Shown one piece after another: positions 1 through 64,000 of a stretch of 64,000 nt of DNA. A program made the position numbers and the translations under genes. The stretch lies in NCBI RefSeq assembly GCF_009177065.1, contig NZ_WEZF01000020.1, positions 62,001-126,000 of the forward strand, read 5' to 3'. The notes under the pieces were generated by a model, which saw nothing but the letters and a program-made list of their open reading frames with translations, did not search any database and had not been told where the DNA came from. Position 1 is the stretch's first letter; each line of letters begins with the position of its first letter. The DNA comes from Tautonia marina (GTDB lineage: Bacteria; Planctomycetota; Planctomycetia; Isosphaerales; Isosphaeraceae).

Positions 1-86
1 GTGTCTGCCGCTCGGCTACGATGGACGGCTGAGTGAACGTTGAGGATGGTCGATCAACGCCGCCCCTCTCCGCCGGAGCCGAACCG

Positions 87-1184
87 ATGAGCAACACTCC
101 TCTGCTGGCCCCCGATGCCCACCTGCCCCGGATGCCCGAGCGGAAGGACTGGGGGATCGGCGTCGTGGGGGCGGGGTTTATCGTGAGGGATTGCCACCTG
201 GTCGCGTATGCCGATGCCGGGTTCCCGGTCGTTGGGATCACCTCACGAACCCGATCGACGGCCGAAGAGGTCGCGCGGTCGCGGGGGGTTCCCCGGGTCT
301 TCGATTCGGTTGAGGACTTGCTCGACGGAGCGGAGGTCGGCATTGTCGACCTGGCCGTGCCGCCGCAGGATCAACCGGAAATGATCCGCCGCGTGGTGGC
401 GCATCCGAAGAAACCCCGTGGCATCCTGGCGCAAAAGCCGCTGGCGATGACGATCGAGGAAGCAAGGGAACTGGTGTCCCTCTGCGAATCGGCGGGAATC
501 GTGCTGCAAGTCAATCAGAACATGCGGTACGATCACTCGGTTCGAGCCTTAAAGGCGTTGATTGACGGCGGAGCGCTGGGCGATCCGGTGCTGGCGACAA
601 TCGACATGAGGGCCATTCCCCACTGGATGCCCTGGGCCGAGGGGTTGCGGTCGCTCTCGACGTTTATCATGAGCATCCACCACCTGGATACGATGCGGTA
701 CTGGCTGGGTCATCCGAGCCGGGTGCTGGCCAGTACGAGGCCCGATCCGAGAACGAAGTTTCCACACACGGACGGCATCAACCTCTACATCCTCGAATAC
801 GACAACGGCGCTCGAGGGTGCGGCTGGGACGACGTCTGGACCGGCCCGGCGCGGGAAGGCGGCGGGGCCGAGATCGGAATTCGATGGCGATTCGAGGGGA
901 CGCGAGGCACGGCGATCGGTACGATCGGATGGCCGGGATGGCCGGACCGGATGCCAAGCACGATCGACTATTCGACGGTGGACGACGGCCAGTGGCATCG
1001 GCCCAGATGGCCCGAAGCCTGGTTCCCCGACGCCTTCGCCGGGCCGATGGCGGGCCTGATGATCGCCCTGGAAACCGGAACCGAGCCCGACATCTCGGGT
1101 CGGGAGAACCTGGGGACGGTCGCGCTCTGCGAGGCAGTGCTGACTGCTGCGGCCGAGCACCGGGCCATCGCTCCGGCAGTCTGA
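87..1184 (+). CDS. Gfo/Idh/MocA family oxidoreductase
   Basis: The predicted 365-aa protein looks like a cytoplasmic NAD(P)-dependent dehydrogenase acting on a sugar or inositol-type substrate. An N-terminal Rossmann fold is marked by VVGAG at about residues 26-30, followed by a C-terminal substrate domain containing HHLDTMRYW. The family's EKP catalytic motif appears as QKP at about 116-118, so the lysine is kept and the glutamate is replaced. The ATG at 87 is preferred over an in-frame GTG at 33 because homology starts about 20 residues after it. There is no signal peptide, unlike the paralogue at 51.9 kb. A ROK sugar kinase follows 42 bp downstream on the same strand, which suggests a short sugar-utilisation operon. 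The substrate cannot be read from the sequence. Confidence 0.9.
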   Translation: MSNTPLLAPDAHLPRMPERKDWGIGVVGAGFIVRDCHLVAYADAGFPVVGITSRTRSTAEEVARSRGVPRVFDSVEDLLDGAEVGIVDLAVPPQDQPEMIRRVVAHPKKPRGILAQKPLAMTIEEARELVSLCESAGIVLQVNQNMRYDHSVRALKALIDGGALGDPVLATIDMRAIPHWMPWAEGLRSLSTFIMSIHHLDTMRYWLGHPSRVLASTRPDPRTKFPHTDGINLYILEYDNGARGCGWDDVWTGPAREGGGAEIGIRWRFEGTRGTAIGTIGWPGWPDRMPSTIDYSTVDDGQWHRPRWPEAWFPDAFAGPMAGLMIALETGTEPDISGRENLGTVALCEAVLTAAAEHRAIAPAV

Positions 1185-1226
1185 CACGCTCCTGTTGGCT
1201 TCAAACCATTCTGAGTCACTCAAGCG

Positions 1227-2264
1227 ATGAGCGCAACGCGATCGGTGTACATCGGGACGGACAGTGGCGCGACGACCTCGAAGGTTGGTGCGGTCTGGGA
1301 GGATGGGTCGCTCGTCTCGACCAAGCTCTTGCAGCAGCCGACCGACTCGCACGTGGGTCCCGAGGCGGTGGTCCGAGGCTGGGTCGAGGCGATCGGGCGG
1401 TTTCTGGAGCAACACGGACTCGTCTGGGACCAGGTCCAGGGGGTCGGTCTGGCGATTCCGGGGCCGTTCCGGAGCGACGGCGTGCTCGATCGCTCGGCCA
1501 ACCTGGACGAGAGTTTTGTCGGGTTTGACATTCGATCGGCTTACATGGCAGCTTTGTTCGCCCGGACCGGGCGGCCGATTCCGGTGGTCGTGGGGAACGA
1601 CGGCGACCTGGGGGGTGTTGGCGAAGCCCAGCGGGTCCGAGGTTCGGGAACCGGCAGTGTGGTGATGCTCGCCGCCGGATCGGGCCTGGGGGCAGCCTAT
1701 GTCGATGGGCGAGGCTTGCCGCTCAATGGTGATTCGCTGGCGGGCATGGAGGCCGGGCACATGCCGGCGCCGTTGCAGATGCTCGGGGTGCCGGCCTATC
1801 CGTGTGGCTGCGGACGAGATTGGGGATGCGTGGAGGTGTATACCACGCTCTCCGGCTTGCCTCACCTGCTCGGGGCGAAGCTCCCTGAGTATCCTGATCA
1901 TGAGCTGGCGAAGTCGGATCGCCCCATGAAGGAGCGCGTGTTCGCGCTGCGAGAGTTGGCCCAGCAGGGAGACGAGCTGGCCCTGTCGCTCTTTGATTTC
2001 CAGGCCAGGGCGATGGGCTTCCACGTGGCGAACCTGACGATCGCGCTCGATCCGTCGTTCTTTGTCATCGGCGGGGGATTGATGGACCCGGAGGCGACCA
2101 CTACCGAATTCCGGGAGCGGTATCTCGGGATTGTCCGGAAAACGGCGGAACCGTACCTGTTCCCCAGGCAGCGCGAGCGAATGAAGATTGTGCCGGCGAC
2201 GCTCGGCGATCTGTCGCAGTCGATCGGCGCGGCCCTGGTGGCGTTGTATCAAGGCCGAGCGTGA
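1227..2264 (+). CDS. ROK family sugar kinase / transcriptional regulator-type protein
   Basis: This 345-aa protein belongs to the ROK family (glucokinase, N-acetylglucosamine kinase and similar) and probably phosphorylates a hexose with ATP. The N-terminal phosphate loop reads GTDSGATTSK, close to the DxGxT pattern. GNDGDLGG matches the catalytic-Asp segment, and AAGSGLGAAY the second phosphate-binding segment. The ROK zinc motif reads CGCGRDWGCVE, one residue longer between the cysteine pairs than the usual CxCGxxGCxE. No helix-turn-helix extension is present, so a kinase is more likely than a repressor. It follows the oxidoreductase closely and is probably co-transcribed. The sugar specificity is unknown. 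Confidence 0.9.
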   Translation: MSATRSVYIGTDSGATTSKVGAVWEDGSLVSTKLLQQPTDSHVGPEAVVRGWVEAIGRFLEQHGLVWDQVQGVGLAIPGPFRSDGVLDRSANLDESFVGFDIRSAYMAALFARTGRPIPVVVGNDGDLGGVGEAQRVRGSGTGSVVMLAAGSGLGAAYVDGRGLPLNGDSLAGMEAGHMPAPLQMLGVPAYPCGCGRDWGCVEVYTTLSGLPHLLGAKLPEYPDHELAKSDRPMKERVFALRELAQQGDELALSLFDFQARAMGFHVANLTIALDPSFFVIGGGLMDPEATTTEFRERYLGIVRKTAEPYLFPRQRERMKIVPATLGDLSQSIGAALVALYQGRA

Positions 2265-2489
2265 CTCACTCTCCGGTCCAATTCACGCGCCAGAAGCAGG
2301 GGAAACATTGGCCCTTGCTGATCGGACAACGCAAATGATCCGGGAGAGCCGTTCGGGCGACCTTGCCGCATGGAGGGGTGTCGGCTTACCATGCAGTATT
2401 GACCCACCGCAAGACGCACTCCCCGCTCGGGACGTCCGAACCAGAGAGGGTTCGGAACGGCCCGATCCCCTGGCACGGCATGGAGCCCG

Positions 2490-4310
2490 ATGCAGCAGTA
2501 CAATCCCGCCAACCCCTTGATCGTGCAGGGCGACCGGACAGTCCTGCTTGAGGTGGACAACCCGCTCTATCCGGAGGCCCGCGACGCGCTGGCCCCCTTC
2601 GCCGAGCTGGAACGAAGCCCCGAGCACATCCACACCTACCGGCTCACCCCGCTTTCGCTCTGGAACGCGGCGGCCGCGGGGATGACGGCCGATGAGATGG
2701 TCGAGGTCCTGGCCCGCTACACCAAGTTCCCGCTCCCCCCAAGCCTCGGGGCCGACCTGGCCGAGCTGGTCGATCGCTACGGCCGGGTCCGCCTGGAGCG
2801 GGTCGACGGCGAGCTGCGTCTGATTTCGTCCGATCGGCCGTTACTGGAGGAGCTGGCCCGCCGCAAAGGCTTGCGAGACCTCCTCTTTCATCGGCTCGAC
2901 GAGACGACATTCGCCGTCGATGACGAACACCGAGGATTGCTCAAGCAGCAGCTTATCGCCGCCGGGTATCCGGCCGAGGACCTAGCGGGATACTCCCCCG
3001 GCACTCCGCTAGAAGTCGAGATGCGCGAGGGGACGGCGGCCTCGGGTCGGCCGTTCCAGGTCCGGGATTACCAGCGGCAGTCGGTCGACGCCTTCTACGC
3101 CGGGGGAGACGCCCGGGGGGGCTCCGGGGTCATCGTCCTGCCTTGCGGGGCGGGGAAGACGGTCGTCGGCATCGCGGCAATGGCTCGGTTGAAGACGCAA
3201 ACCCTTGTCCTGACAACCAGCACGACAGCCGTTGAGCAATGGCGGCGCGAAATCCTCGACAAGACCGATCTGACCGAGGATCAGGTGGCCACCTACACGG
3301 GAGACTCGAAAGGGATCGCCCCTGTCACGCTCGCTACCTATCAGATCGTCACCTACCGCCCGAGCAAGACCGGGCCGTTTCCGCACTTCAAACTCTTTGC
3401 CGAACGAGATTGGGGGCTGATCGTCTACGACGAGGTCCACCTCTTGCCCGCACCGGTCTTCCGCGTGACGGCCGACATTCAGGCCCGCCGACGCCTGGGT
3501 CTGACGGCCACGCTCGTCCGCGAGGACGGCCGCGAGGACGACGTCTTCAGCCTCATCGGCCCGAAGAAGTTCGATGTCCCTTGGCGGATTCTGGAGCAGA
3601 AAGGCTGGATCGCCGAGGCCCGCTGCACCGAAATTCGGGCCGGATTGCCCGACCCGAACCGGATGGAATACGCCATCGCCGAGTGGCGAGACAAGTTCCG
3701 CCTGGCGAGTGAAAATCCGCTCAAGGATGAACTCGTCGCCGAACTCCTCACCCGGCACGACGGCCCCGAGGATCGGGTGCTCATCATCGGCCAGTACATC
3801 AAGCAGCTCCGGCAGCTTTCCGAGCGGTTCGACATTCCCGTGATCACCGGGCAAACGTCGAACGGAGTCCGAGAAGACCTGTACGGCAAGTTCCGCCGGG
3901 GGGAGCTTCGGCGCTTGATTCTCTCGAAGGTCGGCAACTTCGCCATCGATCTGCCCGACGCGAACGTGATGATCCAGATCTCCGGCACCTTCGGCAGCCG
4001 ACAGGAAGAAGCCCAGCGGCTCGGCCGCATCCTCCGGCCCAAAGGGAGCGAGGAGCCGGCGCACTTCTACTCGATCGTCTCACGAGACACGAGGGAAATG
4101 GAGTTCGCCCATCACCGGCAACTGTTCCTGACCGAACAGGGATACGCCTATGAGATCGTCGATGCCAGTGAGTTGCTCGACGGCCTTGATCTGAGTGCCT
4201 GCTCGGCCTCGGCCGGAAGGCAAGACGACGAGCCGGAGCGCAACCAGGACGAGGCGGAGGAATCGCTTCCGACCGACCGCTCTCAGCGTGCCGGAGCGAG
4301 AAACGAGTGA
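2490..4310 (+). CDS. XPB/Ssl2-type DNA helicase
   Basis: This 606-aa superfamily 2 helicase resembles bacterial and archaeal XPB (ERCC3/Rad25) and likely unwinds DNA in repair. Residues 1-180 form an XPB-type N-terminal damage-recognition region beginning NPLIVQGDRTVLLE. The ATPase core has Walker A (CGAGKT, about 219-224), the DEVH box (about 314-317) and the XPB-specific RED motif (R344-E345-D346). Motif VI reads QEEAQRLGRILRPKG. The C-terminal tail of about 30 residues is acidic. It is followed after 7 bp by a 75-aa gene and then a helicase-associated protein, an arrangement that recalls the actinobacterial XPB plus neighbour pair. No thumb-insertion call is made. The ATG at 2490 gives full coverage of the N-terminal region. 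Confidence 0.93.
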   Translation: MQQYNPANPLIVQGDRTVLLEVDNPLYPEARDALAPFAELERSPEHIHTYRLTPLSLWNAAAAGMTADEMVEVLARYTKFPLPPSLGADLAELVDRYGRVRLERVDGELRLISSDRPLLEELARRKGLRDLLFHRLDETTFAVDDEHRGLLKQQLIAAGYPAEDLAGYSPGTPLEVEMREGTAASGRPFQVRDYQRQSVDAFYAGGDARGGSGVIVLPCGAGKTVVGIAAMARLKTQTLVLTTSTTAVEQWRREILDKTDLTEDQVATYTGDSKGIAPVTLATYQIVTYRPSKTGPFPHFKLFAERDWGLIVYDEVHLLPAPVFRVTADIQARRRLGLTATLVREDGREDDVFSLIGPKKFDVPWRILEQKGWIAEARCTEIRAGLPDPNRMEYAIAEWRDKFRLASENPLKDELVAELLTRHDGPEDRVLIIGQYIKQLRQLSERFDIPVITGQTSNGVREDLYGKFRRGELRRLILSKVGNFAIDLPDANVMIQISGTFGSRQEEAQRLGRILRPKGSEEPAHFYSIVSRDTREMEFAHHRQLFLTEQGYAYEIVDASELLDGLDLSACSASAGRQDDEPERNQDEAEESLPTDRSQRAGARNE

Positions 4311-4317
4311 GTGACTG

Positions 4318-4545
4318 ATGCCCCCCCCACCGACCGCCCGAACGCCAATCAAGCTGCATCGCAACGTGGCCCTGATCCGGACCGAAGATCCGCTTGTCGT
4401 CGAGGAATTGATGGCCCGCAAGCCCCTAGCCCGCTTGATCGCCGGGCGGCTCTCAGACACGGTCCTTCTGGTCCGATCGGAAGACGAGACAACCCTGCTT
4501 GAGGAACTGAGGCGCATGGGCCACGCCCCTCGCGTTGTGCGCTGA
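4318..4545 (+). CDS. small protein between XPB helicase and its partner
   Basis: This 75-aa protein has no family I can name. After a proline-rich start, the sequence from about residue 12 alternates hydrophobic and charged residues (KLHRNVALIRTEDPLVVEEL) and ends basic (LRRMGHAPRVVR), which is compatible with a compact alpha/beta fold. There is no signal peptide or membrane segment. Its start lies 7 bp after the helicase stop, and its stop is one base before the ATG of the next gene, so translational coupling within a three-gene operon is likely. The position suggests a helicase accessory or adaptor, but that is inference from context only. Confidence 0.75.
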   Translation: MPPPPTARTPIKLHRNVALIRTEDPLVVEELMARKPLARLIAGRLSDTVLLVRSEDETTLLEELRRMGHAPRVVR

Positions 4546-4546
4546 G

Positions 4547-6760
4547 ATGATTGACCCGACGCTTGACGACGACTTCGACGCCGACGAACGCGGGGATTCG
4601 TCTCCGCCCTGTTCCTATCGTGCCGCGCTGGCCGAGGCCACCCCGTTCCGGCTCCGGTTGATCTTGCGGGAACTCGGCCACGAGCCGGGCCGGAGGACCT
4701 CGGGCCTGGCCGACGAACTGGCCGATCGGCTGGACGAGCCGGGAGTCGTCGCCGGCCTCCTGGCCGACCTCTCGCCAGTCGAGCGGCAAGGACTCGGACT
4801 CTTTGCGCTGAGCGAAACCGCCGCCTGGCCGGCGGTGGCCTTCGGCGAGACCTTGCGCGGGCTCGGGCTCGACCAGCAGCAGGCCATCGAGCGGCCAATG
4901 GCCCTGGGCCTGATTGTGCCAATGCCCCCGGCGGCCGATCCCGAAGATCGGCTCTGGCCGCTCGACCCCGAGCGCGTGGGCGGCATGCGTCTGGTCGCTC
5001 ATCCCGCGGTGCTCGAAACGGCCCGGATGGACGAGCCGGAGGGAGAAGGACCGCCGGTCCTCGACGAACCGGCGCGGCTCGTCCGGGAATCGGATGGCCT
5101 GGAGGCGGTCCTCCGCCTGGCGGCCCTCTGGCAGCTTGCCGATACCAGCCCCCTGAAGCGCACTCGGCAAGGGGGGCTCTACAAGCGCGATCGTCAGCGG
5201 CTCGACGAAGACCCTGCACTGGCCGGGCCGATTGCCGACGTGTTGCACCCGCCCGAGGATCACGTCTCGCTCTGGTTGAGCCTCGGTCGGTCGATCGGCC
5301 TGCTCATCGACGAACCGGAAAGCGATCGGATTGTCGCGGCTCCGGCGTCGATCTGGGCGGAGCACGGGGTCCATCTGCCGCAGATGATCGCCGCGCGGTG
5401 GCTCGGCGGAGTGGACCTGACCGACGGAGGGGACGATCCGGGATCGAACCTCGCCCTACGTCCGGTCGCCTTGCTCTGGCTGGCCAGCCTGGAGGAAGGG
5501 GCATGGGCCCGACTTGACGAGCTGGCCGCCTGGCTCTCGGGTCGGATGCGACCCCCGAACCCTCCGGAACCGAGCGGCAAGGCCGAGCGCCGTCGAGGCC
5601 GATCGGCCGACGAGACTCCCTCGGGCGATCCGATGACCGAGGTCCTGCGATCGACCTTGCTCGGCCCGGCGTATTTGCTTGGCCTGGTCCGGGTCGGCGA
5701 AGCGGGACCGAGTCGCACACCAGCCGTGCAACTGACCGATCGCGGACGCTATGTGCTGGGTCTCGGGCCGCCGCCGCCGCCACCGCCTCGGATCGAGCAA
5801 TTCCTGTTTGTGCAGCCGAACTTTGAGATCGTCGCCTATCGCCAGGGGCTCAATCCGGCCCTGATCGGCCGTCTCAGCCGGTTCGCCAGGTGGTCGCAAC
5901 TGGGTTCGGCCCTGACGCTTCGGCTCAACTCCGACGCGATCGACCGCGGCCTGGCCTCGGGGCTCTCGGTTGATCAGATCCGAGACTGGCTGACCCGGCA
6001 CGGCGTCCGCCCGTTGCCCGATGGAGTGGCCGGGGCGATTGCCTCGTGGGCCGGTCGGCGCGATCGGCTGACCTACTACGCCTCAGCCACCTTGATCGAG
6101 TTCTCCAGCGCCGAGGACCTTGAAGTGGCCCTGGCCGATTGGGCCGAGGGAACCGCTCCGCCGCCGGTTCGGGTCGCCGATCGCGTCTTGCTCGTCGAGG
6201 ATGAGGGGGCAATCCCGTTCCGCCGTTTTCAACTGGCCGGAGCAAGAGATTATCGCAAGCCGCCCGAATCGTGCGTGGAAGTCGGCTCGGACGGCATCTC
6301 ACTCTCTGCCGACCCTGCGAGGGGAGATCTGTTCATCGAGGCCGAACTGTCACGCTTTGCCGACCCGATGCCGGGGGACGGATCGGAAACAACGCTCCGG
6401 CGCCGCTACATCGTTTCGCCGGAGTCCTTGAAGCGAGCGTCGCACGAGGGGCTGACGCTCACTGGCCTGTCTCAGTGGTATTCGCACCGAACCGGCGCGC
6501 CGATGCCGCCGGTCATCCGATGGCTGGCGAGCATCGTCGGATTCGAAGGGGCCCAACCGGCCGAGGTGGTCCGAGCTGGACGCCCCCTGATTGTTCGGAC
6601 AGAGCGATCGGAGGTTCTCGACGGCTTGCTCCAGCATCCCGAGACCCGCCCCCTGTTCGGTGATCGCCTGGGGCCGACCGCGGCCATCGTCCGATCGGGC
6701 GACCCCGATCGGCTTCAGCAAGTCCTGGCAAAGCTGGGTGTCTCGCTGGCTGTGGAGTGA
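4547..6760 (+). CDS. helicase-associated domain protein (XPB N-terminal-like)
   Basis: This 737-aa protein is probably the functional partner of the XPB helicase upstream. The middle to C-terminal part (beginning about residue 415, RIEQFLFVQPNFEIVAY) matches the helicase XPB/Ssl2 N-terminal-like domain also present at the start of the helicase. The sequence LKRTRQGGLYKRDRQRL at about residue 205 is strongly basic and may contact DNA. No Walker A or DEAD motif is present, so it is not itself an ATPase. A proline run precedes the conserved domain. A TTG at 4535 is also in frame, but the ATG at 4547, directly after the preceding stop, is the natural start. Actinobacteria keep a comparable gene beside their XPB helicase. 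Confidence 0.85.
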   Translation: MIDPTLDDDFDADERGDSSPPCSYRAALAEATPFRLRLILRELGHEPGRRTSGLADELADRLDEPGVVAGLLADLSPVERQGLGLFALSETAAWPAVAFGETLRGLGLDQQQAIERPMALGLIVPMPPAADPEDRLWPLDPERVGGMRLVAHPAVLETARMDEPEGEGPPVLDEPARLVRESDGLEAVLRLAALWQLADTSPLKRTRQGGLYKRDRQRLDEDPALAGPIADVLHPPEDHVSLWLSLGRSIGLLIDEPESDRIVAAPASIWAEHGVHLPQMIAARWLGGVDLTDGGDDPGSNLALRPVALLWLASLEEGAWARLDELAAWLSGRMRPPNPPEPSGKAERRRGRSADETPSGDPMTEVLRSTLLGPAYLLGLVRVGEAGPSRTPAVQLTDRGRYVLGLGPPPPPPPRIEQFLFVQPNFEIVAYRQGLNPALIGRLSRFARWSQLGSALTLRLNSDAIDRGLASGLSVDQIRDWLTRHGVRPLPDGVAGAIASWAGRRDRLTYYASATLIEFSSAEDLEVALADWAEGTAPPPVRVADRVLLVEDEGAIPFRRFQLAGARDYRKPPESCVEVGSDGISLSADPARGDLFIEAELSRFADPMPGDGSETTLRRRYIVSPESLKRASHEGLTLTGLSQWYSHRTGAPMPPVIRWLASIVGFEGAQPAEVVRAGRPLIVRTERSEVLDGLLQHPETRPLFGDRLGPTAAIVRSGDPDRLQQVLAKLGVSLAVE

Positions 6761-6824
6761 GTCACGGGCGGCGCGGAGGGCGGCGACCGCAAGAGCTCAA
6801 CTCACGCGATGGCCAGGCCCTGGC

Positions 6825-7406
6825 TCATCGAGAGCGTTCTTCGGCCGCTTCACGGAGCTTGCGGCGAGCCGTGGCGAGGATCGGACCGACGGAATTTTCG
6901 GGAATGCCGAGTTGCTTGCCGATCTGACGGTAATTGAGGGAGGAGAGGTGATAAAGGCGCACCACCTCGGCCTCTCGCCCCGAAAGCTGGCGGAGCATGA
7001 CCTCAACTTCCTCGGCCGAGGCGATCGGCTCGGCCAGGTCTTCCTCATCCTCAGCCATGACCACGGCGCGATGGGCGCGGGCATGACCGAGCGAAGCTTC
7101 TCGCTGACGCTTGACCAGTTCCTTGACGCAGATCCGACGGGTAATGACCGTCAAGTACGTGGGCAGGGAACTTTGCCCCTTGAAGCGCCGAAGAACGGCG
7201 TAATCGTCATCAATGAGCCGCAGCATGATCTCGGCGCAGATGTCCTCGACGTCGGCGGCCGAAAGGGTCACGCTTCGAGCGTAGGCGACATGATTGATGA
7301 CATGATAAATCAGACCCATGTAACGATCGACGAACTCGATCCAGGAACCGGGTTCGTGCTTCAGACAGCGATCGAGAAGCTGGCGGTCGAAGTCGCGGAG
7401 GGGCAC
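6825..7406 (-). CDS. ECF-type RNA polymerase sigma factor
   Basis: This 193-aa sigma-70 family factor of the extracytoplasmic-function type directs RNA polymerase to alternative promoters. Region 2 contains FVDRYMGLIYHVINHV and a following LPTYLTVITRRICV segment. Region 4 contains LSGREAEVVRLYHLSSLNYRQIGKQLGIPENSV, a clear helix-turn-helix. The reading frame is open upstream to an ATG at 7541, but a GGAGG seven bases before the GTG at 7406 and the start of homology favour the shorter form. No anti-sigma gene lies beside it. It is divergent from a response regulator, so both may share the 7407-7816 upstream region. Its stimulus is not evident. Confidence 0.88.
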   Translation of the reverse strand: MPLRDFDRQLLDRCLKHEPGSWIEFVDRYMGLIYHVINHVAYARSVTLSAADVEDICAEIMLRLIDDDYAVLRRFKGQSSLPTYLTVITRRICVKELVKRQREASLGHARAHRAVVMAEDEEDLAEPIASAEEVEVMLRQLSGREAEVVRLYHLSSLNYRQIGKQLGIPENSVGPILATARRKLREAAEERSR

Positions 7407-7816
7407 GTCCAGACCTCCCAGGAGAGACGATCGATCGTCGAAGGTCCGCGGACCGTCCCGGTTGCGAGCCAAGCCCCAAGAAAAAGGGAATGCCGAGCGG
7501 GGGGTCTTTGGAATCGAAAGACACGATGCGGACGAAACCAATCGTCCGAAGTCCCTGGTGCGAACCCGGGGTTCTCCGGTCGCGTTCGAGACGTCGAGCG
7601 ATCACGACGCGCATCGGTCCACAAAAGAAGTCTTACACCAGGAATGCTCTCGGGCAAGGGCCGCCGTCCGGGTTGATCGGGAGGAACCGGAGGAGCAACC
7701 CCGGTCGGCGGAAGCCGCATTCCTGCGTTTCGTCGGAATTGGTAGACTCAGGGCGACAATGGGGATCCGAATTGACGGATCGTTCCGAAGATCGTGGAAC
7801 CAGGGCAAACCCACGC
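7407..7816. other. 410-bp divergent intergenic region
   Basis: This stretch separates the divergent sigma-factor and response-regulator starts and must hold both promoters. I see no convincing gene: the open frames here are low-complexity and lack an RBS. I could not assign a -35/-10 pair, an ECF-type promoter or an operator by eye. Confidence 0.6.
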
Positions 7817-8275
7817 ATGGACACCTCCTCGGATCAGCCGGTCATCCTGATCGCCGACGACAATCCGCAGAACGTTGAGCTGCTGGAAGCCTATCTTGCC
7901 GGCCTCGATTGCGAGATCCTGACGGCTTCGGACGGCGAAGAGACGCTGAAGGTCGTCGCCGAGCACAAGCCGGACCTCGTCCTGCTCGATGTGATGATGC
8001 CTCGCGTCTCGGGCTTCGAGGTCTGCCGGACCATCCGATCCGACCCGGAGACAAGCAACACCCTCATCCTCATTGTCACCGCCCTGAACGAGGCGTCCGA
8101 CTTTGAGCGCGGTGTGCAGGCCGGGACCGACGACTTCCTGACCAAGCCGGTCAACAAGGTCGAGCTGCTCTGCCGGGTCAAGAGCCTCCTGCGGGTGCGC
8201 CACCTGAAAAACCAGCTCGACCGAACCCTGGCCTACCTGGCCGATGTCGAGACCAGCAGCCGAGATCAGGACTGA
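7817..8275 (+). CDS. response regulator receiver-domain protein
   Basis: This 152-aa protein is a single CheY-like receiver domain with a short C-terminal helical tail. The acidic pair is D14-D15 (ILIADDNPQN), the phospho-acceptor is D58 in LLDVMMPRVSG, a switch threonine lies in IVTALNE, and the conserved lysine is in DFLTKPVNK. No output domain follows. The tail (RVRHLKNQLDRTLAYL) looks like the helical linker seen in PleD-like and histidine-kinase-associated regulators, so it probably acts by protein-protein contact. No histidine kinase is encoded nearby. The frame is open upstream to 7490, but the receiver fold begins at the ATG at 7817. Confidence 0.92.
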   Translation: MDTSSDQPVILIADDNPQNVELLEAYLAGLDCEILTASDGEETLKVVAEHKPDLVLLDVMMPRVSGFEVCRTIRSDPETSNTLILIVTALNEASDFERGVQAGTDDFLTKPVNKVELLCRVKSLLRVRHLKNQLDRTLAYLADVETSSRDQD

Positions 8276-8424
8276 AGGCCTGGATCTTCGGGGGTGGCGA
8301 CGATTTGATTCCAACAAACCTCCCCGGTGAACGCGACGCAGCGAAGCCATTGGGGCGGTAGGATGAACAGGACAGGTCACTAACGTCTCCGACCGAGGCC
8401 GCCCCCTCCTCTCGGTGCTCCTCG

Positions 8425-9669
8425 ATGATGGATCTGCCTCCGCTGCTTCGTAATCCGCGTTACACGCTCCTCGACGTGTTCCGAGGGGTCGCCTGCCTGA
8501 TGGTCGTGGTCCATCACGCGGGTTTTGTCCTCTTACCAGGCGAGGCACCGCAGTCGGGGGCCTTTGCCGGGCTGGGACGGACGATGAACGACGTCCTCAG
8601 GCATTTCGACCTGGGCGTGCCGTTATTCTTCGTCATCAGCGGCTATTGCATCGCGGCAAGTGTCGACGCGATGAGACGGCGAGGAACCTCGCCGGCGCGA
8701 TTCGTGGGGCGTCGGCTCTGGCGGATCTATCCGCCGTACTGGGTGGCGGTCGCCTGGTTCGTGCTGGTGGCCATCACGTTTCAGCGGCTGGGCCTGGAGC
8801 GATTGCTCTGCTGCCATTCTCCTTACGGCCTGGAAATGAACCTGCCGCAGGGCATGAACCGGCTCCAGTGGCTTGGGAACCTGACACTGACCGAGACGTG
8901 GCGACCATTGGTCACGGGTGGACCGGCCTTGATCTTCACGAGGGTCGCCTGGTCGCTCTGCTACGAGGAGCAGTTCTACTTCATCTGCTTCCTGATGCTG
9001 ATGCTCGCGTCGAAGCGGTTGTACGCGGCGATGGGGTGGACGACCGTCGTGATCGTCTTGATCCGGGTCGTGGCGGCCGACGTGGGGATGATTCACCGGC
9101 TCAGTGGAACCTTCTTCGACCTCTGGCATCAGTTCGCCATCGGCCTGGCGGTCTACTGGCGGCTCAACGTGCCGTCGGAACCCTGGAAGCGAAGGGCCGT
9201 CGAGCTGGCCCTGGTGGGAACGGCGTTGATCGGCTTTCAGGAACGGATGGTCAATACACCGGTCGCCTATTCGACCGGAGTGACGGCCGTCTTCGGTCTG
9301 GTCCTGATCGCCCTGCGCGACCACGACGATCGCATCTGCCAGTGGCGCTGGATCGTGCCACTCAAGGAAATCGGTCGGCGCAGTTACAGTGTCTACCTGT
9401 ACCACCTGCCGATCACGACGGTTGGCACCTTCGGCCTGTATGAGTTGGGGATCACCGGCTTCTGGCAGCGGGTCTTTCTGACGATTCCGATCGTCTCGAT
9501 CACAGCGGTGATGGTCAGCCTCGGGTTCTTCTGGCTGGTCGAGCGGCACTTCCTCAACCCGCCGATCGTGGGCCCGAGCAAGGCGAGCCCTGAAGGTCGG
9601 ATTCCCCTGGCCGGCGAGACGGCTTCTCCTGCTCCCGCGACGGACTCGGAGGAAGCCAGGGCGGGGTGA
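8425..9669 (+). CDS. membrane acyltransferase (acyltransferase-3 / OafA family)
   Basis: This 414-aa integral membrane protein likely O-acylates a cell-surface polysaccharide or lipid. The start RYTLLDVFRGVACLMVVVHH is the characteristic first transmembrane segment of the family, and about ten hydrophobic helices follow. The segments FFVISGYCIAAS and RRLWRIYPPYW are typical of OafA/NodX-like enzymes. There is no SGNH hydrolase domain at the C-terminus, which ends in a short hydrophilic tail. A methionine one codon downstream of the chosen start is an equal alternative. It is on the same strand as the next gene, 126 bp upstream of it. The acceptor glycan is unknown. Confidence 0.9.
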   Translation: MMDLPPLLRNPRYTLLDVFRGVACLMVVVHHAGFVLLPGEAPQSGAFAGLGRTMNDVLRHFDLGVPLFFVISGYCIAASVDAMRRRGTSPARFVGRRLWRIYPPYWVAVAWFVLVAITFQRLGLERLLCCHSPYGLEMNLPQGMNRLQWLGNLTLTETWRPLVTGGPALIFTRVAWSLCYEEQFYFICFLMLMLASKRLYAAMGWTTVVIVLIRVVAADVGMIHRLSGTFFDLWHQFAIGLAVYWRLNVPSEPWKRRAVELALVGTALIGFQERMVNTPVAYSTGVTAVFGLVLIALRDHDDRICQWRWIVPLKEIGRRSYSVYLYHLPITTVGTFGLYELGITGFWQRVFLTIPIVSITAVMVSLGFFWLVERHFLNPPIVGPSKASPEGRIPLAGETASPAPATDSEEARAG

Positions 9670-9795
9670 TCTGCGTTGCGGATTGGGGTTTGCTCGATCG
9701 CCTCGGGACCGTACAACGGGCGATCGGTCGTCCCGGCTCGAAGGGATCGGGACGCGCTGCACCCTGGCCCCGCTCGCGCTCAAGGAGGATCGCAG

Positions 9796-11184
9796 ATGCA
9801 ACCGAGCCCAGAATCCCCGAGGGCCCGGATCATCCGGAGACACTGGCCCTGGATCGTACTGGCCCTGGCGCTCGTCCCGGCGATCGGCTACCTGGCCATC
9901 TTCCCGAGCGGCGTCGATCGGGAATTTCCCGAGGTCGTCCGGCCGACCTTCAGCGCCTATCCTCCGGCGGCGTATCGCGTGGCCGAACCGGGAGATACGC
10001 TCGACCGGATCGCCATGTACCTTGCGTCGGGCGCCGTCGCGCTCTCGATCTTTGGGGTGACCCGTCGGCGCGCCGTCGGGCCGGGCGGCTCACTCTGGAT
10101 CGCAGCGCTGGGCGTCTCGCTCGTGAGCTTCTGGTCGGTGACGAATCCGTGGCCGACGTTCGACGGCTGGCATGGCCTGGGCTGGCGGGTCGTGTTCGAC
10201 TCTGACGCTCCGGACGCTCTGCGAGGGGCGATCGCCGTGGCCGGCCTGGCGCTGCTCGGGATGATCGCCGTCGGAATCAGAGGCGTTGATCGGGCCTGGC
10301 CGTTGCTGATGCTGCGGGCGAAGCGATCGGGAATTTTGCCGATGCTCGTTGTGGCCGGAGTGCTGGCCAGTCTGCGAGCCCTGGAGTGGCCCGCCACCGA
10401 GCCGAGAGGGTTCTGGACCCGTTGGGCGGCCATCGGCGCGGCCTGGCTCTGGCTGGCAGCCTTGATCCGCATGAGACCGTCGGTGCCGACTCCTCGAATT
10501 GCTCGGGTCGGGACGCGAGTTGCGGTCGTGGGAGGGACGGTCGGCCTGATCGTCGTCGGGCTGACGGTCTTCTGGTATCACCGGCCCCTGGAACGCTTCC
10601 GGGCGATCGATCCGGGGAAGATCTACATCAGCGCAATGCCGCACGGCGAAGGGCTGGAAGTGCTCCATCGGCGGCACGGATTCAAGACCATCATTAACCT
10701 GTTCCAGGAAGACCTGCCCGGGTTACGCAGCCCGCACCTCGACGCCGAAATCGCCTTCGCCCAGGCCCACGACATCCACTTCATCCGAAGCCCGGTCGAA
10801 GCCAGCAAGGCCGAGGCCTTCATGGACGAAACGCTCCGCCTGGCGAACGATCCCGAAGCCTGGCCCATCTTGCTGCACTGCCATGCCTGCATGGACCGCA
10901 CCCCGGCCTGGTGGGGGATTTACCAGTTCGTGGTGAAAGAGCGGCCGTTGATCGAGTCGCTGCAGGCGATCGAGCAGCATCGCGGTTCACGGCCGAAAGG
11001 CTCGGTCACCTTGCTCTACAACCGCGTGCTGGCTCGGCTGGCTCCCGATCGCCACCGGGCCGATCCCACCGCGGCCTTGCTTCAGCGCTACGCCCGGGGA
11101 ACCCCCGATCCCTTCGAGATTCAGCTCGAACGGGAACGCCAACTCGCTCAGGACGATCAGGAGTCGGCTCCCAAAACCCGCTGA
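9796..11184 (+). CDS. membrane-anchored dual-specificity/tyrosine phosphatase-like protein
   Basis: This 462-aa protein has a membrane N-terminus and a cysteine-phosphatase C-terminus. Hydrophobic segments lie at roughly residues 18-36, 72-88, 99-115, 145-162, 180-194, 210-225 and 241-260. From about residue 268 (DPGKIYISAMPHGEGL) the sequence resembles DSP-type phosphatases, and the P-loop is H361-C362-HACMD-R368-T, a proper HCX5R signature. The ATG at 9796 has an AAGGAGG nine bases upstream. If the topology places the C-terminus in the cytoplasm it could act on phosphoproteins or phosphoinositide-like lipids. Substrate and side of the membrane are inferred, not shown. A perfect terminator hairpin follows at 11220. 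Confidence 0.82.
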   Translation: MQPSPESPRARIIRRHWPWIVLALALVPAIGYLAIFPSGVDREFPEVVRPTFSAYPPAAYRVAEPGDTLDRIAMYLASGAVALSIFGVTRRRAVGPGGSLWIAALGVSLVSFWSVTNPWPTFDGWHGLGWRVVFDSDAPDALRGAIAVAGLALLGMIAVGIRGVDRAWPLLMLRAKRSGILPMLVVAGVLASLRALEWPATEPRGFWTRWAAIGAAWLWLAALIRMRPSVPTPRIARVGTRVAVVGGTVGLIVVGLTVFWYHRPLERFRAIDPGKIYISAMPHGEGLEVLHRRHGFKTIINLFQEDLPGLRSPHLDAEIAFAQAHDIHFIRSPVEASKAEAFMDETLRLANDPEAWPILLHCHACMDRTPAWWGIYQFVVKERPLIESLQAIEQHRGSRPKGSVTLLYNRVLARLAPDRHRADPTAALLQRYARGTPDPFEIQLERERQLAQDDQESAPKTR

Positions 11185-11219
11185 GCCGCCTTACGTCAAA
11201 AGGCCATGAAGCCCTCCAC

Positions 11220-11244
11220 GGGGGGAGCCGTTCAGGCTCCCCCC
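11220..11244. terminator. bidirectional terminator hairpin
   Basis: A perfect 10-bp stem (11220-11229 pairing with 11235-11244) encloses a 5-base loop. It lies between two converging genes, so it can serve both. There is no clear T-run on either side. Confidence 0.7.
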
Positions 11245-11263
11245 CTGCTCTCGTGCAGACGCC

Positions 11264-11614
11264 TCAGATCTCCTGATCGCCCCCGAAGGAGGTGCGTCCC
11301 TTGACGTGCCCAAGGCGGCCGGTGGTGCTGTCGAGCGAGCGTTCCAGCTTTTTGAGCGCGCCGGTGACGGCATCGTCAACATTGGTCGACTGATCGGTCA
11401 CCGCAATCGGCTGCAGGCCGGCGAGGCGGGCTTCGATGGTGCATTTGATGTCGATTCCCGACTTGGTCGAGCCGTTAACGTCGCTGACGTGGACCTCGAC
11501 GCGGGTAATCTGCTCGCCGAACCGACTGAGCGAATCTTCGACCTCGGTGCGGATGCGGTCGGCCAGATCGGCGGACCCATGGACGTGATTGTTCGTGTTC
11601 AGCTGGACATGCAT
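11264..11614 (-). CDS. HPF/RaiA-family ribosome-associated protein
   Basis: This 116-aa protein resembles the S30AE/sigma-54 modulation family, which binds the 30S subunit and promotes ribosome hibernation or stabilisation in slow growth. The profile is VQLNTNNHVHGSADL, then RVEVHVSDVNGSTKSG and KCTIEARLAG, as expected for the beta-alpha-beta fold. The long-form dimerisation domain is absent, so it is a short-type member. The ATG at 11614 sits six bases after GAGGAG, whereas the ATG at 11620 would abut it. It is downstream of the 235-aa conserved hypothetical gene, with a 136-bp gap. Confidence 0.82.
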   Translation of the reverse strand: MHVQLNTNNHVHGSADLADRIRTEVEDSLSRFGEQITRVEVHVSDVNGSTKSGIDIKCTIEARLAGLQPIAVTDQSTNVDDAVTGALKKLERSLDSTTGRLGHVKGRTSFGGDQEI

Positions 11615-11750
11615 GACCATCTCCTCTTGAGTCGGGCGGTTCTCGGGAGCCCGACAACCCGGGGAAGGTGAAGCGAACATGGGCGGCTCACGGTCCCCCC
11701 TCGAAGTCGAGGCGAGGCGGTCGAAGCCCACCAACGAAGAAAAACAGAGC

Positions 11751-12458
11751 TCAGCGATCGGCGTGCCGCAAGGAAGTGGACAGCAGAATCGCCATTTCTT
11801 GCCGCTGAATCCGCCCCAGGACAGCGGATGAAGGGGATTCCGAACGGGCCGCCGTACAGGAGTCAACGAAGGCAAAGGGGTCCCAACCGTCGCGGAGCAA
11901 TCGAGCGGTCAGGGCGTCGTCGCCATGATCGCGAAGGAGCGGTCGGGCAGCCTCCGCCAGGATCACAAAGTCGGGATGGCGGCCGACGCGACGGAACCAG
12001 TACGAGGCATTACCGGGGTCGGGCTCGCGACGGTGCGCGATCCCATGCCAGTAAAGCGACGTGGTACGCTCGCCCCGATCGTCGGCTTCCTGGGCCGCAT
12101 TGTGACTTGCCTCCCAGGCATCGAGGATCTGCAATAGCCCGCTGGCGAGGGCCAGCAGGCTCGGGCGGTCGGCGTCCGGGAACAGGGCCACAAGGTTCTG
12201 TTCCGAGACGGCCTCCGCCAGCTTCGGGCGGCGAGGACGCTCGTGAACCAGGGGGGGGCCATCATCGTCTCCAGGACCAAGTCCGGCCGAGGCGATGGCC
12301 ACCACCAGGTCAGCCGCGCGCAGCCCCAGGGCCCGACGGACGGACTCGGCATTCTCTCCAGCTTCGAGCCGATCAACGGCCTCGGCAACCGCGACCTCAG
12401 AGCCGAGCAAAACCAGGCCGTCTCCCCGGTCTTCGACGCGATCCAGAATCCCTGGCAT
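11751..12458 (-). CDS. conserved hypothetical protein
   Basis: This is a 235-aa soluble protein without signal peptide or membrane segment. The first 60 residues (MPGILDRVEDRGDG...LGLRAADLVVAIASAGLG) look like a small helical domain comparable in shape to DUF433-like segments. The second half contains LYWHGIAHRREPDPGNASYW and FRRVGRHPDF, a motif I recall from uncharacterised planctomycete proteins. The His, Glu and Asp residues in it could bind a ligand or metal, but no catalytic scheme can be assigned. An RBS (GGAGG, spacing 8) supports the ATG at 12458. It follows the Hint-protein gene by 64 bp on the same strand and may be co-transcribed. Confidence 0.75.
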   Translation of the reverse strand: MPGILDRVEDRGDGLVLLGSEVAVAEAVDRLEAGENAESVRRALGLRAADLVVAIASAGLGPGDDDGPPLVHERPRRPKLAEAVSEQNLVALFPDADRPSLLALASGLLQILDAWEASHNAAQEADDRGERTTSLYWHGIAHRREPDPGNASYWFRRVGRHPDFVILAEAARPLLRDHGDDALTARLLRDGWDPFAFVDSCTAARSESPSSAVLGRIQRQEMAILLSTSLRHADR

Positions 12459-12522
12459 GGCGGCAACCTCCTCCTCTCCTCTTTCTGGATCTTCGCGGGG
12501 AGGAGGGCCGCTGTCAATTGAT

Positions 12523-14631
12523 TCAGCCTCCCGAGTCGGCCTCAGGAGCCTCAAGGAGCTTCAGCGCCGCAAGGTCGGGCACGGCGTCGAAGGGAGCGAT
12601 CGTCGCCGAGGGGAGGGAATTATCATGCACCAATGCGCCCAGTTCCCCAACGAAGAAGCTCCGCGAATCGGCCACGCTGAGGTTGAACACCGGCTGAACC
12701 TGGCCGTCGTCGATGGCCTCGACGGCAGCGGTCCGGCCGAGCGCCCGGACCACGTCGCCGACGTCCAGATCCCTGGCCATCACCCAGCCCCGGCCTGCGA
12801 CCCAGAAGCGGTGAAACTCGCTGGCGACGATCGTCTCGCCGTCGATGCGAACCTCAAACGTTTTGCTCGGTGGGTTGTGGTGCGTGGCGATGATCGGGCG
12901 ATAGGAAAGGGCTCCGGTGGTCGTGTCCTGGCTGAGGACGAGGTCGCCCAAGATAAGGTCCTCGATGGGGACGGTCCCCCGATCGGTCCAAACCGGCGTC
13001 CCAGCCGCGAAGCACGACGTCGTGAGCTGCCCGAACATGACCCGTTGATCGATGATCGGGCGGCGAGCGGTATCCCGCCCCCGATGGGCCTGGAAGCCGA
13101 TCTGGTTGAGAAACCAGTCCTGCCAGCCCTGGCGATCAAGGCCGGATTCGAGCCCAGTCCCTTGCTGGAGGACCGGCAGAACTTGCTGGTTCGTCTTCAC
13201 GATCGCGGCGTTTGTCTCCTCGATGAAGCGGAGATCCGCCTCAAGGCGCTGCTGAGCATTGAGCGTTTCTTGCTGTAAGAAGAGGTAATTCCGCAGAGCG
13301 TTGTCTTGGATCGGCCTCAGGTGTCCCCCCACCGCCCAGCTTCCCAGAGGATCGGAGGCCAGCGGAATGGCACCTCGAAGGAAGAGCCCGGCAGTCGGGG
13401 TCAGCTGAGACGCTCCGTTCCGACGAGTCGCCTCCTCCTTCAGAATTGAGACCGCGTTCTGCGGATCCGAGGCCAGTCGGCCAGCGAGGTTCGAAACCTC
13501 GGCGCTGGGTTGCCCAAAGGCGATTTGCGGAACCATCCCGTAGGCCGTTCCGTCAGGACCAATCGCCGCCACCTCACCAGGCATCGGTGGCCGAAACGCA
13601 GTCGTGGCACGGACTTCGTAGAAGCGACGGGTATCGAACTTCTCCCCCTCGATGTAGAGCACGCCCGGCGAACCGGGGCCGCCAACCGGGCGGACCTCGT
13701 ATCGAAACAGATCGCGGAGCGAACCCACGAGTGGACCGGCCCATTCGCGGGGGTCGCGGCGGCGAAGCGTCTCGGTGGCCACACGACGGACTTCGGCATC
13801 GTCGCTGAGGACAGCGAGCTGCGCGAGGGCCCGAGAGGCGTCTCGGGCATCGATCTGTCCGAGAACCTGCACCGCGGCCGGCTGATCAGCACGCGGGCCG
13901 GCGACGAGCACCGACCAGACCGCCGGGACGAGCAGCGGGTGATCGACCGAACCGAGCCCGGTGATCGCCTCACCGCGGCGGGCGGGGTCGGCGAGCATCG
14001 CGGCCCATTGCTCCAGGCGGGGACGCCACTCGGCCTCGACGGCAGCCCGGGCGGCGGCCTCGGCTTCCTCGACGGCGATCTGGTCCTGGGTCAGCCAGCG
14101 GCCATCCTTCTGCGTATATCCGAGGCGCTTCCAGGCGGCCTCTCGTTTCGGATTGAGCCGGGTGACGGCGGTGAAGTGGGCCGTGGCCTCGTCGAGCAGC
14201 CCCTTCTGCTCGCACCAGAGGGCCAGCTTCCAGTGAGCGTCGGCGGTCGGATCGAGCCGGGAGCGGCGGCCTTCGTACTCCTCGCGGAGGGCGGCCCGGT
14301 CGGGATCGGGAGTGTAGCGACGGGGCACGTCTCCCGGCCGGACCCACGACTCGCCAAACCGTACGCGACCCATCAGAGCCCGAGCCGCGGCGTGGTCGGG
14401 GTCGATCAACACGGCCAGGGCGAGGTGATGCTGCGCCTCCGAGAGTCGGCCCTGGGCCTCGCACCAGAGCGAAAGTTGGAGCTGTGCGTCGGCATCGCGT
14501 CCGGCGGCCGCGGCCGCAGCCTGGTAGGCGGCCTTGGCGGGGTCAAGTGGGGGCGCGTCGGAAACGCCAGTTCCAAAGCTCAGGCCGAGCGAGACGATCC
14601 AGACCGGGCCAATCATCGACGGGCAGCACAT
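12523..14631 (-). CDS. secreted TPR/HEAT-repeat protein with C-terminal Hint domain
   Basis: The predicted protein is 702 aa. After a probable signal peptide (MIGPVWIVSLGLSFG) comes a TPR-like region (about 25-175: AQLQLSLWCEAQGRLSEAQHH, WKLALWCEQKGLLDEATAHF) and then HEAT-like helices (about 195-310). From C540 (TSCFAAGTPVWTDRG) to HDN at 669-671 it reads as a Hint/pretoxin-Hint autoprocessing domain: a leading Cys, a block-B-like SEFH (H607) and a terminal Asn. Only 31 residues follow the Asn, too few for a toxin or a normal extein. Cleavage could release the tail or attach the protein to a nucleophile. An RBS (GGAGG) precedes the ATG at 14631. A longer start at 14697 is less likely. Confidence 0.8.
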   Translation of the reverse strand: MCCPSMIGPVWIVSLGLSFGTGVSDAPPLDPAKAAYQAAAAAAGRDADAQLQLSLWCEAQGRLSEAQHHLALAVLIDPDHAAARALMGRVRFGESWVRPGDVPRRYTPDPDRAALREEYEGRRSRLDPTADAHWKLALWCEQKGLLDEATAHFTAVTRLNPKREAAWKRLGYTQKDGRWLTQDQIAVEEAEAAARAAVEAEWRPRLEQWAAMLADPARRGEAITGLGSVDHPLLVPAVWSVLVAGPRADQPAAVQVLGQIDARDASRALAQLAVLSDDAEVRRVATETLRRRDPREWAGPLVGSLRDLFRYEVRPVGGPGSPGVLYIEGEKFDTRRFYEVRATTAFRPPMPGEVAAIGPDGTAYGMVPQIAFGQPSAEVSNLAGRLASDPQNAVSILKEEATRRNGASQLTPTAGLFLRGAIPLASDPLGSWAVGGHLRPIQDNALRNYLFLQQETLNAQQRLEADLRFIEETNAAIVKTNQQVLPVLQQGTGLESGLDRQGWQDWFLNQIGFQAHRGRDTARRPIIDQRVMFGQLTTSCFAAGTPVWTDRGTVPIEDLILGDLVLSQDTTTGALSYRPIIATHHNPPSKTFEVRIDGETIVASEFHRFWVAGRGWVMARDLDVGDVVRALGRTAAVEAIDDGQVQPVFNLSVADSRSFFVGELGALVHDNSLPSATIAPFDAVPDLAALKLLEAPEADSGG

Positions 14632-14981
14632 GGCGGGCCTCCTCCGGCTGGGCTGTGAGATCGACCAATCCGGGCCGATGCCGGGTCGTGGGAACACCTT
14701 TCCCGTATTCCATTCGGACGATCGCCGACCGGGAGATGTTCACTTGCAAGGACGCAGATCTCTCATCCTGTCATTCTTCTCCCTGGCTCACCCCCAATCA
14801 GAGCGTGCATGCAACCCCAGGTCAAGTGAATTCCGGAGGTTGAAAATTCATTCATCAATGATCTGGTCGGTTCCCGAATCACGACCGTTCCAAACGCGGA
14901 CGGGTTCTTGGTGGCAATCGGAGGTACACTTTCGGTGGAAGAGGTATCGACGGCTTCGGAACCCGAGGGGAGGACGCGGTG
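14632..14981. other. 350-bp divergent intergenic region
   Basis: This is the upstream region shared by the Hint-protein gene (minus) and the ATC-hydrolase-like gene (plus). No gene, hairpin or promoter that I can defend is visible. It is somewhat more AT-rich than the flanking coding DNA near 14700-14900. Confidence 0.5.
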
Positions 14982-15536
14982 ATGGATGAACAACCGCCGC
15001 CATCTCGACGGATGACACTGCTCGAACAGCGAGAAATCGAGGGAAAGATCGTCGCTCCGCTGATTCAAGCCGTCCGAGAGGAACTGGGAGACGAACGGAC
15101 GATGGCCCTGTTGCGTCGAGTGGTCGAGGGGCTGGCGCACGATTCGGGAGCGGAACTGGCCCGGTCGGGCGTCGCCGAGGGCCTGATCGGCTTCGCCCGA
15201 ACGCTCGATCGCTGGACCGAGGGAGGAGCCCTGGAAATCGAGCTGCTGGAGCAGTCGGCCGAGCGGCTCGACTTTAATGTGACCCGCTGCCGATACGCCG
15301 AGATGTACCATCGGCTGGGTCTCGGTACGCTCGGGGCCAGTCTATCCTGTTGCCGAGATGCGGCCCTCGCCTCCGGGTTCGATCCCGAGATCAAGCTGTC
15401 CCGATCTCAAACGATCCTGGAGGGGGCACCGTTCTGCGACTTTCGCTTTCGAAGGGCCTCCTCGAACGGTCCGAATCAGATCGAATCGCCCACGACGCCA
15501 GATTCTTGCAATTCCGAAGGCGGCGTGGAACCATAG
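14982..15536 (+). CDS. L-2-amino-thiazoline-4-carboxylic acid hydrolase-like protein
   Basis: This 184-aa protein matches the ATC-hydrolase family, whose founding enzyme opens a thiazoline ring on the way to L-cysteine. Many members have other, unknown roles. The diagnostic stretch is FNVTRCRYAEMYHRLGLG, followed by LSCCRDAALASGFDPEIKL and a closing GAPFCDFRFR segment. The N-terminal 80 residues are helical. The last 25 residues are not conserved in character. The ATG at 14982 follows a GGGGAGGA RBS by about 8 bases, and a GTG directly before it is an alternative. It stands alone, so the true substrate is unknown. Confidence 0.8.
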   Translation: MDEQPPPSRRMTLLEQREIEGKIVAPLIQAVREELGDERTMALLRRVVEGLAHDSGAELARSGVAEGLIGFARTLDRWTEGGALEIELLEQSAERLDFNVTRCRYAEMYHRLGLGTLGASLSCCRDAALASGFDPEIKLSRSQTILEGAPFCDFRFRRASSNGPNQIESPTTPDSCNSEGGVEP

Positions 15537-15834
15537 GCTCAATCACCGGGCGATTCGATCGGCGGCCTGAACCACCATTCAAGTCACCCCCTCACCACCT
15601 CTCTCTCGAATCGTCACGACTGACGACCAATACCTAAACGTTTGCATACGACGACGGCGGTCTCGACGACCAGAGATTCAGCATCACGCAAGCATTAATC
15701 TCTCGTTTCCATACGATGAATCCGACTGGCCCAATTTCTGCGAGCCTAAACCGACCGGAGCCCCGAAACCGACCGGGGACCCCTTGATGCGATCACCCGT
15801 CGCGTGATCGACCAGAGGAGGAGGAGAAACGGCC
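15537..15834. other. intergenic region, relatively AT-rich
   Basis: About 300 bp between two plus-strand genes. The 15600-15740 part is clearly less GC-rich than surroundings and probably contains the promoter of the M24-like gene. I find no gene or strong hairpin in it. Confidence 0.5.
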
Positions 15835-17115
15835 GTGTCAACCGAAATTCGGGTCGGAGACGTCTACTTCAACCTTGGTGACGACGACGGAAACCCCAGC
15901 AGCGGCGAGATTGCGACCGAACGCCGGGTCCTGGAAACCGCCGAGGACCATCCCCATACCGAAACGCTCCCTGTGCTGGCCGATCCGGCGGCCGATCATC
16001 TCGACCCGGACTTGATGCAGCGCCGGGCCGATGTGGACGAGAAGCATCAGCGCGTCGTCGAGTTCCTGGAGCGCCACGGCTACGATGCCGCCGTTCTGGG
16101 GCGGGCCGAGTCGGTGTCGTGGTTCACGGCCGGGGGAGAGCTTCGGCGGCATCTGGCCTCGTCGGAACGGGCCTCGGCGCTCGTGTTCGTCACGCGTCAG
16201 TCACGCGCGATCTTGACCGACAATGTACAAAGTCCCCGGATCTTCGAGGAGGAAGTGGCCGGCCTGGGCTTTCACCTCAAGGAGCGGCCCTGGCACGAGC
16301 CAGTCGAGGCAAACGTTGCGGCCCTGAGCCGGAGCAAGAAGGTCGTCACCGATACGCATGGCCTGAATCTCGCGGTCGATCAGGATGGGCTCGGCGCGCT
16401 TCGCCTGACCCTGACGAAGCTGGAACGGCAGCGCCTCCGAGAGCTGGGGCGAACCATGACGCTCTGTGTCGAGGCAACATGCCGGAACTTCCACCCTCGC
16501 GAAACCGAGGCCGACCTGGCCGGCCACCTCGCCCATCGGATGCTCCGCGAAGGGGTCACGCCGGTGGATCTCTGTGTGGCCGGAGACGACCGGGCACGTC
16601 GCTACCGTCAGCCAACCTTCAAGTCGGTCCCGATCGAGCGGATGGCGACCATTACGGCGATCGGCCGAAGGCACGGCCTGTGCGCGGCCGTCACCCGGAT
16701 CGTCTCGTTCGGCCCGGTTCCGAAGGCAGTTCAAGAGGCCCTGGCGGTCGCCGCGATGGTCGATGCCACGGCAATCTACTTCTCCCGCCCTGGCCAGACG
16801 GTCGCCGACGTCTTCCGCCGGGTCCGACGCATCTACGAAAAGTTTGGGCATCCGCACGAGTGGACACTGGCCACGCAAGGAGCGATCATTGGCTATCGCC
16901 CGGTCGAGCGTCCCCTGTTGCCCGAAACGTCGTTCCCGTTCACGTCGCATTTGCCGGTACGATGGACGCCCAGCGTCGGCCCCGCCCGGTCGGAAGATAC
17001 GATCGTCGTGGACGAACGCGGCTTCGAGGTCGTGACCGAAGCCCAACGTTGGCCAAAACTTGAGGTCATGGTCAAGGGCTTCCCCTTGCCTCGTCCCGGC
17101 ATCCTGGAACGGTGA
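15835..17115 (+). CDS. M24 (Xaa-Pro peptidase-like) family protein lacking metal ligands
   Basis: This 426-aa protein has the creatinase-type N-terminal domain (to about residue 195) and the pita-bread M24 domain after it. At the two aspartate ligands of M24 metallopeptidases the sequence reads ITAIG and AAVTRIV, that is alanine at about 275 and 285. The RSEDT segment (385-389) keeps the final glutamate, and WTPSVGP replaces the usual glutamate-containing segment. TLATQGAIIGYRPVER resembles the Gln-Gly segment of metal-free creatinase-like members. It is therefore probably not a metallopeptidase and may be a creatinase-like hydrolase or a pseudoenzyme. GTG 15835 follows GGAGGAGG with good spacing. 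Confidence 0.82.
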   Translation: MSTEIRVGDVYFNLGDDDGNPSSGEIATERRVLETAEDHPHTETLPVLADPAADHLDPDLMQRRADVDEKHQRVVEFLERHGYDAAVLGRAESVSWFTAGGELRRHLASSERASALVFVTRQSRAILTDNVQSPRIFEEEVAGLGFHLKERPWHEPVEANVAALSRSKKVVTDTHGLNLAVDQDGLGALRLTLTKLERQRLRELGRTMTLCVEATCRNFHPRETEADLAGHLAHRMLREGVTPVDLCVAGDDRARRYRQPTFKSVPIERMATITAIGRRHGLCAAVTRIVSFGPVPKAVQEALAVAAMVDATAIYFSRPGQTVADVFRRVRRIYEKFGHPHEWTLATQGAIIGYRPVERPLLPETSFPFTSHLPVRWTPSVGPARSEDTIVVDERGFEVVTEAQRWPKLEVMVKGFPLPRPGILER

Positions 17116-17252
17116 GCTGAGCCCAGAGCAATCGCGCTAAGGCAAGGCGTAATCCCCCGCCCTTCCTTCAGTCCCGATTGAAGATGAACTTCCCGAGATG
17201 ATCGAGCGTGCCTAGAATGAATGGGAGTTTTCTGGGTGCGAAGGGTTTTTCG

Positions 17253-18080
17253 ATGATCCGATTGTCGTGGAAGATCGGCCAGGTTGCTGGAATTGATCTG
17301 TATCTGCATGCCACGTTCCTGCTGATGATGGCCGTTCTGGTCCTCTTCAGTCAGGAAGTGGGAGCAGTGCTGGTCGTCTCAGCCCTGTTCGGATGCGTCG
17401 TCCTGCATGAGTTGGGTCATGCGTTGATGGCCCGCCGGTACGGGATTCCGACCGAGGACATCACGCTCTATCCGATCGGTGGGGTCGCCCGCTTGCATCG
17501 CATGCCTCGCGCCCCGGGAGCCGAGTTGCTGATCGCCCTGGCCGGTCCGGCCGTCAATGTGGTTCTGGCCTTGATGCTCCTGGCGATGGGGGGGCTGCTC
17601 GGCGTCCTCACGCCTGAGCTTGCCGCCGGGTCGATCGGGTCGTTACTCGCGGATCTATTGATGGTCAATGTGATCCTGGCCGGGTTCAACCTGATCCCGA
17701 TCTTCCCGATGGACGGCGGCCGGGTGCTTCGCGCCCTGTTGAGCAGCCAGATTGGTCGACTGCGAGCCACCGAGATTGCCGCGGCCATCGGCCAGGCTCT
17801 GGCCATCTTCGCCGGCATCGCCTGCCTGGTGGCAATGATCCTGACCGGCTCGCCGATCCTGCTCATGCAGCTGGTGCTGGCCGCCTTTATTTACCTCGCC
17901 GCTCGATCCGAACTGAGTCAGGTTCGGGCCGAGGAGCAACGCCTGCGCGCCTCCGATGCTCCGGCCGGCTACTCCTGGATCTACCGGGGCAAAGGGGTCT
18001 GGCAACTCGCGCCGGTGATCGTGATCGATGATCCCGATCCGATCGGGTTCCGAAATCCCCGCCCCTGGGTCCGCTCGTAA
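17253..18080 (+). CDS. site-2 protease family (M50) membrane metalloprotease
   Basis: This 275-aa polytopic membrane protein likely cleaves transmembrane substrates. The zinc motif HELGH lies at about residues 53-57 within a transmembrane helix (FGCVVLHELGHALMARRYG). The third ligand motif is FNLIPIFPMDGGRVLRALL in a later helix. About six hydrophobic segments are present. No CBS or PDZ domain is attached, as in the minimal archaeal-type SpoIVFB-like proteases. The ATG at 17253 is chosen because homology (MIRLSWKIGQVAGIDLYLH) begins there. An upstream ATG at 17208 would add 15 unconserved residues. A possible client is an anti-sigma factor, but none is encoded here. Confidence 0.9.
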   Translation: MIRLSWKIGQVAGIDLYLHATFLLMMAVLVLFSQEVGAVLVVSALFGCVVLHELGHALMARRYGIPTEDITLYPIGGVARLHRMPRAPGAELLIALAGPAVNVVLALMLLAMGGLLGVLTPELAAGSIGSLLADLLMVNVILAGFNLIPIFPMDGGRVLRALLSSQIGRLRATEIAAAIGQALAIFAGIACLVAMILTGSPILLMQLVLAAFIYLAARSELSQVRAEEQRLRASDAPAGYSWIYRGKGVWQLAPVIVIDDPDPIGFRNPRPWVRS

Positions 18081-18146
18081 GGTCCGGGCTTGAAGCAAAC
18101 CTCTCAGGACGCCGAAGCAATCGGAACCGGAAGGCTGGGTCCCGTC

Positions 18147-18398
18147 ATGAGCCCTGAGTCGAACCCTGAACGCCCCATTCCGATTGTCGAACTTGGCGTG
18201 GCCGAGGCCTATGACCTGCTCTCCCATCGCTTCGGGGTTCGGGATCTCCCCCCTCTGGAGGCGATCGAGAACGAGGACTGGGGCAGAGACTCCTTGCTCT
18301 CCCGGTTCCTCGACCTCTCGCCCGCCGACCTTGCCGCCGCCGGCCTGACCTGGGACGAGGAGCCGTTCGACCGCGCCCCTCTGGACCGGCCGGACTGA
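18147..18398 (+). CDS. small acidic hypothetical protein
   Basis: This 83-aa soluble protein is acidic and contains VELGVAEAYDLLSHRFGVRD, a helix-rich central part, and ends EEPFDRAPLDRPD. I do not recognise it. The open frame extends to a TTG at 18090, 10 bp after the protease stop. The ATG at 18147 is the first proper start codon. It is on the same strand and close behind the protease gene, so co-transcription is plausible. No structural motif or metal-binding pattern was seen. Confidence 0.55.
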   Translation: MSPESNPERPIPIVELGVAEAYDLLSHRFGVRDLPPLEAIENEDWGRDSLLSRFLDLSPADLAAAGLTWDEEPFDRAPLDRPD

Positions 18399-18423
18399 TC
18401 TGCGCATCGACGACGGGGTCCGA

Positions 18424-19362
18424 TTACCCGGCTCCGGGGCGAGCCTCCTCCTGCCACGCGTAATCCGCCTGGCGACGGAACCCATCAACGCGGATGGTGC
18501 CGTCGTCGAGGAGTTCAACCACCGCGTAGCCGTTCTGATCCAGCCCAGACCCTTCGACCATCGCCACCAAGGTGCAGTAGGGAATCCCGCCGATCTCCCG
18601 CAAGTCGTTCTGGTGGCTGTGCCCCTGGAAGACCGCCCGGACCTTTCCGGAGGCTTCGAGGATTTCCCGAACCTGTTCCGCGTTCCGAACGCCATGCGGG
18701 CCGGGATCATCAAGCCGCTGATGGGCGAAGATGATGGTCGGCAACTCGGTGGCGGCGAGGTCGTCGCGGAGCCAGTCCCGCTCAGACTCGGGCACGTTCG
18801 CATCCGTCCAGACCGAATTCTTCCGGCCGTACGGTTCGCCATCGCTCCGGAAGCAGGAGTCGAGCCAGACAAAGTGGAACCCACCCGCGTCGAACGAGCC
18901 GAACGACCGCTCCTGACCGACCCGGCCGAGGAACTCCTCCTTGGTCAACGTATCGACACAGTGATTACCCAGCACATAAACCCGTCGCTCGGCAATCTTT
19001 GAGAAAGACTGATCGATGCGGTCGAGATAGCCCAGCTCAACCTCGACCGATTCGGCGGCGTCGATCAGGTCACCCAGCTCGACGAGGAAATCGAGCTTCG
19101 TCTGCTGGAATCGCTCGGCGGCCTCGGCCAGTTTCGACAGGGTTTCGCGGTAGTGCCGCGAGCCGGCCGGAGGCTTGTCGGCGTAGTGCAGGTCGGTGAT
19201 CAGGCCGAAGCGGAGCACGGAGCGCTCATCACGCGATCGGCCCCGCAAGGCAGAGGCGGCAATGGTCGTCTGTCCGGTCATGCTCGCCGATCCCAGCAGC
19301 AAGACCCCTTCGGCGAGAAAGGCCCGACGCCCGATCGGTTCCGGCAATGGGTGATGGCTCAT
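18424..19362 (-). CDS. Tat-exported metallophosphoesterase (calcineurin-like)
   Basis: This 312-aa protein is a secreted calcineurin-type phosphoesterase. The N-terminus GRRAFLAEGVLLLGSASM is a twin-arginine type signal. The metal-binding series is complete: DLH in LITDLHYAD (about residue 57), GDLID (about 97), GNHC (about 132) and GHSH (about 248). The substrate is undetermined and may be a nucleotide or phospholipid head group. Its start lies 12 bp downstream of the stop of the propeller-like gene, so the two are likely one operon. Confidence 0.88.
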   Translation of the reverse strand: MSHHPLPEPIGRRAFLAEGVLLLGSASMTGQTTIAASALRGRSRDERSVLRFGLITDLHYADKPPAGSRHYRETLSKLAEAAERFQQTKLDFLVELGDLIDAAESVEVELGYLDRIDQSFSKIAERRVYVLGNHCVDTLTKEEFLGRVGQERSFGSFDAGGFHFVWLDSCFRSDGEPYGRKNSVWTDANVPESERDWLRDDLAATELPTIIFAHQRLDDPGPHGVRNAEQVREILEASGKVRAVFQGHSHQNDLREIGGIPYCTLVAMVEGSGLDQNGYAVVELLDDGTIRVDGFRRQADYAWQEEARPGAG

Positions 19363-19374
19363 GGGAGAGATGCC

Positions 19375-20202
19375 TCAGCGATCGGAGGTGTCGATGCGTC
19401 GGAAACCCGTCGTCTCGTCGGTCTTGGTCACATGAACGAACCCGAGATGGTTGCCCTCCTCGTCCCGAGGCCCTGAGGCCACCAGCACCCGACCGTCGCC
19501 GATGCCGACGATTCCGAGTGCCGCGTCGAGGTTCCAGCGGCCGACGATCCGGAAGTTCCGATCGGTCTTCAGCAATTCCGGCGGTGATCCATAGCAGCCG
19601 AACCACCAGTGGCCGTCGGCAAATGCGGCCGTCTGGATGCCGAGCCTCGTGTAACCGGACGGCAACACAATCCGCCGTCGAAAGGCGAGCGACTCGTCAT
19701 ATTCGTAGAGGTAGTTCTCCTCGATCCCTTCCGGCAAACCCCCGACGATGAGGAACGTCCCGTTCTGATACGCGATTCCCCCTGCCCCGTGGACCAGTTC
19801 GGGAATCTCGATGCGGCCGAGTTCATCGAGGGTTTCGGCGTCGTACACGTAGATCCACGACTGCGCCTGGCCGGCAGGCTGGTTGAACGCCCCGAGGTTC
19901 ACGGCCACGTAAATCTTGCCGTCGTGGTAGCAAAGGTCGCCGTGATGATCGGCCACCGGCATGCGACGGATCACCTTGCCGCTGAGATCGGTTTTGACCA
20001 GATCTACCGTGAAGGACCAGTACAGGGCGTCTCGGTCATTCGTGCAAACTCCCTGCAGGTGCTTGGGATAGGTTCCTTCGCACGCAATCGTCGCAGGGAG
20101 ATCGGCGAACACGTCGGGTTGCTGCGCATCGGCTCTCACGGGAATCAGAAGCCAGGCGCAAACCACACCGAGGAGAACGGAGCCAAGGGTACGGTCGATC
20201 AC
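19375..20202 (-). CDS. secreted beta-propeller-like hypothetical protein
   Basis: This 275-aa protein begins with a signal peptide (LGSVLLGVVCAWLLIPVRADA). The body shows repeated beta-sheet blades such as GKIYVAVNLGAFNQPAG, SWIYVYDAETLDELGRIEI and GTFLIVGGLPEG, consistent with a six- or seven-bladed propeller resembling quinoprotein or WD40-like folds. No active-site signature is visible. It is upstream of the phosphoesterase gene with 12 bp between them, so they are probably co-expressed and may act on a common extracellular substrate. Function is not assigned. Confidence 0.78.
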   Translation of the reverse strand: MIDRTLGSVLLGVVCAWLLIPVRADAQQPDVFADLPATIACEGTYPKHLQGVCTNDRDALYWSFTVDLVKTDLSGKVIRRMPVADHHGDLCYHDGKIYVAVNLGAFNQPAGQAQSWIYVYDAETLDELGRIEIPELVHGAGGIAYQNGTFLIVGGLPEGIEENYLYEYDESLAFRRRIVLPSGYTRLGIQTAAFADGHWWFGCYGSPPELLKTDRNFRIVGRWNLDAALGIVGIGDGRVLVASGPRDEEGNHLGFVHVTKTDETTGFRRIDTSDR

Positions 20203-20316
20203 GGGAACACCCTGGGTTCATCGAATCGAAGTCACTCGAAGCGAAGCGATCGGGACGCCAACGACGCTTCCCCGATCGCCCGATTCTGCCCCGATCGGCC
20301 CCAGGAGTCTACCCCG

Positions 20317-21759
20317 TCAGCTTGCCACTCGGCGGTTCTCGGCGGCCCGAGAGGCAGCGAGGATCGACGTGGTACTCAGGCCCGGAACCAGCGGAATGGT
20401 GACGACTCGCCCGCCTTTCGCCCGGACAATCTCGGCTCCCACGATCCCATCGACCGTGTAATCCCCCCCCTTGACCAGCACATCGGGCTCGATCGCCTGA
20501 ATGAGCCGCTCGGGGGTCGGATCGTCGAAGACCACCACACCATCGACACAGGCCAGGCCCGCCAGCAGGGCAGCCCGGTGATTCTCGTGGACCACCGGTC
20601 GTTCTGGCCCCTTCAGGCCGCGCACCGAGGCATCAGAATTCAAGCCGATGATCAGGGCGTCTCCCAGGCGCCGGGCCTGCTCCAGGCAGGTCAGGTGTCC
20701 TGCGTGGAGAATGTCGAAACAGCCGTTGGTGAAAACGATCGAGCGACCCGCCCGCCGCTGGCTGGCAGCCCACCGCGCGGCAGCCTCGATCGACCGGACC
20801 TTCGGCGAGCAGCCGCGCAAGGCCCAGTCCAGCTCAGCCCCCTGAACGACGTAGCAGCCCGGATGCCCCACGGCGATCCCCGCCGCCACGCTCGCGGCCC
20901 GACAGGCCTGATCGACCGGAAGGCCCCCACCCAGGCAGGCGGCCAGCACGGCCGCGACGGTATCGCCCGCTCCGGTCACGTCGGCCACCTGTCGGACCTC
21001 GGCCGGAAAGTGATGCAAGGCGCTGCCGGTGGCCAGCGTCATGCCGTCGGCCCCCCTCGTGATCAGCATGGCGTCGAGGCCAAGGGTGTCTCGAAGCTCA
21101 GCACAGGCCTCGCCCACCGATTCGTCATCCTCGAGCGATCGGCCCACCGCGCGTCGGGCTTCGAGCAGGTTGGGGGTGAGCAGAGTCGCTCCGGAGTAAA
21201 TCCGAAAATCAAGCTGTTTCGGATCGACGATGCAAGGAATTGCCCGCTCTCGGCAGGCCTCAATCGTCGCCCGGACGAGTTCCGGGGTGAGCGTCCCCTT
21301 GTCGTAGTCGGAGAGAACCACCACGTCCTGATCGGCCAGCAAATCCGGCAATCGCTGGCGGAGGTCGTCTCCGGCGGCGCGGAAGTCGTTCCGCCCGCCG
21401 TCCTGATCGAGCCGAAGCAACTGATGGTGGCCATGCGAGACAACCCGAGTCTTGCAGATCGTCCGGCTACCGGGTCGTTCGACCAGGGCGCAATCGGCCA
21501 CGCCGGCGTCGAACAACGCGCGACGAAGGCGATCGACCTCGGGGTCTTCCCCGGCGGCCCCGGCCAGGGTCGTCCGGCACCCGAGCCCCGCCAGCGAGGC
21601 GGCGACGTTCCCCGCCCCTCCCGGTCGATACCATTCGTGAGTCAATCGCACGACGGGAACGGGCGCTTCGGGAGAGATGCGGTTGACATCTCCCTCCAGA
21701 TAGCGGTCCAGCATCACATCGCCGAGAACCAGGGCCCGCACGCTCGACCAGTCGATCAC
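20317..21759 (-). CDS. hldE: bifunctional heptose-7-phosphate kinase / heptose-1-phosphate adenylyltransferase
   Basis: This 480-aa cytoplasmic enzyme makes ADP-D-glycero-beta-D-manno-heptose for lipopolysaccharide inner core. The N-terminal PfkB/ribokinase domain (about 1-310) has PGGAGNVAASLAGLG and the nucleotide motif VADVTGAGDTVAA. The C-terminal adenylyltransferase (about 340-480) has TNGCFDILHAGHL with the HxGH motif and GLNSDASVRGLKGPERPV. The length is normal for HldE. GTG 21759 lies 8 bases after AAGGAG. A GTG at 21768 overlaps that RBS and is less likely. It is downstream of hldD with a 130-bp gap. Confidence 0.93.
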   Translation of the reverse strand: MIDWSSVRALVLGDVMLDRYLEGDVNRISPEAPVPVVRLTHEWYRPGGAGNVAASLAGLGCRTTLAGAAGEDPEVDRLRRALFDAGVADCALVERPGSRTICKTRVVSHGHHQLLRLDQDGGRNDFRAAGDDLRQRLPDLLADQDVVVLSDYDKGTLTPELVRATIEACRERAIPCIVDPKQLDFRIYSGATLLTPNLLEARRAVGRSLEDDESVGEACAELRDTLGLDAMLITRGADGMTLATGSALHHFPAEVRQVADVTGAGDTVAAVLAACLGGGLPVDQACRAASVAAGIAVGHPGCYVVQGAELDWALRGCSPKVRSIEAAARWAASQRRAGRSIVFTNGCFDILHAGHLTCLEQARRLGDALIIGLNSDASVRGLKGPERPVVHENHRAALLAGLACVDGVVVFDDPTPERLIQAIEPDVLVKGGDYTVDGIVGAEIVRAKGGRVVTIPLVPGLSTTSILAASRAAENRRVAS

Positions 21760-21889
21760 GGGCAACACTCCTTTGTGTGGTTCCGGAAGCCCTTATCGGC
21801 GGGCTCACCTCGGGAGGCATCCTGCCTCACCGGCCTTTGTGCAACGGGTCGTCGGCGCGTTCGCCTCAGATCGCGAGGCGAGGACGCAC

Positions 21890-22834
21890 TCAGGAGTCGG
21901 AAACGGCCATGAGCTGCCGAATCCCCTCCTCCAGGGTCGTGAAGGCCGCATCATACCCGGCGGCCCGCAACTGCGTCAGATCAGCCTGGGTGAACGACTG
22001 ATACTTGCCCCGAAGCGACTCGGGGAACGGGATGTACTCGATGCTCCCCCGGCCCAGTTCGTCGATCACGATCTGGGCGATGTCGTTGAAGCTCCGGCTG
22101 GCTCCGGTGCCGACGTTGAAGACGCCGACACGTTGCGGCCCCTCGGCGAAGAACAGGTTGATCCGGGCCACATCGCCAACGAACACGAAATCGCGGCGCT
22201 GCTCGCCGGCCTCGTAGCCGTCGGTCCCCTCGAACAGCCGGGCGACCCCATCCTTGGCCAGCTGCCGGTGAAGTTGAGAGACCATGGAGGCCATCCGCCC
22301 CTTGAACCCTTCGCGGGGTCCGTAGACGTTGAAGTACCGCAGGCCGACGACGGTCGAGGTCAACCGCGATCGGTTGGCGGCCACGTAGCGGTCGAACAGG
22401 AGCTTCGAGTAGGCGTAGACGTTCAGCGGACTCTCGCACTCGGGCGACTCTCGGCAGATGGTGTTGTTGCCGTAAACCGAGGCGCTCGAAGCATACACCA
22501 GGGCCGCGTTCCGATCGGTCGCCCAGTGGAGCAACTCCTTCGAGAAGGTGAAGTTGTTGTCCATCATGTAGCGGCCGTCGGACTCGGTCGTATCGGCGCA
22601 GGCTCCTTGATGGAGGATCGCATGGACCTGACCGCCGAAGGGAGCGTTCTTGCGGATCTGCTCGCGGAACTCGGCGATGTCCATGTAATCGGCGATCGCC
22701 AGGTCGCGCAGGTTCCGGAACTTGTCGCCGTGCTGAAGGGTGTCGACGGCCAGGATGTCCGAAACGCCTCGCTGGTTCAGGGCGTGGACAACATTACTGC
22801 CGATAAACCCCGCAGCTCCCGTGACGATGTACAT
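21890..22834 (-). CDS. hldD: ADP-L-glycero-D-manno-heptose-6-epimerase
   Basis: This 314-aa short-chain dehydrogenase-type epimerase converts ADP-D-glycero- to ADP-L-glycero-D-manno-heptose. The Rossmann motif is TGAAGFIGSN near the start. The HldD-characteristic QGACADTTESDG follows, then SSASVYG and the YxxxK pair in VYAYSK. ARLFEGTDGYEAGEQRRDFV is also typical of HldD. The length matches E. coli HldD (310 aa). The ATG at 22834 gives the standard MYIVTG start. An in-frame GTG at 22849 is possible. With hldE just downstream it forms the heptose nucleotide pathway, a good sign of a Gram-negative outer membrane. Confidence 0.93.
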   Translation of the reverse strand: MYIVTGAAGFIGSNVVHALNQRGVSDILAVDTLQHGDKFRNLRDLAIADYMDIAEFREQIRKNAPFGGQVHAILHQGACADTTESDGRYMMDNNFTFSKELLHWATDRNAALVYASSASVYGNNTICRESPECESPLNVYAYSKLLFDRYVAANRSRLTSTVVGLRYFNVYGPREGFKGRMASMVSQLHRQLAKDGVARLFEGTDGYEAGEQRRDFVFVGDVARINLFFAEGPQRVGVFNVGTGASRSFNDIAQIVIDELGRGSIEYIPFPESLRGKYQSFTQADLTQLRAAGYDAAFTTLEEGIRQLMAVSDS

Positions 22835-23260
22835 GGCAACTTCACTCACCGGAATCCTGGGGCCTTGACGGCCGGAGACGAGGCAGACGCCATTGCGTGC
22901 CTCGACGTGCTCGTCGTTCTTCGGGGCCTCGCAAATCCATCCCCTCCTTCGAGCGCCGGAACCCTAGCAGATTCCTCCAGAAACTGTCAACGCCGCCTGC
23001 CTGCCCCCCATCCGGAGCACCAAACTTCCCATTTTGTGTGACTGAGATCCGCAAACTCCACGATAGTTAAAGAATGTCGGACCTTGGCACCGGATCGGGA
23101 GCGACCGGTCGGTTCGTTCGCTGACAACGTCGTCGGCACCCAGACCACGAACCACACCCCAGGCATGAGCCATCGCGTTGCCAACCGGCAACCACGCACC
23201 CCCTTGCCTCCGAGACGGACGGTTTGCGTCCCTTTCCGAGAGGCCTCTGGAGAGACACCT
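22835..23260. other. 426-bp divergent intergenic region
   Basis: This lies between the divergent hldD and LamG-protein starts. No gene is supported. The 23030-23075 part is AT-rich and may hold a promoter for one of the two, but no -35/-10 pair can be assigned confidently. Confidence 0.5.
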
Positions 23261-24739
<1,479 letters not shown>

Positions 24740-24766
24740 GCGGCGGGCCACTCCCCGTCGGTCGCG

Positions 24767-24798
24767 GGGCCGGTGACACGAAGCGCGGTCACCGGCCC
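24767..24798. terminator. bidirectional terminator overlapping the proC 3' end
   Basis: An 11-bp perfect stem (24767-24777 with 24788-24798) with a 10-base loop lies between the converging LamG and proC genes. The right arm covers the proC stop codon. Confidence 0.7.
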
Positions 24799-25616
24799 TC
24801 GGCCAGTTCGGCCGATCGCAAGGCGGCGGCCTGCACGGCGTCCATCAAGGCGGCGCGCAGGCCGCCACGTTCCAGCGCATGGATTCCGGCAATGGTCGTG
24901 CCGCCGGGACTGGTGACCTGATCTTTCAACGCCCCCGGATGCGCTCCGGTTTCCAGGACCATCCGGGCGGCTCCCAGCACCGTTTGCGCCGCCATTGCGG
25001 TGGCAAGGTCACGAGGAAGTCCGACCCGCACACCGCCATCGGAAAGAGCCTCAATCATCGCGTACACAAACGCCGGACCACTGCCGCAAAGCCCGGTCGC
25101 GGCGTCCATCAATCCTTCGGGAACGCGTCGAGCAATGCCGACCGATTCCAGAAGCCGAAGGACCAGGGATTCATCGTCAGCAGAAACGCCTGGCCCCAAA
25201 CAGTAGGCCGCCGCTCCTTCGCCAACGAGGGCCGGCGTGTTCGGCATCACACGGACCACGCGGGCCTCAGGACCGAGCCTCGCCGAGAGAGTCGCTACCG
25301 AAATGCCCGCGGCCACCGAGATCACCAGCTTCCCTCGTCCTCCGCCGGCCAGTTCGTCCAGGGCGGCGGTCATCGCCTGCGGCTTGACGGCCAGCACCAG
25401 CACGTCGCTCCGATCGGCCACCTCGGCATTCGAACCGCACGCCAGAACCCCTTCGGCCGCCATCGCCTCGCGGGCCTCGGCCATCGGATCGCTGACGGCA
25501 ATGGCCGACGGCGTCACCACTCCGGCCCGGATCATCCCCCGGATCAAGGCCGAGGCCATCTTCCCCGCCCCGAGAAATCCCCATCGCGTGTCGGCAGCGG
25601 CAGACGATCCGGTCAT
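24789..25616 (-). CDS. proC: pyrroline-5-carboxylate reductase
   Basis: This 275-aa enzyme reduces 1-pyrroline-5-carboxylate to L-proline with NAD(P)H, the last step of proline synthesis. The NAD-binding motif GFLGAGKMASALI opens the protein. LAVKPQAM and RVMPNTPALVGEGAAAY follow, and the C-terminal signature GALKDQVTSPGGTTIAGIHALE is intact. Length is normal. The start ATG at 25616 gives MTGSSAAADTRWGFLG. A frame-open start at 25673 adds 19 unconserved residues. It has no other proline genes beside it. Confidence 0.94.
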   Translation of the reverse strand: MTGSSAAADTRWGFLGAGKMASALIRGMIRAGVVTPSAIAVSDPMAEAREAMAAEGVLACGSNAEVADRSDVLVLAVKPQAMTAALDELAGGGRGKLVISVAAGISVATLSARLGPEARVVRVMPNTPALVGEGAAAYCLGPGVSADDESLVLRLLESVGIARRVPEGLMDAATGLCGSGPAFVYAMIEALSDGGVRVGLPRDLATAMAAQTVLGAARMVLETGAHPGALKDQVTSPGGTTIAGIHALERGGLRAALMDAVQAAALRSAELAEGR

Positions 25617-25827
25617 GATGGGTCGGTCCCTTTCGATAGCGATCGACAAGCGAGACGAGCGCGAGACGGACAATTCCGAGCAACGATCGGACGAATCATG
25701 CCCGATCGCCCATGAGGGTGCCTATCCTACCATCAAGGCCACCGAAGCCGAGAGGGTTCGGCGGCCCGATCCAACCGCAAGTCCCTCTCCCTTTCCCGTT
25801 CTCACTGTTTGGAGCCTGGGCATCACT

Positions 25828-26217
25828 ATGAGTCACGCCAACGCCACCACTCCGCCGGTCGAACCGAGTCGCAAGAGGATCACCGGCTGGCTCCTTCTCA
25901 TCGGCTTCGCGCCGCTGGGGCTCTGGCTCCTCTGGGAGATTCAGCGAACCGTGGGCCTCGATTCTCCTCGGCTCTGGGAGCTGCTCCGCGAAGATCGCGT
26001 CTTCGCCTTTGCCATGCTCGATTTTTTTGGAACCGCGGCCTGGGCGGCGGTCGTTTTGCTGGAACGAGCCGATCCGAGAAGCTGGCGTACCTGGTTATCA
26101 CTCTTGATCTTCTGCGTTGTGCCGACGCTGGGAATCATCCTGTTTTTGCTCATCGGCCGCACCCGACCAATGGGCGTCTTCCAGCAACCGCCCGAACGAT
26201 CCAACCTGCAATCTTGA
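25828..26217 (+). CDS. small membrane protein (PLDc_N-like)
   Basis: This 129-aa protein has three hydrophobic segments: about residues 20-35 (GWLLLIGFAPLGLWLLW), 58-75 and 88-105. The last segment and the following basic residues (PTLGIILFLLIGRTRP) resemble the PLDc_N membrane hairpin found before cardiolipin synthase-type phospholipase D domains, but the catalytic part is absent. It is divergent from proC. The RBS (GGAG, 13 bases) is weak. Function unknown. Confidence 0.68.
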   Translation: MSHANATTPPVEPSRKRITGWLLLIGFAPLGLWLLWEIQRTVGLDSPRLWELLREDRVFAFAMLDFFGTAAWAAVVLLERADPRSWRTWLSLLIFCVVPTLGIILFLLIGRTRPMGVFQQPPERSNLQS

Positions 26218-26651
26218 GGAATTGCCGACCGAATCGGAGACCGCGTGTTAAGCTCCGAATAAGGACCCACAAGAGCCTCCGACACGCTCCCGGAAATCCT
26301 CGGCTCCGCAATCGTTCGGCGCCAGGATTCGGCGCGGGCCGACCATCGTGATCGGTGCTTGATCGCTTGCCGTTCTGGCAAGTGTTCGCGATCGTCGTCC
26401 GTGCCTGGAATTGGATTGGAAGTCTTCATTCCGGTTCAGGGAACTTCAATTCCGGGAAAAATCGGCCTGGCCCGCTGGAGTTGAACGACCCAAATCCGTT
26501 TCCCGCGTCCGTTCGGAATGGACGCGAACAGGCGTTTCGCAGTCTCAACAACACGATTGGGATCGAGCCAGGGAGGCATACGGACTATCTGTCGCAACCA
26601 GGGATGAATCGATCGGGCGACGTAACCTTTTGAGATGCGGCATTCTCAGCC
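26218..26651. other. 434-bp intergenic region before the giant surface-protein gene
   Basis: No gene is supported. One 92-codon frame at 26355-26633 has no RBS or recognisable content. The region presumably contains the promoter of the 1512-aa protein. Confidence 0.5.
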
Positions 26652-29600
26652 ATGAGCACGTCACGGAAGCGTCCCGTTCGACCTGTGTGTGACACCTTGG
26701 AAATCCGGACTCTGTTGAGCGGTCTCGCACCGATTGCAACCTGGATCGGCCAGGATGGACACGACTTCGTCGGCCGCTCGACCACCCCCGGACCCAACGG
26801 TGTCCAGGACATTCGCATCACCCTCGATGACCTCCCCACGGATCAGACCGTAACTTCGGCCGAGATCCGAGGCTATGGTGGGGGCATCTGGACCTACAAC
26901 GGAACCGGAGTTCACTGGGCCGCCGCCTTCGTCCGGGTCAACGACTCCCCCGAGGCCGACCTGTTCTTCGAGCCGAATCGGGTCGAGGTCGGTCGGCCGT
27001 TCAGCGTCCGCCTCTGGTTCGACGACGGATCAACCACCCTGATCTCCTTCGCCGGAGGGATCGCCGATCCAACCTTCCGCATGCCCGAACTCACGGCGCA
27101 GCTTTCCTGGATTGGCCAGGACGGCTCCGACCGGGTCGGCAACGGTGCCTCGGTCGGCCCCGACGGTCGCCAGGACGCCGTCATCGCCCTGACGAACCTC
27201 TCGCCGACGGTCCCCATCACGACGATCGACGTCAGAGGGCCCGGCAGCCTCGCCTGGCAATCGGGGGCCAATCCCAAGGGGCTCCCCAACGCCGAGTTCG
27301 TCCGAAACGCAGCCGACCCCACGCAGGGCTCCCTGTTCTTCCAGCCCGAGCAAAGCCTTGATGGCCTCCCCCTGACCGTCACGATTTTTTACGCCGACAA
27401 CACGATCGAACTCGCGGATCTGACCGCCGGGCCGAGCGATCCGACCCTCCTCGTCTCCCCTGCCCCGAGCGTCCCCCTCCGATCCGATCCGATCCTTGCT
27501 CAGTGGCTCGGCCAGTCGAACGACCCAATCGCCGGCCTCGGCGCCGCCGGAGTGAGCCTGGAAGGGTTGCCGACCGATCGAACCGTCGTCGGCGCCTCGC
27601 TCAGCGGAACCGAACGAGGTGCGACCTGGGCCTACACCGACGCCTCCATCACTGCCCCGGTCTCGATCGAACCCTCGTCCCGCCCCTTGACCTTCCGACG
27701 CGATCCGGACGACCCGACCCGTGCTTCAATCGCCTTTGCCGCCCGAGAGAAGGCCGAACCGGGCGAGATGACCCTTCGCCTCCAGTACGACGACGGCACC
27801 TTCTCGCTCGTCCGCATCGAACACGGACCGATCGACTCGACTCTCCGGGCCCCTCGGCCAGAGGCATCGCGCGTGGTCGCTCGGCCGGGAGACGATCTGC
27901 AAGCGCTCGTTGATGGCTTTGGCGCGGTCCACCTGTCGAGCGGAGTTTACGACCTCGATCGCCCCTTAATCCTCAACCGGGCCATCCAGATCTCCGCCGA
28001 TCCCGGTGCAACCCTCGTGTTCTCGCAAGCGAGCGACGCCCCGGCCTGGCCCTCGGCCATCACCATTCATCACGGCAACACAACGCTCGACGGCTTCGCC
28101 GTGCGATTCGATGGCCCGGTGCGTTGGGACTGGTCGGTCCCGTTCGAGCCGGCGGTCATTCTCAGCACCGATGCTCGGGACAAGACTACCGGGACCGCCA
28201 AGGTCGGCCTGCTCCTCTCCAATCTCGACCTGCAAGGCCCGCCGGTCTCGGCCCTGGGCGATTCGCTCGAATACTCGGCGCTGCTCGTCAATCTGACCTC
28301 GTCCGAGAACGGCCGGCTGCTCGACAACCAGTTGCGCGGCGGATCGGTTCGGGTCTTCAACGGCCCCTGGGAGATCGCCGGCAATACGTACCTCGGCGCG
28401 ATGCCCGGCACCTGGACACACGACGTTTTCGCCATGAGCCGGGCTTACGATGTCACCGTCCGGGACAACGTGGCCTCCCCCCTGCCCGGCTCGGGCAAGA
28501 CCTATCGCTTCCTGGTTTTGACCCAGGATGGCTCGAACATGCGAGTCGTACGCAATCGGGTCGAGGGGATCGGCCCGAGGGACGACGACCCGCAGCCCCA
28601 CCCGAACAATCCTGAAGTCATCCTCACCGAGGCCTATCACGTCCCGTTCGAAGGCAAGCCGCTGGCCCTCTCCGACAACGGCTTGATTCTCCAAATCCCG
28701 CCGCCTCAGGGCCGAGCCATCCGATCGGGAGACGTGGTCGCGGTCCTCTCCGGCCCCAGCGCCGGCCAGTGGCGACGCATCGCTCATGTGATCGATCCGC
28801 AAACCCTCTTACTCGATCATCCCTTGCCGACCGATCAGCCGATCGAGGCCGTCTCGGTATCGTCGGGCTTCGTGGATCTGATCATTGCAGACAATTATGT
28901 TGATGTTCGAGGGGGTTCCGAGGCCTCGCCGATCGTCCTCGCCGGGGCCCATTTTGGCGTTGAGGTACGCGAGAATCATTTGCTCGGCGGCGCTCCGGTT
29001 CGGATCGAGTCGGCCGCGTCCGAATCGACCGTTCACTGGGGCTGGACGCACACCCCTCAGCTCGACGTCCGGTTCATCGAAAACACGATCGAAGACAGCC
29101 AGGGAGGACTCGACGCCGGGATCGTTCGCTACCCTCAGGGGAAACGGAGTGAGGGACGAACCTATGTCGATCTCCAGATCCAGGACAACCTGTTCGCCTG
29201 GTCCCCGGCCTTTTTCTCGCAATTCAACACCGTGACCCCGCCGACGGCCATGATCCTCGGCGACCCTCTGTCCATCGACCCGCTCGAAATTCGGATGACG
29301 GTCACCGGCAATGTCGTCAAGCTGCCCCCCTCGATCACCAGCGGCGCGACGATCCAGGCCGAGTCGATGACCTTCAACGGTGATGCCGTCTCGACCCAGT
29401 TCATCCGCATGCCCGAGCAACCGCTGATCGCTCCGAAAGGGCTGCGCCTGATTGCCGATACTGGCCTGAGCCCCAGCGACTTTCTGACCTCTGACCCTCG
29501 GCTCGCTGTCGATCGCCCCGACTGGGCCGTCGGTCTCGAATACCGTCGGGAAGGTCAAAGCACCTTCCAACCGATCCTGAACCCCAACGGCTTCCTGCCG

Positions 29601-31190
29601 CAGAACCTGACCGACGGCACCACAACCATCTTCATCCGAGCAATCGACGACTACGGCCGTCCCAGCCCCGAATCCTGGTTGACGATCACGCTCGACACGA
29701 CTTCGCCCGAAGCCGTCACCCCCAAACTCGGGCCGGGGCAAGACACCGGCGTCTCGACCACCGACCGCCTGACCCGCATCGCCGCGCCGGTTCTCGTCGT
29801 CGAGGGGAATGCAAGCGAGACGTTCGTCCTGGTCCGCCTCGTCGGTGGGACCGAGACGGAGCTGGATCGACGCCTCGGACCAGGTCCATTGCAGGCAGAC
29901 TCTCCCCTACCCGACGGCGAGCATCGGCTTGCCGTCCGTCGGATCGACGCCGCCGGAAACGCAACGCTCGGCGACCCGCTGACCGTCACCATCGACACGA
30001 CGCCCCCCGATCCGGTTGCCGTGATGCTGGGCCCCGGTCAGGACACCGGCCTTTCCAGCTCCGACAGGATTACCCGCCTGAACCGGCCGTCTTTCCAGGC
30101 GGTGATTCCCAACCTCGACCGACTCGTCTTGCTCCACAACGGCCGGAACGTGGCGCAGAACCTCGGCTCGGGCCCGTTGCGTCCCGATGTCCCCCTACCC
30201 GACGGCGAGCATCAGCTTTCCATCCGTCGGATCGACGCCGCCGGGAATGCCACCGAGGGGCCTGCCCTGACGGTGCGAATCGACACCACGCCACCCGCTC
30301 CGGTCGCCGGCCTGACCCACCTGGGAGGCGGTCGCGTCTCGTTCCAGCAGTTGTCTGACGCCGTTGATTATGTCTACCGCGTGGGGAATGGTCCGACGAT
30401 CCCCTTGGCCGGGGCGACCTCGTTCCTGGCCCGCGGCTTGCCCTTCGACCCTACTCCGGTCACGGTCCGCGCAATCGACGCCGCCGGGAACCTGGGAGCC
30501 GAGGCAACGATCACAGCCGCCTTCCCCGCTCCGACTGGAATCTGGCTCGGGCAGCGGGCCGGAGTCGATCTCGTGGGCCGATCGGTCAGCCAGACGGCTC
30601 CCGACGGTTACCAGGACGTGGGCTTCGCCCTGACCGGCCTGCCGACCGACCGCTCGATCGTCTCGGCCGAGGTCCGCGGCTGGGGAGGCGGGATCTGGCA
30701 ATACAACATCGCCAGTTCTGTCTACTGGAAGGCCGCCCTGATTCACGCTCCCGGCACCGCTCGGGCCGAGCTTTACGTGCAGCCGTACATGGTCGAGACC
30801 GGCCGACCCTACTTCATCCGCCTGAATTTCAGCGACGGGTCCACCATCGGCGTCAATCTGAACGGTGGCCCGGTCAATCCGGCGCTCCGGACCTTCTCCG
30901 TGGCCGGCCCGGCTCCGACGGTTGGGGACGGGGAAACCGTGTCGGGCGGTGGGATCATTCCGGGGACCCAGGCGCCCGCCACGTCCTGGCGTGAGCGGAT
31001 GACCTTGATCCGAGAGGCGCAGCGTGAGCGGATCGCCCAGCGTCGGGCGGCACAGCTCGAACAAATCCAGGCCCGGCAGAACGCCCTTCGGGCGAATCGC
31101 CCCGTGGTCAGTCCCCAGGAACGACCGGCACAGCTTACCGGGTTCGGCTTCCGACCCGCTTCGAGGAGCAATTTCGCTCCGATGGGCTGA
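26652..31190 (+). CDS. giant secreted surface protein with beta-helix and Ig-like repeats
   Basis: The predicted protein is 1512 aa. The N-terminus KRPVRPVCDTLEIRTLLSG is a variant of the LEPR-XLL leader of planctomycete exported proteins. Three copies of a roughly 115-aa domain follow (about 29-143, 151-267, 283-399), each starting W[IL]GQ. Next comes a parallel beta-helix region (about 405-930), then Ig-like repeats of about 96 aa sharing IDTTPP, LGPGQDTG and PDGEH..RRIDAAGNAT. A fourth copy of the first domain lies at about 1297-1413 (IWLGQRAGVDLVGRSV). The end is a Arg/Gln-rich coiled tail (RERMTLIREAQRERIAQRRA) finishing SNFAPMG. It probably acts at the cell surface or is released; polysaccharide binding is a guess from the beta-helix. 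Confidence 0.88.
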   Translation: MSTSRKRPVRPVCDTLEIRTLLSGLAPIATWIGQDGHDFVGRSTTPGPNGVQDIRITLDDLPTDQTVTSAEIRGYGGGIWTYNGTGVHWAAAFVRVNDSPEADLFFEPNRVEVGRPFSVRLWFDDGSTTLISFAGGIADPTFRMPELTAQLSWIGQDGSDRVGNGASVGPDGRQDAVIALTNLSPTVPITTIDVRGPGSLAWQSGANPKGLPNAEFVRNAADPTQGSLFFQPEQSLDGLPLTVTIFYADNTIELADLTAGPSDPTLLVSPAPSVPLRSDPILAQWLGQSNDPIAGLGAAGVSLEGLPTDRTVVGASLSGTERGATWAYTDASITAPVSIEPSSRPLTFRRDPDDPTRASIAFAAREKAEPGEMTLRLQYDDGTFSLVRIEHGPIDSTLRAPRPEASRVVARPGDDLQALVDGFGAVHLSSGVYDLDRPLILNRAIQISADPGATLVFSQASDAPAWPSAITIHHGNTTLDGFAVRFDGPVRWDWSVPFEPAVILSTDARDKTTGTAKVGLLLSNLDLQGPPVSALGDSLEYSALLVNLTSSENGRLLDNQLRGGSVRVFNGPWEIAGNTYLGAMPGTWTHDVFAMSRAYDVTVRDNVASPLPGSGKTYRFLVLTQDGSNMRVVRNRVEGIGPRDDDPQPHPNNPEVILTEAYHVPFEGKPLALSDNGLILQIPPPQGRAIRSGDVVAVLSGPSAGQWRRIAHVIDPQTLLLDHPLPTDQPIEAVSVSSGFVDLIIADNYVDVRGGSEASPIVLAGAHFGVEVRENHLLGGAPVRIESAASESTVHWGWTHTPQLDVRFIENTIEDSQGGLDAGIVRYPQGKRSEGRTYVDLQIQDNLFAWSPAFFSQFNTVTPPTAMILGDPLSIDPLEIRMTVTGNVVKLPPSITSGATIQAESMTFNGDAVSTQFIRMPEQPLIAPKGLRLIADTGLSPSDFLTSDPRLAVDRPDWAVGLEYRREGQSTFQPILNPNGFLPQNLTDGTTTIFIRAIDDYGRPSPESWLTITLDTTSPEAVTPKLGPGQDTGVSTTDRLTRIAAPVLVVEGNASETFVLVRLVGGTETELDRRLGPGPLQADSPLPDGEHRLAVRRIDAAGNATLGDPLTVTIDTTPPDPVAVMLGPGQDTGLSSSDRITRLNRPSFQAVIPNLDRLVLLHNGRNVAQNLGSGPLRPDVPLPDGEHQLSIRRIDAAGNATEGPALTVRIDTTPPAPVAGLTHLGGGRVSFQQLSDAVDYVYRVGNGPTIPLAGATSFLARGLPFDPTPVTVRAIDAAGNLGAEATITAAFPAPTGIWLGQRAGVDLVGRSVSQTAPDGYQDVGFALTGLPTDRSIVSAEVRGWGGGIWQYNIASSVYWKAALIHAPGTARAELYVQPYMVETGRPYFIRLNFSDGSTIGVNLNGGPVNPALRTFSVAGPAPTVGDGETVSGGGIIPGTQAPATSWRERMTLIREAQRERIAQRRAAQLEQIQARQNALRANRPVVSPQERPAQLTGFGFRPASRSNFAPMG
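29904..30247 (+). repeat. near-identical segments of the Ig-like repeats
   Basis: Two copies of a roughly 50-bp segment encoding PDGEHxLxxRRIDAAGN start near 29904 and 30192. They are 288 bp (96 codons) apart, which is one repeat unit. They are much more alike at the DNA level than the rest of the repeats, which suggests recent duplication or gene conversion. Confidence 0.75.
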
Positions 31191-31346
31191 GCCTCGCGGG
31201 GCTCGTGTTACAAGATTCCGGATTCCCAGGGCCCCGAGCGAGCGAACCTCGCAAGGGCCTTCGGAATCTGACGGATGCTCGGCACGGATCGAACGCGATG
31301 GCTCCACGAGGATCGGGAGCAATCGCGTGCCGACCGAACCATCAGG

Positions 31347-31676
31347 TCACTCGTTCAGCAATCGCTGGGTGACTTCTTGCTGGCAATGCTTGCACCACTT
31401 CCAGCGACCCGTGCCGACAGAATCGTCGAGGTGTCGCTTGGCAATCCGGATGGTACGGAACCAGAGCAAGTCCGGATCGTTCTGTCCCCGATCGACCTTG
31501 GGGCATCGTGCGAAGTGCAAGAGGTTGGTCGTCGCTCGAACGGCCCGACGAGGGGCATCGGGCTCAGGGACCGTACCGTGGAAGATGAAACCGGCGGCTT
31601 CCAGCCGAGCCTCGGACAGGTCATCAGCGTCTTCGATGACCCGGACGGGCGATTCGACGGATTGATCGACGGGCAT
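31347..31676 (-). CDS. small cysteine-containing hypothetical protein
   Basis: This 109-aa protein has normal amino-acid composition and a cysteine-rich second half: one Cys in HFARCPKVDRG and a CKHC pair in WKWCKHCQQEVTQRLL. That could be a zinc site, but one more ligand pair is not obvious. There is no signal peptide or membrane helix. A weak RBS (GGGAAG) precedes the ATG. I do not recognise a family. A plus-strand frame over the same DNA (31275-31961) looks less protein-like. The call rests on composition only. Confidence 0.45.
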   Translation of the reverse strand: MPVDQSVESPVRVIEDADDLSEARLEAAGFIFHGTVPEPDAPRRAVRATTNLLHFARCPKVDRGQNDPDLLWFRTIRIAKRHLDDSVGTGRWKWCKHCQQEVTQRLLNE

Positions 31677-32071
31677 GAGGTCTTCCCAGGGTTTCGGGCC
31701 GGGGTCGTCCTGACATCAAGAATTCAATCTCAGGAACTCCAGTGGCACCAGTTTACTCGGGAGGGGCACCTCGCCACAACCCCGGGTCGTATGTCGGCCG
31801 ATCGTTCCCCACATCAAGAGGCCCTTGGCAGGCCGCTTCGGCAAGGAATGCTTGAGCCCTCCGGCGGCACTCGGGTAGGCTATCGGCTGACCACGACCAG
31901 GGGCGACGGCTGTTGCGCATCCCCCGAGGCTCGCTCCGCGCAATTCCCTTCGACTCCTTGATCGATGCGTCGAGGGGACCGGATCGGCCGCGACGAACCC
32001 GGCGCGGTTCGTGGTAGCTTCACGGTTCGACCCTCGATCGTTTGCTTCTTCTATGAGAGGCGCTTTGCCCG
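31677..32071. other. 395-bp intergenic region
   Basis: This lies between the small minus-strand gene and the UbiB-type kinase. I see no supported gene or strong hairpin. Confidence 0.5.
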
Positions 32072-33724
32072 GTGCTTCGCGAAACCGTCGGCCACCTCCG
32101 CGACCTGCCGCGGTATCGGCAAATCCTCTCGACCCTGCTCCGTTACGGATATCAGGACGTCGTTGCGGCCATTCACATTGAGGGCCTCGTCCGTCCGCTG
32201 GAGCAAATCGCGCTGGGTGAGGAGAACATCCCCCCGGCCGACCGCGCCATGCGGCTCCGGATGGTCTGCGAGGATCTCGGGCCGACCTTCGTGAAGCTCG
32301 GCCAGTTGCTCAGCACCCGGCCGGACCTGATGCCCGATTCGTACATCCAGGAGCTGAGCCTCCTGCGAGACGAGGTTCGCCCCTTTCCCTATGCCGAGGC
32401 CGAGGCCATCATCCGCGAGGATCTCGGCCCTCCCGAGAACTTCTTCGCCGCGATTGACCCGGTCCCTCTGGCGTCGGCTTCCATCTCGCAGGTCCACGCC
32501 GCGACCTTGCTCAACGGCCGCTCGGTCGTCCTCAAAATCCGACGCCCGGGGATCGAGAAGGTGGTCCAGGCCGACCTCGACATCCTCCGCAACCTCGCCC
32601 ATCTCGCCGAGCGCCGAATTCCCTGGATCGCCGCCGCCCGACCGATGGCCCTGGCCAAGGAGTTCGAACGCAATCTCAAGCGAGAGCTTGACCTGAACGC
32701 CGAGCGCCGCACCATGCAGCGCTGCAAGTTGCAACTGGCGAAAGAGCCTCATGTCTATGTGCCCGAGACGATCGACAACCTCTCCAGCGGCCGCATCCTC
32801 ACCATGGAGCGGATCGACGGCGTCGATATTGACGACCTCGACGGCATCCGAGCCCTGGGGATCACTCCCGAGGAGGTCGCTGTCCGGGGCGGAGTCCTCC
32901 TGGCCAAGCAAATCTTCACCTATGGCCTCTTTCATGCCGACCCTCATCCCGGCAACCTCCGTGTCTTGCCCGGCGGCATCGTCGTTCAGCTCGACTACGG
33001 CCTGTTCGGCCAGATGGACCTCCCCACCCGCGAACGCATTGCGGACCTCCTGCTCGGACTTATGGCCCAGGACACCGACCGCGTCATGCGGGCGCTCGAC
33101 GATCTGGAAATCAGCGGCGAGGGGGTCGATTACCGCGCCCTCCGTCGCGACCTCGGCGAGATGGTCCTGACCTACTCCGAGCTGACGCTCGACAACATCG
33201 ACCTCTCAAAACTCCTTGGCGAACTGGTGGCCCTGATCCGTAGCCATCACCTTCGCTTGCCTCCCGACCTGATGCTCTTGATCCGATCGTTGATCACCAT
33301 TGAAAGTGTCGGCCGACACCTCGACCCCCACTTCGACGTGGCAACCCACGCCCGCCCCTACGTCGCCGCGCTGACCCGCAAACGCTATAGCCCGTGGCGA
33401 TTGCTCGCCGCGGCCGGCCGAACCGCAGAGGATGTGCAGCGCGTGGCCACGTTGCTGCCCGAGGTCCTCGGCCAATCGCTCGAATCGATCCGACGCGGCG
33501 AGCTTCGGGTGACGTTCGACCTGCATAAATTCGAGCAACTGGTCAAGCAACTGACCCGGACCGGTAACACCCTGGCCGCCGGAATCGTCATCGCCGGCCT
33601 GGTCGTCGGATCATCGTTGATCGTCGATGCCGGGCCTCGCCTCCTCCCGCTCGGGGTGACCGGCTACGCGATCGCCGTGATCCTCGGCGGCTGGCTGCTC
33701 TGGAACATGTTCCGCCATTCGTAA
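32072..33724 (+). CDS. ABC1/UbiB (AarF) atypical kinase family protein
   Basis: This 550-aa atypical kinase family member is related to UbiB/COQ8, which supports quinone biosynthesis through an ATPase rather than a protein-kinase role. The family's KxGQ segment is present as FVKLGQLLSTRPDLMP (about residue 74). The alanine-rich loop appears as LASASISQVHAATL, and the nucleotide lysine is in VVLKIRRPG. HADPHPGN and QLDYGLFG (DYG in place of DFG) provide the catalytic loop and the metal site. Two hydrophobic C-terminal helices (about 505-550) should anchor it to the membrane. GTG 32072 begins the homology. No ubi/men genes adjoin it. Confidence 0.92.
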   Translation: MLRETVGHLRDLPRYRQILSTLLRYGYQDVVAAIHIEGLVRPLEQIALGEENIPPADRAMRLRMVCEDLGPTFVKLGQLLSTRPDLMPDSYIQELSLLRDEVRPFPYAEAEAIIREDLGPPENFFAAIDPVPLASASISQVHAATLLNGRSVVLKIRRPGIEKVVQADLDILRNLAHLAERRIPWIAAARPMALAKEFERNLKRELDLNAERRTMQRCKLQLAKEPHVYVPETIDNLSSGRILTMERIDGVDIDDLDGIRALGITPEEVAVRGGVLLAKQIFTYGLFHADPHPGNLRVLPGGIVVQLDYGLFGQMDLPTRERIADLLLGLMAQDTDRVMRALDDLEISGEGVDYRALRRDLGEMVLTYSELTLDNIDLSKLLGELVALIRSHHLRLPPDLMLLIRSLITIESVGRHLDPHFDVATHARPYVAALTRKRYSPWRLLAAAGRTAEDVQRVATLLPEVLGQSLESIRRGELRVTFDLHKFEQLVKQLTRTGNTLAAGIVIAGLVVGSSLIVDAGPRLLPLGVTGYAIAVILGGWLLWNMFRHS

Positions 33725-33889
33725 CGACCGTCACGATTGCGGCTTCCTTTGCTGGTCGCCGTCGGCTGGCCCAGGCGCCGAGCATGGCATAGGATAACCC
33801 GTTGGGCCTCCCACGCCGTCTCCCCGGACCCGTGCCGGAGCCGCCCTCACCCCCCCGTCTTGCTGCTCGATCCCACCGGGGAGCTCGCA

Positions 33890-35188
33890 ATGCCCGTGAC
33901 CGTCCGCTGCCCGAACCCGTCGTGCGAGCGGATCAACCGCTTCGACCCGTCGCTGGCCGGTCATGCCGTGCGCTGCCCAGTCTGCGGCTCGCGGTTCAAC
34001 CTGGCCGACGTCCCTCCCATCGCCTCGCCGATCGGCGGCACCGGATCGGCCCAGACGCAAGAACTGACCACCCTGGTCAAGGGGGCCGAGGAACGGGCCC
34101 GGCCCGATCGGGAGCTGCCCCGCCAGGTCGGGCGTTACGTGATCAAGCGGGAAATCGGTGCCGGGGCCTTCGGCGCGGTCTACTGTGCGTATGATCCCCA
34201 GCTTGATCGAGACGTGGCGCTGAAGGTCCCGCATCCGGGGGTTCTGGAAGCCCCCTCGGCCGTCGAGCGCTTCCTCCGCGAGGCCCGAGCCGCCGGCAAG
34301 CTGCGTCACGGCCATATCGTGCCGGTCTTCGACGCCGGACAAGACGACCAGGGGCACGACTACATCGCCTCGGCCTACGTTCCCGGATCGACACTCGCGG
34401 AACTCTTGATCGACGGCCCTCTGCCCGCCCGCCGCGCCGCCGAGATCATTTGCGACCTGGCCGAGGCGCTCGAACACGCGCACGACCTGGGAATCGTCCA
34501 CCGCGACATCAAGCCCTCAAACCTCCTGATCGACGCTGCCGGCGAGGTCCTGATCGCCGATTTCGGCCTCGCCCAGCACCGCGGGCCAAGCGATGCGACG
34601 ATCACCGAGGTCGGCACGATCATGGGAACTCCCGGCTACATGGCCCCCGAGGTCGCCGCCGGCATCAACGGAGACGTCCCTCCGGCCAGCGATCAGTACA
34701 GCCTGGCCGTCGTGCTGTTCGAGTTGCTTTGCGGCCGTCGGCCGTTTCAGGGGCCGTCACACGTGGTCATTTACCGAAAGCTCGAAGAACCGCCCCCGTC
34801 CCCTCGGCAATTCCGCCCCGATCTCTCCCCAACGCTCGACGCCATCGTCCTCCAAGCCCTCTCCCGAAATCCGAAAGACCGTTTCCCGACCATCGGCGAA
34901 TTCGCCCTCGCCCTCCGCTCGTGGCTCGACTCCGGAGACGACGCGCCCCTCGCCACCGAGTCGAACCGCGTCTCCTCAAGCTCCAGCGCTTCGCGCCTCG
35001 CCCCGGTGTCTCCCGAACCGGAGCCGAGGGATCTTCCTCCTCTCGTCCGCACACCCGAGGCTCCTCGACGGCGGACCTTACCGAACCTCTCTCCCGAACT
35101 CAGAATGGCACTGGTCACGCTGGCCATCTGGGGGCTCATCATTCTGGGGGTCGTCGTCCTGATACTGGCCCTTTCGGGCGATTCCTGA
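33890..35188 (+). CDS. membrane-anchored Ser/Thr protein kinase with N-terminal zinc ribbon
   Basis: This 432-aa Hanks-type kinase begins with a zinc-ribbon finger using C7, C12, C29 and C32 (VRCPNPSC...VRCPVCGS). The kinase domain (about 84-345) has EIGAGAFGAVY, VALKV with K112, HRD at 204-206 followed by IKPSN, DFG at 224-226 and the activation segment GTPGYMAPE. A serine/proline-rich linker follows, and a single transmembrane helix (about 407-428, LAIWGLIILGVVVLILAL) ends the protein. No extracellular sensor domain exists, so the stimulus probably comes from a partner or the finger. ATG 33890 follows GGGGAG. The typical planctomycete finding is many such kinases. Confidence 0.93.
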   Translation: MPVTVRCPNPSCERINRFDPSLAGHAVRCPVCGSRFNLADVPPIASPIGGTGSAQTQELTTLVKGAEERARPDRELPRQVGRYVIKREIGAGAFGAVYCAYDPQLDRDVALKVPHPGVLEAPSAVERFLREARAAGKLRHGHIVPVFDAGQDDQGHDYIASAYVPGSTLAELLIDGPLPARRAAEIICDLAEALEHAHDLGIVHRDIKPSNLLIDAAGEVLIADFGLAQHRGPSDATITEVGTIMGTPGYMAPEVAAGINGDVPPASDQYSLAVVLFELLCGRRPFQGPSHVVIYRKLEEPPPSPRQFRPDLSPTLDAIVLQALSRNPKDRFPTIGEFALALRSWLDSGDDAPLATESNRVSSSSSASRLAPVSPEPEPRDLPPLVRTPEAPRRRTLPNLSPELRMALVTLAIWGLIILGVVVLILALSGDS

Positions 35189-35356
35189 CCCGATGGTGAC
35201 CTCCAACACACCCCGGCGATCGCCGTTCATCAGGCGAATTCACCGAACATTCAGGGTGATTCGGCACGATCTCTGCATGAGAGTCTGGTATCCGTCGCTT
35301 CCGGGTTTCTCACGCAACTGCAACCTCAAGAGAGAAGGACGGCCCTCGATCGAGCG

Positions 35357-36556
35357 ATGCTCCTCGATCCAACGGCCGACAGACTCATGATACGAGCGCT
35401 TTCCCTGCTGGGGATCGGTGCCGGCTTAATGTACTACTTCGACCCCGATCGGGGGCGTCGTCGCCGAGCCCTGGTCCGTGATCAGTTCGACCACCAGCTC
35501 CACCAGCTCGACACCCTTTCACGGAAGGCCGGTCGAGACACCCGGAATCGGGCTCAGGGGTTGGTGGCCGAAGGCCGAGCCCTGTTGACCAGCGATCATG
35601 CGCCCGATCGGGTCATCGCCGAGCGGATTCGGTCGGCCATCGGTCGGGTCGTCACCAAACCGAGCGACATTCAGGTATCGGTCCTGTACGGCCAGGCGAC
35701 CGTCAGCGGCCCGATCCTTCCCGACGAGGTCGAGCCCTTGCTCGACACCGTCGCCTCGACCCGAGGGGTCATCGGGGTCGTCGACCACCTGCAACCGCAT
35801 TACGGCTCCGACACCCTTTCGGCCCCGCTGCATGACCGTGTCCAGCGCCGCCGCAGTGCCCGACCCGATCCGATCCCGACCCAGTGGGACCCTTCCACCC
35901 GCTTGCTCGCCGGAGCCTCGGGCGGGGCCCTGCTCCTTGGCGGCCTCTCACGAGGCGGATTGCTCGGCCTGGCTGGCGGACTCGTCGGAGCAGGCTTGAT
36001 CAGCCGATCCCTTGCCGATTTGCCGCTTCAAACCTTACTGGGTGCCGACGGCGGCAATCGGGCCTTCGAGTCGCACGACTCGATCACGATCCACGCCCCG
36101 GTCGAAGACGTCTTCGCCTTCCTGACGAACTACGAGAACTATCCCCACATTCTGCCGAACGTCCGAGACGTTGAGGCGATGGGGAAACACCACTGGCGAT
36201 GGTCCCTGATCGGCCCCGGCGGGATGACGTTCGAGGTCGAGGACCTGATCACCCGATTCGAGCCGAACCAGGCCGTTGCCTGGCACAGCGCCGGGCAGTC
36301 GGAGCTGCATTACGCCGGAGCCGCCCGCTACGTCGCCGAACCCGACGGCAGCACAACGATTCACGCGTCGATGGCGTACAGTCCCCCCGGCGGTGCCCTC
36401 GGTCATGGCCTCGCCTGGCTGGCCGGATATTCTCCGAAACAGCAACTTCAGCAGGTGCTGTTGCGGACCAAATCGTTCCTGGAAACCGGCAAGGTTCCAC
36501 ACGACGCCTACGATCCAACGCCTCCCCCCGACCACCGCATCCGGGCCGAAGCCTGA
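35357..36556 (+). CDS. BON-domain plus SRPBCC/polyketide cyclase-like protein
   Basis: This 399-aa protein combines several parts. An N-terminal hydrophobic segment (LGIGAGLMYYFDPDRGRRRR) is typical of YtxH-like small envelope proteins. A BON domain follows at about 85-150 (ADRIRS...VSGPILPDEVEPLLDTV-type pattern), which binds membranes. A glycine-rich hydrophobic stretch lies near 178-215. A START/SRPBCC domain (about 237-385, ITIHAPVEDVFAFLTNYENYPHI) forms a hydrophobic pocket for a lipid-like ligand. Location is probably envelope-associated. The exact start is uncertain: ATG 35357 or ATG 35387. It is a stand-alone gene with no obvious operon partner. Confidence 0.82.
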   Translation: MLLDPTADRLMIRALSLLGIGAGLMYYFDPDRGRRRRALVRDQFDHQLHQLDTLSRKAGRDTRNRAQGLVAEGRALLTSDHAPDRVIAERIRSAIGRVVTKPSDIQVSVLYGQATVSGPILPDEVEPLLDTVASTRGVIGVVDHLQPHYGSDTLSAPLHDRVQRRRSARPDPIPTQWDPSTRLLAGASGGALLLGGLSRGGLLGLAGGLVGAGLISRSLADLPLQTLLGADGGNRAFESHDSITIHAPVEDVFAFLTNYENYPHILPNVRDVEAMGKHHWRWSLIGPGGMTFEVEDLITRFEPNQAVAWHSAGQSELHYAGAARYVAEPDGSTTIHASMAYSPPGGALGHGLAWLAGYSPKQQLQQVLLRTKSFLETGKVPHDAYDPTPPPDHRIRAEA

Positions 36557-36749
36557 GCCGCCGGCCCCTCGCTCCGATGCCACCGAGCGTCCTGTTCGCC
36601 GTCGCGGTCCTTCCAGGGGCCGCGACGCGGTGGGACCTCGTGACAACCCCTCGGGGCCGTGACTATCATGGGAACAGCGATCCCCCAACGGGCGAGGCAC
36701 GACCGACGTCGCCTTCGCCCGGCTGCACCCTCAAGGTCCTTGCCCTCCG

Positions 36750-37058
36750 ATGCCTCAGCCCCGCCTCGTCCCGATCGACCGTCCCGAGGTCGCCCCGCTG
36801 ACCATCACTTCCCGGCTTCGCTCGCAACTCGTCTACTTCATGTCGGCGCCCGACACGCCGGGCCTTCCGCCCCTCGGGCCGAACGAATACTGGATCGCCC
36901 GCGAGGAGGTCGAGCGCGCCCTCGATGAAGGGGTCGTCCTGCTCGTCTCCCCCCTCGACACCGAGAATTTCACCGAGGTTGAGATCAACGAGGACCAGGA
37001 ATCGCTCCTCGAATGGCTCCGCCAGCACGAGGTCCAGCATTTCCGGATTGATTCCTGA
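36750..37058 (+). CDS. conserved-looking hypothetical protein
   Basis: This 102-aa soluble protein is acidic toward its end (TENFTEVEINEDQESLLEWL) and has the segment LGPNEYWIAREEVERALDEG. There is no signal peptide, membrane helix or catalytic motif. It may be a small alpha/beta protein. The RBS is weak. Its stop is 17 bp from the converging TolB-like gene with a short hairpin between. I do not recognise a function. Confidence 0.6.
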   Translation: MPQPRLVPIDRPEVAPLTITSRLRSQLVYFMSAPDTPGLPPLGPNEYWIAREEVERALDEGVVLLVSPLDTENFTEVEINEDQESLLEWLRQHEVQHFRIDS

Positions 37059-37074
37059 GGCGGCCGAGCCGCCT
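37058..37074. terminator. short hairpin between converging genes
   Basis: A 6-bp stem (37058-37063 with 37069-37074) and 5-base loop exactly fill the gap between two converging stops. It is a weak but well-placed candidate. Confidence 0.4.
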
Positions 37075-37980
37075 TCAATCTCCTCGTGCCTCGACCATCG
37101 CCGAGACGTCCACGGTATAAACATCCATCCCGCCGTCCCGATCGGAGACGAACGTCACCCCTCGGCCATCCGGGGTCCAGGTCGGCATCGTCGCTCGGCC
37201 CGAGTCTCCAGAAATGGCGACGGCGGGGGCATCGAGGTGGTTGAGGTCGAGCACGTAAATGGCAAACCGGCGATCGCGGTTCGAGACAAACGCAACGAGA
37301 CGACCGTCGGGTGAAACGCTCGGATAATCGTCGAGCCCGGGGGAATCCGTCAGGCGAGTCAGGTCGGTGCCGTCGGGCCGAGTGCTCGCCAGCTCCAGGT
37401 TTCCCCATCGGTCGGTGGCAAACACGATCCGATCGCCCCGAGGCGACCAGGCCGGGTGCGCGTCGATCCCCGGGCTCTGCGTCAGTCGGACGAGGTCCGA
37501 CCCATCCGCGGCTCCCGTGTAAATCTCCTGATTTCCCTCGTGGGTCGAGCTGAACGCGAAGCGCTCGCCGTCGGGAGCCCACGTCGGCCACTCCTGATGA
37601 GAAAGCCGACCGCCCCGGTCATCGACCACCACGGTCAGTTCCTCGGTGTCCCGATCCAGCACCGCCAGATCGCAATTCCCCTGCGTCCCCGATCGCGGAA
37701 CGATTGTCAGAAGCATCCGGCGGCCGTCGGGGGCAAACACCCCTTGATATTCCGGGTCGGTCCGTTCGGTCACCCGGCGCGGCGGCCCCGGAGGCTGCGC
37801 GGGCATTACGTACTGCCAGATGGCCGATCCGCCTTGATCGGCCCGGCCAAAGGCCAGCTCCGTCCCATCCGGCGACCAGATCGGGCGGATCACATCACGA
37901 CCATCTTCGGTGAGTCGCTCAATCGTCCCCTCGGCCCCGACCATCGCGGCCGAGGCGACCAGGACGCCGAGCTTTGCCAT
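37075..37980 (-). CDS. secreted TolB-like WD40/PD40 beta-propeller protein
   Basis: This 301-aa protein has a signal peptide (AKLGVLVASAAMVGAEG) and then repeated PD40-type blades: PIWSPDGTELAFGRA, PTWAPDGERFAFSS, PAWSPRGDRIVFATD, PSVSPDGRLVAFVSN and PTWTPDGRGVTFVSDRDG. The fold is a six-bladed propeller like the C-terminal part of TolB, but the TolB N-terminal domain and Tol neighbours are missing, so it is not the Pal-binding Tol component. It probably binds a periplasmic ligand or protein. ATG 37980 gives the signal peptide. Confidence 0.85.
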   Translation of the reverse strand: MAKLGVLVASAAMVGAEGTIERLTEDGRDVIRPIWSPDGTELAFGRADQGGSAIWQYVMPAQPPGPPRRVTERTDPEYQGVFAPDGRRMLLTIVPRSGTQGNCDLAVLDRDTEELTVVVDDRGGRLSHQEWPTWAPDGERFAFSSTHEGNQEIYTGAADGSDLVRLTQSPGIDAHPAWSPRGDRIVFATDRWGNLELASTRPDGTDLTRLTDSPGLDDYPSVSPDGRLVAFVSNRDRRFAIYVLDLNHLDAPAVAISGDSGRATMPTWTPDGRGVTFVSDRDGGMDVYTVDVSAMVEARGD

Positions 37981-38082
37981 CACGCCCAACCGTTTCGTCC
38001 TTTCTCAACCAAAGGACTCCCCGCCTTCCGCAACCCGCCCATCAGGTGCCTGGGCCGTTGCATCGGAACGCGGGGGGTCGGA

Positions 38083-39537
38083 TCAGAACAGTTCAGCGAT
38101 GGGCTCCCCTCGATCGACGATCGCCCTCGGGCGGCCATCCTTTTCGAGGTAGTGGGCGTCGAGAGGCACGCCCATGTGCTTGTAGATCGTCGCGGCAAGG
38201 TCGCCCGGAGTGACGGGGCGGTCCTTGATGTGCCCGCCGTCGGGCATCGACGAGCCGATCACCTGGCCGTGGTTCAGGCCACCGCCGGCCATGCACATCG
38301 ACATCACGCCGGTCCAGTGGTTCCGGCCGTCGGTGCTGCCCTGAGTGCCAAGCTGGGGCGTCCGGCCGAACTCGCCCTGGGCGATCACCAGCACGTCGTC
38401 GAGCAGGCCGAGCCGTTCCAGGTCATCGACGAGGGTCGTAATCAGGTGGTCGAACAGCGGCAGCAACGGCCCAAGCCCCTTGCTGATGCCGCCATACGGC
38501 GGGATGTTGTCGCCGTGGGTGTCCCACGTCCCCGAGGCCCGATGGTAGCTCAGATCAAGCGTCACGAACGAGACGCCCGACTCGACCAAGCGACGGGCGA
38601 GCAGCGCCTGCTGGCACCAGAGGTGCTTGCCATAGCGATCGCGGATCTCTTGCGGTTCCTGCTCCAGGTCGAAGGCATCTCGGGCGCGCCGTCCAGCGAT
38701 CAGCTCGATCGCCTGGCGGCCGTAGTCGTCCATCGCATCCACCGAGGGAGACGATTCGATCGCCCGTCGGGTGTCGTCGAACTGTTCGAGCAGCGATCGA
38801 CGTCCTCGAATCCGTTGTTCGGTCAGGCCGCTGGGCAGGTTGAACAGCTCGGCGTTGGTCATCTTGCCGGTATCGACGCCGACGTTGGTGTAGATCGGCA
38901 GCCGAGCGGCCTGGTTGGCGATGAACGGGTCGTATTCCTTGCCCAGAACCCCGGCATAGGCAATGTGCGTCCGAGAGGTCTGGAAGGCGACGTACGGCGG
39001 CATCCCCGGATGGTTCGCGCCGCGGTGCTTGGCCACGACCGAGCCGATCGCCGGGTACGAGTCTCCCCTCGGGTTGATCCGAGGGGCGGCTTCAAGGTTG
39101 CCGGTCTGAAAAACCTTGTTCGGCTCGTGGTTACTGTGCGCCGCATCGACCGATCGCAGGATGGTGAACTTGTCGAGCATGGCCGCCTGCTTCGGCAGGT
39201 GCTCGCAGATGTGAACGCCGGGCAGGGCCGTCTGAATCACACCGAAGGGGCCGCGGTTCTCATAAGGGCGATCGGGCTTCGGGTCCCAGGTGTCGATCTG
39301 GCTCGGGCCACCGGCCATCCAGAGCAGAATGACCGCCTTGCGACCGGCGATCGGCCGGCCGGCGTCCGACGCGGCGGCCCGCTGGCGAAGCAACTCCGGA
39401 AGCGTCAGACCCGCGATCCCGGCCATGCCCGCCTTGAGCATGTTGCGGCGGGTCACGAGCATCAGGCCTTCCCGATCGGTCGCGTTCAGGTGGCGAAAGG
39501 CGTGGTCGTGGCTGTGGCCGTGCGGCTCCATCGGCAT
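38083..39537 (-). CDS. DUF1501 family Tat-exported protein
   Basis: This 484-aa secreted protein of the DUF1501 family is related to the alkaline phosphatase/sulfatase fold. A twin-arginine signal TRRNMLKAGMAGIAGLTL begins at about residue 28. Family segments include VILLWMAGGPSQIDTWDPKP, LDLSYHRASGTWDTHGDN and VIAQGEFGRTPQLG. Members usually sit beside a DUF1549/DUF1553 cytochrome-type gene, but here the next gene upstream is another DUF1501, 113 bp away, and no such partner is visible. Its role is probably extracellular polymer processing, by family context only. ATG 39537 follows GGGAGC. Confidence 0.86.
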   Translation of the reverse strand: MPMEPHGHSHDHAFRHLNATDREGLMLVTRRNMLKAGMAGIAGLTLPELLRQRAAASDAGRPIAGRKAVILLWMAGGPSQIDTWDPKPDRPYENRGPFGVIQTALPGVHICEHLPKQAAMLDKFTILRSVDAAHSNHEPNKVFQTGNLEAAPRINPRGDSYPAIGSVVAKHRGANHPGMPPYVAFQTSRTHIAYAGVLGKEYDPFIANQAARLPIYTNVGVDTGKMTNAELFNLPSGLTEQRIRGRRSLLEQFDDTRRAIESSPSVDAMDDYGRQAIELIAGRRARDAFDLEQEPQEIRDRYGKHLWCQQALLARRLVESGVSFVTLDLSYHRASGTWDTHGDNIPPYGGISKGLGPLLPLFDHLITTLVDDLERLGLLDDVLVIAQGEFGRTPQLGTQGSTDGRNHWTGVMSMCMAGGGLNHGQVIGSSMPDGGHIKDRPVTPGDLAATIYKHMGVPLDAHYLEKDGRPRAIVDRGEPIAELF

Positions 39538-39650
39538 CAATCTGCTCCCGAAAGGAGGGAGCCCGACTCCTCGGTTGCGGGGCGTCGATCGGGAGAGAAG
39601 CACGCCGAGCACCGCAAGGATCGGGCCTTGGTTCGGTCGGTTGGGTCGGG

Positions 39651-41162
39651 TCAGGCAAGGGCCTCGGAAATCACCGAAGCCTCGGGCACAAGCGGAAGGG
39701 GACGCCCCTGGCGGTCGTGCCACTCGCTGCTCGGGTCGATCCCCAGCAGATGCACGATCGTCGCCAGAACGTCCTTGGGAGAGATGGGTCGATCGACCGG
39801 GTCGGACGCGATCCGGTCGGACTTGCCGACGACCTGTCCCTGGGCAATCCCGCCGCCGGCCATCAAGAGGGAGTAGCAGCGCGACCAGTGGTCGCGGCCT
39901 CCTCCGCCCGCGATGTTGCTGATCCGGGGGGTTCGGCCGTGCTCGCTCAGAACGACGACGAGCGTCTCATCGAGCAACCCGCGCTGATCGAGGTCGAGCA
40001 AGAGGCCGGAGAGGGTCTGATCGAGCCCCGGCATCAGCTCGTCCTTCATCCGGGGGTAGTGATCCCAGTGGGTATCCCAGCCGTAGCCGGCCAGGCCGTA
40101 CTCGTCCCAGAAGACCGAGACGAACCGGCCCCCGGCCTCGACCAGGCGGCGGGCGGTCAGGCTGGCCTGGCCGAACAGGGTCATGCCGTAGAGGTCCCGG
40201 GTCGCCTCCGACTCCTCCGACAGGTCGAACGCCCTCGCGAGCTTGCCGGATTGCATCATGCCGAAGGCCATCGACCGCTGGTCATCGACATTGCCAACGC
40301 GGTCGATCATCGCGTCCAGGCCGGGCCGAGCCTGCTCGATCTGCTGGAGCAACGATCGGCGGCGGTCGAGGCGGTCGAGCGTCAGTTCGGGGGGGCGGCC
40401 GGTCACCTCGGCCAGGCGGAACCGACTGTCGGGCGTGATGCCGCGGTACAGCTCGGGTCCTTCCCAGGTCTTGCCGGCGAGGGTCTTGCGGGCCGAGACG
40501 GTTCCCGTACCTTGAAACTCGGTCCAGACCGGGTCGTACGACGGGCCGAGGAACCCGCCGTACGGGCCGGCTCGGGCCACCTCTCCCGTGCGCTGGGTGC
40601 TAAAGGCCCAGGGAAGCGCAATGTTTCGCGGCACGGGGGGCACAAACCCTTCCGGCGCCTGGAGCCGGTCCATCGCATCGACGGCCGAGCCGATGTAGGG
40701 CCAGTGGGCGGCGTCTCTCGGATTCAGCTCCATCGGAAGCTCGATCCGGGGGATCGCCGTGGTGGCGAAGGCAACGCCGTGGATCGGGTACGGATGCGTG
40801 ACCGACCGCAAGACGGTCACGCGGTCCATCACCTTCGCCATCCGGGGGAACCCTTCGCCGATGTCGAGCCCCGGCACGTTGCTCGGGATCATCCCCAGGT
40901 CGCCGCGCACCTCGTACGGGGCGTCGGGCTTCGGGTCGAACGTCTCAATCTGACTGGGAGCGCCGTACAGATAGAGCAGGATGCACGACTTCGCCCGACC
41001 AAATCCCGGAAGCCGGGAGACCGACTCCGAGGCGACCGCCGGTCGAGCTGAAAGACCGGCCCCCGCGCCGAGTCCGAGCAGACCGAGCGCCCCGACGTGC
41101 ATCAGGTCGCGGCGTGTCATGCCGTCGCAGAGCCGCTTCGGGCCACCGAGGACTCGGATCAT
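39651..41162 (-). CDS. DUF1501 family Tat-exported protein
   Basis: This 503-aa protein is a second DUF1501 protein, divergent from the downstream one. The twin-arginine signal TRRDLMHVGALGLLGLGAGA lies at about residue 16. Conserved segments are CILLYLYGAPSQIETFDPKP, FVSVFWDEYGLAGYGWDTH, VVVLSEHGRTP and LLMAGGGIAQGQVVGKSD. It lies 113 bp upstream of its paralogue and is likely co-transcribed. The strong RBS GGGAGGGAG precedes ATG 41162. No DUF1549/DUF1553 partner gene is present. The substrate is unknown. Confidence 0.87.
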   Translation of the reverse strand: MIRVLGGPKRLCDGMTRRDLMHVGALGLLGLGAGAGLSARPAVASESVSRLPGFGRAKSCILLYLYGAPSQIETFDPKPDAPYEVRGDLGMIPSNVPGLDIGEGFPRMAKVMDRVTVLRSVTHPYPIHGVAFATTAIPRIELPMELNPRDAAHWPYIGSAVDAMDRLQAPEGFVPPVPRNIALPWAFSTQRTGEVARAGPYGGFLGPSYDPVWTEFQGTGTVSARKTLAGKTWEGPELYRGITPDSRFRLAEVTGRPPELTLDRLDRRRSLLQQIEQARPGLDAMIDRVGNVDDQRSMAFGMMQSGKLARAFDLSEESEATRDLYGMTLFGQASLTARRLVEAGGRFVSVFWDEYGLAGYGWDTHWDHYPRMKDELMPGLDQTLSGLLLDLDQRGLLDETLVVVLSEHGRTPRISNIAGGGGRDHWSRCYSLLMAGGGIAQGQVVGKSDRIASDPVDRPISPKDVLATIVHLLGIDPSSEWHDRQGRPLPLVPEASVISEALA

Positions 41163-41604
41163 GAGACGATCTCCCTCCCTTTCGGGCCGAGGTGGGTTGC
41201 TCCCGCCCCCGTGTTCAACAGGAGTGCAACACCTTCTCGTTGTAGCAGAAGACGGGGTGAGGGGGAAGACATTGCCAGGGGTGATCGGCCTGCGCGGTGG
41301 CACCGCTCGACGGGTTGGGGGGCTTCTCGGGACCAGCGCGATCGGCGCGGGCCATCGAGCGGTCAGGCAACCGATGGCTCAGAAGATCCAGGAACCAGAC
41401 GACCAGAGAGTTGGGACAGGCTGGCCTGTCCTGCCGCTCATAACCCTAGCGATTGCGTGTTGACGTCGAGGCCGGTTCTCTCTCCTGCCCCGCCGTCGTG
41501 GCCGCTCGACTCTGGAGCGAAGCGCGGCGCCCTCGTTGAACGGTGGACCGGGGCCAAGAACGACGCCCCGACCCCTTCAGATTTCTGCGAATCGGAGCCC
41601 TGCG
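41163..41604. other. 442-bp divergent intergenic region
   Basis: This lies between the minus-strand DUF1501 gene and the plus-strand adaptor gene. The many open frames are shadows. I see no supported gene, hairpin or promoter that can be named. Confidence 0.5.
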
Positions 41605-43098
41605 ATGCGACTCGTGACTCCGACCAGGCTGTTCTTGCTGGCAATACCGATGGTCGCGATGACCGGGTTTGCCGGAATCACCGGGGCCGAACGCTGGCCG
41701 TGGAATCGCGACCACCGCCCCGAAGGGCCTCCGGTCGCGAAGGTCGTTCGGCTGGACTCGCAGTCCCGCTTCGGCCTGACGGTACCCGGCCAGATCAAGA
41801 GCGCCCAGTACACGATGATCGAGTGTGAGGTCGAGAACATCAGCGGCGCCGGCTTACCCACAACAAGTGGCGGGGGCGGCGGCGGTCGCCGAGGCGGTCG
41901 CTCGGAGACACCGGCGGGCCTGACGATCATCAGCCTCGTCCCCGAAGGAACGTATGTCCGTGCCGGTCAGGTGCTGGCCGAAATCGACCCCTCGCGCTTC
42001 GAGGAGATCGCCCGACTCTTGCGGATCCGCGTCGAGGAGGCCAACGCCGTCGAGGCCAAGGCCCACTACGACCTTCAGGCCGCCGAGATCGCCCTGTCCG
42101 AATACCTCGATGGTGTCCGACTGGAAACCTTGATGCAACTTGAAGGGCAGGTCGCGCTGGCCAAATCCCAGGTTCAGCAACAGCGCGACCACCTCGACTG
42201 GACCAACCGAATCCTACCCCTCGGTTACGTGGCGCTCTCGGCCGTCCGAGACGAGGCCATCTCGATGCTCAGCGCCGAGCTTGCGCTCGACCGCGCCGAG
42301 CGTTCCCTGTCGGATTACCGAAGCTACACCGAACCGAAGCTGACCCGGCAACTTGAGGTCCGGCTCGAACAGGCCCGAGCGACTCACACCTTCGCCCAGC
42401 GTCGCCGCGAGCTGGACGAGGAACGCCTGGCCCTGGCCGAGCTCCAGATCGAACGGTGTACGATCCGGGCCCCCCACGACGGCCAACTCGTCTATGGCAC
42501 CACGAGGGACGATACGCCCATCCGCCTGGGGCTGGAAGTGTATCGCCGGATGAGACTCTTCATGCTGCCGGACCTGGAACGCCCCGTGGTCGAAGCCCAG
42601 GTCAATCAGACTCAGATCTGGATGGTGTCCGAAGGCCAGGAGGCCCTGGTCCGGGTCGACGCCAAGCCGGGGCTCATCTTGCGGGGCAGAGTGGCGAAGG
42701 TGTCGCCGTTTGTCGACAACGAAGACCGCATGGCCCAGCTTTCCGGAATCATGCGCTACAACGTCCGGATCGACCTGGACGATCGGGAGCGGTTGCTCCC
42801 CGGTCTGAGTGCCGAAGTCGAGATCCTCATCCCGGCCAAACCGAACGCCTTGACGATCCCCTCCGAGGCCCTGTCCGTCGTCGGGAATCAAACCATTTGC
42901 TACGTCGTCGGCCCCAACGGGGTCGAACGGCGGGTCGTCGGCGTGCTGCCCGGCTCGATCGATCGGCTGCAGGTGGTCGAGGGCCTAGATGAAGGTGAGC
43001 AGGTCATCCTCGGCCCCTACGACCCGTCGTCAGAGCCCGTCTCAGCGCCACCGACCGACCTGCCTCAACCCCCTTCCGACGTGGTGGAAACGGTGTAG
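41605..43098 (+). CDS. HlyD/RND-type periplasmic adaptor protein
   Basis: This 497-aa membrane-fusion protein resembles MacA/AcrA-type adaptors. After a hydrophobic N-terminal signal (LFLLAIPMVAMTGFAGITGA) come a glycine-rich patch (about 88-105, near GGGGGGRRGGR), a barrel segment containing LVPEGTYVRAGQVLAEIDP, a long coiled-coil hairpin (about 130-290), then IRAPHDGQLVYGTTRDD and the beta-barrel and membrane-proximal domains. It should bridge an inner-membrane pump and an outer-membrane channel. No pump (RND, ABC or MFS) gene or TolC-like gene lies beside it, so it is an orphan. ATG 41605 has GGAG at 8 bases. Confidence 0.88.
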   Translation: MRLVTPTRLFLLAIPMVAMTGFAGITGAERWPWNRDHRPEGPPVAKVVRLDSQSRFGLTVPGQIKSAQYTMIECEVENISGAGLPTTSGGGGGGRRGGRSETPAGLTIISLVPEGTYVRAGQVLAEIDPSRFEEIARLLRIRVEEANAVEAKAHYDLQAAEIALSEYLDGVRLETLMQLEGQVALAKSQVQQQRDHLDWTNRILPLGYVALSAVRDEAISMLSAELALDRAERSLSDYRSYTEPKLTRQLEVRLEQARATHTFAQRRRELDEERLALAELQIERCTIRAPHDGQLVYGTTRDDTPIRLGLEVYRRMRLFMLPDLERPVVEAQVNQTQIWMVSEGQEALVRVDAKPGLILRGRVAKVSPFVDNEDRMAQLSGIMRYNVRIDLDDRERLLPGLSAEVEILIPAKPNALTIPSEALSVVGNQTICYVVGPNGVERRVVGVLPGSIDRLQVVEGLDEGEQVILGPYDPSSEPVSAPPTDLPQPPSDVVETV

Positions 43099-43143
43099 CC
43101 ACGTCGCTGACCATCTGCCTTTCCTCGCGCCGCTTGCGGTGAA

Positions 43144-43210
43144 ACGATTGAGCCTCAGGGATCCCTCTCCCCTGCGAAGCGGGGAGAGGGTTGACGCCGG
43201 CCTCAATCGT
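43144..43210. terminator. compound two-tier hairpin
   Basis: An inner perfect 10-bp stem (43163-43172 with 43181-43190, 8-base loop) sits inside an outer 9-bp stem (43144-43152 with 43202-43210). It lies between the converging adaptor and DUF1552 genes and can act on either. No T-run is seen. Confidence 0.6.
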
Positions 43211-43234
43211 CTCAAGGCAATGGCCTTGAACGGC

Positions 43235-44638
43235 TCAAAGGTTGCTCAGGCGTCCGGTCGAGTCGCCGAAGCGGGGCAAGTCGTCGACGCCCATCAGGTC
43301 GGCCATGCTGAGGAACAGGTTGGCCATCGGCTCGGAATTGTGGCGCACGTAGCGCCCGGTCGTCAGGGCACCGCCGCCACCGCCGGCTAGCAGGATGGGC
43401 AGATTGTCATGGGTGTGGCGGTTGCCGTCGGCGTTGCCGCTGCCGTAGACGATCATCGTATTCTGCAAGAGCGAGTTGCCGTCGGCGTCGGGGGTCTGCC
43501 GCAAGCGGTCGAGGAAGCGGGCGAACTGCGAGACGTACCATCGATCAATGTCGGCGATCTTGTCGATCCACTCTTGCCGGTTCTGGTGGTGCGAGAGGTC
43601 GTGGTGCCCCTCGGACACGCCGATGAAGTCGAATGAGCGATTGCTCCCGTCGTGCGCGAGCAGGAAGGTGGCCACGCGGGTCGAGTCGGTCTGGAAGGCC
43701 AGCAGCATCATGTCGTACATGAGCTGAACATATTCGCCGAACTCCGGAGGAACGCCCGGCGGCGTGTCGATGCCCGGATCGGCCGGGGGGCCGAACTGCT
43801 CGGCCTTCTCGATGCGGGACTCGATCTCCCGGACCCCGGTGAGGTACTGGTCGAGCTTGTGCCGGTCTTCGGAGTCGAGCCGACGCTGCATCGAGCGGGC
43901 CTCGTCCATCACGAAGTCGAGAACCGATCGCTGTTCGAGGCGTCGGCGTTCGAGGTTCGCCTGCCGCTGATCCGGCGGGCCTTCGCCAAAGAGCCGCTCG
44001 AAGGCGAGCCGGGGGTTCGACTCCGGTGCCATCGGCGTGGTCGGCGATCGCCAGGAGAGGTTGAACTGATACGCGCAGGCGTAGCCCGAGTCGCACGCCC
44101 CGGAGCGTCGGCCCGGCTCGCACGAGAGTTCGAGCGACGGCAGGCGGGTCAGGTGGCCGATCCGCCGGGCAATGGCCTGGTCAATCGAGACACCGGCCCG
44201 GATGTCGGTCGCGCTCTTGTTCAGGCGAACGCTGGTCAAGAACGTGCCGTTGCCTCGGGCATGGTCCCCCGCGCCGTCGGGTCCGGCAGTCGCATTGATC
44301 TGGTCGAGTCCGCCGACGATCTGCACCAGATCGCGCACCGGCTCCAACGGTTCCAACGTCCGGCTCAGCCGAAGGTCAGCCCCCTGGGCCGGTTGCTCGG
44401 GCCACCAGTTCGAGGGAATCGCCCCGTTCGGGAAGCAGACGAAGGCACTGCGCAGCGGAGCGCCCGAGGCGGTCGTGCCCAGCGCCTTGACGCTCGGTGC
44501 CGAGGCGGCCAGGGCTCCGGCGGGTCGCAAAGAGGCGAGGGCCGGCAACGCCACGCACGTTCCCAAGCCTCGGAGGAACCGTCGGCGGCTGAGATCGGCG
44601 ACGGGGCCGGGGGCGATCGGATCGTTGCGATCGGTCAT
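43235..44638 (-). CDS. DUF1552 family Tat-exported protein
   Basis: This 467-aa protein is of the planctomycete DUF1552 family, distantly related to DUF1501. The twin-arginine signal SRRRFLRGLGTCVALPALAS lies at about residue 17. Characteristic segments are FVCFPNGAIPSNWWPEQP, FLLAHDGSNRSFDFIGVSEG and MIVYGSGNADGNRHTHDNLPI. Its start lies 37 bp after the stop of a DUF1592-type gene, the standard order of this pair, so they probably form an operon that works on an extracellular substrate. Function of the pair is not established. Confidence 0.88.
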   Translation of the reverse strand: MTDRNDPIAPGPVADLSRRRFLRGLGTCVALPALASLRPAGALAASAPSVKALGTTASGAPLRSAFVCFPNGAIPSNWWPEQPAQGADLRLSRTLEPLEPVRDLVQIVGGLDQINATAGPDGAGDHARGNGTFLTSVRLNKSATDIRAGVSIDQAIARRIGHLTRLPSLELSCEPGRRSGACDSGYACAYQFNLSWRSPTTPMAPESNPRLAFERLFGEGPPDQRQANLERRRLEQRSVLDFVMDEARSMQRRLDSEDRHKLDQYLTGVREIESRIEKAEQFGPPADPGIDTPPGVPPEFGEYVQLMYDMMLLAFQTDSTRVATFLLAHDGSNRSFDFIGVSEGHHDLSHHQNRQEWIDKIADIDRWYVSQFARFLDRLRQTPDADGNSLLQNTMIVYGSGNADGNRHTHDNLPILLAGGGGGALTTGRYVRHNSEPMANLFLSMADLMGVDDLPRFGDSTGRLSNL

Positions 44639-44675
44639 GACCTTGAGTTCCCCTTGGGGTTCGAGAGAGATCGAC

Positions 44676-46799
44676 TCAGTCGGTTCCGAGGTTCCGGTCG
44701 GCCGGATCGGACCGTTCGACGGTGGTCTGGCCCTCCGGCCCGCGCCGGCGCTGGAAGGGGGCCGATTCAATGATCCCGAGAATCAGCTCCGAGGCTCGCC
44801 CATCGTTCGCCTCCAGGCGATCGACGAGCGTCTCAACGGTTTGAACGTCATGATACTCAAGACCTCGCCCAACGGCATAGGTGAGCATCTTCTCGACCAG
44901 ACATCGGTAGAAGTCCCGGCGGCGGTCCTCCGCCAGGATGCGCTTCAGATCCTGCACGCTCTGGAACGGCTCACCGGTAATCAGGACGCCCGAGGAGTCG
45001 ATCGGGCCGGTCCGTTCGACCTCGCGGTACATCCCCAGGGCGTTGAAGTTTTCCAGGGCCAGGCCGAGCGGGTCCATGCGGTTGTGGCACGAGTTGCACA
45101 GGGGGTCGCTGCGGTGCAGCTCCATCGCCTCTCGGACCGACGGAACCCGCCCGCCGAGGTCCTTGCCCGCTTCCTCCAATGAGGGAATGTTGGGCGGGGG
45201 CGGGGCTGGCGGAGTCCCCAGGATGTTTTCGAGAATGAACAAGCCGCGCTTGACGGGGGAGGTGCGGTCGGGGTTCGAGGTGACGGCCAGGATGGTCCCC
45301 TGGGTCAAGATGCCGCCTCGGGGGCTGTCGGGCGGCAAATCGACCCGGCGCATCTCGTTCCCTTCAACCCCCTCGATGCCGTAGTGCCGGGCGAGCCGTT
45401 CGTTGAGGAACGTGTAGTCGCTGTCGAGCAGCTCGATCAGGCTGCGATCCTCTTGGATGATGGTTTCGACGAGCAGCTCCGTCTCCCGACGCATCGCGAT
45501 CCGAAGGCCGCGGTCCAGCTCGAACTGGCGGAAGCGGTCGCGGGCGCGTCCGAACTGCTCGCGGACCTCGTCCAGCTCGGTCTTCTCGGCGTCGGTCAGG
45601 TCTTCAATCGGTTTCCGACGCAGTTCTCGGAAACGCTCGCGGCGGGCCTCGGCCTCGGGGTCCGGCGGCTCGTCTCGGGAAAGGACGGCGAAGGCGTTGA
45701 CCGGGATCGAGTCGATGTTGCGCACCTGAAGCCACTGGCCGACGAAGTTCCGGACGAACTGGTTCGAGCGTTCGTCCTCCATCATCCGCTCAACCTGCTG
45801 CATCAAATTCGCCCGAAGCTCGCCCCGATCGGCCAGGGCGAACAGCTCGTCATCGGGCATGGTTGACCAAAGCAGGTACGAGAGGCGCGAGGCCAGGGCG
45901 TACTCGTCGATCCTCGGGTGCGGCCCCCGATCGCCCGGTTCGATCCCTTCCTCGCGGAACAGGAAACGCGGCGAGGCCAGCACGGCCACCATCGCCTGGG
46001 AAACCCCAGCCTCGTAGGTCGCCCCCGGTTCGGCGGCGATCGTCAGGGCCAGGTCGGTCAGACGGTCGGCGGTTTCGTCCCCCACGGGTCGGCGGAAGGC
46101 TCGGGTGGCGAAGCGACCGAGGAGGTCTCGCGTGGAGCGGCAACGCTCGACCGGATCGTCGGGGACGGGGCCGGTGATGATCGGATCAGCCCGGCCCACA
46201 ATATCCTGCGCCGCGGCGATGTAGCGTTCCATCAGCAAGGGGGAGATGGTCAACACGTCGGCGATGGTGTCGAAGCCGTGGCCGGTATCGTCGGCCGGGA
46301 ATTCGGCCTCGGCGTTGAAGTCGACCCCCATCAGGTCCCGAATCGTGTTGCGGTACTCGGTCCGGTTGAGCCGTCGGACGGTCACGCGGCCGGGGTCGGG
46401 GTGGTCGGGGTCGAGTCCGAAGGCGTCGAACGTGATCCAGTCGAGCAGCAGTTTCCGCTCCTCGTCCGACGGCTGGGGATGGTCGGACGGGGGCATGATC
46501 TCGGCCTGAACATTCTTGAGCACGGCGAGCCACGCGTCCCGAACCTCGGGCTGGCTCCCGTCCTCGGCATCGGCCAGGGCTTCAAGATCGACGTTCCCCT
46601 TGTTCACCCCGAGCGCATGGCAGGCATAGCAATTGTCTTCGAGGATCGGGCGGATCACCTCGTCGAAGCGGTCGTCGGCCGACGCCTCGGCGATGACCGG
46701 CCCGGCCCCGAAGACCAGGACCAGGGCAGGAAGCCCTCGGCCCGCGGCGTGGCCGACGACGGCCCGGATGCGGTTCAGACTCATCTCGAAGATTCGCAT
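44676..46799 (-). CDS. planctomycete-type cytochrome c protein (DUF1587/1592/1588/1585)
   Basis: This 707-aa secreted protein has a hydrophobic N-terminus (GLPALVLVFGAGPVIAEASA) and then a heme-binding-type motif DNCYACHALG. Following domains match DUF1587 (NRTEYRNTIRDLMGVDFN), DUF1592 (FATRAFRRPVGDETADRL), DUF1588 (SDYTFLNERLARHYGIEG) and DUF1585 (FYRCLVEKMLTYAVGRGLEY). A second CXXCH lies in CNSCHNRMDPLG. The presumed role is electron transfer or redox scission outside the cell. It is co-oriented with the DUF1552 gene 37 bp downstream. Alternative start ATG 46784 is possible. Confidence 0.88.
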   Translation of the reverse strand: MRIFEMSLNRIRAVVGHAAGRGLPALVLVFGAGPVIAEASADDRFDEVIRPILEDNCYACHALGVNKGNVDLEALADAEDGSQPEVRDAWLAVLKNVQAEIMPPSDHPQPSDEERKLLLDWITFDAFGLDPDHPDPGRVTVRRLNRTEYRNTIRDLMGVDFNAEAEFPADDTGHGFDTIADVLTISPLLMERYIAAAQDIVGRADPIITGPVPDDPVERCRSTRDLLGRFATRAFRRPVGDETADRLTDLALTIAAEPGATYEAGVSQAMVAVLASPRFLFREEGIEPGDRGPHPRIDEYALASRLSYLLWSTMPDDELFALADRGELRANLMQQVERMMEDERSNQFVRNFVGQWLQVRNIDSIPVNAFAVLSRDEPPDPEAEARRERFRELRRKPIEDLTDAEKTELDEVREQFGRARDRFRQFELDRGLRIAMRRETELLVETIIQEDRSLIELLDSDYTFLNERLARHYGIEGVEGNEMRRVDLPPDSPRGGILTQGTILAVTSNPDRTSPVKRGLFILENILGTPPAPPPPNIPSLEEAGKDLGGRVPSVREAMELHRSDPLCNSCHNRMDPLGLALENFNALGMYREVERTGPIDSSGVLITGEPFQSVQDLKRILAEDRRRDFYRCLVEKMLTYAVGRGLEYHDVQTVETLVDRLEANDGRASELILGIIESAPFQRRRGPEGQTTVERSDPADRNLGTD

Positions 46800-46945
46800 G
46801 GCGTTTGCTGGATCGTCGTTCACCGGGACCAAGGGGTTGGAACGTCCGTCAGACCGAAACAGAACTCCCCAGAGAGTCAAGCGTCATCGAGGAGAATCAC
46901 GCGCCCTTTTCTCATCGGAGTGTTGAACCTTCGAACGCAAGCCGA

Positions 46946-47914
46946 TCAGCTCTGGGCCCGACGCCGAATGCTCGGGAAGCCGGTCTCGTCTCTCGCAATG
47001 TATTCATACGGCGGGGTTTCGGCGAACTCTTGCCAGGGTTGATCGAGGTCGGGGAAGACCTCGAAGTTGGCCGAGACGCCGTGAATGAACAGCCGGTAGC
47101 GGAGGTCGAGCGGGTGCTCGACCGCCACGCCGTAGGCTTCGGGATGGGAAAAGGCGGCTTCCATCCAGCCATCACGGCGCACGTGCCAGTGGGACGGGTG
47201 CCGCGGGTTGTCCGGGTGGTCGAAGTAGGTGATCCCCTCGAAGACGCCGGGAGCCACCGGCCCGGAATAATCGACCCAGCGGTTGCGCGTCTCGAAGATG
47301 GCGTCCTCGCCGATCCCCCCTTCCGACCCGGTCAGGCGACCGCCGCCGAACTGCTCGGAGATCGACTTGGCCAGCCGGACGCCCAGGAAGCCGAAGTTCG
47401 TTTTGCCCAGTTCGACCGGTCGGCCGTCGGGCGAGGTGAACCGTGATTGCAGGTCGAGGGCGTAGCATCCCTCCCAGGTGGAGCTCGGCTCGACGGCGGC
47501 AATGAGGAACTGCGACAGGCGATTTTTGCCGTCGGCGTACCAGTCGATCTCGGCGGCGAAGGCGGCCCACTCCGGGCCATCCTCGTACCAGAGGACTCGC
47601 TTGTGCCGCACCTGAATGTCCGTATTCGACACTTCTCCCCAGAAGTTGATGTCGTCGACGAACTGGTGGCCGAACCAGACCGAGCGATGATGCTCGTGCC
47701 CGACCGGGTTCGGGTGGCCGATTCGCGTCAATTCTCGGCCCGACGGCCCCAGCACCGGGACGAAGCACGGGCGCGGCTTGCCCGGCTCGAACTCGTAGCC
47801 GACCACCTCGCGGCCGTCGATCCGGAGCGAGGCCCGCTCAAGCTGGGGGATCGCCTGGCACCTTGGGAAAACGAAGTCGGTGGCGTCGGATCGGGGCGAG
47901 CGGCGTCCGGTCAT
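46946..47914 (-). CDS. PmoA family protein (DUF6807)
   Basis: This 322-aa protein is of the family labelled methane oxygenase PmoA in Pfam, although it is not a membrane monooxygenase and the name is historical. Segments such as PVGHEHHRSVWFGHQFVDDINFW, TNFGFLGVRLAKSI and GITYFDHPDNPRHPSHWHVR are typical of planctomycete members found in carbohydrate-catabolic loci. It has no signal peptide. Its ATG overlaps the stop of the upstream gene by four bases (ATGA), a classic translational coupling. Its role in sugar degradation is inferred from neighbours (ThuA, Gfo/Idh/MocA). Confidence 0.88.
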   Translation of the reverse strand: MTGRRSPRSDATDFVFPRCQAIPQLERASLRIDGREVVGYEFEPGKPRPCFVPVLGPSGRELTRIGHPNPVGHEHHRSVWFGHQFVDDINFWGEVSNTDIQVRHKRVLWYEDGPEWAAFAAEIDWYADGKNRLSQFLIAAVEPSSTWEGCYALDLQSRFTSPDGRPVELGKTNFGFLGVRLAKSISEQFGGGRLTGSEGGIGEDAIFETRNRWVDYSGPVAPGVFEGITYFDHPDNPRHPSHWHVRRDGWMEAAFSHPEAYGVAVEHPLDLRYRLFIHGVSANFEVFPDLDQPWQEFAETPPYEYIARDETGFPSIRRRAQS

Positions 47915-48867
47915 GGCTGGTCGTCCGGTTCGGGTTCGGATTCAGGTTCAGATTCGGATTCGGATTCGGGAGTGTCGACGCGGAGGGCGTAAAAGGGGCG
48001 TTCGCGGTCGAGAATCAGGACCGTGCCGGCCATCGCGGCTTTCCCCTCGGAAAAGAGCCGGGCGGAATATTCCTGCCGAGACCGGGGGAACTGGATTGAA
48101 AAGCGCACGGCCGGATCGGTGCCGGGTTCGACCTCGCCGACAACCTCGTACGCGGTCCCCGTCTGGTCCGATCGCAGGCGACCCGTCACGGCCCGGCCGT
48201 TCACCGCAAGGTCGAGCGTGCCGGTCTGCGAGCCGTCGGCATGCAGCAGGTAACGGCCGGCGTAATCGGTGGGCACAATCGCTCGGCCAGGGGAGGGAGC
48301 CCCCGGTCGAGGCTCGGCGAACTCGGGGCCTTGATTCAGCACAAAGAGCGAGGCGCCGCCGATGGCGTCGAGCCTCGGCTCTCCGTCCTCGGAGCCGACG
48401 AAGGCAAGGTCACCCCCCTGCCCCTCCGGGACGACCTGGCCGGAGTCGAGATCGAACCGGAAGCCGTCGAACAGCATGACGTTCTGCCCCTGTGCCAGGC
48501 GATCGGGGGCCGCGCCTCCTCCGGCCTCGAAGGTCGCAAAGCGTTCCAGGATCAGGATGGCGACCGGCTCGGGCCGATCGTCCGGGTCGGCCCCTTCGGG
48601 AGGCGGGGGGGACCAGAACCCGGGAGCCACCAGCACCCGACTGGGATTGCCCTGGTCGGTCTCGACGACGACAACCGGCGACCGGACCCCGGCCAGCACA
48701 TTCGGCAGCGCCAGCAGGTCGTTCAGCGTCAGGTGGTCGCGGGCCTCGGCTGCGGCGGCGGTCGGAATGGCGGCGAGGGTGCGGCCTTCGAGGCGGTCGA
48801 AGTCGTCGGCCAGGGCAATCGACGGTATCAGGGCCAGCAGCGCAATCGAGCCTTGGCGGCGGATCAT
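47911..48867 (-). CDS. secreted hypothetical protein with acidic Ser-Glu tail
   Basis: This 318-aa protein starts with a signal peptide (IRRQGSIALLALIPSIALA). The central region contains VLVAPGFWSPPPPEG and a beta-rich C-terminal domain (RYLLHADGSQTGTLDLAVNG, RFSIQFPRSRQEYSARLFSEG), possibly a lipocalin-like or jelly-roll fold. It ends in a repetitive acidic tail, PESESESEPESEPEPDD. The stop overlaps the PmoA start, so both are coupled. GGAG precedes ATG 48867. The frame is open much further upstream, antisense to the next gene, but that part is not coding. I do not recognise a family. Confidence 0.78.
   Translation of the reverse strand: MIRRQGSIALLALIPSIALADDFDRLEGRTLAAIPTAAAAEARDHLTLNDLLALPNVLAGVRSPVVVVETDQGNPSRVLVAPGFWSPPPPEGADPDDRPEPVAILILERFATFEAGGGAAPDRLAQGQNVMLFDGFRFDLDSGQVVPEGQGGDLAFVGSEDGEPRLDAIGGASLFVLNQGPEFAEPRPGAPSPGRAIVPTDYAGRYLLHADGSQTGTLDLAVNGRAVTGRLRSDQTGTAYEVVGEVEPGTDPAVRFSIQFPRSRQEYSARLFSEGKAAMAGTVLILDRERPFYALRVDTPESESESEPESEPEPDDQP
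47927..47970. repeat. hexanucleotide tandem tract encoding the acidic tail
   Basis: About seven imperfect copies of a six-base unit (plus-strand GGTTCG/GGATTC type) encode alternating Ser/Pro-Glu at the end of the secreted protein. Copy-number change would shorten or lengthen the tail in frame. Confidence 0.75.
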
Positions 48868-49284
48868 GGCGAGCGTCTCCAAAGCCAAGGGGCGGCGAGT
48901 GCCTTGCAAGGCGGATGACTGAGCTCTCGGTCGGATCGGCCCCCCCTGCCCTTCGGCCATGATAGACCCCAACCCGGATCGCCTGCCACGGAGCCGCGCC
49001 TGACCTGGGCATTTTTCGGAGAGATGGGGGCATCGTCCTTCCGAGCTGGTTAGCACCGTCGCATGATGACGCAAGAACGTCCTGAACGAAAGTGAGCCGT
49101 TTCGAGGAAATTCAAAAAAATTCAAAAATTCTGAACGAATAGGGATCGCCTGGCCCATCGAAACTGGGTAATCTCGACGATGTGAGACTCCCGCTCGGGT
49201 CGTGCCGGGAGCCTCGTCGGCCGGGGCGGCCGGCGCGCACGTGCCGGCCGCCCGCCGACATTGCGAGAGGGTCGGAGGGCCGCC
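48868..49284. other. 417-bp divergent intergenic region with hairpin
   Basis: This lies between the minus-strand secreted protein and the plus-strand DUF1501 gene. It holds an A-rich patch near 49110-49140, unusual in this window, and a strong GC hairpin at 49224-49253. No gene is supported. Confidence 0.6.
49224..49253 (+). promoter_or_regulatory. GC-rich 11-bp hairpin in leader of DUF1501 gene
   Basis: A perfect 11-bp stem (49224-49234 with 49243-49253) with an 8-base loop ends 31 bases before the ATG at 49285. It could be an attenuator, an mRNA-stabilising element or a terminator of an upstream transcript. Confidence 0.45.
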
Positions 49285-50667
49285 ATGCTTGATCTCGGAG
49301 CGACCACGGGCCGGACCTGCCGGGGCCCGTCGCGACGGGCGCTGTTGCAACTCGGATCGCTTGGCGCCCTGGGCCTGACCCTCGGTGATTGGCTGGCCAT
49401 GCGAAGCTTCGCCGGCCCAACGGCCCCGGCCCTCGACGCGCCGGGCAAGGCCAAGGCGGTCATCGTCCTCTGGCTCTGGGGAGGTCCGAGCCACCTCGAC
49501 ACGTTCGACCCGAAGCCCGATGCGCCTCTCGAATATCGAGGGCCGTTCGACTCGATCGCCACGCGGGTTCCCGGCGTCCGGATCGGCGAGCTGTTGCCCA
49601 ACCTGGCGGATCGGGCGGACAAATTTGCCCTGATCCGGTCGATGCATCACGAGTCGAACGATCACGGCGTCGCCGGCACGATCGCCCTGACCGGCAGCAT
49701 CTCCGGAGCCATCAACCTGGGCGGCGCCACCTCTGCCGGAGCGTTGAAGCCGAGTACCGGAGCCATCGTCGCCCGCCTGGCCGAACGACAGCCGGGCGGC
49801 TTGCCGCCGTATGTGATTCTGGGAAACCCGTTGCATCAAGGGCACAAACGGGTGGTCGGCGAGGGGGGCGGCATCCTCGGCGCAGCCTATGATCCGTTCC
49901 GGGTCGATTACGAGCCCGGCGTCGGTCCGGTCTTGCCCGACGTCCACCTGCCCGACGGGGTGGCCGCCGACCGCATGGCCGCACGCTGGGAGCTGTTCGA
50001 ACGGGTCGCCCCAGGCGGTGCCGACGCCCGATCGACCGCCGCGATGGCCGAGCACTATGCCCTGGCCCGGCAACTGATCGCCTCGAAGGACAGCCTCGAA
50101 GCGCTGGAGATCGACCGCGAACCGGAGCGCATCCGCCGAGCCTACGGCCCGCACCGCTTCGGCCGCTCGTGTCTGATCGCCCGGCGGCTCGTGGAAGCCG
50201 GCCTGCCGTTCGTGCAGGTCAACTGGAGCACCCACGTCGAAGGCCCCGAAGACGCCGGCGACGGCGGCTGGGACATGCACGACCGTTACTTCGCCATCAT
50301 GCAGGATCGCCACGGCTGGATGTTCGACAACGCCCTGTCGGCCTTGCTCGACGACCTGGACGCGCGCGGCTTGCTGGAAACGACGCTCGTCGTCGCCGTC
50401 GGCGAGTTCGGCCGGACGCCGAAGATCAACGAGAAGGCGGGACGCGACCACTGGAACTCCTGCTACTCGGCCCTGCTGGCCGGAGGTGGGATCCGGGGCG
50501 GAACAGTCATCGGCGCGTCCGATCGACGGGCCGAATTCCCGAGCGAGCATCCGGTTCATCCGGCTGACCTGTCGGCCACGATCCTCGATCGCCTCGGCAT
50601 CGGTTCCGCCGAGCTGACGAGCGTTGGCCTCACGCCGATGGGGACTGCGGTTCAGGGGTTGACCTGA
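49285..50667 (+). CDS. DUF1501 family Tat-exported protein
   Basis: This 460-aa protein is a third DUF1501 member, on the plus strand and apart from the pair at 38-41 kb. A twin-arginine-like signal (PSRRALLQLGSLGALGLTLG) begins about residue 15. Core segments: VIVLWLWGGPSHLDTFDPKP, FVQVNWSTHVEGPEDAGDGG and VVAVGEFGRTPKINEKAGRD. ATG 49285 has GGAGG upstream. No DUF1549/DUF1553 gene is adjacent. A terminator hairpin follows at 50735. Confidence 0.87.
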   Translation: MLDLGATTGRTCRGPSRRALLQLGSLGALGLTLGDWLAMRSFAGPTAPALDAPGKAKAVIVLWLWGGPSHLDTFDPKPDAPLEYRGPFDSIATRVPGVRIGELLPNLADRADKFALIRSMHHESNDHGVAGTIALTGSISGAINLGGATSAGALKPSTGAIVARLAERQPGGLPPYVILGNPLHQGHKRVVGEGGGILGAAYDPFRVDYEPGVGPVLPDVHLPDGVAADRMAARWELFERVAPGGADARSTAAMAEHYALARQLIASKDSLEALEIDREPERIRRAYGPHRFGRSCLIARRLVEAGLPFVQVNWSTHVEGPEDAGDGGWDMHDRYFAIMQDRHGWMFDNALSALLDDLDARGLLETTLVVAVGEFGRTPKINEKAGRDHWNSCYSALLAGGGIRGGTVIGASDRRAEFPSEHPVHPADLSATILDRLGIGSAELTSVGLTPMGTAVQGLT

Positions 50668-50734
50668 CCTCAATGCACACGCCACGGAGAGGGTGAGGCA
50701 ATCGCCGCGGCTTGAAACGCAGGCAATTGATACC

Positions 50735-50774
50735 GGGCCCATCCCTCACCACCTGGAAGGCGAAGGATGGGCCC
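50735..50774. terminator. bidirectional terminator hairpin
   Basis: A perfect 10-bp stem (50735-50744 with 50765-50774) with a 20-base loop lies between the converging DUF1501 and ThuA genes. Confidence 0.6.
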
Positions 50775-50786
50775 AGCACGGCATGA

Positions 50787-51791
50787 TCAGTTTTCCATCA
50801 CATGATCAGAGGGCTTGACCCCTTTTGTGAACGCATTGAAGCCGAAGGGGGTCGGGTTGTACTCGCCGACGAGGTCGACCTTCGTTCCTCCTTCGGGAAT
50901 CTGGTCTTCCATGCCCAGGCACCAGTAGGCGGCGTTGACCAGGAGGCGCCGCAAGCCTTCGCTCAGCAAATCGACGGATGAGCCGGAGGTTGTGGTGAAG
51001 ATGCGAGCGTCCTTGAAGGTTTTGGTCCAGGCAATCGGCATCATCGGGTCATTCTTCTCCCCTTCGACGGGAGGATCGTCGGGGCTCATGCCGGCGACGA
51101 CCTGGCCGAGGATCAACGGTTGGCAGTCTCCGGGCAACGGAAGCGTGACGCCGTAGACATCGGTCGGCCCCCAGATGTCGCCATCGGAAATGCCTCGAGT
51201 GATCGGGTGCTCATCGGCGCCGGGGGCGATGATGCCTCGGGTGCTTTCCGACCCGTGGGCGCCGTGGTGGCTGATCCACGTTTCTCCCAGCACCTGCCGA
51301 CCGAACCCGCCATCCCACTCGTTGCTCCTCCAGGAGTAGTGGTCATAGGTCGATCCTTCAGGCAGGTTGAAGGCGTGGGTCGAGGTCCGCATGCCGATAA
51401 TCGGCTTGCCGGATTCGACATAGTTGACCACATGCTTCATTTGCTCATCCGGCAGTGCACGGAAGCGCAGGCCCATGATCACCAGATCGGCGTCGTCGAG
51501 CGATTCAAGGCCGGGGATGTTGCTGCTGAAGTTCGGGTCGATCTCGCCAGTTTCGGGATTGATCGCAAAAAGAACCGTGCATTTGAAGCCGTGATGAGTC
51601 GCCAGAATCTTGCCGAGCTGGGGCAAGCCTTCCTCGGAGCGGTACTCCTCGTCTCCCGAGATCAGGACGATGTGCTTTCCCTCCCCCGGGCCGGAGCCTC
51701 CTTCGTAGACGACCCAGGGATCGTCTGCCAAAGCGATTCCGCCCAGGCAGAGCATGCCGAACATTGCAGCAGCGTGCAGAAGTCGAAACAT
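50787..51791 (-). CDS. secreted ThuA domain-containing protein
   Basis: This 334-aa protein has a signal peptide (LLHAAAMFGMLCLGGIALADD) and a ThuA-type (glutamine amidotransferase-like) domain. Segments: KHIVLISGDEEYRSEEGLPQ, DADLVIMGLRFRALPDEQMK and GKPIIGMRTSTHAFNLPEG. ThuA proteins occur with sugar oxidoreductases, the founding member being linked to trehalose and maltitol use. The catalytic Cys of amidotransferases is not obvious. ATG 51791 is 9 bases after GAGGA; ATG 51797 is closer. Its start is 63 bp downstream of a Gfo/Idh/MocA gene on the same strand, a frequent pairing. Confidence 0.88.
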   Translation of the reverse strand: MFRLLHAAAMFGMLCLGGIALADDPWVVYEGGSGPGEGKHIVLISGDEEYRSEEGLPQLGKILATHHGFKCTVLFAINPETGEIDPNFSSNIPGLESLDDADLVIMGLRFRALPDEQMKHVVNYVESGKPIIGMRTSTHAFNLPEGSTYDHYSWRSNEWDGGFGRQVLGETWISHHGAHGSESTRGIIAPGADEHPITRGISDGDIWGPTDVYGVTLPLPGDCQPLILGQVVAGMSPDDPPVEGEKNDPMMPIAWTKTFKDARIFTTTSGSSVDLLSEGLRRLLVNAAYWCLGMEDQIPEGGTKVDLVGEYNPTPFGFNAFTKGVKPSDHVMEN

Positions 51792-51854
51792 CAGCATTAT
51801 TCCTCGATGGGGTGACAAACGAATTCCGAACCTTGTGAGAACGCACCGACCTGA

Positions 51855-53159
51855 TCAAAGAGTCCAGGGAGCCCGATAGGGACGGGAGAGCATGGCGTTG
51901 GCCTCGTCGTCGTTCTGGAAGCGTTCGGCGACGGGGTCCCAGGTGAGCGGCCGGCGGAGCTGGTAGCCGATGACGCCGAGGTGGCAGACGGTCGCCGTGC
52001 GGTGCCCGACCTCGGCCGAGGCCACGGGGCGGGCGTCGCCTCGGATCGAGTCGAGGAAGTTGTCATAGTGACTCCCTTGAGCGTCGATTCGTTCGGCATC
52101 GTCGGGCAACGGTTCGGCGAGCGATTCGGGCTCGGTGGCGAACCGGGAGCGGGCGACTCGGATAATCCCCTCGGTCCCCTCAAAGGTGCAATCGTCGGGG
52201 CCGCCGTGGATCATCTCGACACCGTTGTCGTACACGAACCGCAGGCCGGTGTTCCCCTCGGCAGGCGGCTCGATGGCAACCGGGCCGGACTCGTGTTTCT
52301 TCAGGGCCCACTGAGCGATGTCGAAATGGTGGGCTCCCATGTCGGCGATGCCACCGTTGCCATAGGGGGCATAACTGCGCCAGTCGGGGAAGTGGTTGTG
52401 GATGCCTTTCGGGCAGAGGATCTCGTTGTACGGGTGGAACTCGGCCGGGCCGACCCAGAAGTCCCAGTCGGTTCCTTCGGGAACGGCTTGCTCCTCCAGA
52501 TCGACGGGCTTGGGAGGGCCGCCGACGCCAATCCGGATCGTCTTCACCTCGCCGATCCGGCCGTTCCAGACCAGCTCGACGGCTCGGGGGAAGTTGCCGC
52601 CGAACTCACCGGGGCTGCGCTGCTGGCTACCGGTCTGGAAGGTGATGCCGTTGCGTTCGACGGCATCGGCGATGGCGCGGCCTTCGGCGACGAAGTGGGT
52701 CAGGGGCTTCTCGCAGTAAATGTGCTTGCCGGCGTCGGCGGCCATGATGCAGGGGATGGCATGCCAGTGGTCGGGGGTGGCGATGATGACGGCGTCGATG
52801 TCGTCTCGGGCCAGAAGCTCGCGGAAGTCGTGGTAGGCCTCGCAGCCGGAGAAGGACGCGGAATCGTCTCGCTTGGCGATGGCGTCTTCGATTCGCTTCC
52901 GGGTATCGTCGCGGCGCTCGGTGACGACATCGGCCACGGCGACGACCTGGGCATCGGGTCGACGGGCCATCCGAACCGCCAGGCCGCGCCCCTGAATGCC
53001 GACGCCGATGACGCCGAAGGTGATCCGGTCGTTCGGCCCCACGCGGGGAGCGCGGGCAAAGGCCGGGGCTGCCGACAGGGCGAACCCGGCGGCCAGCGAA
53101 CTGCGGAGGAAGCGGCGACGTGAGGGTAAGGTAATCGGCTTCGGTCGGGACATCGTCAT
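51855..53159 (-). CDS. Tat-exported Gfo/Idh/MocA family oxidoreductase
   Basis: This 434-aa protein has a twin-arginine signal (SRRRFLRSSLAAGFALSAAPA) before a Rossmann domain (ITFGVIGVGIQGRGLA). The catalytic EKP motif is intact in IYCEKPLTHF, and the substrate domain has DMGAHHFDIAQWALKKHE and PTF-like C-terminal content. It is predicted to be exported, as is common in planctomycetes and Bacteroidota for enzymes acting on sugars outside the cytoplasm. ATG 53159 has a GGAG just upstream; ATG 53153 is also possible. It is upstream of thuA-like gene and probably co-transcribed. Confidence 0.92.
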   Translation of the reverse strand: MTMSRPKPITLPSRRRFLRSSLAAGFALSAAPAFARAPRVGPNDRITFGVIGVGIQGRGLAVRMARRPDAQVVAVADVVTERRDDTRKRIEDAIAKRDDSASFSGCEAYHDFRELLARDDIDAVIIATPDHWHAIPCIMAADAGKHIYCEKPLTHFVAEGRAIADAVERNGITFQTGSQQRSPGEFGGNFPRAVELVWNGRIGEVKTIRIGVGGPPKPVDLEEQAVPEGTDWDFWVGPAEFHPYNEILCPKGIHNHFPDWRSYAPYGNGGIADMGAHHFDIAQWALKKHESGPVAIEPPAEGNTGLRFVYDNGVEMIHGGPDDCTFEGTEGIIRVARSRFATEPESLAEPLPDDAERIDAQGSHYDNFLDSIRGDARPVASAEVGHRTATVCHLGVIGYQLRRPLTWDPVAERFQNDDEANAMLSRPYRAPWTL

Positions 53160-53312
53160 CAAGGCTCCGTGGCCAGAGAGGAATGAGACGCTCGGTCGGG
53201 ACTGCCCCTTAGCGGTGGCTCCCTTCTGGCATTAGACTACCGCGAAAGGCCCCTGTGAAGGCGCCGGAAACCCATCCTTCCCCGAACGTTCGAATTGTCT
53301 GGAGAATCGCTC

Positions 53313-55412
53313 ATGTCCTTGATCGAACGCCCCTTGACGCGTCGCGACCTCGCCCGAAACGGGGCGGCCGTGTCGATGGCCTGGACCCTGGCCCGAGCGT
53401 TGACGCCGATCGAGTCGGCCTCGGCGGCCCTCGTGGCGCCTCAGGACGGCGAGCGGGCGATCCTCAACCGCTTCCCGCGAATGCTCCAGGACTTCTACAC
53501 GGCGAAGGTTCGCCAGCTCGAACGGCAGCGGAACCGGACCTTCCGCGAGATGCAGACCAGGGAGGATGCCGAACGTTACGTGGCCTCGGTCCGCGAGCGG
53601 ATTGCCGAAAGCTTCGGCCCCTTGCCCGAGAAGACCCCGTTGAACCCGAAGGTTACCGGGGTGGTCGAGCGTGACAGCTACCGAATTGAGAATGTGATCT
53701 TCGAGAGCCGACCGGGCTTTTTCGTCACGGCCAACCTGTACGTGCCCACCAACCGAGACGGAAAGATGCCGGGAGTCGTCGGCAGTTGCGGGCACTCGGC
53801 CAACGGGAAGGCGGCCGAGGCGTATCAGAGCTTCGCTCAGGGACTGGCCCGACAAGGGTACGTCTGTCTGATCTTCGATCCGATCGGCCAGGGAGAGCGG
53901 ATGCAGTACCTCGACGACGCCCTGAAGCCGAAGTACGGCGGCGGCACCCGAGAGCACCTGATCGCCGGCAATCAGCAATTCCTGACCGGCGAGTTCTTCG
54001 GCACCTGGCGCGCCTGGGACGGCATTCGTGCACTCGACTATCTGTTGACCCGAGAGGAAGTCGATCCGGAGCAGGTCGGCATCACGGGGAACTCGGGCGG
54101 CGGCACGATGTCAACCTGGCTGATCGGCCTGGAACGACGCTGGACGATGGGGGCGCCCAGTTGCTTCGTGACCAGTTTCCAGCGGAACCTCGAAAACGAG
54201 CTGCCGGCCGACACCGAGCAGTGCCCGCCGAGGGCCCTGGAACTTGGCCTGGAGCATGAGGACTTTCTGGCCGCGATGGCGCCGAAGCCGGTGATTATTC
54301 TTGCCAAAGAGCGTGACTACTTCGACGTTCGTGGATCGATCCTCGCGCACCGTCGTCTCCAGAGACTGTACGACTTGCTGGGGGCGAAGGAGAACATCGG
54401 CCTGTTCTACGGCCCAACCGAGCACGGTTACTCGCAGGAGAACCGGGAGGCGATGTACGGGTGGTTCAATAAGGTGACGGGGGTTTCCGACGGATCGAGC
54501 GAACCGGACCTGACGATCGAGGCGGACGAGACGCTTCAGTGCACGACCGATGGGCAGGTCGGCGGAGAGCTGGGCTCGAAGTCGGTCCTCGACTTCACGC
54601 GGGCGGCCGTTCAGGCACTGGCCGAGCAGCGCGGGTCGCTCGATGCCGAGGGCACGCGGAAGGCGGTCGCGGCCGCCATGAAGCTGCCGGAGCCGAGACC
54701 CTTGCCGGCGTATCGGATCATGCGGCCGATCTCGGGCCGGGATTACCCGACGTCGCACCTGGGGAACTACGGCGTGCCGACCGAGCCGGGGGTCGAGGCG
54801 ATTGTCTATCGCCTGTATGACCGGTCGCACGTCTCGCGGCCGCCGGCCGACGCAAAGCGGGCGATCCTGTACGTCTCGGACAAATCGAGCGATGAGGAAC
54901 TGCGCGAGGAACCGTTGATCCGTCGCCTGATCAACGCCGAGCCCGACTCGGCTGTCTACGCCTGCGACGTGCGGGGGATCGGCGAGTCGAGGCCGAACAC
55001 CTGCGGGATCAACTCGTACTTCAACCCGTATGGGAACGACTACTTCTACGCGGCCCACGGCATCATGCTCGGCCGGCCGGTACCGACCCAGCGGACGCTC
55101 GACGTACTGAAGGTGCTGGAGTGGCTCAAGGGGATCGGTCATGAGGAGGTCCACCTCGTCTCCCGAGGCTGGGGGGCGATCCCCGCAACCTTCGCGGCCG
55201 TGCTGGAGAACGAGGGCTTCGTGACCCAGGTGACGCTCAAGCACGCCCTCACCTCGTTCGCCGATGTGGCCGAGGCCGAGCAGTACGACTGGCCCCTCTC
55301 GACCTTCCTGCCAGACGTGCTGACCACATTTGACCTGCCCGACTGCTACCGGGCGCTGGAGGGGAAGAATCTCCGCCTGATCGAGCCGCGCGGAGCGATG
55401 ACCGAGGGCTGA
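53313..55412 (+). CDS. secreted tandem alpha/beta-hydrolase (acetyl-esterase-like)
   Basis: This 699-aa protein opens with a twin-arginine-like region (LTRRDLARNGAAVSMAWTL). The first hydrolase domain (about 110-400) has FFVTANLYVPTNR, FDPIGQGER and the nucleophile elbow VGITGNSGGGT with S261. It resembles the acetyl-xylan-esterase/dienelactone hydrolase group. The second domain (about 500-699) has the same fold features, but its elbow reads VHLVSRGWGAIP, where glycine takes the nucleophile place. It therefore looks catalytically silent. GGAG precedes ATG 53313. It is divergent from the oxidoreductase gene; the substrate is probably a plant or algal glycan. Confidence 0.83.
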   Translation: MSLIERPLTRRDLARNGAAVSMAWTLARALTPIESASAALVAPQDGERAILNRFPRMLQDFYTAKVRQLERQRNRTFREMQTREDAERYVASVRERIAESFGPLPEKTPLNPKVTGVVERDSYRIENVIFESRPGFFVTANLYVPTNRDGKMPGVVGSCGHSANGKAAEAYQSFAQGLARQGYVCLIFDPIGQGERMQYLDDALKPKYGGGTREHLIAGNQQFLTGEFFGTWRAWDGIRALDYLLTREEVDPEQVGITGNSGGGTMSTWLIGLERRWTMGAPSCFVTSFQRNLENELPADTEQCPPRALELGLEHEDFLAAMAPKPVIILAKERDYFDVRGSILAHRRLQRLYDLLGAKENIGLFYGPTEHGYSQENREAMYGWFNKVTGVSDGSSEPDLTIEADETLQCTTDGQVGGELGSKSVLDFTRAAVQALAEQRGSLDAEGTRKAVAAAMKLPEPRPLPAYRIMRPISGRDYPTSHLGNYGVPTEPGVEAIVYRLYDRSHVSRPPADAKRAILYVSDKSSDEELREEPLIRRLINAEPDSAVYACDVRGIGESRPNTCGINSYFNPYGNDYFYAAHGIMLGRPVPTQRTLDVLKVLEWLKGIGHEEVHLVSRGWGAIPATFAAVLENEGFVTQVTLKHALTSFADVAEAEQYDWPLSTFLPDVLTTFDLPDCYRALEGKNLRLIEPRGAMTEG

Positions 55413-55711
55413 GGCCCGACGACGATGACCCGACGATCGCGGGGCCGATTGCCCGGTTTCGGGCGAGCCTCGCGGTCGGAGGAACACCGAATCGTTCTTC
55501 GCTCCGAGACCGTTCGACCAAAGGGCGTCGAGTGGCAGTGGACGGACCAAGGGGCTTCGGGTGGTCCGTGCCACCCGGGCTTGCACTGGCCCAACGCCAT
55601 GCCCATGATGGGGACTCTCACCGAAGGGCTTCGGGGTGCGGGGCCTGGGGATTGGGGTGGGCACCTCAAGGACTCGTTCCGTTGAGGTGCGTTAACGGGA
55701 GGCTCGACACA
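55413..55711. other. 299-bp intergenic region with small palindrome
   Basis: No gene is supported, although an 86-codon frame spans 55425-55685. A 7-bp stem with a 6-base loop lies at 55558-55577 inside a passage that looks like a dispersed intergenic element. Confidence 0.5.
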
Positions 55712-56116
55712 ATGCGCGGCTCGATGGCGGCTCTTGCACTGGCGTTCGCCTGGCTCTCCGGATCCTCACATGCTCAGGAGATCACGCTTGAGTCGGTCCC
55801 TCCGGTGGTCGTCTCAACGGTTCCGAAGGCCGGATCGGGCGATGTGGACCCGGGGTTAACCGAGATCAGAGTTACCTTCAGCAAGGCGATGCAGAACGGA
55901 AGCTGGTCGTGGTCGATGATCGGGAAGGACTCATTCCCCGAGACCACCGGCGCGCCGAACTATCTGGAGGACCAACGGACGGCCGTACTGCCGGTCAAGC
56001 TGATGCCGGGCAAGACGTATGCGATCTGGCTGAACAGCCAGCAGTTCCGCAACTTCAAGGATGCCGCGGGGCAACCAGCGGTGCCCTATTTGCTGGTCTT
56101 CAAGACGAGCGAGTGA
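55712..56116 (+). CDS. secreted small Ig-like domain protein
   Basis: This 134-aa protein has a signal peptide (MAALALAFAWLSGSSHAQ) and one bacterial Ig-like (SbsA/Big_5) domain. The pattern VPPVVVSTVPKAGSGDVDPG with VTFSKAMQNGSWSW and the closing LMPGKTYAIWLNSQQFRNF is typical of this fold. It has no other domain, so it is probably a secreted adhesion or binding module. GGGAGG precedes ATG 55712. It lies 85 bp upstream of the acyl-carrier-like gene. Confidence 0.82.
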   Translation: MRGSMAALALAFAWLSGSSHAQEITLESVPPVVVSTVPKAGSGDVDPGLTEIRVTFSKAMQNGSWSWSMIGKDSFPETTGAPNYLEDQRTAVLPVKLMPGKTYAIWLNSQQFRNFKDAAGQPAVPYLLVFKTSE

Positions 56117-56201
56117 GGGAAGCGGCTTCGTGAGGCTTCAGGACATCTGAATCCAACATCGCATATTAATCCAAAGAAAACAACCGAGGAGGCGGGGGGC
56201 G

Positions 56202-56462
56202 ATGGGCCTCGACACGGTTGAACTGGTGATGGCCGTCGAAGAGGAGTTCGGTATCTCCATCCCCGACGATGTGGCGCCGAAACTCGTTCGACTTGGCGAC
56301 CTTCATGCGTTCGCGGTCGAGGCTCTTTGCGCTCGCGGAGAGTCAGTCGATCCCTCCGCGGTCTGGGAACAGGTCAAGGCGATCATGCGACGTGAGTTCG
56401 GAATCCGAGAGGGGAATCTCGTCCCCGAGGCTCACATCGTCGACGATCTGGGCTTGGACTGA
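56202..56462 (+). CDS. acyl-carrier-protein-like protein with circularly permuted order
   Basis: This 86-aa protein begins [20 protein letters not shown], which equals the helix II region that in normal ACP follows the DSL phosphopantetheine site. It continues [21 protein letters not shown] (helices III-IV). The second half, [15 protein letters not shown] with [13 protein letters not shown] at the very end, equals ACP helix I and the segment leading into DSL. The attachment serine would sit at the junction but is absent: the start reads MGLD in place of DSLD, and the stop follows GLD. A strong RBS (GGAGG) supports the ATG. No fatty-acid or polyketide genes adjoin it. Confidence 0.85.
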
Positions 56463-56631
56463 CGCCTTCCCACTCCCATGACCTCTGAGGTCACAATCGC
56501 ACATACGACGGGTCGTGGCAGGGGTGAGGCGTTCCCAACTCGGGTTGGAGGGTGAGGCTCGGTGAGGGGAGCTGTCGGCGGGGTGGCTGTGGTCCTGTCG
56601 CCCCAGTTCTCCTGACCAGCTCAGAATCGGA

Positions 56632-56652
56632 CTGGGGTCAAAATGACCCCAG
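56632..56652. terminator. 9-bp hairpin after the acyl-carrier-like gene
   Basis: A perfect 9-bp stem (56632-56640 with 56644-56652) with a 3-base loop lies in the 253-bp gap between the converging acyl-carrier-like and hydrolase genes. A-rich bases form the loop only. Confidence 0.5.
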
Positions 56653-56715
56653 CCACACCACCGAAAGGTGAAACCGAACACAAACATCTCACGTTGTGTT
56701 TCGGAGTTCGAAAGA

Positions 56716-57855
56716 TCAGGGATTGACGGGGAGGTAACGCTCGAACCAGGAGAGCATTTCATCCTTCATTTCGGGAAGGTACTCGTGGCCGGTCTCGGTG
56801 TAGACGATGCTGCGAAAATGATCGGGGGCACCGAGAAGAGTGTAGATTTGCGAGAGCTTGGATTCGAGGGTCTCGACTCCATCGAGGGGGGCGCCCGGGT
56901 CCTCGTCGCCGGAGAGCTGGAGCATGGGGCGGGGGGCGACGAGGGCGTAGATGGCCTCGGTGTCGAAGTGGTTGAGCAGGCCGGGGACGAAGTAGTAGAT
57001 GCCGTGCTTGCGGAGGTCGCCGTGGGAGAGGAGTTCGGAATAGCGGGTGAAGCAGGCGACGCCGACGAGGGCGTCGATGCGGTCGTCGATGGCGGCGAGC
57101 CACCAGGCGCGGGTGCATCCCATGCTCATGCCGGTGGCGCCGATGCGGTCGGGGTCGATCTCGGGGCGGGTCTGGAGGTAGTCGAGCAGGCATTGCTCGT
57201 CGCGGAGCATCATGCCCCACAGAGTGCGGCCTTGCCAGAGGTGGAGCTTGAACAGGCTGTGCTCCTGGCCAAGCTTTGAATCATTCTCGCCGCCGGGGCC
57301 GAGGCCGATCCGATCGCCGTTGAAGTAGGCGTCGATGGCGGCGACGACGTACCCCTTGCGGGCGAGCATCGGGCCGACGTACTGGCCGTGATCTTCAATC
57401 GTGCAGATGCTTTCCTTTGAGCTGCCGTGGCCGTGCAGGCCGACGATCGCCGGAGCGGGGCCTTTCAGGTTGTCGGGGATCAGGAGGATGCCGGGAACGA
57501 TCATATCCACACCGTTGTGGAACTGAAAACGTTCGAGGGTGTAGCCGTCGTGCTGCTCGCGCGAGACGACCTCGACGGCCGCCGGATCGGGCCGGGGCGG
57601 GAGGTCGCCGAGCAGATCGAGCAAGGTGGAGCGTACGGCGTCGCGGCCCTCGGATTGCCACTGGTCGGCGTCGGTCGGCAGGGGCCACTCGGGTAACTTC
57701 ATCGCACGGAAAGTTTCGGGAACGACGGCCCAGGGCTCGCCGGAAGGGGTGCCCCCCTTGCTCGATTTCGGGGTGACGCGCTCCTGGGCCGTCGCAGTGG
57801 GCGCGACGGAGAAGGCGAGCACGGCAAGGCAGGCGAGGACGGGGGAGGATTGCAT
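56716..57855 (-). CDS. secreted alpha/beta-hydrolase (dienelactone/acetyl-esterase family)
   Basis: This 379-aa secreted esterase-like protein has a signal peptide (VLACLAVLAFSVAPTATAQ). The catalytic elbow is GATGMSMGCTRAWW (GxSxG), and GLHGHGSSKES forms the oxyanion region. The C-terminal catalytic His is likely in YTETGHEYLPEM, with the acid in SGDEDP. The length and arrangement match planctomycete acetyl-xylan-esterase-like proteins. GAGG precedes ATG 57855; a longer frame to 57963 is unconserved. It probably helps deacylate polysaccharide together with the other secreted enzymes of the region. Confidence 0.88.
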   Translation of the reverse strand: MQSSPVLACLAVLAFSVAPTATAQERVTPKSSKGGTPSGEPWAVVPETFRAMKLPEWPLPTDADQWQSEGRDAVRSTLLDLLGDLPPRPDPAAVEVVSREQHDGYTLERFQFHNGVDMIVPGILLIPDNLKGPAPAIVGLHGHGSSKESICTIEDHGQYVGPMLARKGYVVAAIDAYFNGDRIGLGPGGENDSKLGQEHSLFKLHLWQGRTLWGMMLRDEQCLLDYLQTRPEIDPDRIGATGMSMGCTRAWWLAAIDDRIDALVGVACFTRYSELLSHGDLRKHGIYYFVPGLLNHFDTEAIYALVAPRPMLQLSGDEDPGAPLDGVETLESKLSQIYTLLGAPDHFRSIVYTETGHEYLPEMKDEMLSWFERYLPVNP

Positions 57856-58035
57856 GGGGAGTGCCTCGAATCGGGTTGGTCGGGCTTCGTGAGGGGTGAG
57901 TGGCGGGTTTCGCGTCAGAGTCGCATGACGATGCGTGTGATCTTGAACCACCAAAGAGGCCACCCGAGTTCCGCGCCGTTGCGTCTGCCCACGACCTCGA
58001 AGTCGAAGACGTGGGCAGCGTGCGCGGCCTGCAGG

Positions 58036-59355
58036 TTACTGGAGGGGGAGGGTAATCTCGTGTTGCTGGCCGTCGCGGAGGAGGGTGATGGGGGCGGTGT
58101 CGCCGGGGCGGGAATGCTGAACGGTGTGAGCCAGCAGGGAGGACTCGGAGAGGCGATCGGTGAGCCCGTTGAACGAGGTGATGATGTCGCCGGCCTGGAT
58201 GCCGGAGCGCTTGGCGGTGGCGTGCTCGCCGTACTCGCCGACGCGGCGGACGCGGAGGGCGAGGGTGTCGGCGGGGAGGCCGGCGGCGGCCCGGTCGGCG
58301 TCGGAAAGGTCGTCGAGGACCATGCCGCCAAGGGCCATGCGACGGAGTTCCCAGGAGGTGACACGCCAGGAGATGTTGCCGCGGCGCCAGCCTTCGGGAA
58401 GGTCGAGGGTCAGGTCGAGGGCCTCGCCATCGCGGAGGATCTGGGCGGGCAGTTGGGCGGAGGCGGGGGTGTTGTGCAGGACCCACTGGAGATCGGCAAT
58501 GGAAAGGAGCGGTTGGCCGTCGAGGCGGGTGAGGGCGTCGCCCACGCGGAGGCCGGCGCGGTCGGCGATGGAGTCGGCGGCGAGGGCTTCGATGGTGGCG
58601 ATCTCGGTCGGGTCAAGCTTCAGGCCGAGGACGGCGGGGTCGGGATAGGGATAGAGAACCTCGTCAGGGATCGGCTCGCCGGCGGTGCGGAAGACCAGGC
58701 GCTCGGCCTCGCGGACCTGGTGGCAGTGCATGCAACTGCGGGCGACCTCGCCCGCGTAGTCGAGGCGGCTGTCGTACCGGCCGGCGAGGCTGGGGTAATC
58801 GCGGGGGGTGGCGTAGCGGGCCTGGCGATCCTGGACCTGCTTCCCGGCGAGCGACGCCTTGACGGCGGGGTAATCCTCGTGCATCTCCAGGGCGGCTTCC
58901 ATGGCCTTGCGGAGGCCGGAGAGGGAAATGTCTTCCTCTTCAGGACGTTCGGATCGGGTGCCGTAGCGGCCGTAGATGGTAGAATCGGGGTTCATCAAAA
59001 TGACGGCGAACGACTGGTCGAAGTCGAACTGGAAGCGGGTCAGGTCGATGTCGTTCGCCTGGACGATCCGGACGCAGACGAAGCGATCGAGCAGGTCTCG
59101 GATGATCGGGTCGCGGCGGGCGACGTCGTCGTCGAACTCCTGGCAGGCTTCACAGGGAATGCAGCGGAAGACGACCATCAAGGGTTTGCCCGACTCCCGA
59201 GCGGCCTCGATGCCGGCGTCGAGGTCGTTGTAGATCCAGTCGTCCGACGTTTCGAACGCCTCGCGGTCGTTGCGGACCTTGGTATTGCGGTCCTGGGCCA
59301 AGGCCAGGGAGGGCAGAACGAGAATCGAGAGGAGCAAGACGAGGGCGGGTCGCAT
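58036..59355 (-). CDS. secreted thioredoxin-like/CXXCH/double-PDZ protein
   Basis: This 439-aa protein has a signal peptide (ALVLLLSILVLPSLALA). A thioredoxin-like domain (about 35-180) has C65-IP-C68-EA-C71, as in CxxC redox sites with a third cysteine. A heme-type motif C208-MH-C211-H212 follows in the linker. Two PDZ domains end the protein: about 240-320 (LAADSIADRAGLRVGDALTRLDG) and about 355-437 (AKRSGIQAGDIITSFNGL). No protease domain is present. It may use PDZ binding to dock on a periplasmic partner and the thiols or heme for redox work. GAGG precedes ATG 59355. Confidence 0.82.
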   Translation of the reverse strand: MRPALVLLLSILVLPSLALAQDRNTKVRNDREAFETSDDWIYNDLDAGIEAARESGKPLMVVFRCIPCEACQEFDDDVARRDPIIRDLLDRFVCVRIVQANDIDLTRFQFDFDQSFAVILMNPDSTIYGRYGTRSERPEEEDISLSGLRKAMEAALEMHEDYPAVKASLAGKQVQDRQARYATPRDYPSLAGRYDSRLDYAGEVARSCMHCHQVREAERLVFRTAGEPIPDEVLYPYPDPAVLGLKLDPTEIATIEALAADSIADRAGLRVGDALTRLDGQPLLSIADLQWVLHNTPASAQLPAQILRDGEALDLTLDLPEGWRRGNISWRVTSWELRRMALGGMVLDDLSDADRAAAGLPADTLALRVRRVGEYGEHATAKRSGIQAGDIITSFNGLTDRLSESSLLAHTVQHSRPGDTAPITLLRDGQQHEITLPLQ

Positions 59356-59437
59356 GGGTAAGCATCCTCTGAATGGGTGACGGGCGAAAATCAAGAAAGT
59401 GAACGCATCTTCATTCGCAACTTCAGAGGAACGAGCC

Positions 59438-60196
59438 TCAGCCGGAGGAGGTTTGCTGGATGACGCCGCGCTTGAGGGACTGGAGCATGACGCGGCCGGG
59501 GCCGGTGAGGCGGGTCATGAAGAAGCCTTCGCCGCCGAAAAGGATCTTGGCGCAGCCGCCGACCCCCTGGATGTCGTAGTCGATGGAGTCGGAGAAGGCG
59601 GCGAGGTTACCGGAGCTGACGAGCAGACGCTCGCCGCGGGCAAGTTCGCGGTCGTCGAAGTCGCCGCTGCCGTGGATCAGGACGTGGCCGGACCCGGAGA
59701 TCTTTTGCAGGAACAGGCCCGCGCCGCCGAAGAAGGCGGCACCGGCGCGTCGGGCAATGGTGACGGTGATGTCGATCTGATCGCCCCAGGCAGCGAGGAA
59801 GGAGCCTCGGGTGGCGATGATCGGGCCATGAGCAAGATCCCAGATGCCGATGCGACCGGGGGAATTGGCCGCGAGCAGGACGGTGCCGGGGCGGTCGGCT
59901 TCGAGGTAGGTCAACGAGAGCCCCTCGCCGGCCAGCGACCGCTTGACCGCGCCTCCGATGCCCCCCGGCACGCGGAGCCGCCAGCGGATGCCGTCGGTGT
60001 AGGCCATGATCGACCCCTTGCTGGCCCAGACGACATCGCCGGGGGTCAACTCAAGCTGGGCGCGCTGGGCGATGTCGCCGAGGATCGTCAAGGGGACCGG
60101 GCCGAGCTCCCTGCGGATCGGTTCGGGGCCGTCGGCGTCGGTCAGGTCGAAGGGATCGGCGGAATCGTACGGGTCCGAATCGGGATCGTGAGCCAT
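59438..60196 (-). CDS. AIM24/TIGR00266 family protein
   Basis: This 252-aa soluble protein belongs to the AIM24 (tryptophan RNA-binding attenuator-like) family. Family pattern: LELTPGDVVWASKGSIMAYTDG, then AGEGLSLTYLEADRPG, FGGAGLFLQKISGSGHVLIHG and the closing GGEGFFMTRLTGPGRVMLQSL. An acidic N-terminal stretch of about 35 residues precedes the fold. The function of bacterial members is poorly known. GAGG precedes ATG 60196. It is co-oriented with the thioredoxin-PDZ gene but 82 bp upstream of it, so a shared transcript is possible. Confidence 0.88.
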   Translation of the reverse strand: MAHDPDSDPYDSADPFDLTDADGPEPIRRELGPVPLTILGDIAQRAQLELTPGDVVWASKGSIMAYTDGIRWRLRVPGGIGGAVKRSLAGEGLSLTYLEADRPGTVLLAANSPGRIGIWDLAHGPIIATRGSFLAAWGDQIDITVTIARRAGAAFFGGAGLFLQKISGSGHVLIHGSGDFDDRELARGERLLVSSGNLAAFSDSIDYDIQGVGGCAKILFGGEGFFMTRLTGPGRVMLQSLKRGVIQQTSSG

Positions 60197-60581
60197 TGGG
60201 AATGCGCCTCGGGGTGGTGAGGTGCGAAGCAAAGCATGGGCGACGCAAAAAAGAGAGCGGCGCCGTTCGGCCGAAGGGGCGGAGCGGGTCCGGATCGGAG
60301 GGGGAACCAAGTTCCTGCCTCCCCTCGGAATCCACGCTCAAAAGCGATCGCCATGATGGAAGGGGGCCGATCGAGCGTCAAGGGGCCGGAAGGCCGAGCA
60401 GATGGGAGCGTTGAGCCCTGCGGGGGAACGGGGATGTTCCGGGGAGATGGGGAAGAGACCAAGGCGAACGATGACGGGGGAAGGAGGGCGGGAATCGGCG
60501 GGTGGGGGCCAAGACGCAATCGGGACAGCCGGAGGTCGGCTGTCCCGAAGGAGTCCATCGCACGGTGATGGCTGGCGGTGG
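60197..60581. other. 385-bp intergenic region
   Basis: This gap lies between the AIM24 start and the stop of the small membrane protein. Several arginine/glycine-rich open frames run through it on both strands but none has an RBS or protein-like composition. No clear hairpin or promoter was found. Confidence 0.5.
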
Positions 60582-60788
60582 TCAGAAGTCGGTCGAGCCG
60601 GTTTCTTCCACGCCTCGGGTTTGCAGCGAGGCGATCCAGAAGATGGCAGCGCCTCCCGCAGCAATCAGGGCGAGGACAATCCAGACATCGGTCGAGGCCA
60701 TCGGAACGAGGGGAGAGGCGACCACGAAGAAGACGATCGTCAGGAGGGTCAAGATCGTGGCGACGATCATGTTTTGCTTGAAGTTCAT
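60582..60788 (-). CDS. small two-helix membrane protein
   Basis: This 68-aa protein has two hydrophobic helices, MIVATILTLLTIVFFVVASP and STDVWIVLALIAAGGAAIFWI, and a short hydrophilic tail ending GVEETGSTDF. No catalytic motif is visible. The GGGAG RBS supports ATG 60788. The frame stays open to 61172, but the upstream part lacks coding character. Function unknown. Confidence 0.7.
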   Translation of the reverse strand: MNFKQNMIVATILTLLTIVFFVVASPLVPMASTDVWIVLALIAAGGAAIFWIASLQTRGVEETGSTDF

Positions 60789-61334
60789 CGGAAAATCTCC
60801 CTCAGAAAACGGTCTTGCATCGCGTTCCGGCGGCGTTGTCGGAATGCGAGCTTCGGGGAGGATCATGATGCGAATTTCGGGCCGCATCGGAGCCCACATT
60901 TCGTGATTCCGGTCGTCATTCCGATATTGATGTCTCGCGGAAACCTGGGCCGCCCGGCGTCGATCGTGACCATCCCGATGGGCCTTTTGAACAGCGGATC
61001 GGGCCGATCCCGAAGGCGGAGGGGCGGAGGTCGAAGAGGTTTTAGGAAGATTGCCTCGTCTGAGGTGCGTCGTTTCTTGGTCGGATGTCATCACGTCATG
61101 ACTCAGGACGTGATCCCAACCTTGCGGAACAGACTCGGCAATCACCCGGGCCTGGCTGACGGAGGTTGACACCTTCGGTCGGCCTCTCTAGAGTTTACCG
61201 TTGGGCTCCGACGCGCCGAAAGTCTGTAACGCCCGTCTTGATCGCGTCGCCCGTCGCATCGTGGGCGCAAGGGATTGCGACCATCCGAACGAGCCGCCCT
61301 CGACCCGATCCGCTTGCCACAGCGAGACGGCCCG
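60789..61334. other. 546-bp divergent intergenic region
   Basis: This lies upstream of both the small membrane protein (minus) and the terminal kinase gene (plus). A 7-bp perfect inverted repeat, 61091-61097 with 61107-61113, separated by 9 bases, could be an operator. No gene is supported; the promoters cannot be pinned down by eye. Confidence 0.45.
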
Positions 61335-64000
61335 ATGCAGGATCGAACTCCAGAACCTCTGAAACCTGAAGCGTCGCCGTCGGCGACCGGAAGTTGGCCG
61401 GCCGGACCGCCTCCTGAGGAGGAAGGGATCGGGGCCGAACTGTCGGTCGACGAGACGCCCACCGTGCGCCGAGCCCCCTCTGGGTCGGGCTCGGGCTCGG
61501 GATTGGCGATGGGATCGGGCTCGGGACTGGCGATGGGGTCGGGGTCTCGGCTGGTGGTCGGCTCCGGCTCGGGGGGCGGGCTGGGACGGGGGCCGATGGA
61601 AGTGGGCCTGCCGTCGAACGGCGATCGGCTCGACTCGTTCGAGATCCAGCAGGCGATCGGCGTGGGAGGCATGGGGGCGGTCTTCCGGGCGCTCGACGTG
61701 CGGCTCGATCGGTTCGTGGCGCTCAAGGTGTTGCCGCCGGGGCAATCGCACGAGGCGGAGAACGTCCGCCGATTTTATCAGGAAGGCCGGGCGGCGGCGC
61801 GGCTCGATCACGAGAACATCGCCCGGGTGTTCACGATCGGGCAAGACAAATCGCTTCATTACATTGCATTTGAATATATTGACGGCACGACAATTCGCCA
61901 GCGGGTCGAGCAGCGCGGGCCGTTGCCGGTTGCTGAGGCGATTAACTTCACGCTCCAGATTGCCGGGGCCCTGGTGCATGCCTCGGAACGCGGGGTGGTG
62001 CACCGAGACATCAAGCCGTCGAACATCATCGTCACGCCGCAAGGACGGGCGAAGCTGGTCGATATGGGCCTGGCCCGCCGCTTCGAACGCGAAGGGGCCG
62101 ACGAGGGCCTGACCCAGAGCAACATGACACTCGGGACGTTCGACTACATCAGCCCCGAGCAGGCCCGCGACCCGCGTTCGGTTGACGTGCGGAGCGACCT
62201 GTATTCGCTCGGATGTACGATGTATCACATGCTCACCGGACAGCCGCCGTTTCCGGGGGGCACGGTATTGCAGAAGCTGCTCAGTCACCGGGAAGAACCG
62301 GCGCCGGATGTTCGGGGTTTGAATCCGTCGGTGCCGGCAGACCTGGCGACGATCATCCTGAAATTAATGGCGAAAGATGCGGATCGCCGCTACCAGACAC
62401 CGGAGCAACTGGTTCGGGATCTGCTGACGCTGGCCGGGGCTCTGGGCTTGCGGTCGATCAGCCCCGAGGGCCTGGTTTGGATGAGCGCCGCGCCGCGGGC
62501 TCCGGGATGGGAACGGCACCTGATCTGGGGATTGCCGACGGGGGTCTTGCTGCTGGTGGTGGGGGTCTTAATCTGGGTCGGGCGAGAGCCCCCATCGAGC
62601 CCGAGCCTTCCGATGACGCCGGATGAGCTGATGAACTCGGTCGCGTCGTCGTCTCTGACGCCCTCGGAGCCGTTAGCGACCGAGCCTGCCCGGCGATCGA
62701 CCCCAACGCCGACCCGTCCGGAGGGGGGAACGCCCTCGGAGCCCTCGGCCCCGGATCGCTCACCCGTGGCACCGAGCCGCATGGACGAGGCGACCGGCCC
62801 GGCGCGTCAGGTGGCCGAAACGCGGGAGCGGCGGGTTCGATCGGATGAAGACCTGCGGATGGTGCTTCGGTCTGAGCCCCCCGGATCGACGATCGTGCTG
62901 GCCGACGACGGCCCGTACCGGCTGGCTCCGGCGGGTGAGCAGGAGCCCCCGATTCGGGCCGAGGTGACGATTCGGGCCGCCGACGGCGCCCGGCCGGTCG
63001 TCGAGCTGGCGGCGAGCGATGGGTTTTCGTCCGGCTCGCGGCCCTTGCTGCATTTTGTGGGCGGTCGAGTGACGATCGAGGGCCTGACGTTCCAGCTCGG
63101 GTCGGGGAGCGTCTCGACCGGCGCGGCCATCCAGGCCGAGGGGACCGCCTTGACCCTGAGCCGGTGTTTTTTCCGAGGCTCGGGTCAGCCGGCAGCCCTG
63201 GAATTGATCGGGCCGAGTCCTGCGGCGCTGAACAGCGGCGCTCCGGTGCCGGCGGCGATGCCCGTGGTGCTCGAAACCTGCACGATCGCCGGCGGAACGG
63301 TGGGGATCTCGTCGAAGGGTCTGATGACGCTCGGCCTGCGCGACTGCCTGGTCGCCGCCCGGGGACCGGCCATCTGGTTCAACAACGCTCCGGCCAGCCC
63401 GAATGCCTTCTCGTTCGATTTCGGGACCGAGGTCGAGCCGGTGACGCAGATCAGCCAGCCCGTGCCGGCCCGCCTGATGCTCGATCACGTAAGCATGCTG
63501 GCCGGTGCCGATCCGATTCTCCGATTTGCCGCGACGACGGCTCGGGTCGAGGTGTCGGACTGCCTTTTTGCCCCGACTCAGGAGCTCGACCGCTTTGCGG
63601 CCGGGCCGCCGACCCTGGTGGCGATCGACGACCCCGACCGCCTGAACTGGATGGGGTTCGGGAATCTGTACGCCCGGATCGGGATTTTTCTCTGGCCGAT
63701 GAGCGACCCCAAGAGCCGACCTCGCGTTTTCGAGTTCGACACCTGGGCCCGAGGGGCCTCGACCGCCGAGGCACGATCGCGGTTCACGACCGAGCATGTG
63801 TGGGCCGAATCGGACCCGGTGGCCTCCTTGATGCAAGGCATGCCGGCCTCGCAGGCGTTTCGCCCGACAGTGGCAGGGGTCTTCCCCTCCGACCGGGATC
63901 GGCCGGGCCTGGGATCGACGCTGGTGGGGGCGCGTCGGAGTCTCTCCGGCGCAATCGAGCCGGTCTTGCCGGCAAGTGCTCCGGTCACGGCCTCAACCAA
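61335..64000 (+). CDS. Ser/Thr protein kinase with extracytoplasmic beta-helix-like region, truncated by window end
   Basis: At least 888 codons, with no stop before the window ends. A Ser/Gly-rich N-terminal linker (about 50-85) precedes a kinase domain (about 102-375): GVGGMGAVF, VALKV with K131, H223-R224-D225-IKPSN, and D243-M244-G245 in place of DFG. A transmembrane helix lies at about 397-414. The outer part is Ser/Pro-rich to about 480, then repeated beta-strand turns such as VGGRVTIEGLTFQLGSGSVS and VLETCTIAGGTVGISSKG suggest a right-handed beta-helix, so it could sense a polymer. The start ATG lacks a strong RBS, so the N-terminus is uncertain. Confidence 0.88.
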   Translation, partial: MQDRTPEPLKPEASPSATGSWPAGPPPEEEGIGAELSVDETPTVRRAPSGSGSGSGLAMGSGSGLAMGSGSRLVVGSGSGGGLGRGPMEVGLPSNGDRLDSFEIQQAIGVGGMGAVFRALDVRLDRFVALKVLPPGQSHEAENVRRFYQEGRAAARLDHENIARVFTIGQDKSLHYIAFEYIDGTTIRQRVEQRGPLPVAEAINFTLQIAGALVHASERGVVHRDIKPSNIIVTPQGRAKLVDMGLARRFEREGADEGLTQSNMTLGTFDYISPEQARDPRSVDVRSDLYSLGCTMYHMLTGQPPFPGGTVLQKLLSHREEPAPDVRGLNPSVPADLATIILKLMAKDADRRYQTPEQLVRDLLTLAGALGLRSISPEGLVWMSAAPRAPGWERHLIWGLPTGVLLLVVGVLIWVGREPPSSPSLPMTPDELMNSVASSSLTPSEPLATEPARRSTPTPTRPEGGTPSEPSAPDRSPVAPSRMDEATGPARQVAETRERRVRSDEDLRMVLRSEPPGSTIVLADDGPYRLAPAGEQEPPIRAEVTIRAADGARPVVELAASDGFSSGSRPLLHFVGGRVTIEGLTFQLGSGSVSTGAAIQAEGTALTLSRCFFRGSGQPAALELIGPSPAALNSGAPVPAAMPVVLETCTIAGGTVGISSKGLMTLGLRDCLVAARGPAIWFNNAPASPNAFSFDFGTEVEPVTQISQPVPARLMLDHVSMLAGADPILRFAATTARVEVSDCLFAPTQELDRFAAGPPTLVAIDDPDRLNWMGFGNLYARIGIFLWPMSDPKSRPRVFEFDTWARGASTAEARSRFTTEHVWAESDPVASLMQGMPASQAFRPTVAGVFPSDRDRPGLGSTLVGARRSLSGAIEPVLPASAPVTAST
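61491..61538 (+). repeat. 24-bp tandem repeat in the kinase N-terminal linker
   Basis: Two adjacent 24-bp units (61491-61514 and 61515-61538) differ at two positions and encode SGSGLAMG twice. They sit in a wider Ser/Gly-rich coding tract and may vary in copy number. Confidence 0.8.

Follow-up and report, generated by a model that had tools for sequence, protein, structure and literature searches.

The stretch of DNA analysed here, called the window, comprises 64,000 nucleotides of Tautonia marina and carries on its forward strand a small gene for a protein related to acyl carrier protein (ACP). Its ATG start lies at 56202 and its TGA stop at 56460-56462, giving an open reading frame (ORF) of 86 residues. 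The features of the gene and its product are as follows.

56187-56192, + strand: Shine-Dalgarno-like AGGAGG, ending nine bases 5' of the ATG, read from the sequence
56202-56462, + strand: coding sequence, stop included, of the permuted ACP-like protein (86 residues), assigned from the ORF, HMM alignment and dN/dS of 0.18-0.26 against three relatives
56202-56207, + strand: Met1-Gly2, with Gly2 in register with the phosphopantetheine serine of ACP (HMM state 41 falls on residue 3)
56208-56312, + strand: N half, residues 3-37, equivalent to ACP helices II, III and IV (ACP HMM, PDB ACPs and Foldseek)
56313-56354, + strand: linker from ACP helix IV to helix I, and the insert site in longer relatives
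56355-56459, + strand: C half, residues 52-86, equivalent to ACP helix I plus loop, ending DDLGLD (ACP HMM and family profile)

The original prediction had called the ribosome-binding site strong, and the AGGAGG nine bases before the ATG agrees with this, being fair by eye. A scan of 55400-56800 found no sigma-70-type promoter. The eight window neighbours scanned encode a Big_5 protein, two esterase-type hydrolases, a thioredoxin-PDZ protein, AIM24, an oxidoreductase, ThuA and DUF1501, and none of the eight is a fatty-acid gene. The DNA that separates the permuted gene from the convergent esterase gene contains a perfect palindrome, TGGGGTCAAAATGACCCCA (56633-56651), which has one exact copy in the whole genome and is possibly a two-way terminator without a T run.

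Both halves of the protein are homologous in sequence to AcpP-type ACP, and their order is exchanged: the helices run II-III-IV and then I, instead of the I, DSL loop, II-IV of ACP. This swap had been proposed from the sequence alone, and profile alignment bears it out, with residues 3-37 covering helices II-IV and residues 52-86 covering helix I and the loop. An HMM built from 87 ordinary ACP sequences of the retrieved loci, selected by a DSL-type motif, matched residues 3-37 through its states 41-75, at 46.2 bits, and residues 52-86 through its states 5-39, at 18.7 bits. The serine is state 40, the single state between the two pieces, and it is occupied by Gly2. The cut therefore falls at the DSL site, as had been claimed, since the C half ends at state 39, one residue short of the serine position, and the N half begins at state 41. 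The further claim that Ser is replaced by Met-Gly needs amending: the DSL motif does lack its phosphopantetheine serine, but the position itself is held by Gly2, Met1 being the start residue. When the ACP HMM was doubled head to tail, residues 3-86 aligned as one piece at 64.9 bits, and each of the 16 short forms analysed likewise aligned as a single piece, which stopped no more than two residues before its C-terminus.

Established models and structures gave the same arrangement. TIGR00517 matches the window protein in two stretches, the better placing residues 3-33 on profile positions 38-68, with a score of 55.0 bits, under the curated cut-off of 70.45; PF00550 scores 25.2 bits, above its cut-off of 20.8, with residues 3-24 as its best stretch. 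Among the Pfam and NCBIfam matches listed, no single family covers the whole protein. On the Aquifex ACP 2ehs, residues 55-86 align with chain residues 3-34 and residues 3-38 with chain residues 36-71, so that the only chain residue skipped between the two matches is 35, the serine. The family profile in turn scores 34.2 bits on residues 4-34 of the Aquifex ACP, which supports the C half. For the top 60 solved sequences listed, the highest-scoring stretches follow the ordinary ACP order (one alignment was read).

The original prediction had suggested comparing a predicted structure with ACP, and the model obtained is confident, has three helices and superposes on ACP over its N half. The AlphaFold2 model, made from an alignment of eight sequences, has a pLDDT of 91.4, a pTM of 0.79 and helices at 3-16, 31-44 and 51-66. 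The top three Foldseek rows cover 38-40 columns of ACP structures at an rmsd of 0.6-1.2 and 50-59% identity, with E-values of 0.69 or worse. The VIA-align rows, matched over the whole length, are mostly ACP chains aligned in sequence order at 4-18% identity and Z of 6.4 or less, with phosphoglucomutase chains among them, and do not prove the fold of the joined halves. Single bridge residues appear in the model at 30 and 78, which by register are residues 64 and 27 of E. coli ACP, bridged in the ordinary protein; this hints weakly that the halves close on each other. Judged from the model, the N and C halves most probably close up into a helical bundle like that of ACP.

Relatives of the window protein were collected by several routes, which yielded 39 distinct complete permuted proteins, the window's counted: 19 short forms of 80-93 residues and 20 longer forms of 178-426 residues (ORFs as read). 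Both halves were matched in permuted order in 34 of the 39, and one half only in the other five; among relatives matched over their full length, none has the ordinary order of halves. Homology, the second check suggested at the outset, thus finds the permuted order common to 39 proteins, with Gly2 in 38 and Ser in one. A peptide-pattern scan of genome contigs gave 75 loci, mostly one-half matches, and the non-permuted loci inspected among them were ordinary ACPs. Thirty-two of the 39 were gathered with a helix II start pattern that required E, D or Q at residue 7 and E or A at residue 13, and seven came from profile, tblastn or DNA-pattern hits outside that pattern; 12 go back to the scan with peptide patterns, ELVMAVEE among them, and two to a DNA pattern in which Gly2 and Glu7 were fixed. 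Truncated, broken or divergent sequences (L189, L190, L195, L196, L198, L260 and the second copy at L182) were excluded.

Short forms were found in the family to which the window belongs, in further genomes of that phylum, in Verrucomicrobia and Kiloniellales, and on a large Gemmatirosa plasmid; longer forms come from Candidatus Parabeggiatoa, Kiritimatiellales, Geobacteraceae, Oryzomonas, Armatimonadetes and further genomes sampled from three phyla. The family is sparse and patchy, a distribution that fits an accessory rather than a core role. Within the window's own family, permuted matches at E 1e-9 were present in four of 45 genomes, its own included, and in the phylum sample of Verrucomicrobium, short-form matches over residues 1-85 or 1-86 were present in at least five of 240, seed genome included. 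A long-form profile at E 1e-15 matched two of 198 and four of 194 genomes. With a short-form query at E 1e-7, the 294-genome sample of the window's phylum returned just three proteins: the window's short form, a long form and an ordinary ACP. A plasmid search with a short form gave 18 records, one of them full-length (Gemmatirosa), and a search with a long form gave two weak partial hits, of which L260 resembles a divergent long form and has no clear Met-Gly start. Another hit of the short-form plasmid search, L259, proved to be an ordinary ACP.

Two broader searches were rejected as a census of the family. A DNA pattern for M-G-L/F-D/E-x-V-E-L/F matched 27 of 294 and 28 of 397 genomes (the reversed pattern, three of 294 and none of 397); among the matches listed, the permuted family accounted for seven of 30 and one of 29 places, the rest being chance ORFs or different proteins. 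At E 1e-5, profile A3 matched 248 of 294 genomes, with mostly ordinary ACPs among the matches listed.

Some loci hold damaged copies. At L182, a frame-disrupted second permuted copy lies near 6669-6845 on the minus strand, adjoining the intact one, and L189 and L198, from the window's phylum, keep in frame only the later part and the C-terminal half of a long form; the latter two are perhaps decayed copies.

Each of 12 genomes behind peptide-scan loci contains at least one further separate match, and the window's genome has a DSL-type ACP on another contig (tree row acp_L002); therefore, the permuted protein does not replace ACP. Neighbourhoods were compared by an all-against-all search of ORFs up to six places from each permuted gene, using a crude ORF picker that included some wrong-strand ORFs. 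With these crude ORFs, no recurring partner gene was found beyond close relatives and abundant families. The largest shared group spans four permuted-gene neighbourhoods at three loci and includes DUF1501/DUF1553-type genes as read.

The recognition face of helix II was compared across the collection. By register, residues 6, 7, 10, 13 and 14 are the equivalents of Val40, Glu41, Met44, Glu47 and Glu48 of E. coli ACP, which are partner contacts. Across the 39 proteins, Val stands at residue 6 in 34, Glu at residue 7 in 37, Met at residue 10 in 28, and Glu at residues 13 and 14 in 39 and 25, respectively; in the 25 proteins obtained outside the peptide- and DNA-pattern scans, the corresponding counts are 20, 23, 14, 25 and 11, the Glu48 position having Asp in six and Lys or Arg in six more. 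Most of these 25 still passed the looser helix II pattern (E/D/Q at 7, E/A at 13), and the helix II counts are in part biased by the collection, including that for the Glu47 equivalent. Read from the alignments, the Val40, Glu41 and Glu47 equivalents are held, whereas those of Met44 and Glu48 are not strictly so. Exposed positions 5, 11 and 15 vary more than the kept helix II residues, and all 16 short forms analysed have a net charge between -6 and -14. The conservation of the Glu41 and Glu47 equivalents could be structural instead of partner-facing.

The explanation proposed here starts from the order, cut site, missing serine, conservation and selection of the permuted protein, all of them observed. 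The protein is a stand-alone, naturally circularly permuted ACP paralogue whose two termini lie at the phosphopantetheine serine site of ordinary ACP. Its halves would close into an ACP-like bundle, and helix II would still present the ACP recognition face. Since the serine position is taken by Gly or by an exposed N-terminus, no phosphopantetheinyl transferase should load it and it should carry no acyl chain in the known way. Such a mimic would dock on at least one ACP-binding protein and compete with it, report on it or anchor it, and most longer relatives would do so at the membrane. We give this reading, a non-acylatable ACP mimic with a regulatory or scaffolding role, a probability of about 0.5 on the sequence evidence; it is the best explanation because most of the docking face is kept and the load is discarded. 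The original prediction had left the choice between a non-acylated regulator or scaffold and a carrier modified elsewhere, and the kept partner-facing residues appear to favour the former.

The precision of the cut supports the permuted-ACP reading and is also the ground for a different one. Residue 3 falls on ACP state 41 in 38 of the 39 proteins, which puts residue 2 at the serine state; in the other, L192, no N-half match to the ACP HMM was obtained at the sensitivity used. At the other end, the final residue is at state 39 in 31 proteins, on state 38 in two and on state 37 in two, and beyond state 39 in none of the 35 matched; the C-half match is absent in four, and several of those obtained score below 10 bits and were accepted for their position rather than their score. 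In 86 ordinary ACPs, the C-terminus takes eight lengths, 40-48 residues after the serine, with the commonest length in 40, so that C-termini are more variable there than in the permuted proteins. Residue 2 is Gly in 38 of the 39, two of these from the Gly-fixing DNA pattern, and Ser in one; the 25 proteins not gathered by a peptide- or DNA-pattern scan have Gly in 24 and Ser in one. The sole Ser2 protein, L012:7777, is a second copy in Verrucomicrobium; with this exception, the loss of the serine is not absolute in the family. This genome has permuted copies at 6001-6261 (starting MGME) and 7777-8037 (starting MSLD), 1.5 kb apart, with starts 1.8 kb apart. The Gly2 rule also has exceptions among more distant relatives, for the divergent long forms L190, L195 and L260, outside the 39, lack a clear Met-Gly start. 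Two divergent 80-residue copies from one genome of the window's phylum (L221 and L229) end in S-D and gave no C-half match to the ACP HMM.

Removal of the initiator Met is expected for Met-Gly, and Gly or Ser at residue 2 permits it; Met1 of the window protein is probably removed in vivo, and the chain would then be expected to begin at the former serine position. The cut site might thus be a working site, at which the free Gly2 amine, lying at the place of the serine hydroxyl and next to the C-terminal carboxylate, is acylated, aminoacylated or ligated, giving a new type of carrier or ring. The near-constant Gly2, with an exception that likewise allows Met removal, speaks for it, as does a C-terminus fixed in 31 of 39 proteins while inserts of about 90 to 340 residues are tolerated elsewhere. 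However, Gly and Ser are also good helix N-caps, the last residue varies (Asp in just 22 of 39; elsewhere G, A, Q, C, I, N, F or S) and no recurring transferase or ligase gene adjoins the family in the crude ORFs, which leaves this reading improbable. Its boldest form, an ACP ring opened at its own cofactor site with the N-terminal glycine amine and C-terminal carboxylate as a functional pair and a new carrier or switch chemistry, is slightly less probable again.

Hardly better placed is the view that the halves pair between neighbouring molecules, so that ACP-like domains are joined head to tail in dimers or chains that act as a scaffold. A half-linker-half order permits such swapping in principle, and the longer forms join domains likewise. 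However, the single-chain model is confident without a partner, and a linker of about 14 residues seems long enough for closure within one chain.

That the protein is a carrier loaded away from the serine site, on some Cys, Ser or Lys, is very improbable. In alignment A3, all six longer forms have a Cys in common, at column C50 within the insert, but no Cys is common to the short forms, 10 of 16 having none at all, and a ten-row short-form alignment contains no invariant Ser or Lys.

It is just as improbable that the protein is a functionless, decaying by-product of ACP gene duplication, as its patchy distribution and the existence of broken copies such as the one at L182 might suggest. The identical cut is retained across phyla, and comparison of the window gene with three same-family relatives gave dN/dS of 0.18, 0.25 and 0.26 (dN and dS of 0.050/0.278, 0.236/0.941 and 0.382/1.465). 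Against a congener, the ORF has 90.7% DNA identity, compared with 78.5% in the 200 bases upstream and 55% downstream. These substitution patterns indicate a gene under purifying selection. An assembly, frameshift or gene-calling artefact, for which nothing was found except the odd order, is refuted by the homologues: as originally maintained, this is a real gene without a frameshift, the same order recurring in 39 distinct complete proteins from several phyla and many assemblies, including Oryzomonas japonica Red96, Verrucomicrobium sp. BvORR106 and Gemmatirosa kalamazoonensis KBS708, none of them labelled as MAGs.

The origin of the permutation was addressed with a tree that combined 33 permuted domains, after rotation, with 47 ordinary ACPs over 74 columns, the serine column and the preceding one having been dropped. 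The ordinary ACPs, picked by similarity to the window query rather than as a broad sample, occupy one side of a branch with support of 90/82, present in 88% of 200 bootstrap trees. This fits a permutation that arose once, on a tree with few columns, several long branches and an unsettled bootstrap.

Compared with known systems, the window protein resembles AcpP (PF00550, TIGR00517) in the homology of both halves and in largely keeping the helix II recognition face, the acidity and the DLG loop; it differs in its swapped halves, in lacking the phosphopantetheine serine, in ending its chain there and in falling below the TIGR00517 cut-off. The peptide maturation system ACP-related protein of TIGR04069 is, by its name, likewise an ACP relative outside fatty-acid synthesis, but its model scores only 12.4 bits against a cut-off of 70, with residues 4-23 as the best stretch. 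Swaposin is a natural circular permutant and, like the present protein, an all-helical domain with exchanged halves; it sits inside a protease, however, whereas the permuted ACP is a free protein cut at its cofactor site. Judged by title and beginning of abstract, no permuted ACP was found among the papers listed, in a search that left subscription papers mostly outside. The family models scanned match the permuted proteins as partial ACPs only, and therefore annotation may call them functional carriers.

ACP is a very constrained small protein, here rearranged around its defining residue. If the docking mimic is the right reading, the family would separate docking from carrying, with the cofactor site dropped in several phyla, and it would offer a natural means of finding out by which of its contacts ACP regulates lipid synthesis. 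The short forms are a clean natural circular permutation, and the longer members have a further unit between the halves, perhaps ACP-like and mostly with membrane segments.

In the longer forms, an insert of about 90 to 340 residues separates the halves, and the termini stay at the serine site. The insert often holds a Cys, F-Y-x-x-R, a W, one or more transmembrane-like stretches and then T-V-x-D-L or similar; such stretches were seen in 14 of the 16 longer forms analysed, L188 and L111 being the exceptions at the threshold used. In hhalign, the insert aligned weakly with ACP helix I and helix IV in the expected order (E 0.003 and 0.005, probability below 10%), and it is perhaps a further ACP, degenerate but with the usual helix order, which a transmembrane hairpin interrupts. 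A structure model of a long form (pLDDT 61, pTM 0.42) was not relied on. Because short and long forms are intermixed in the tree, with four changes each, either gain or loss of the insert happened repeatedly or tree rows are misplaced. The 387- and 426-residue forms at L078 (6001-7164) and L181 (from 6071) seem, by eye, to hold two transmembrane-bearing insert units between their ACP halves.
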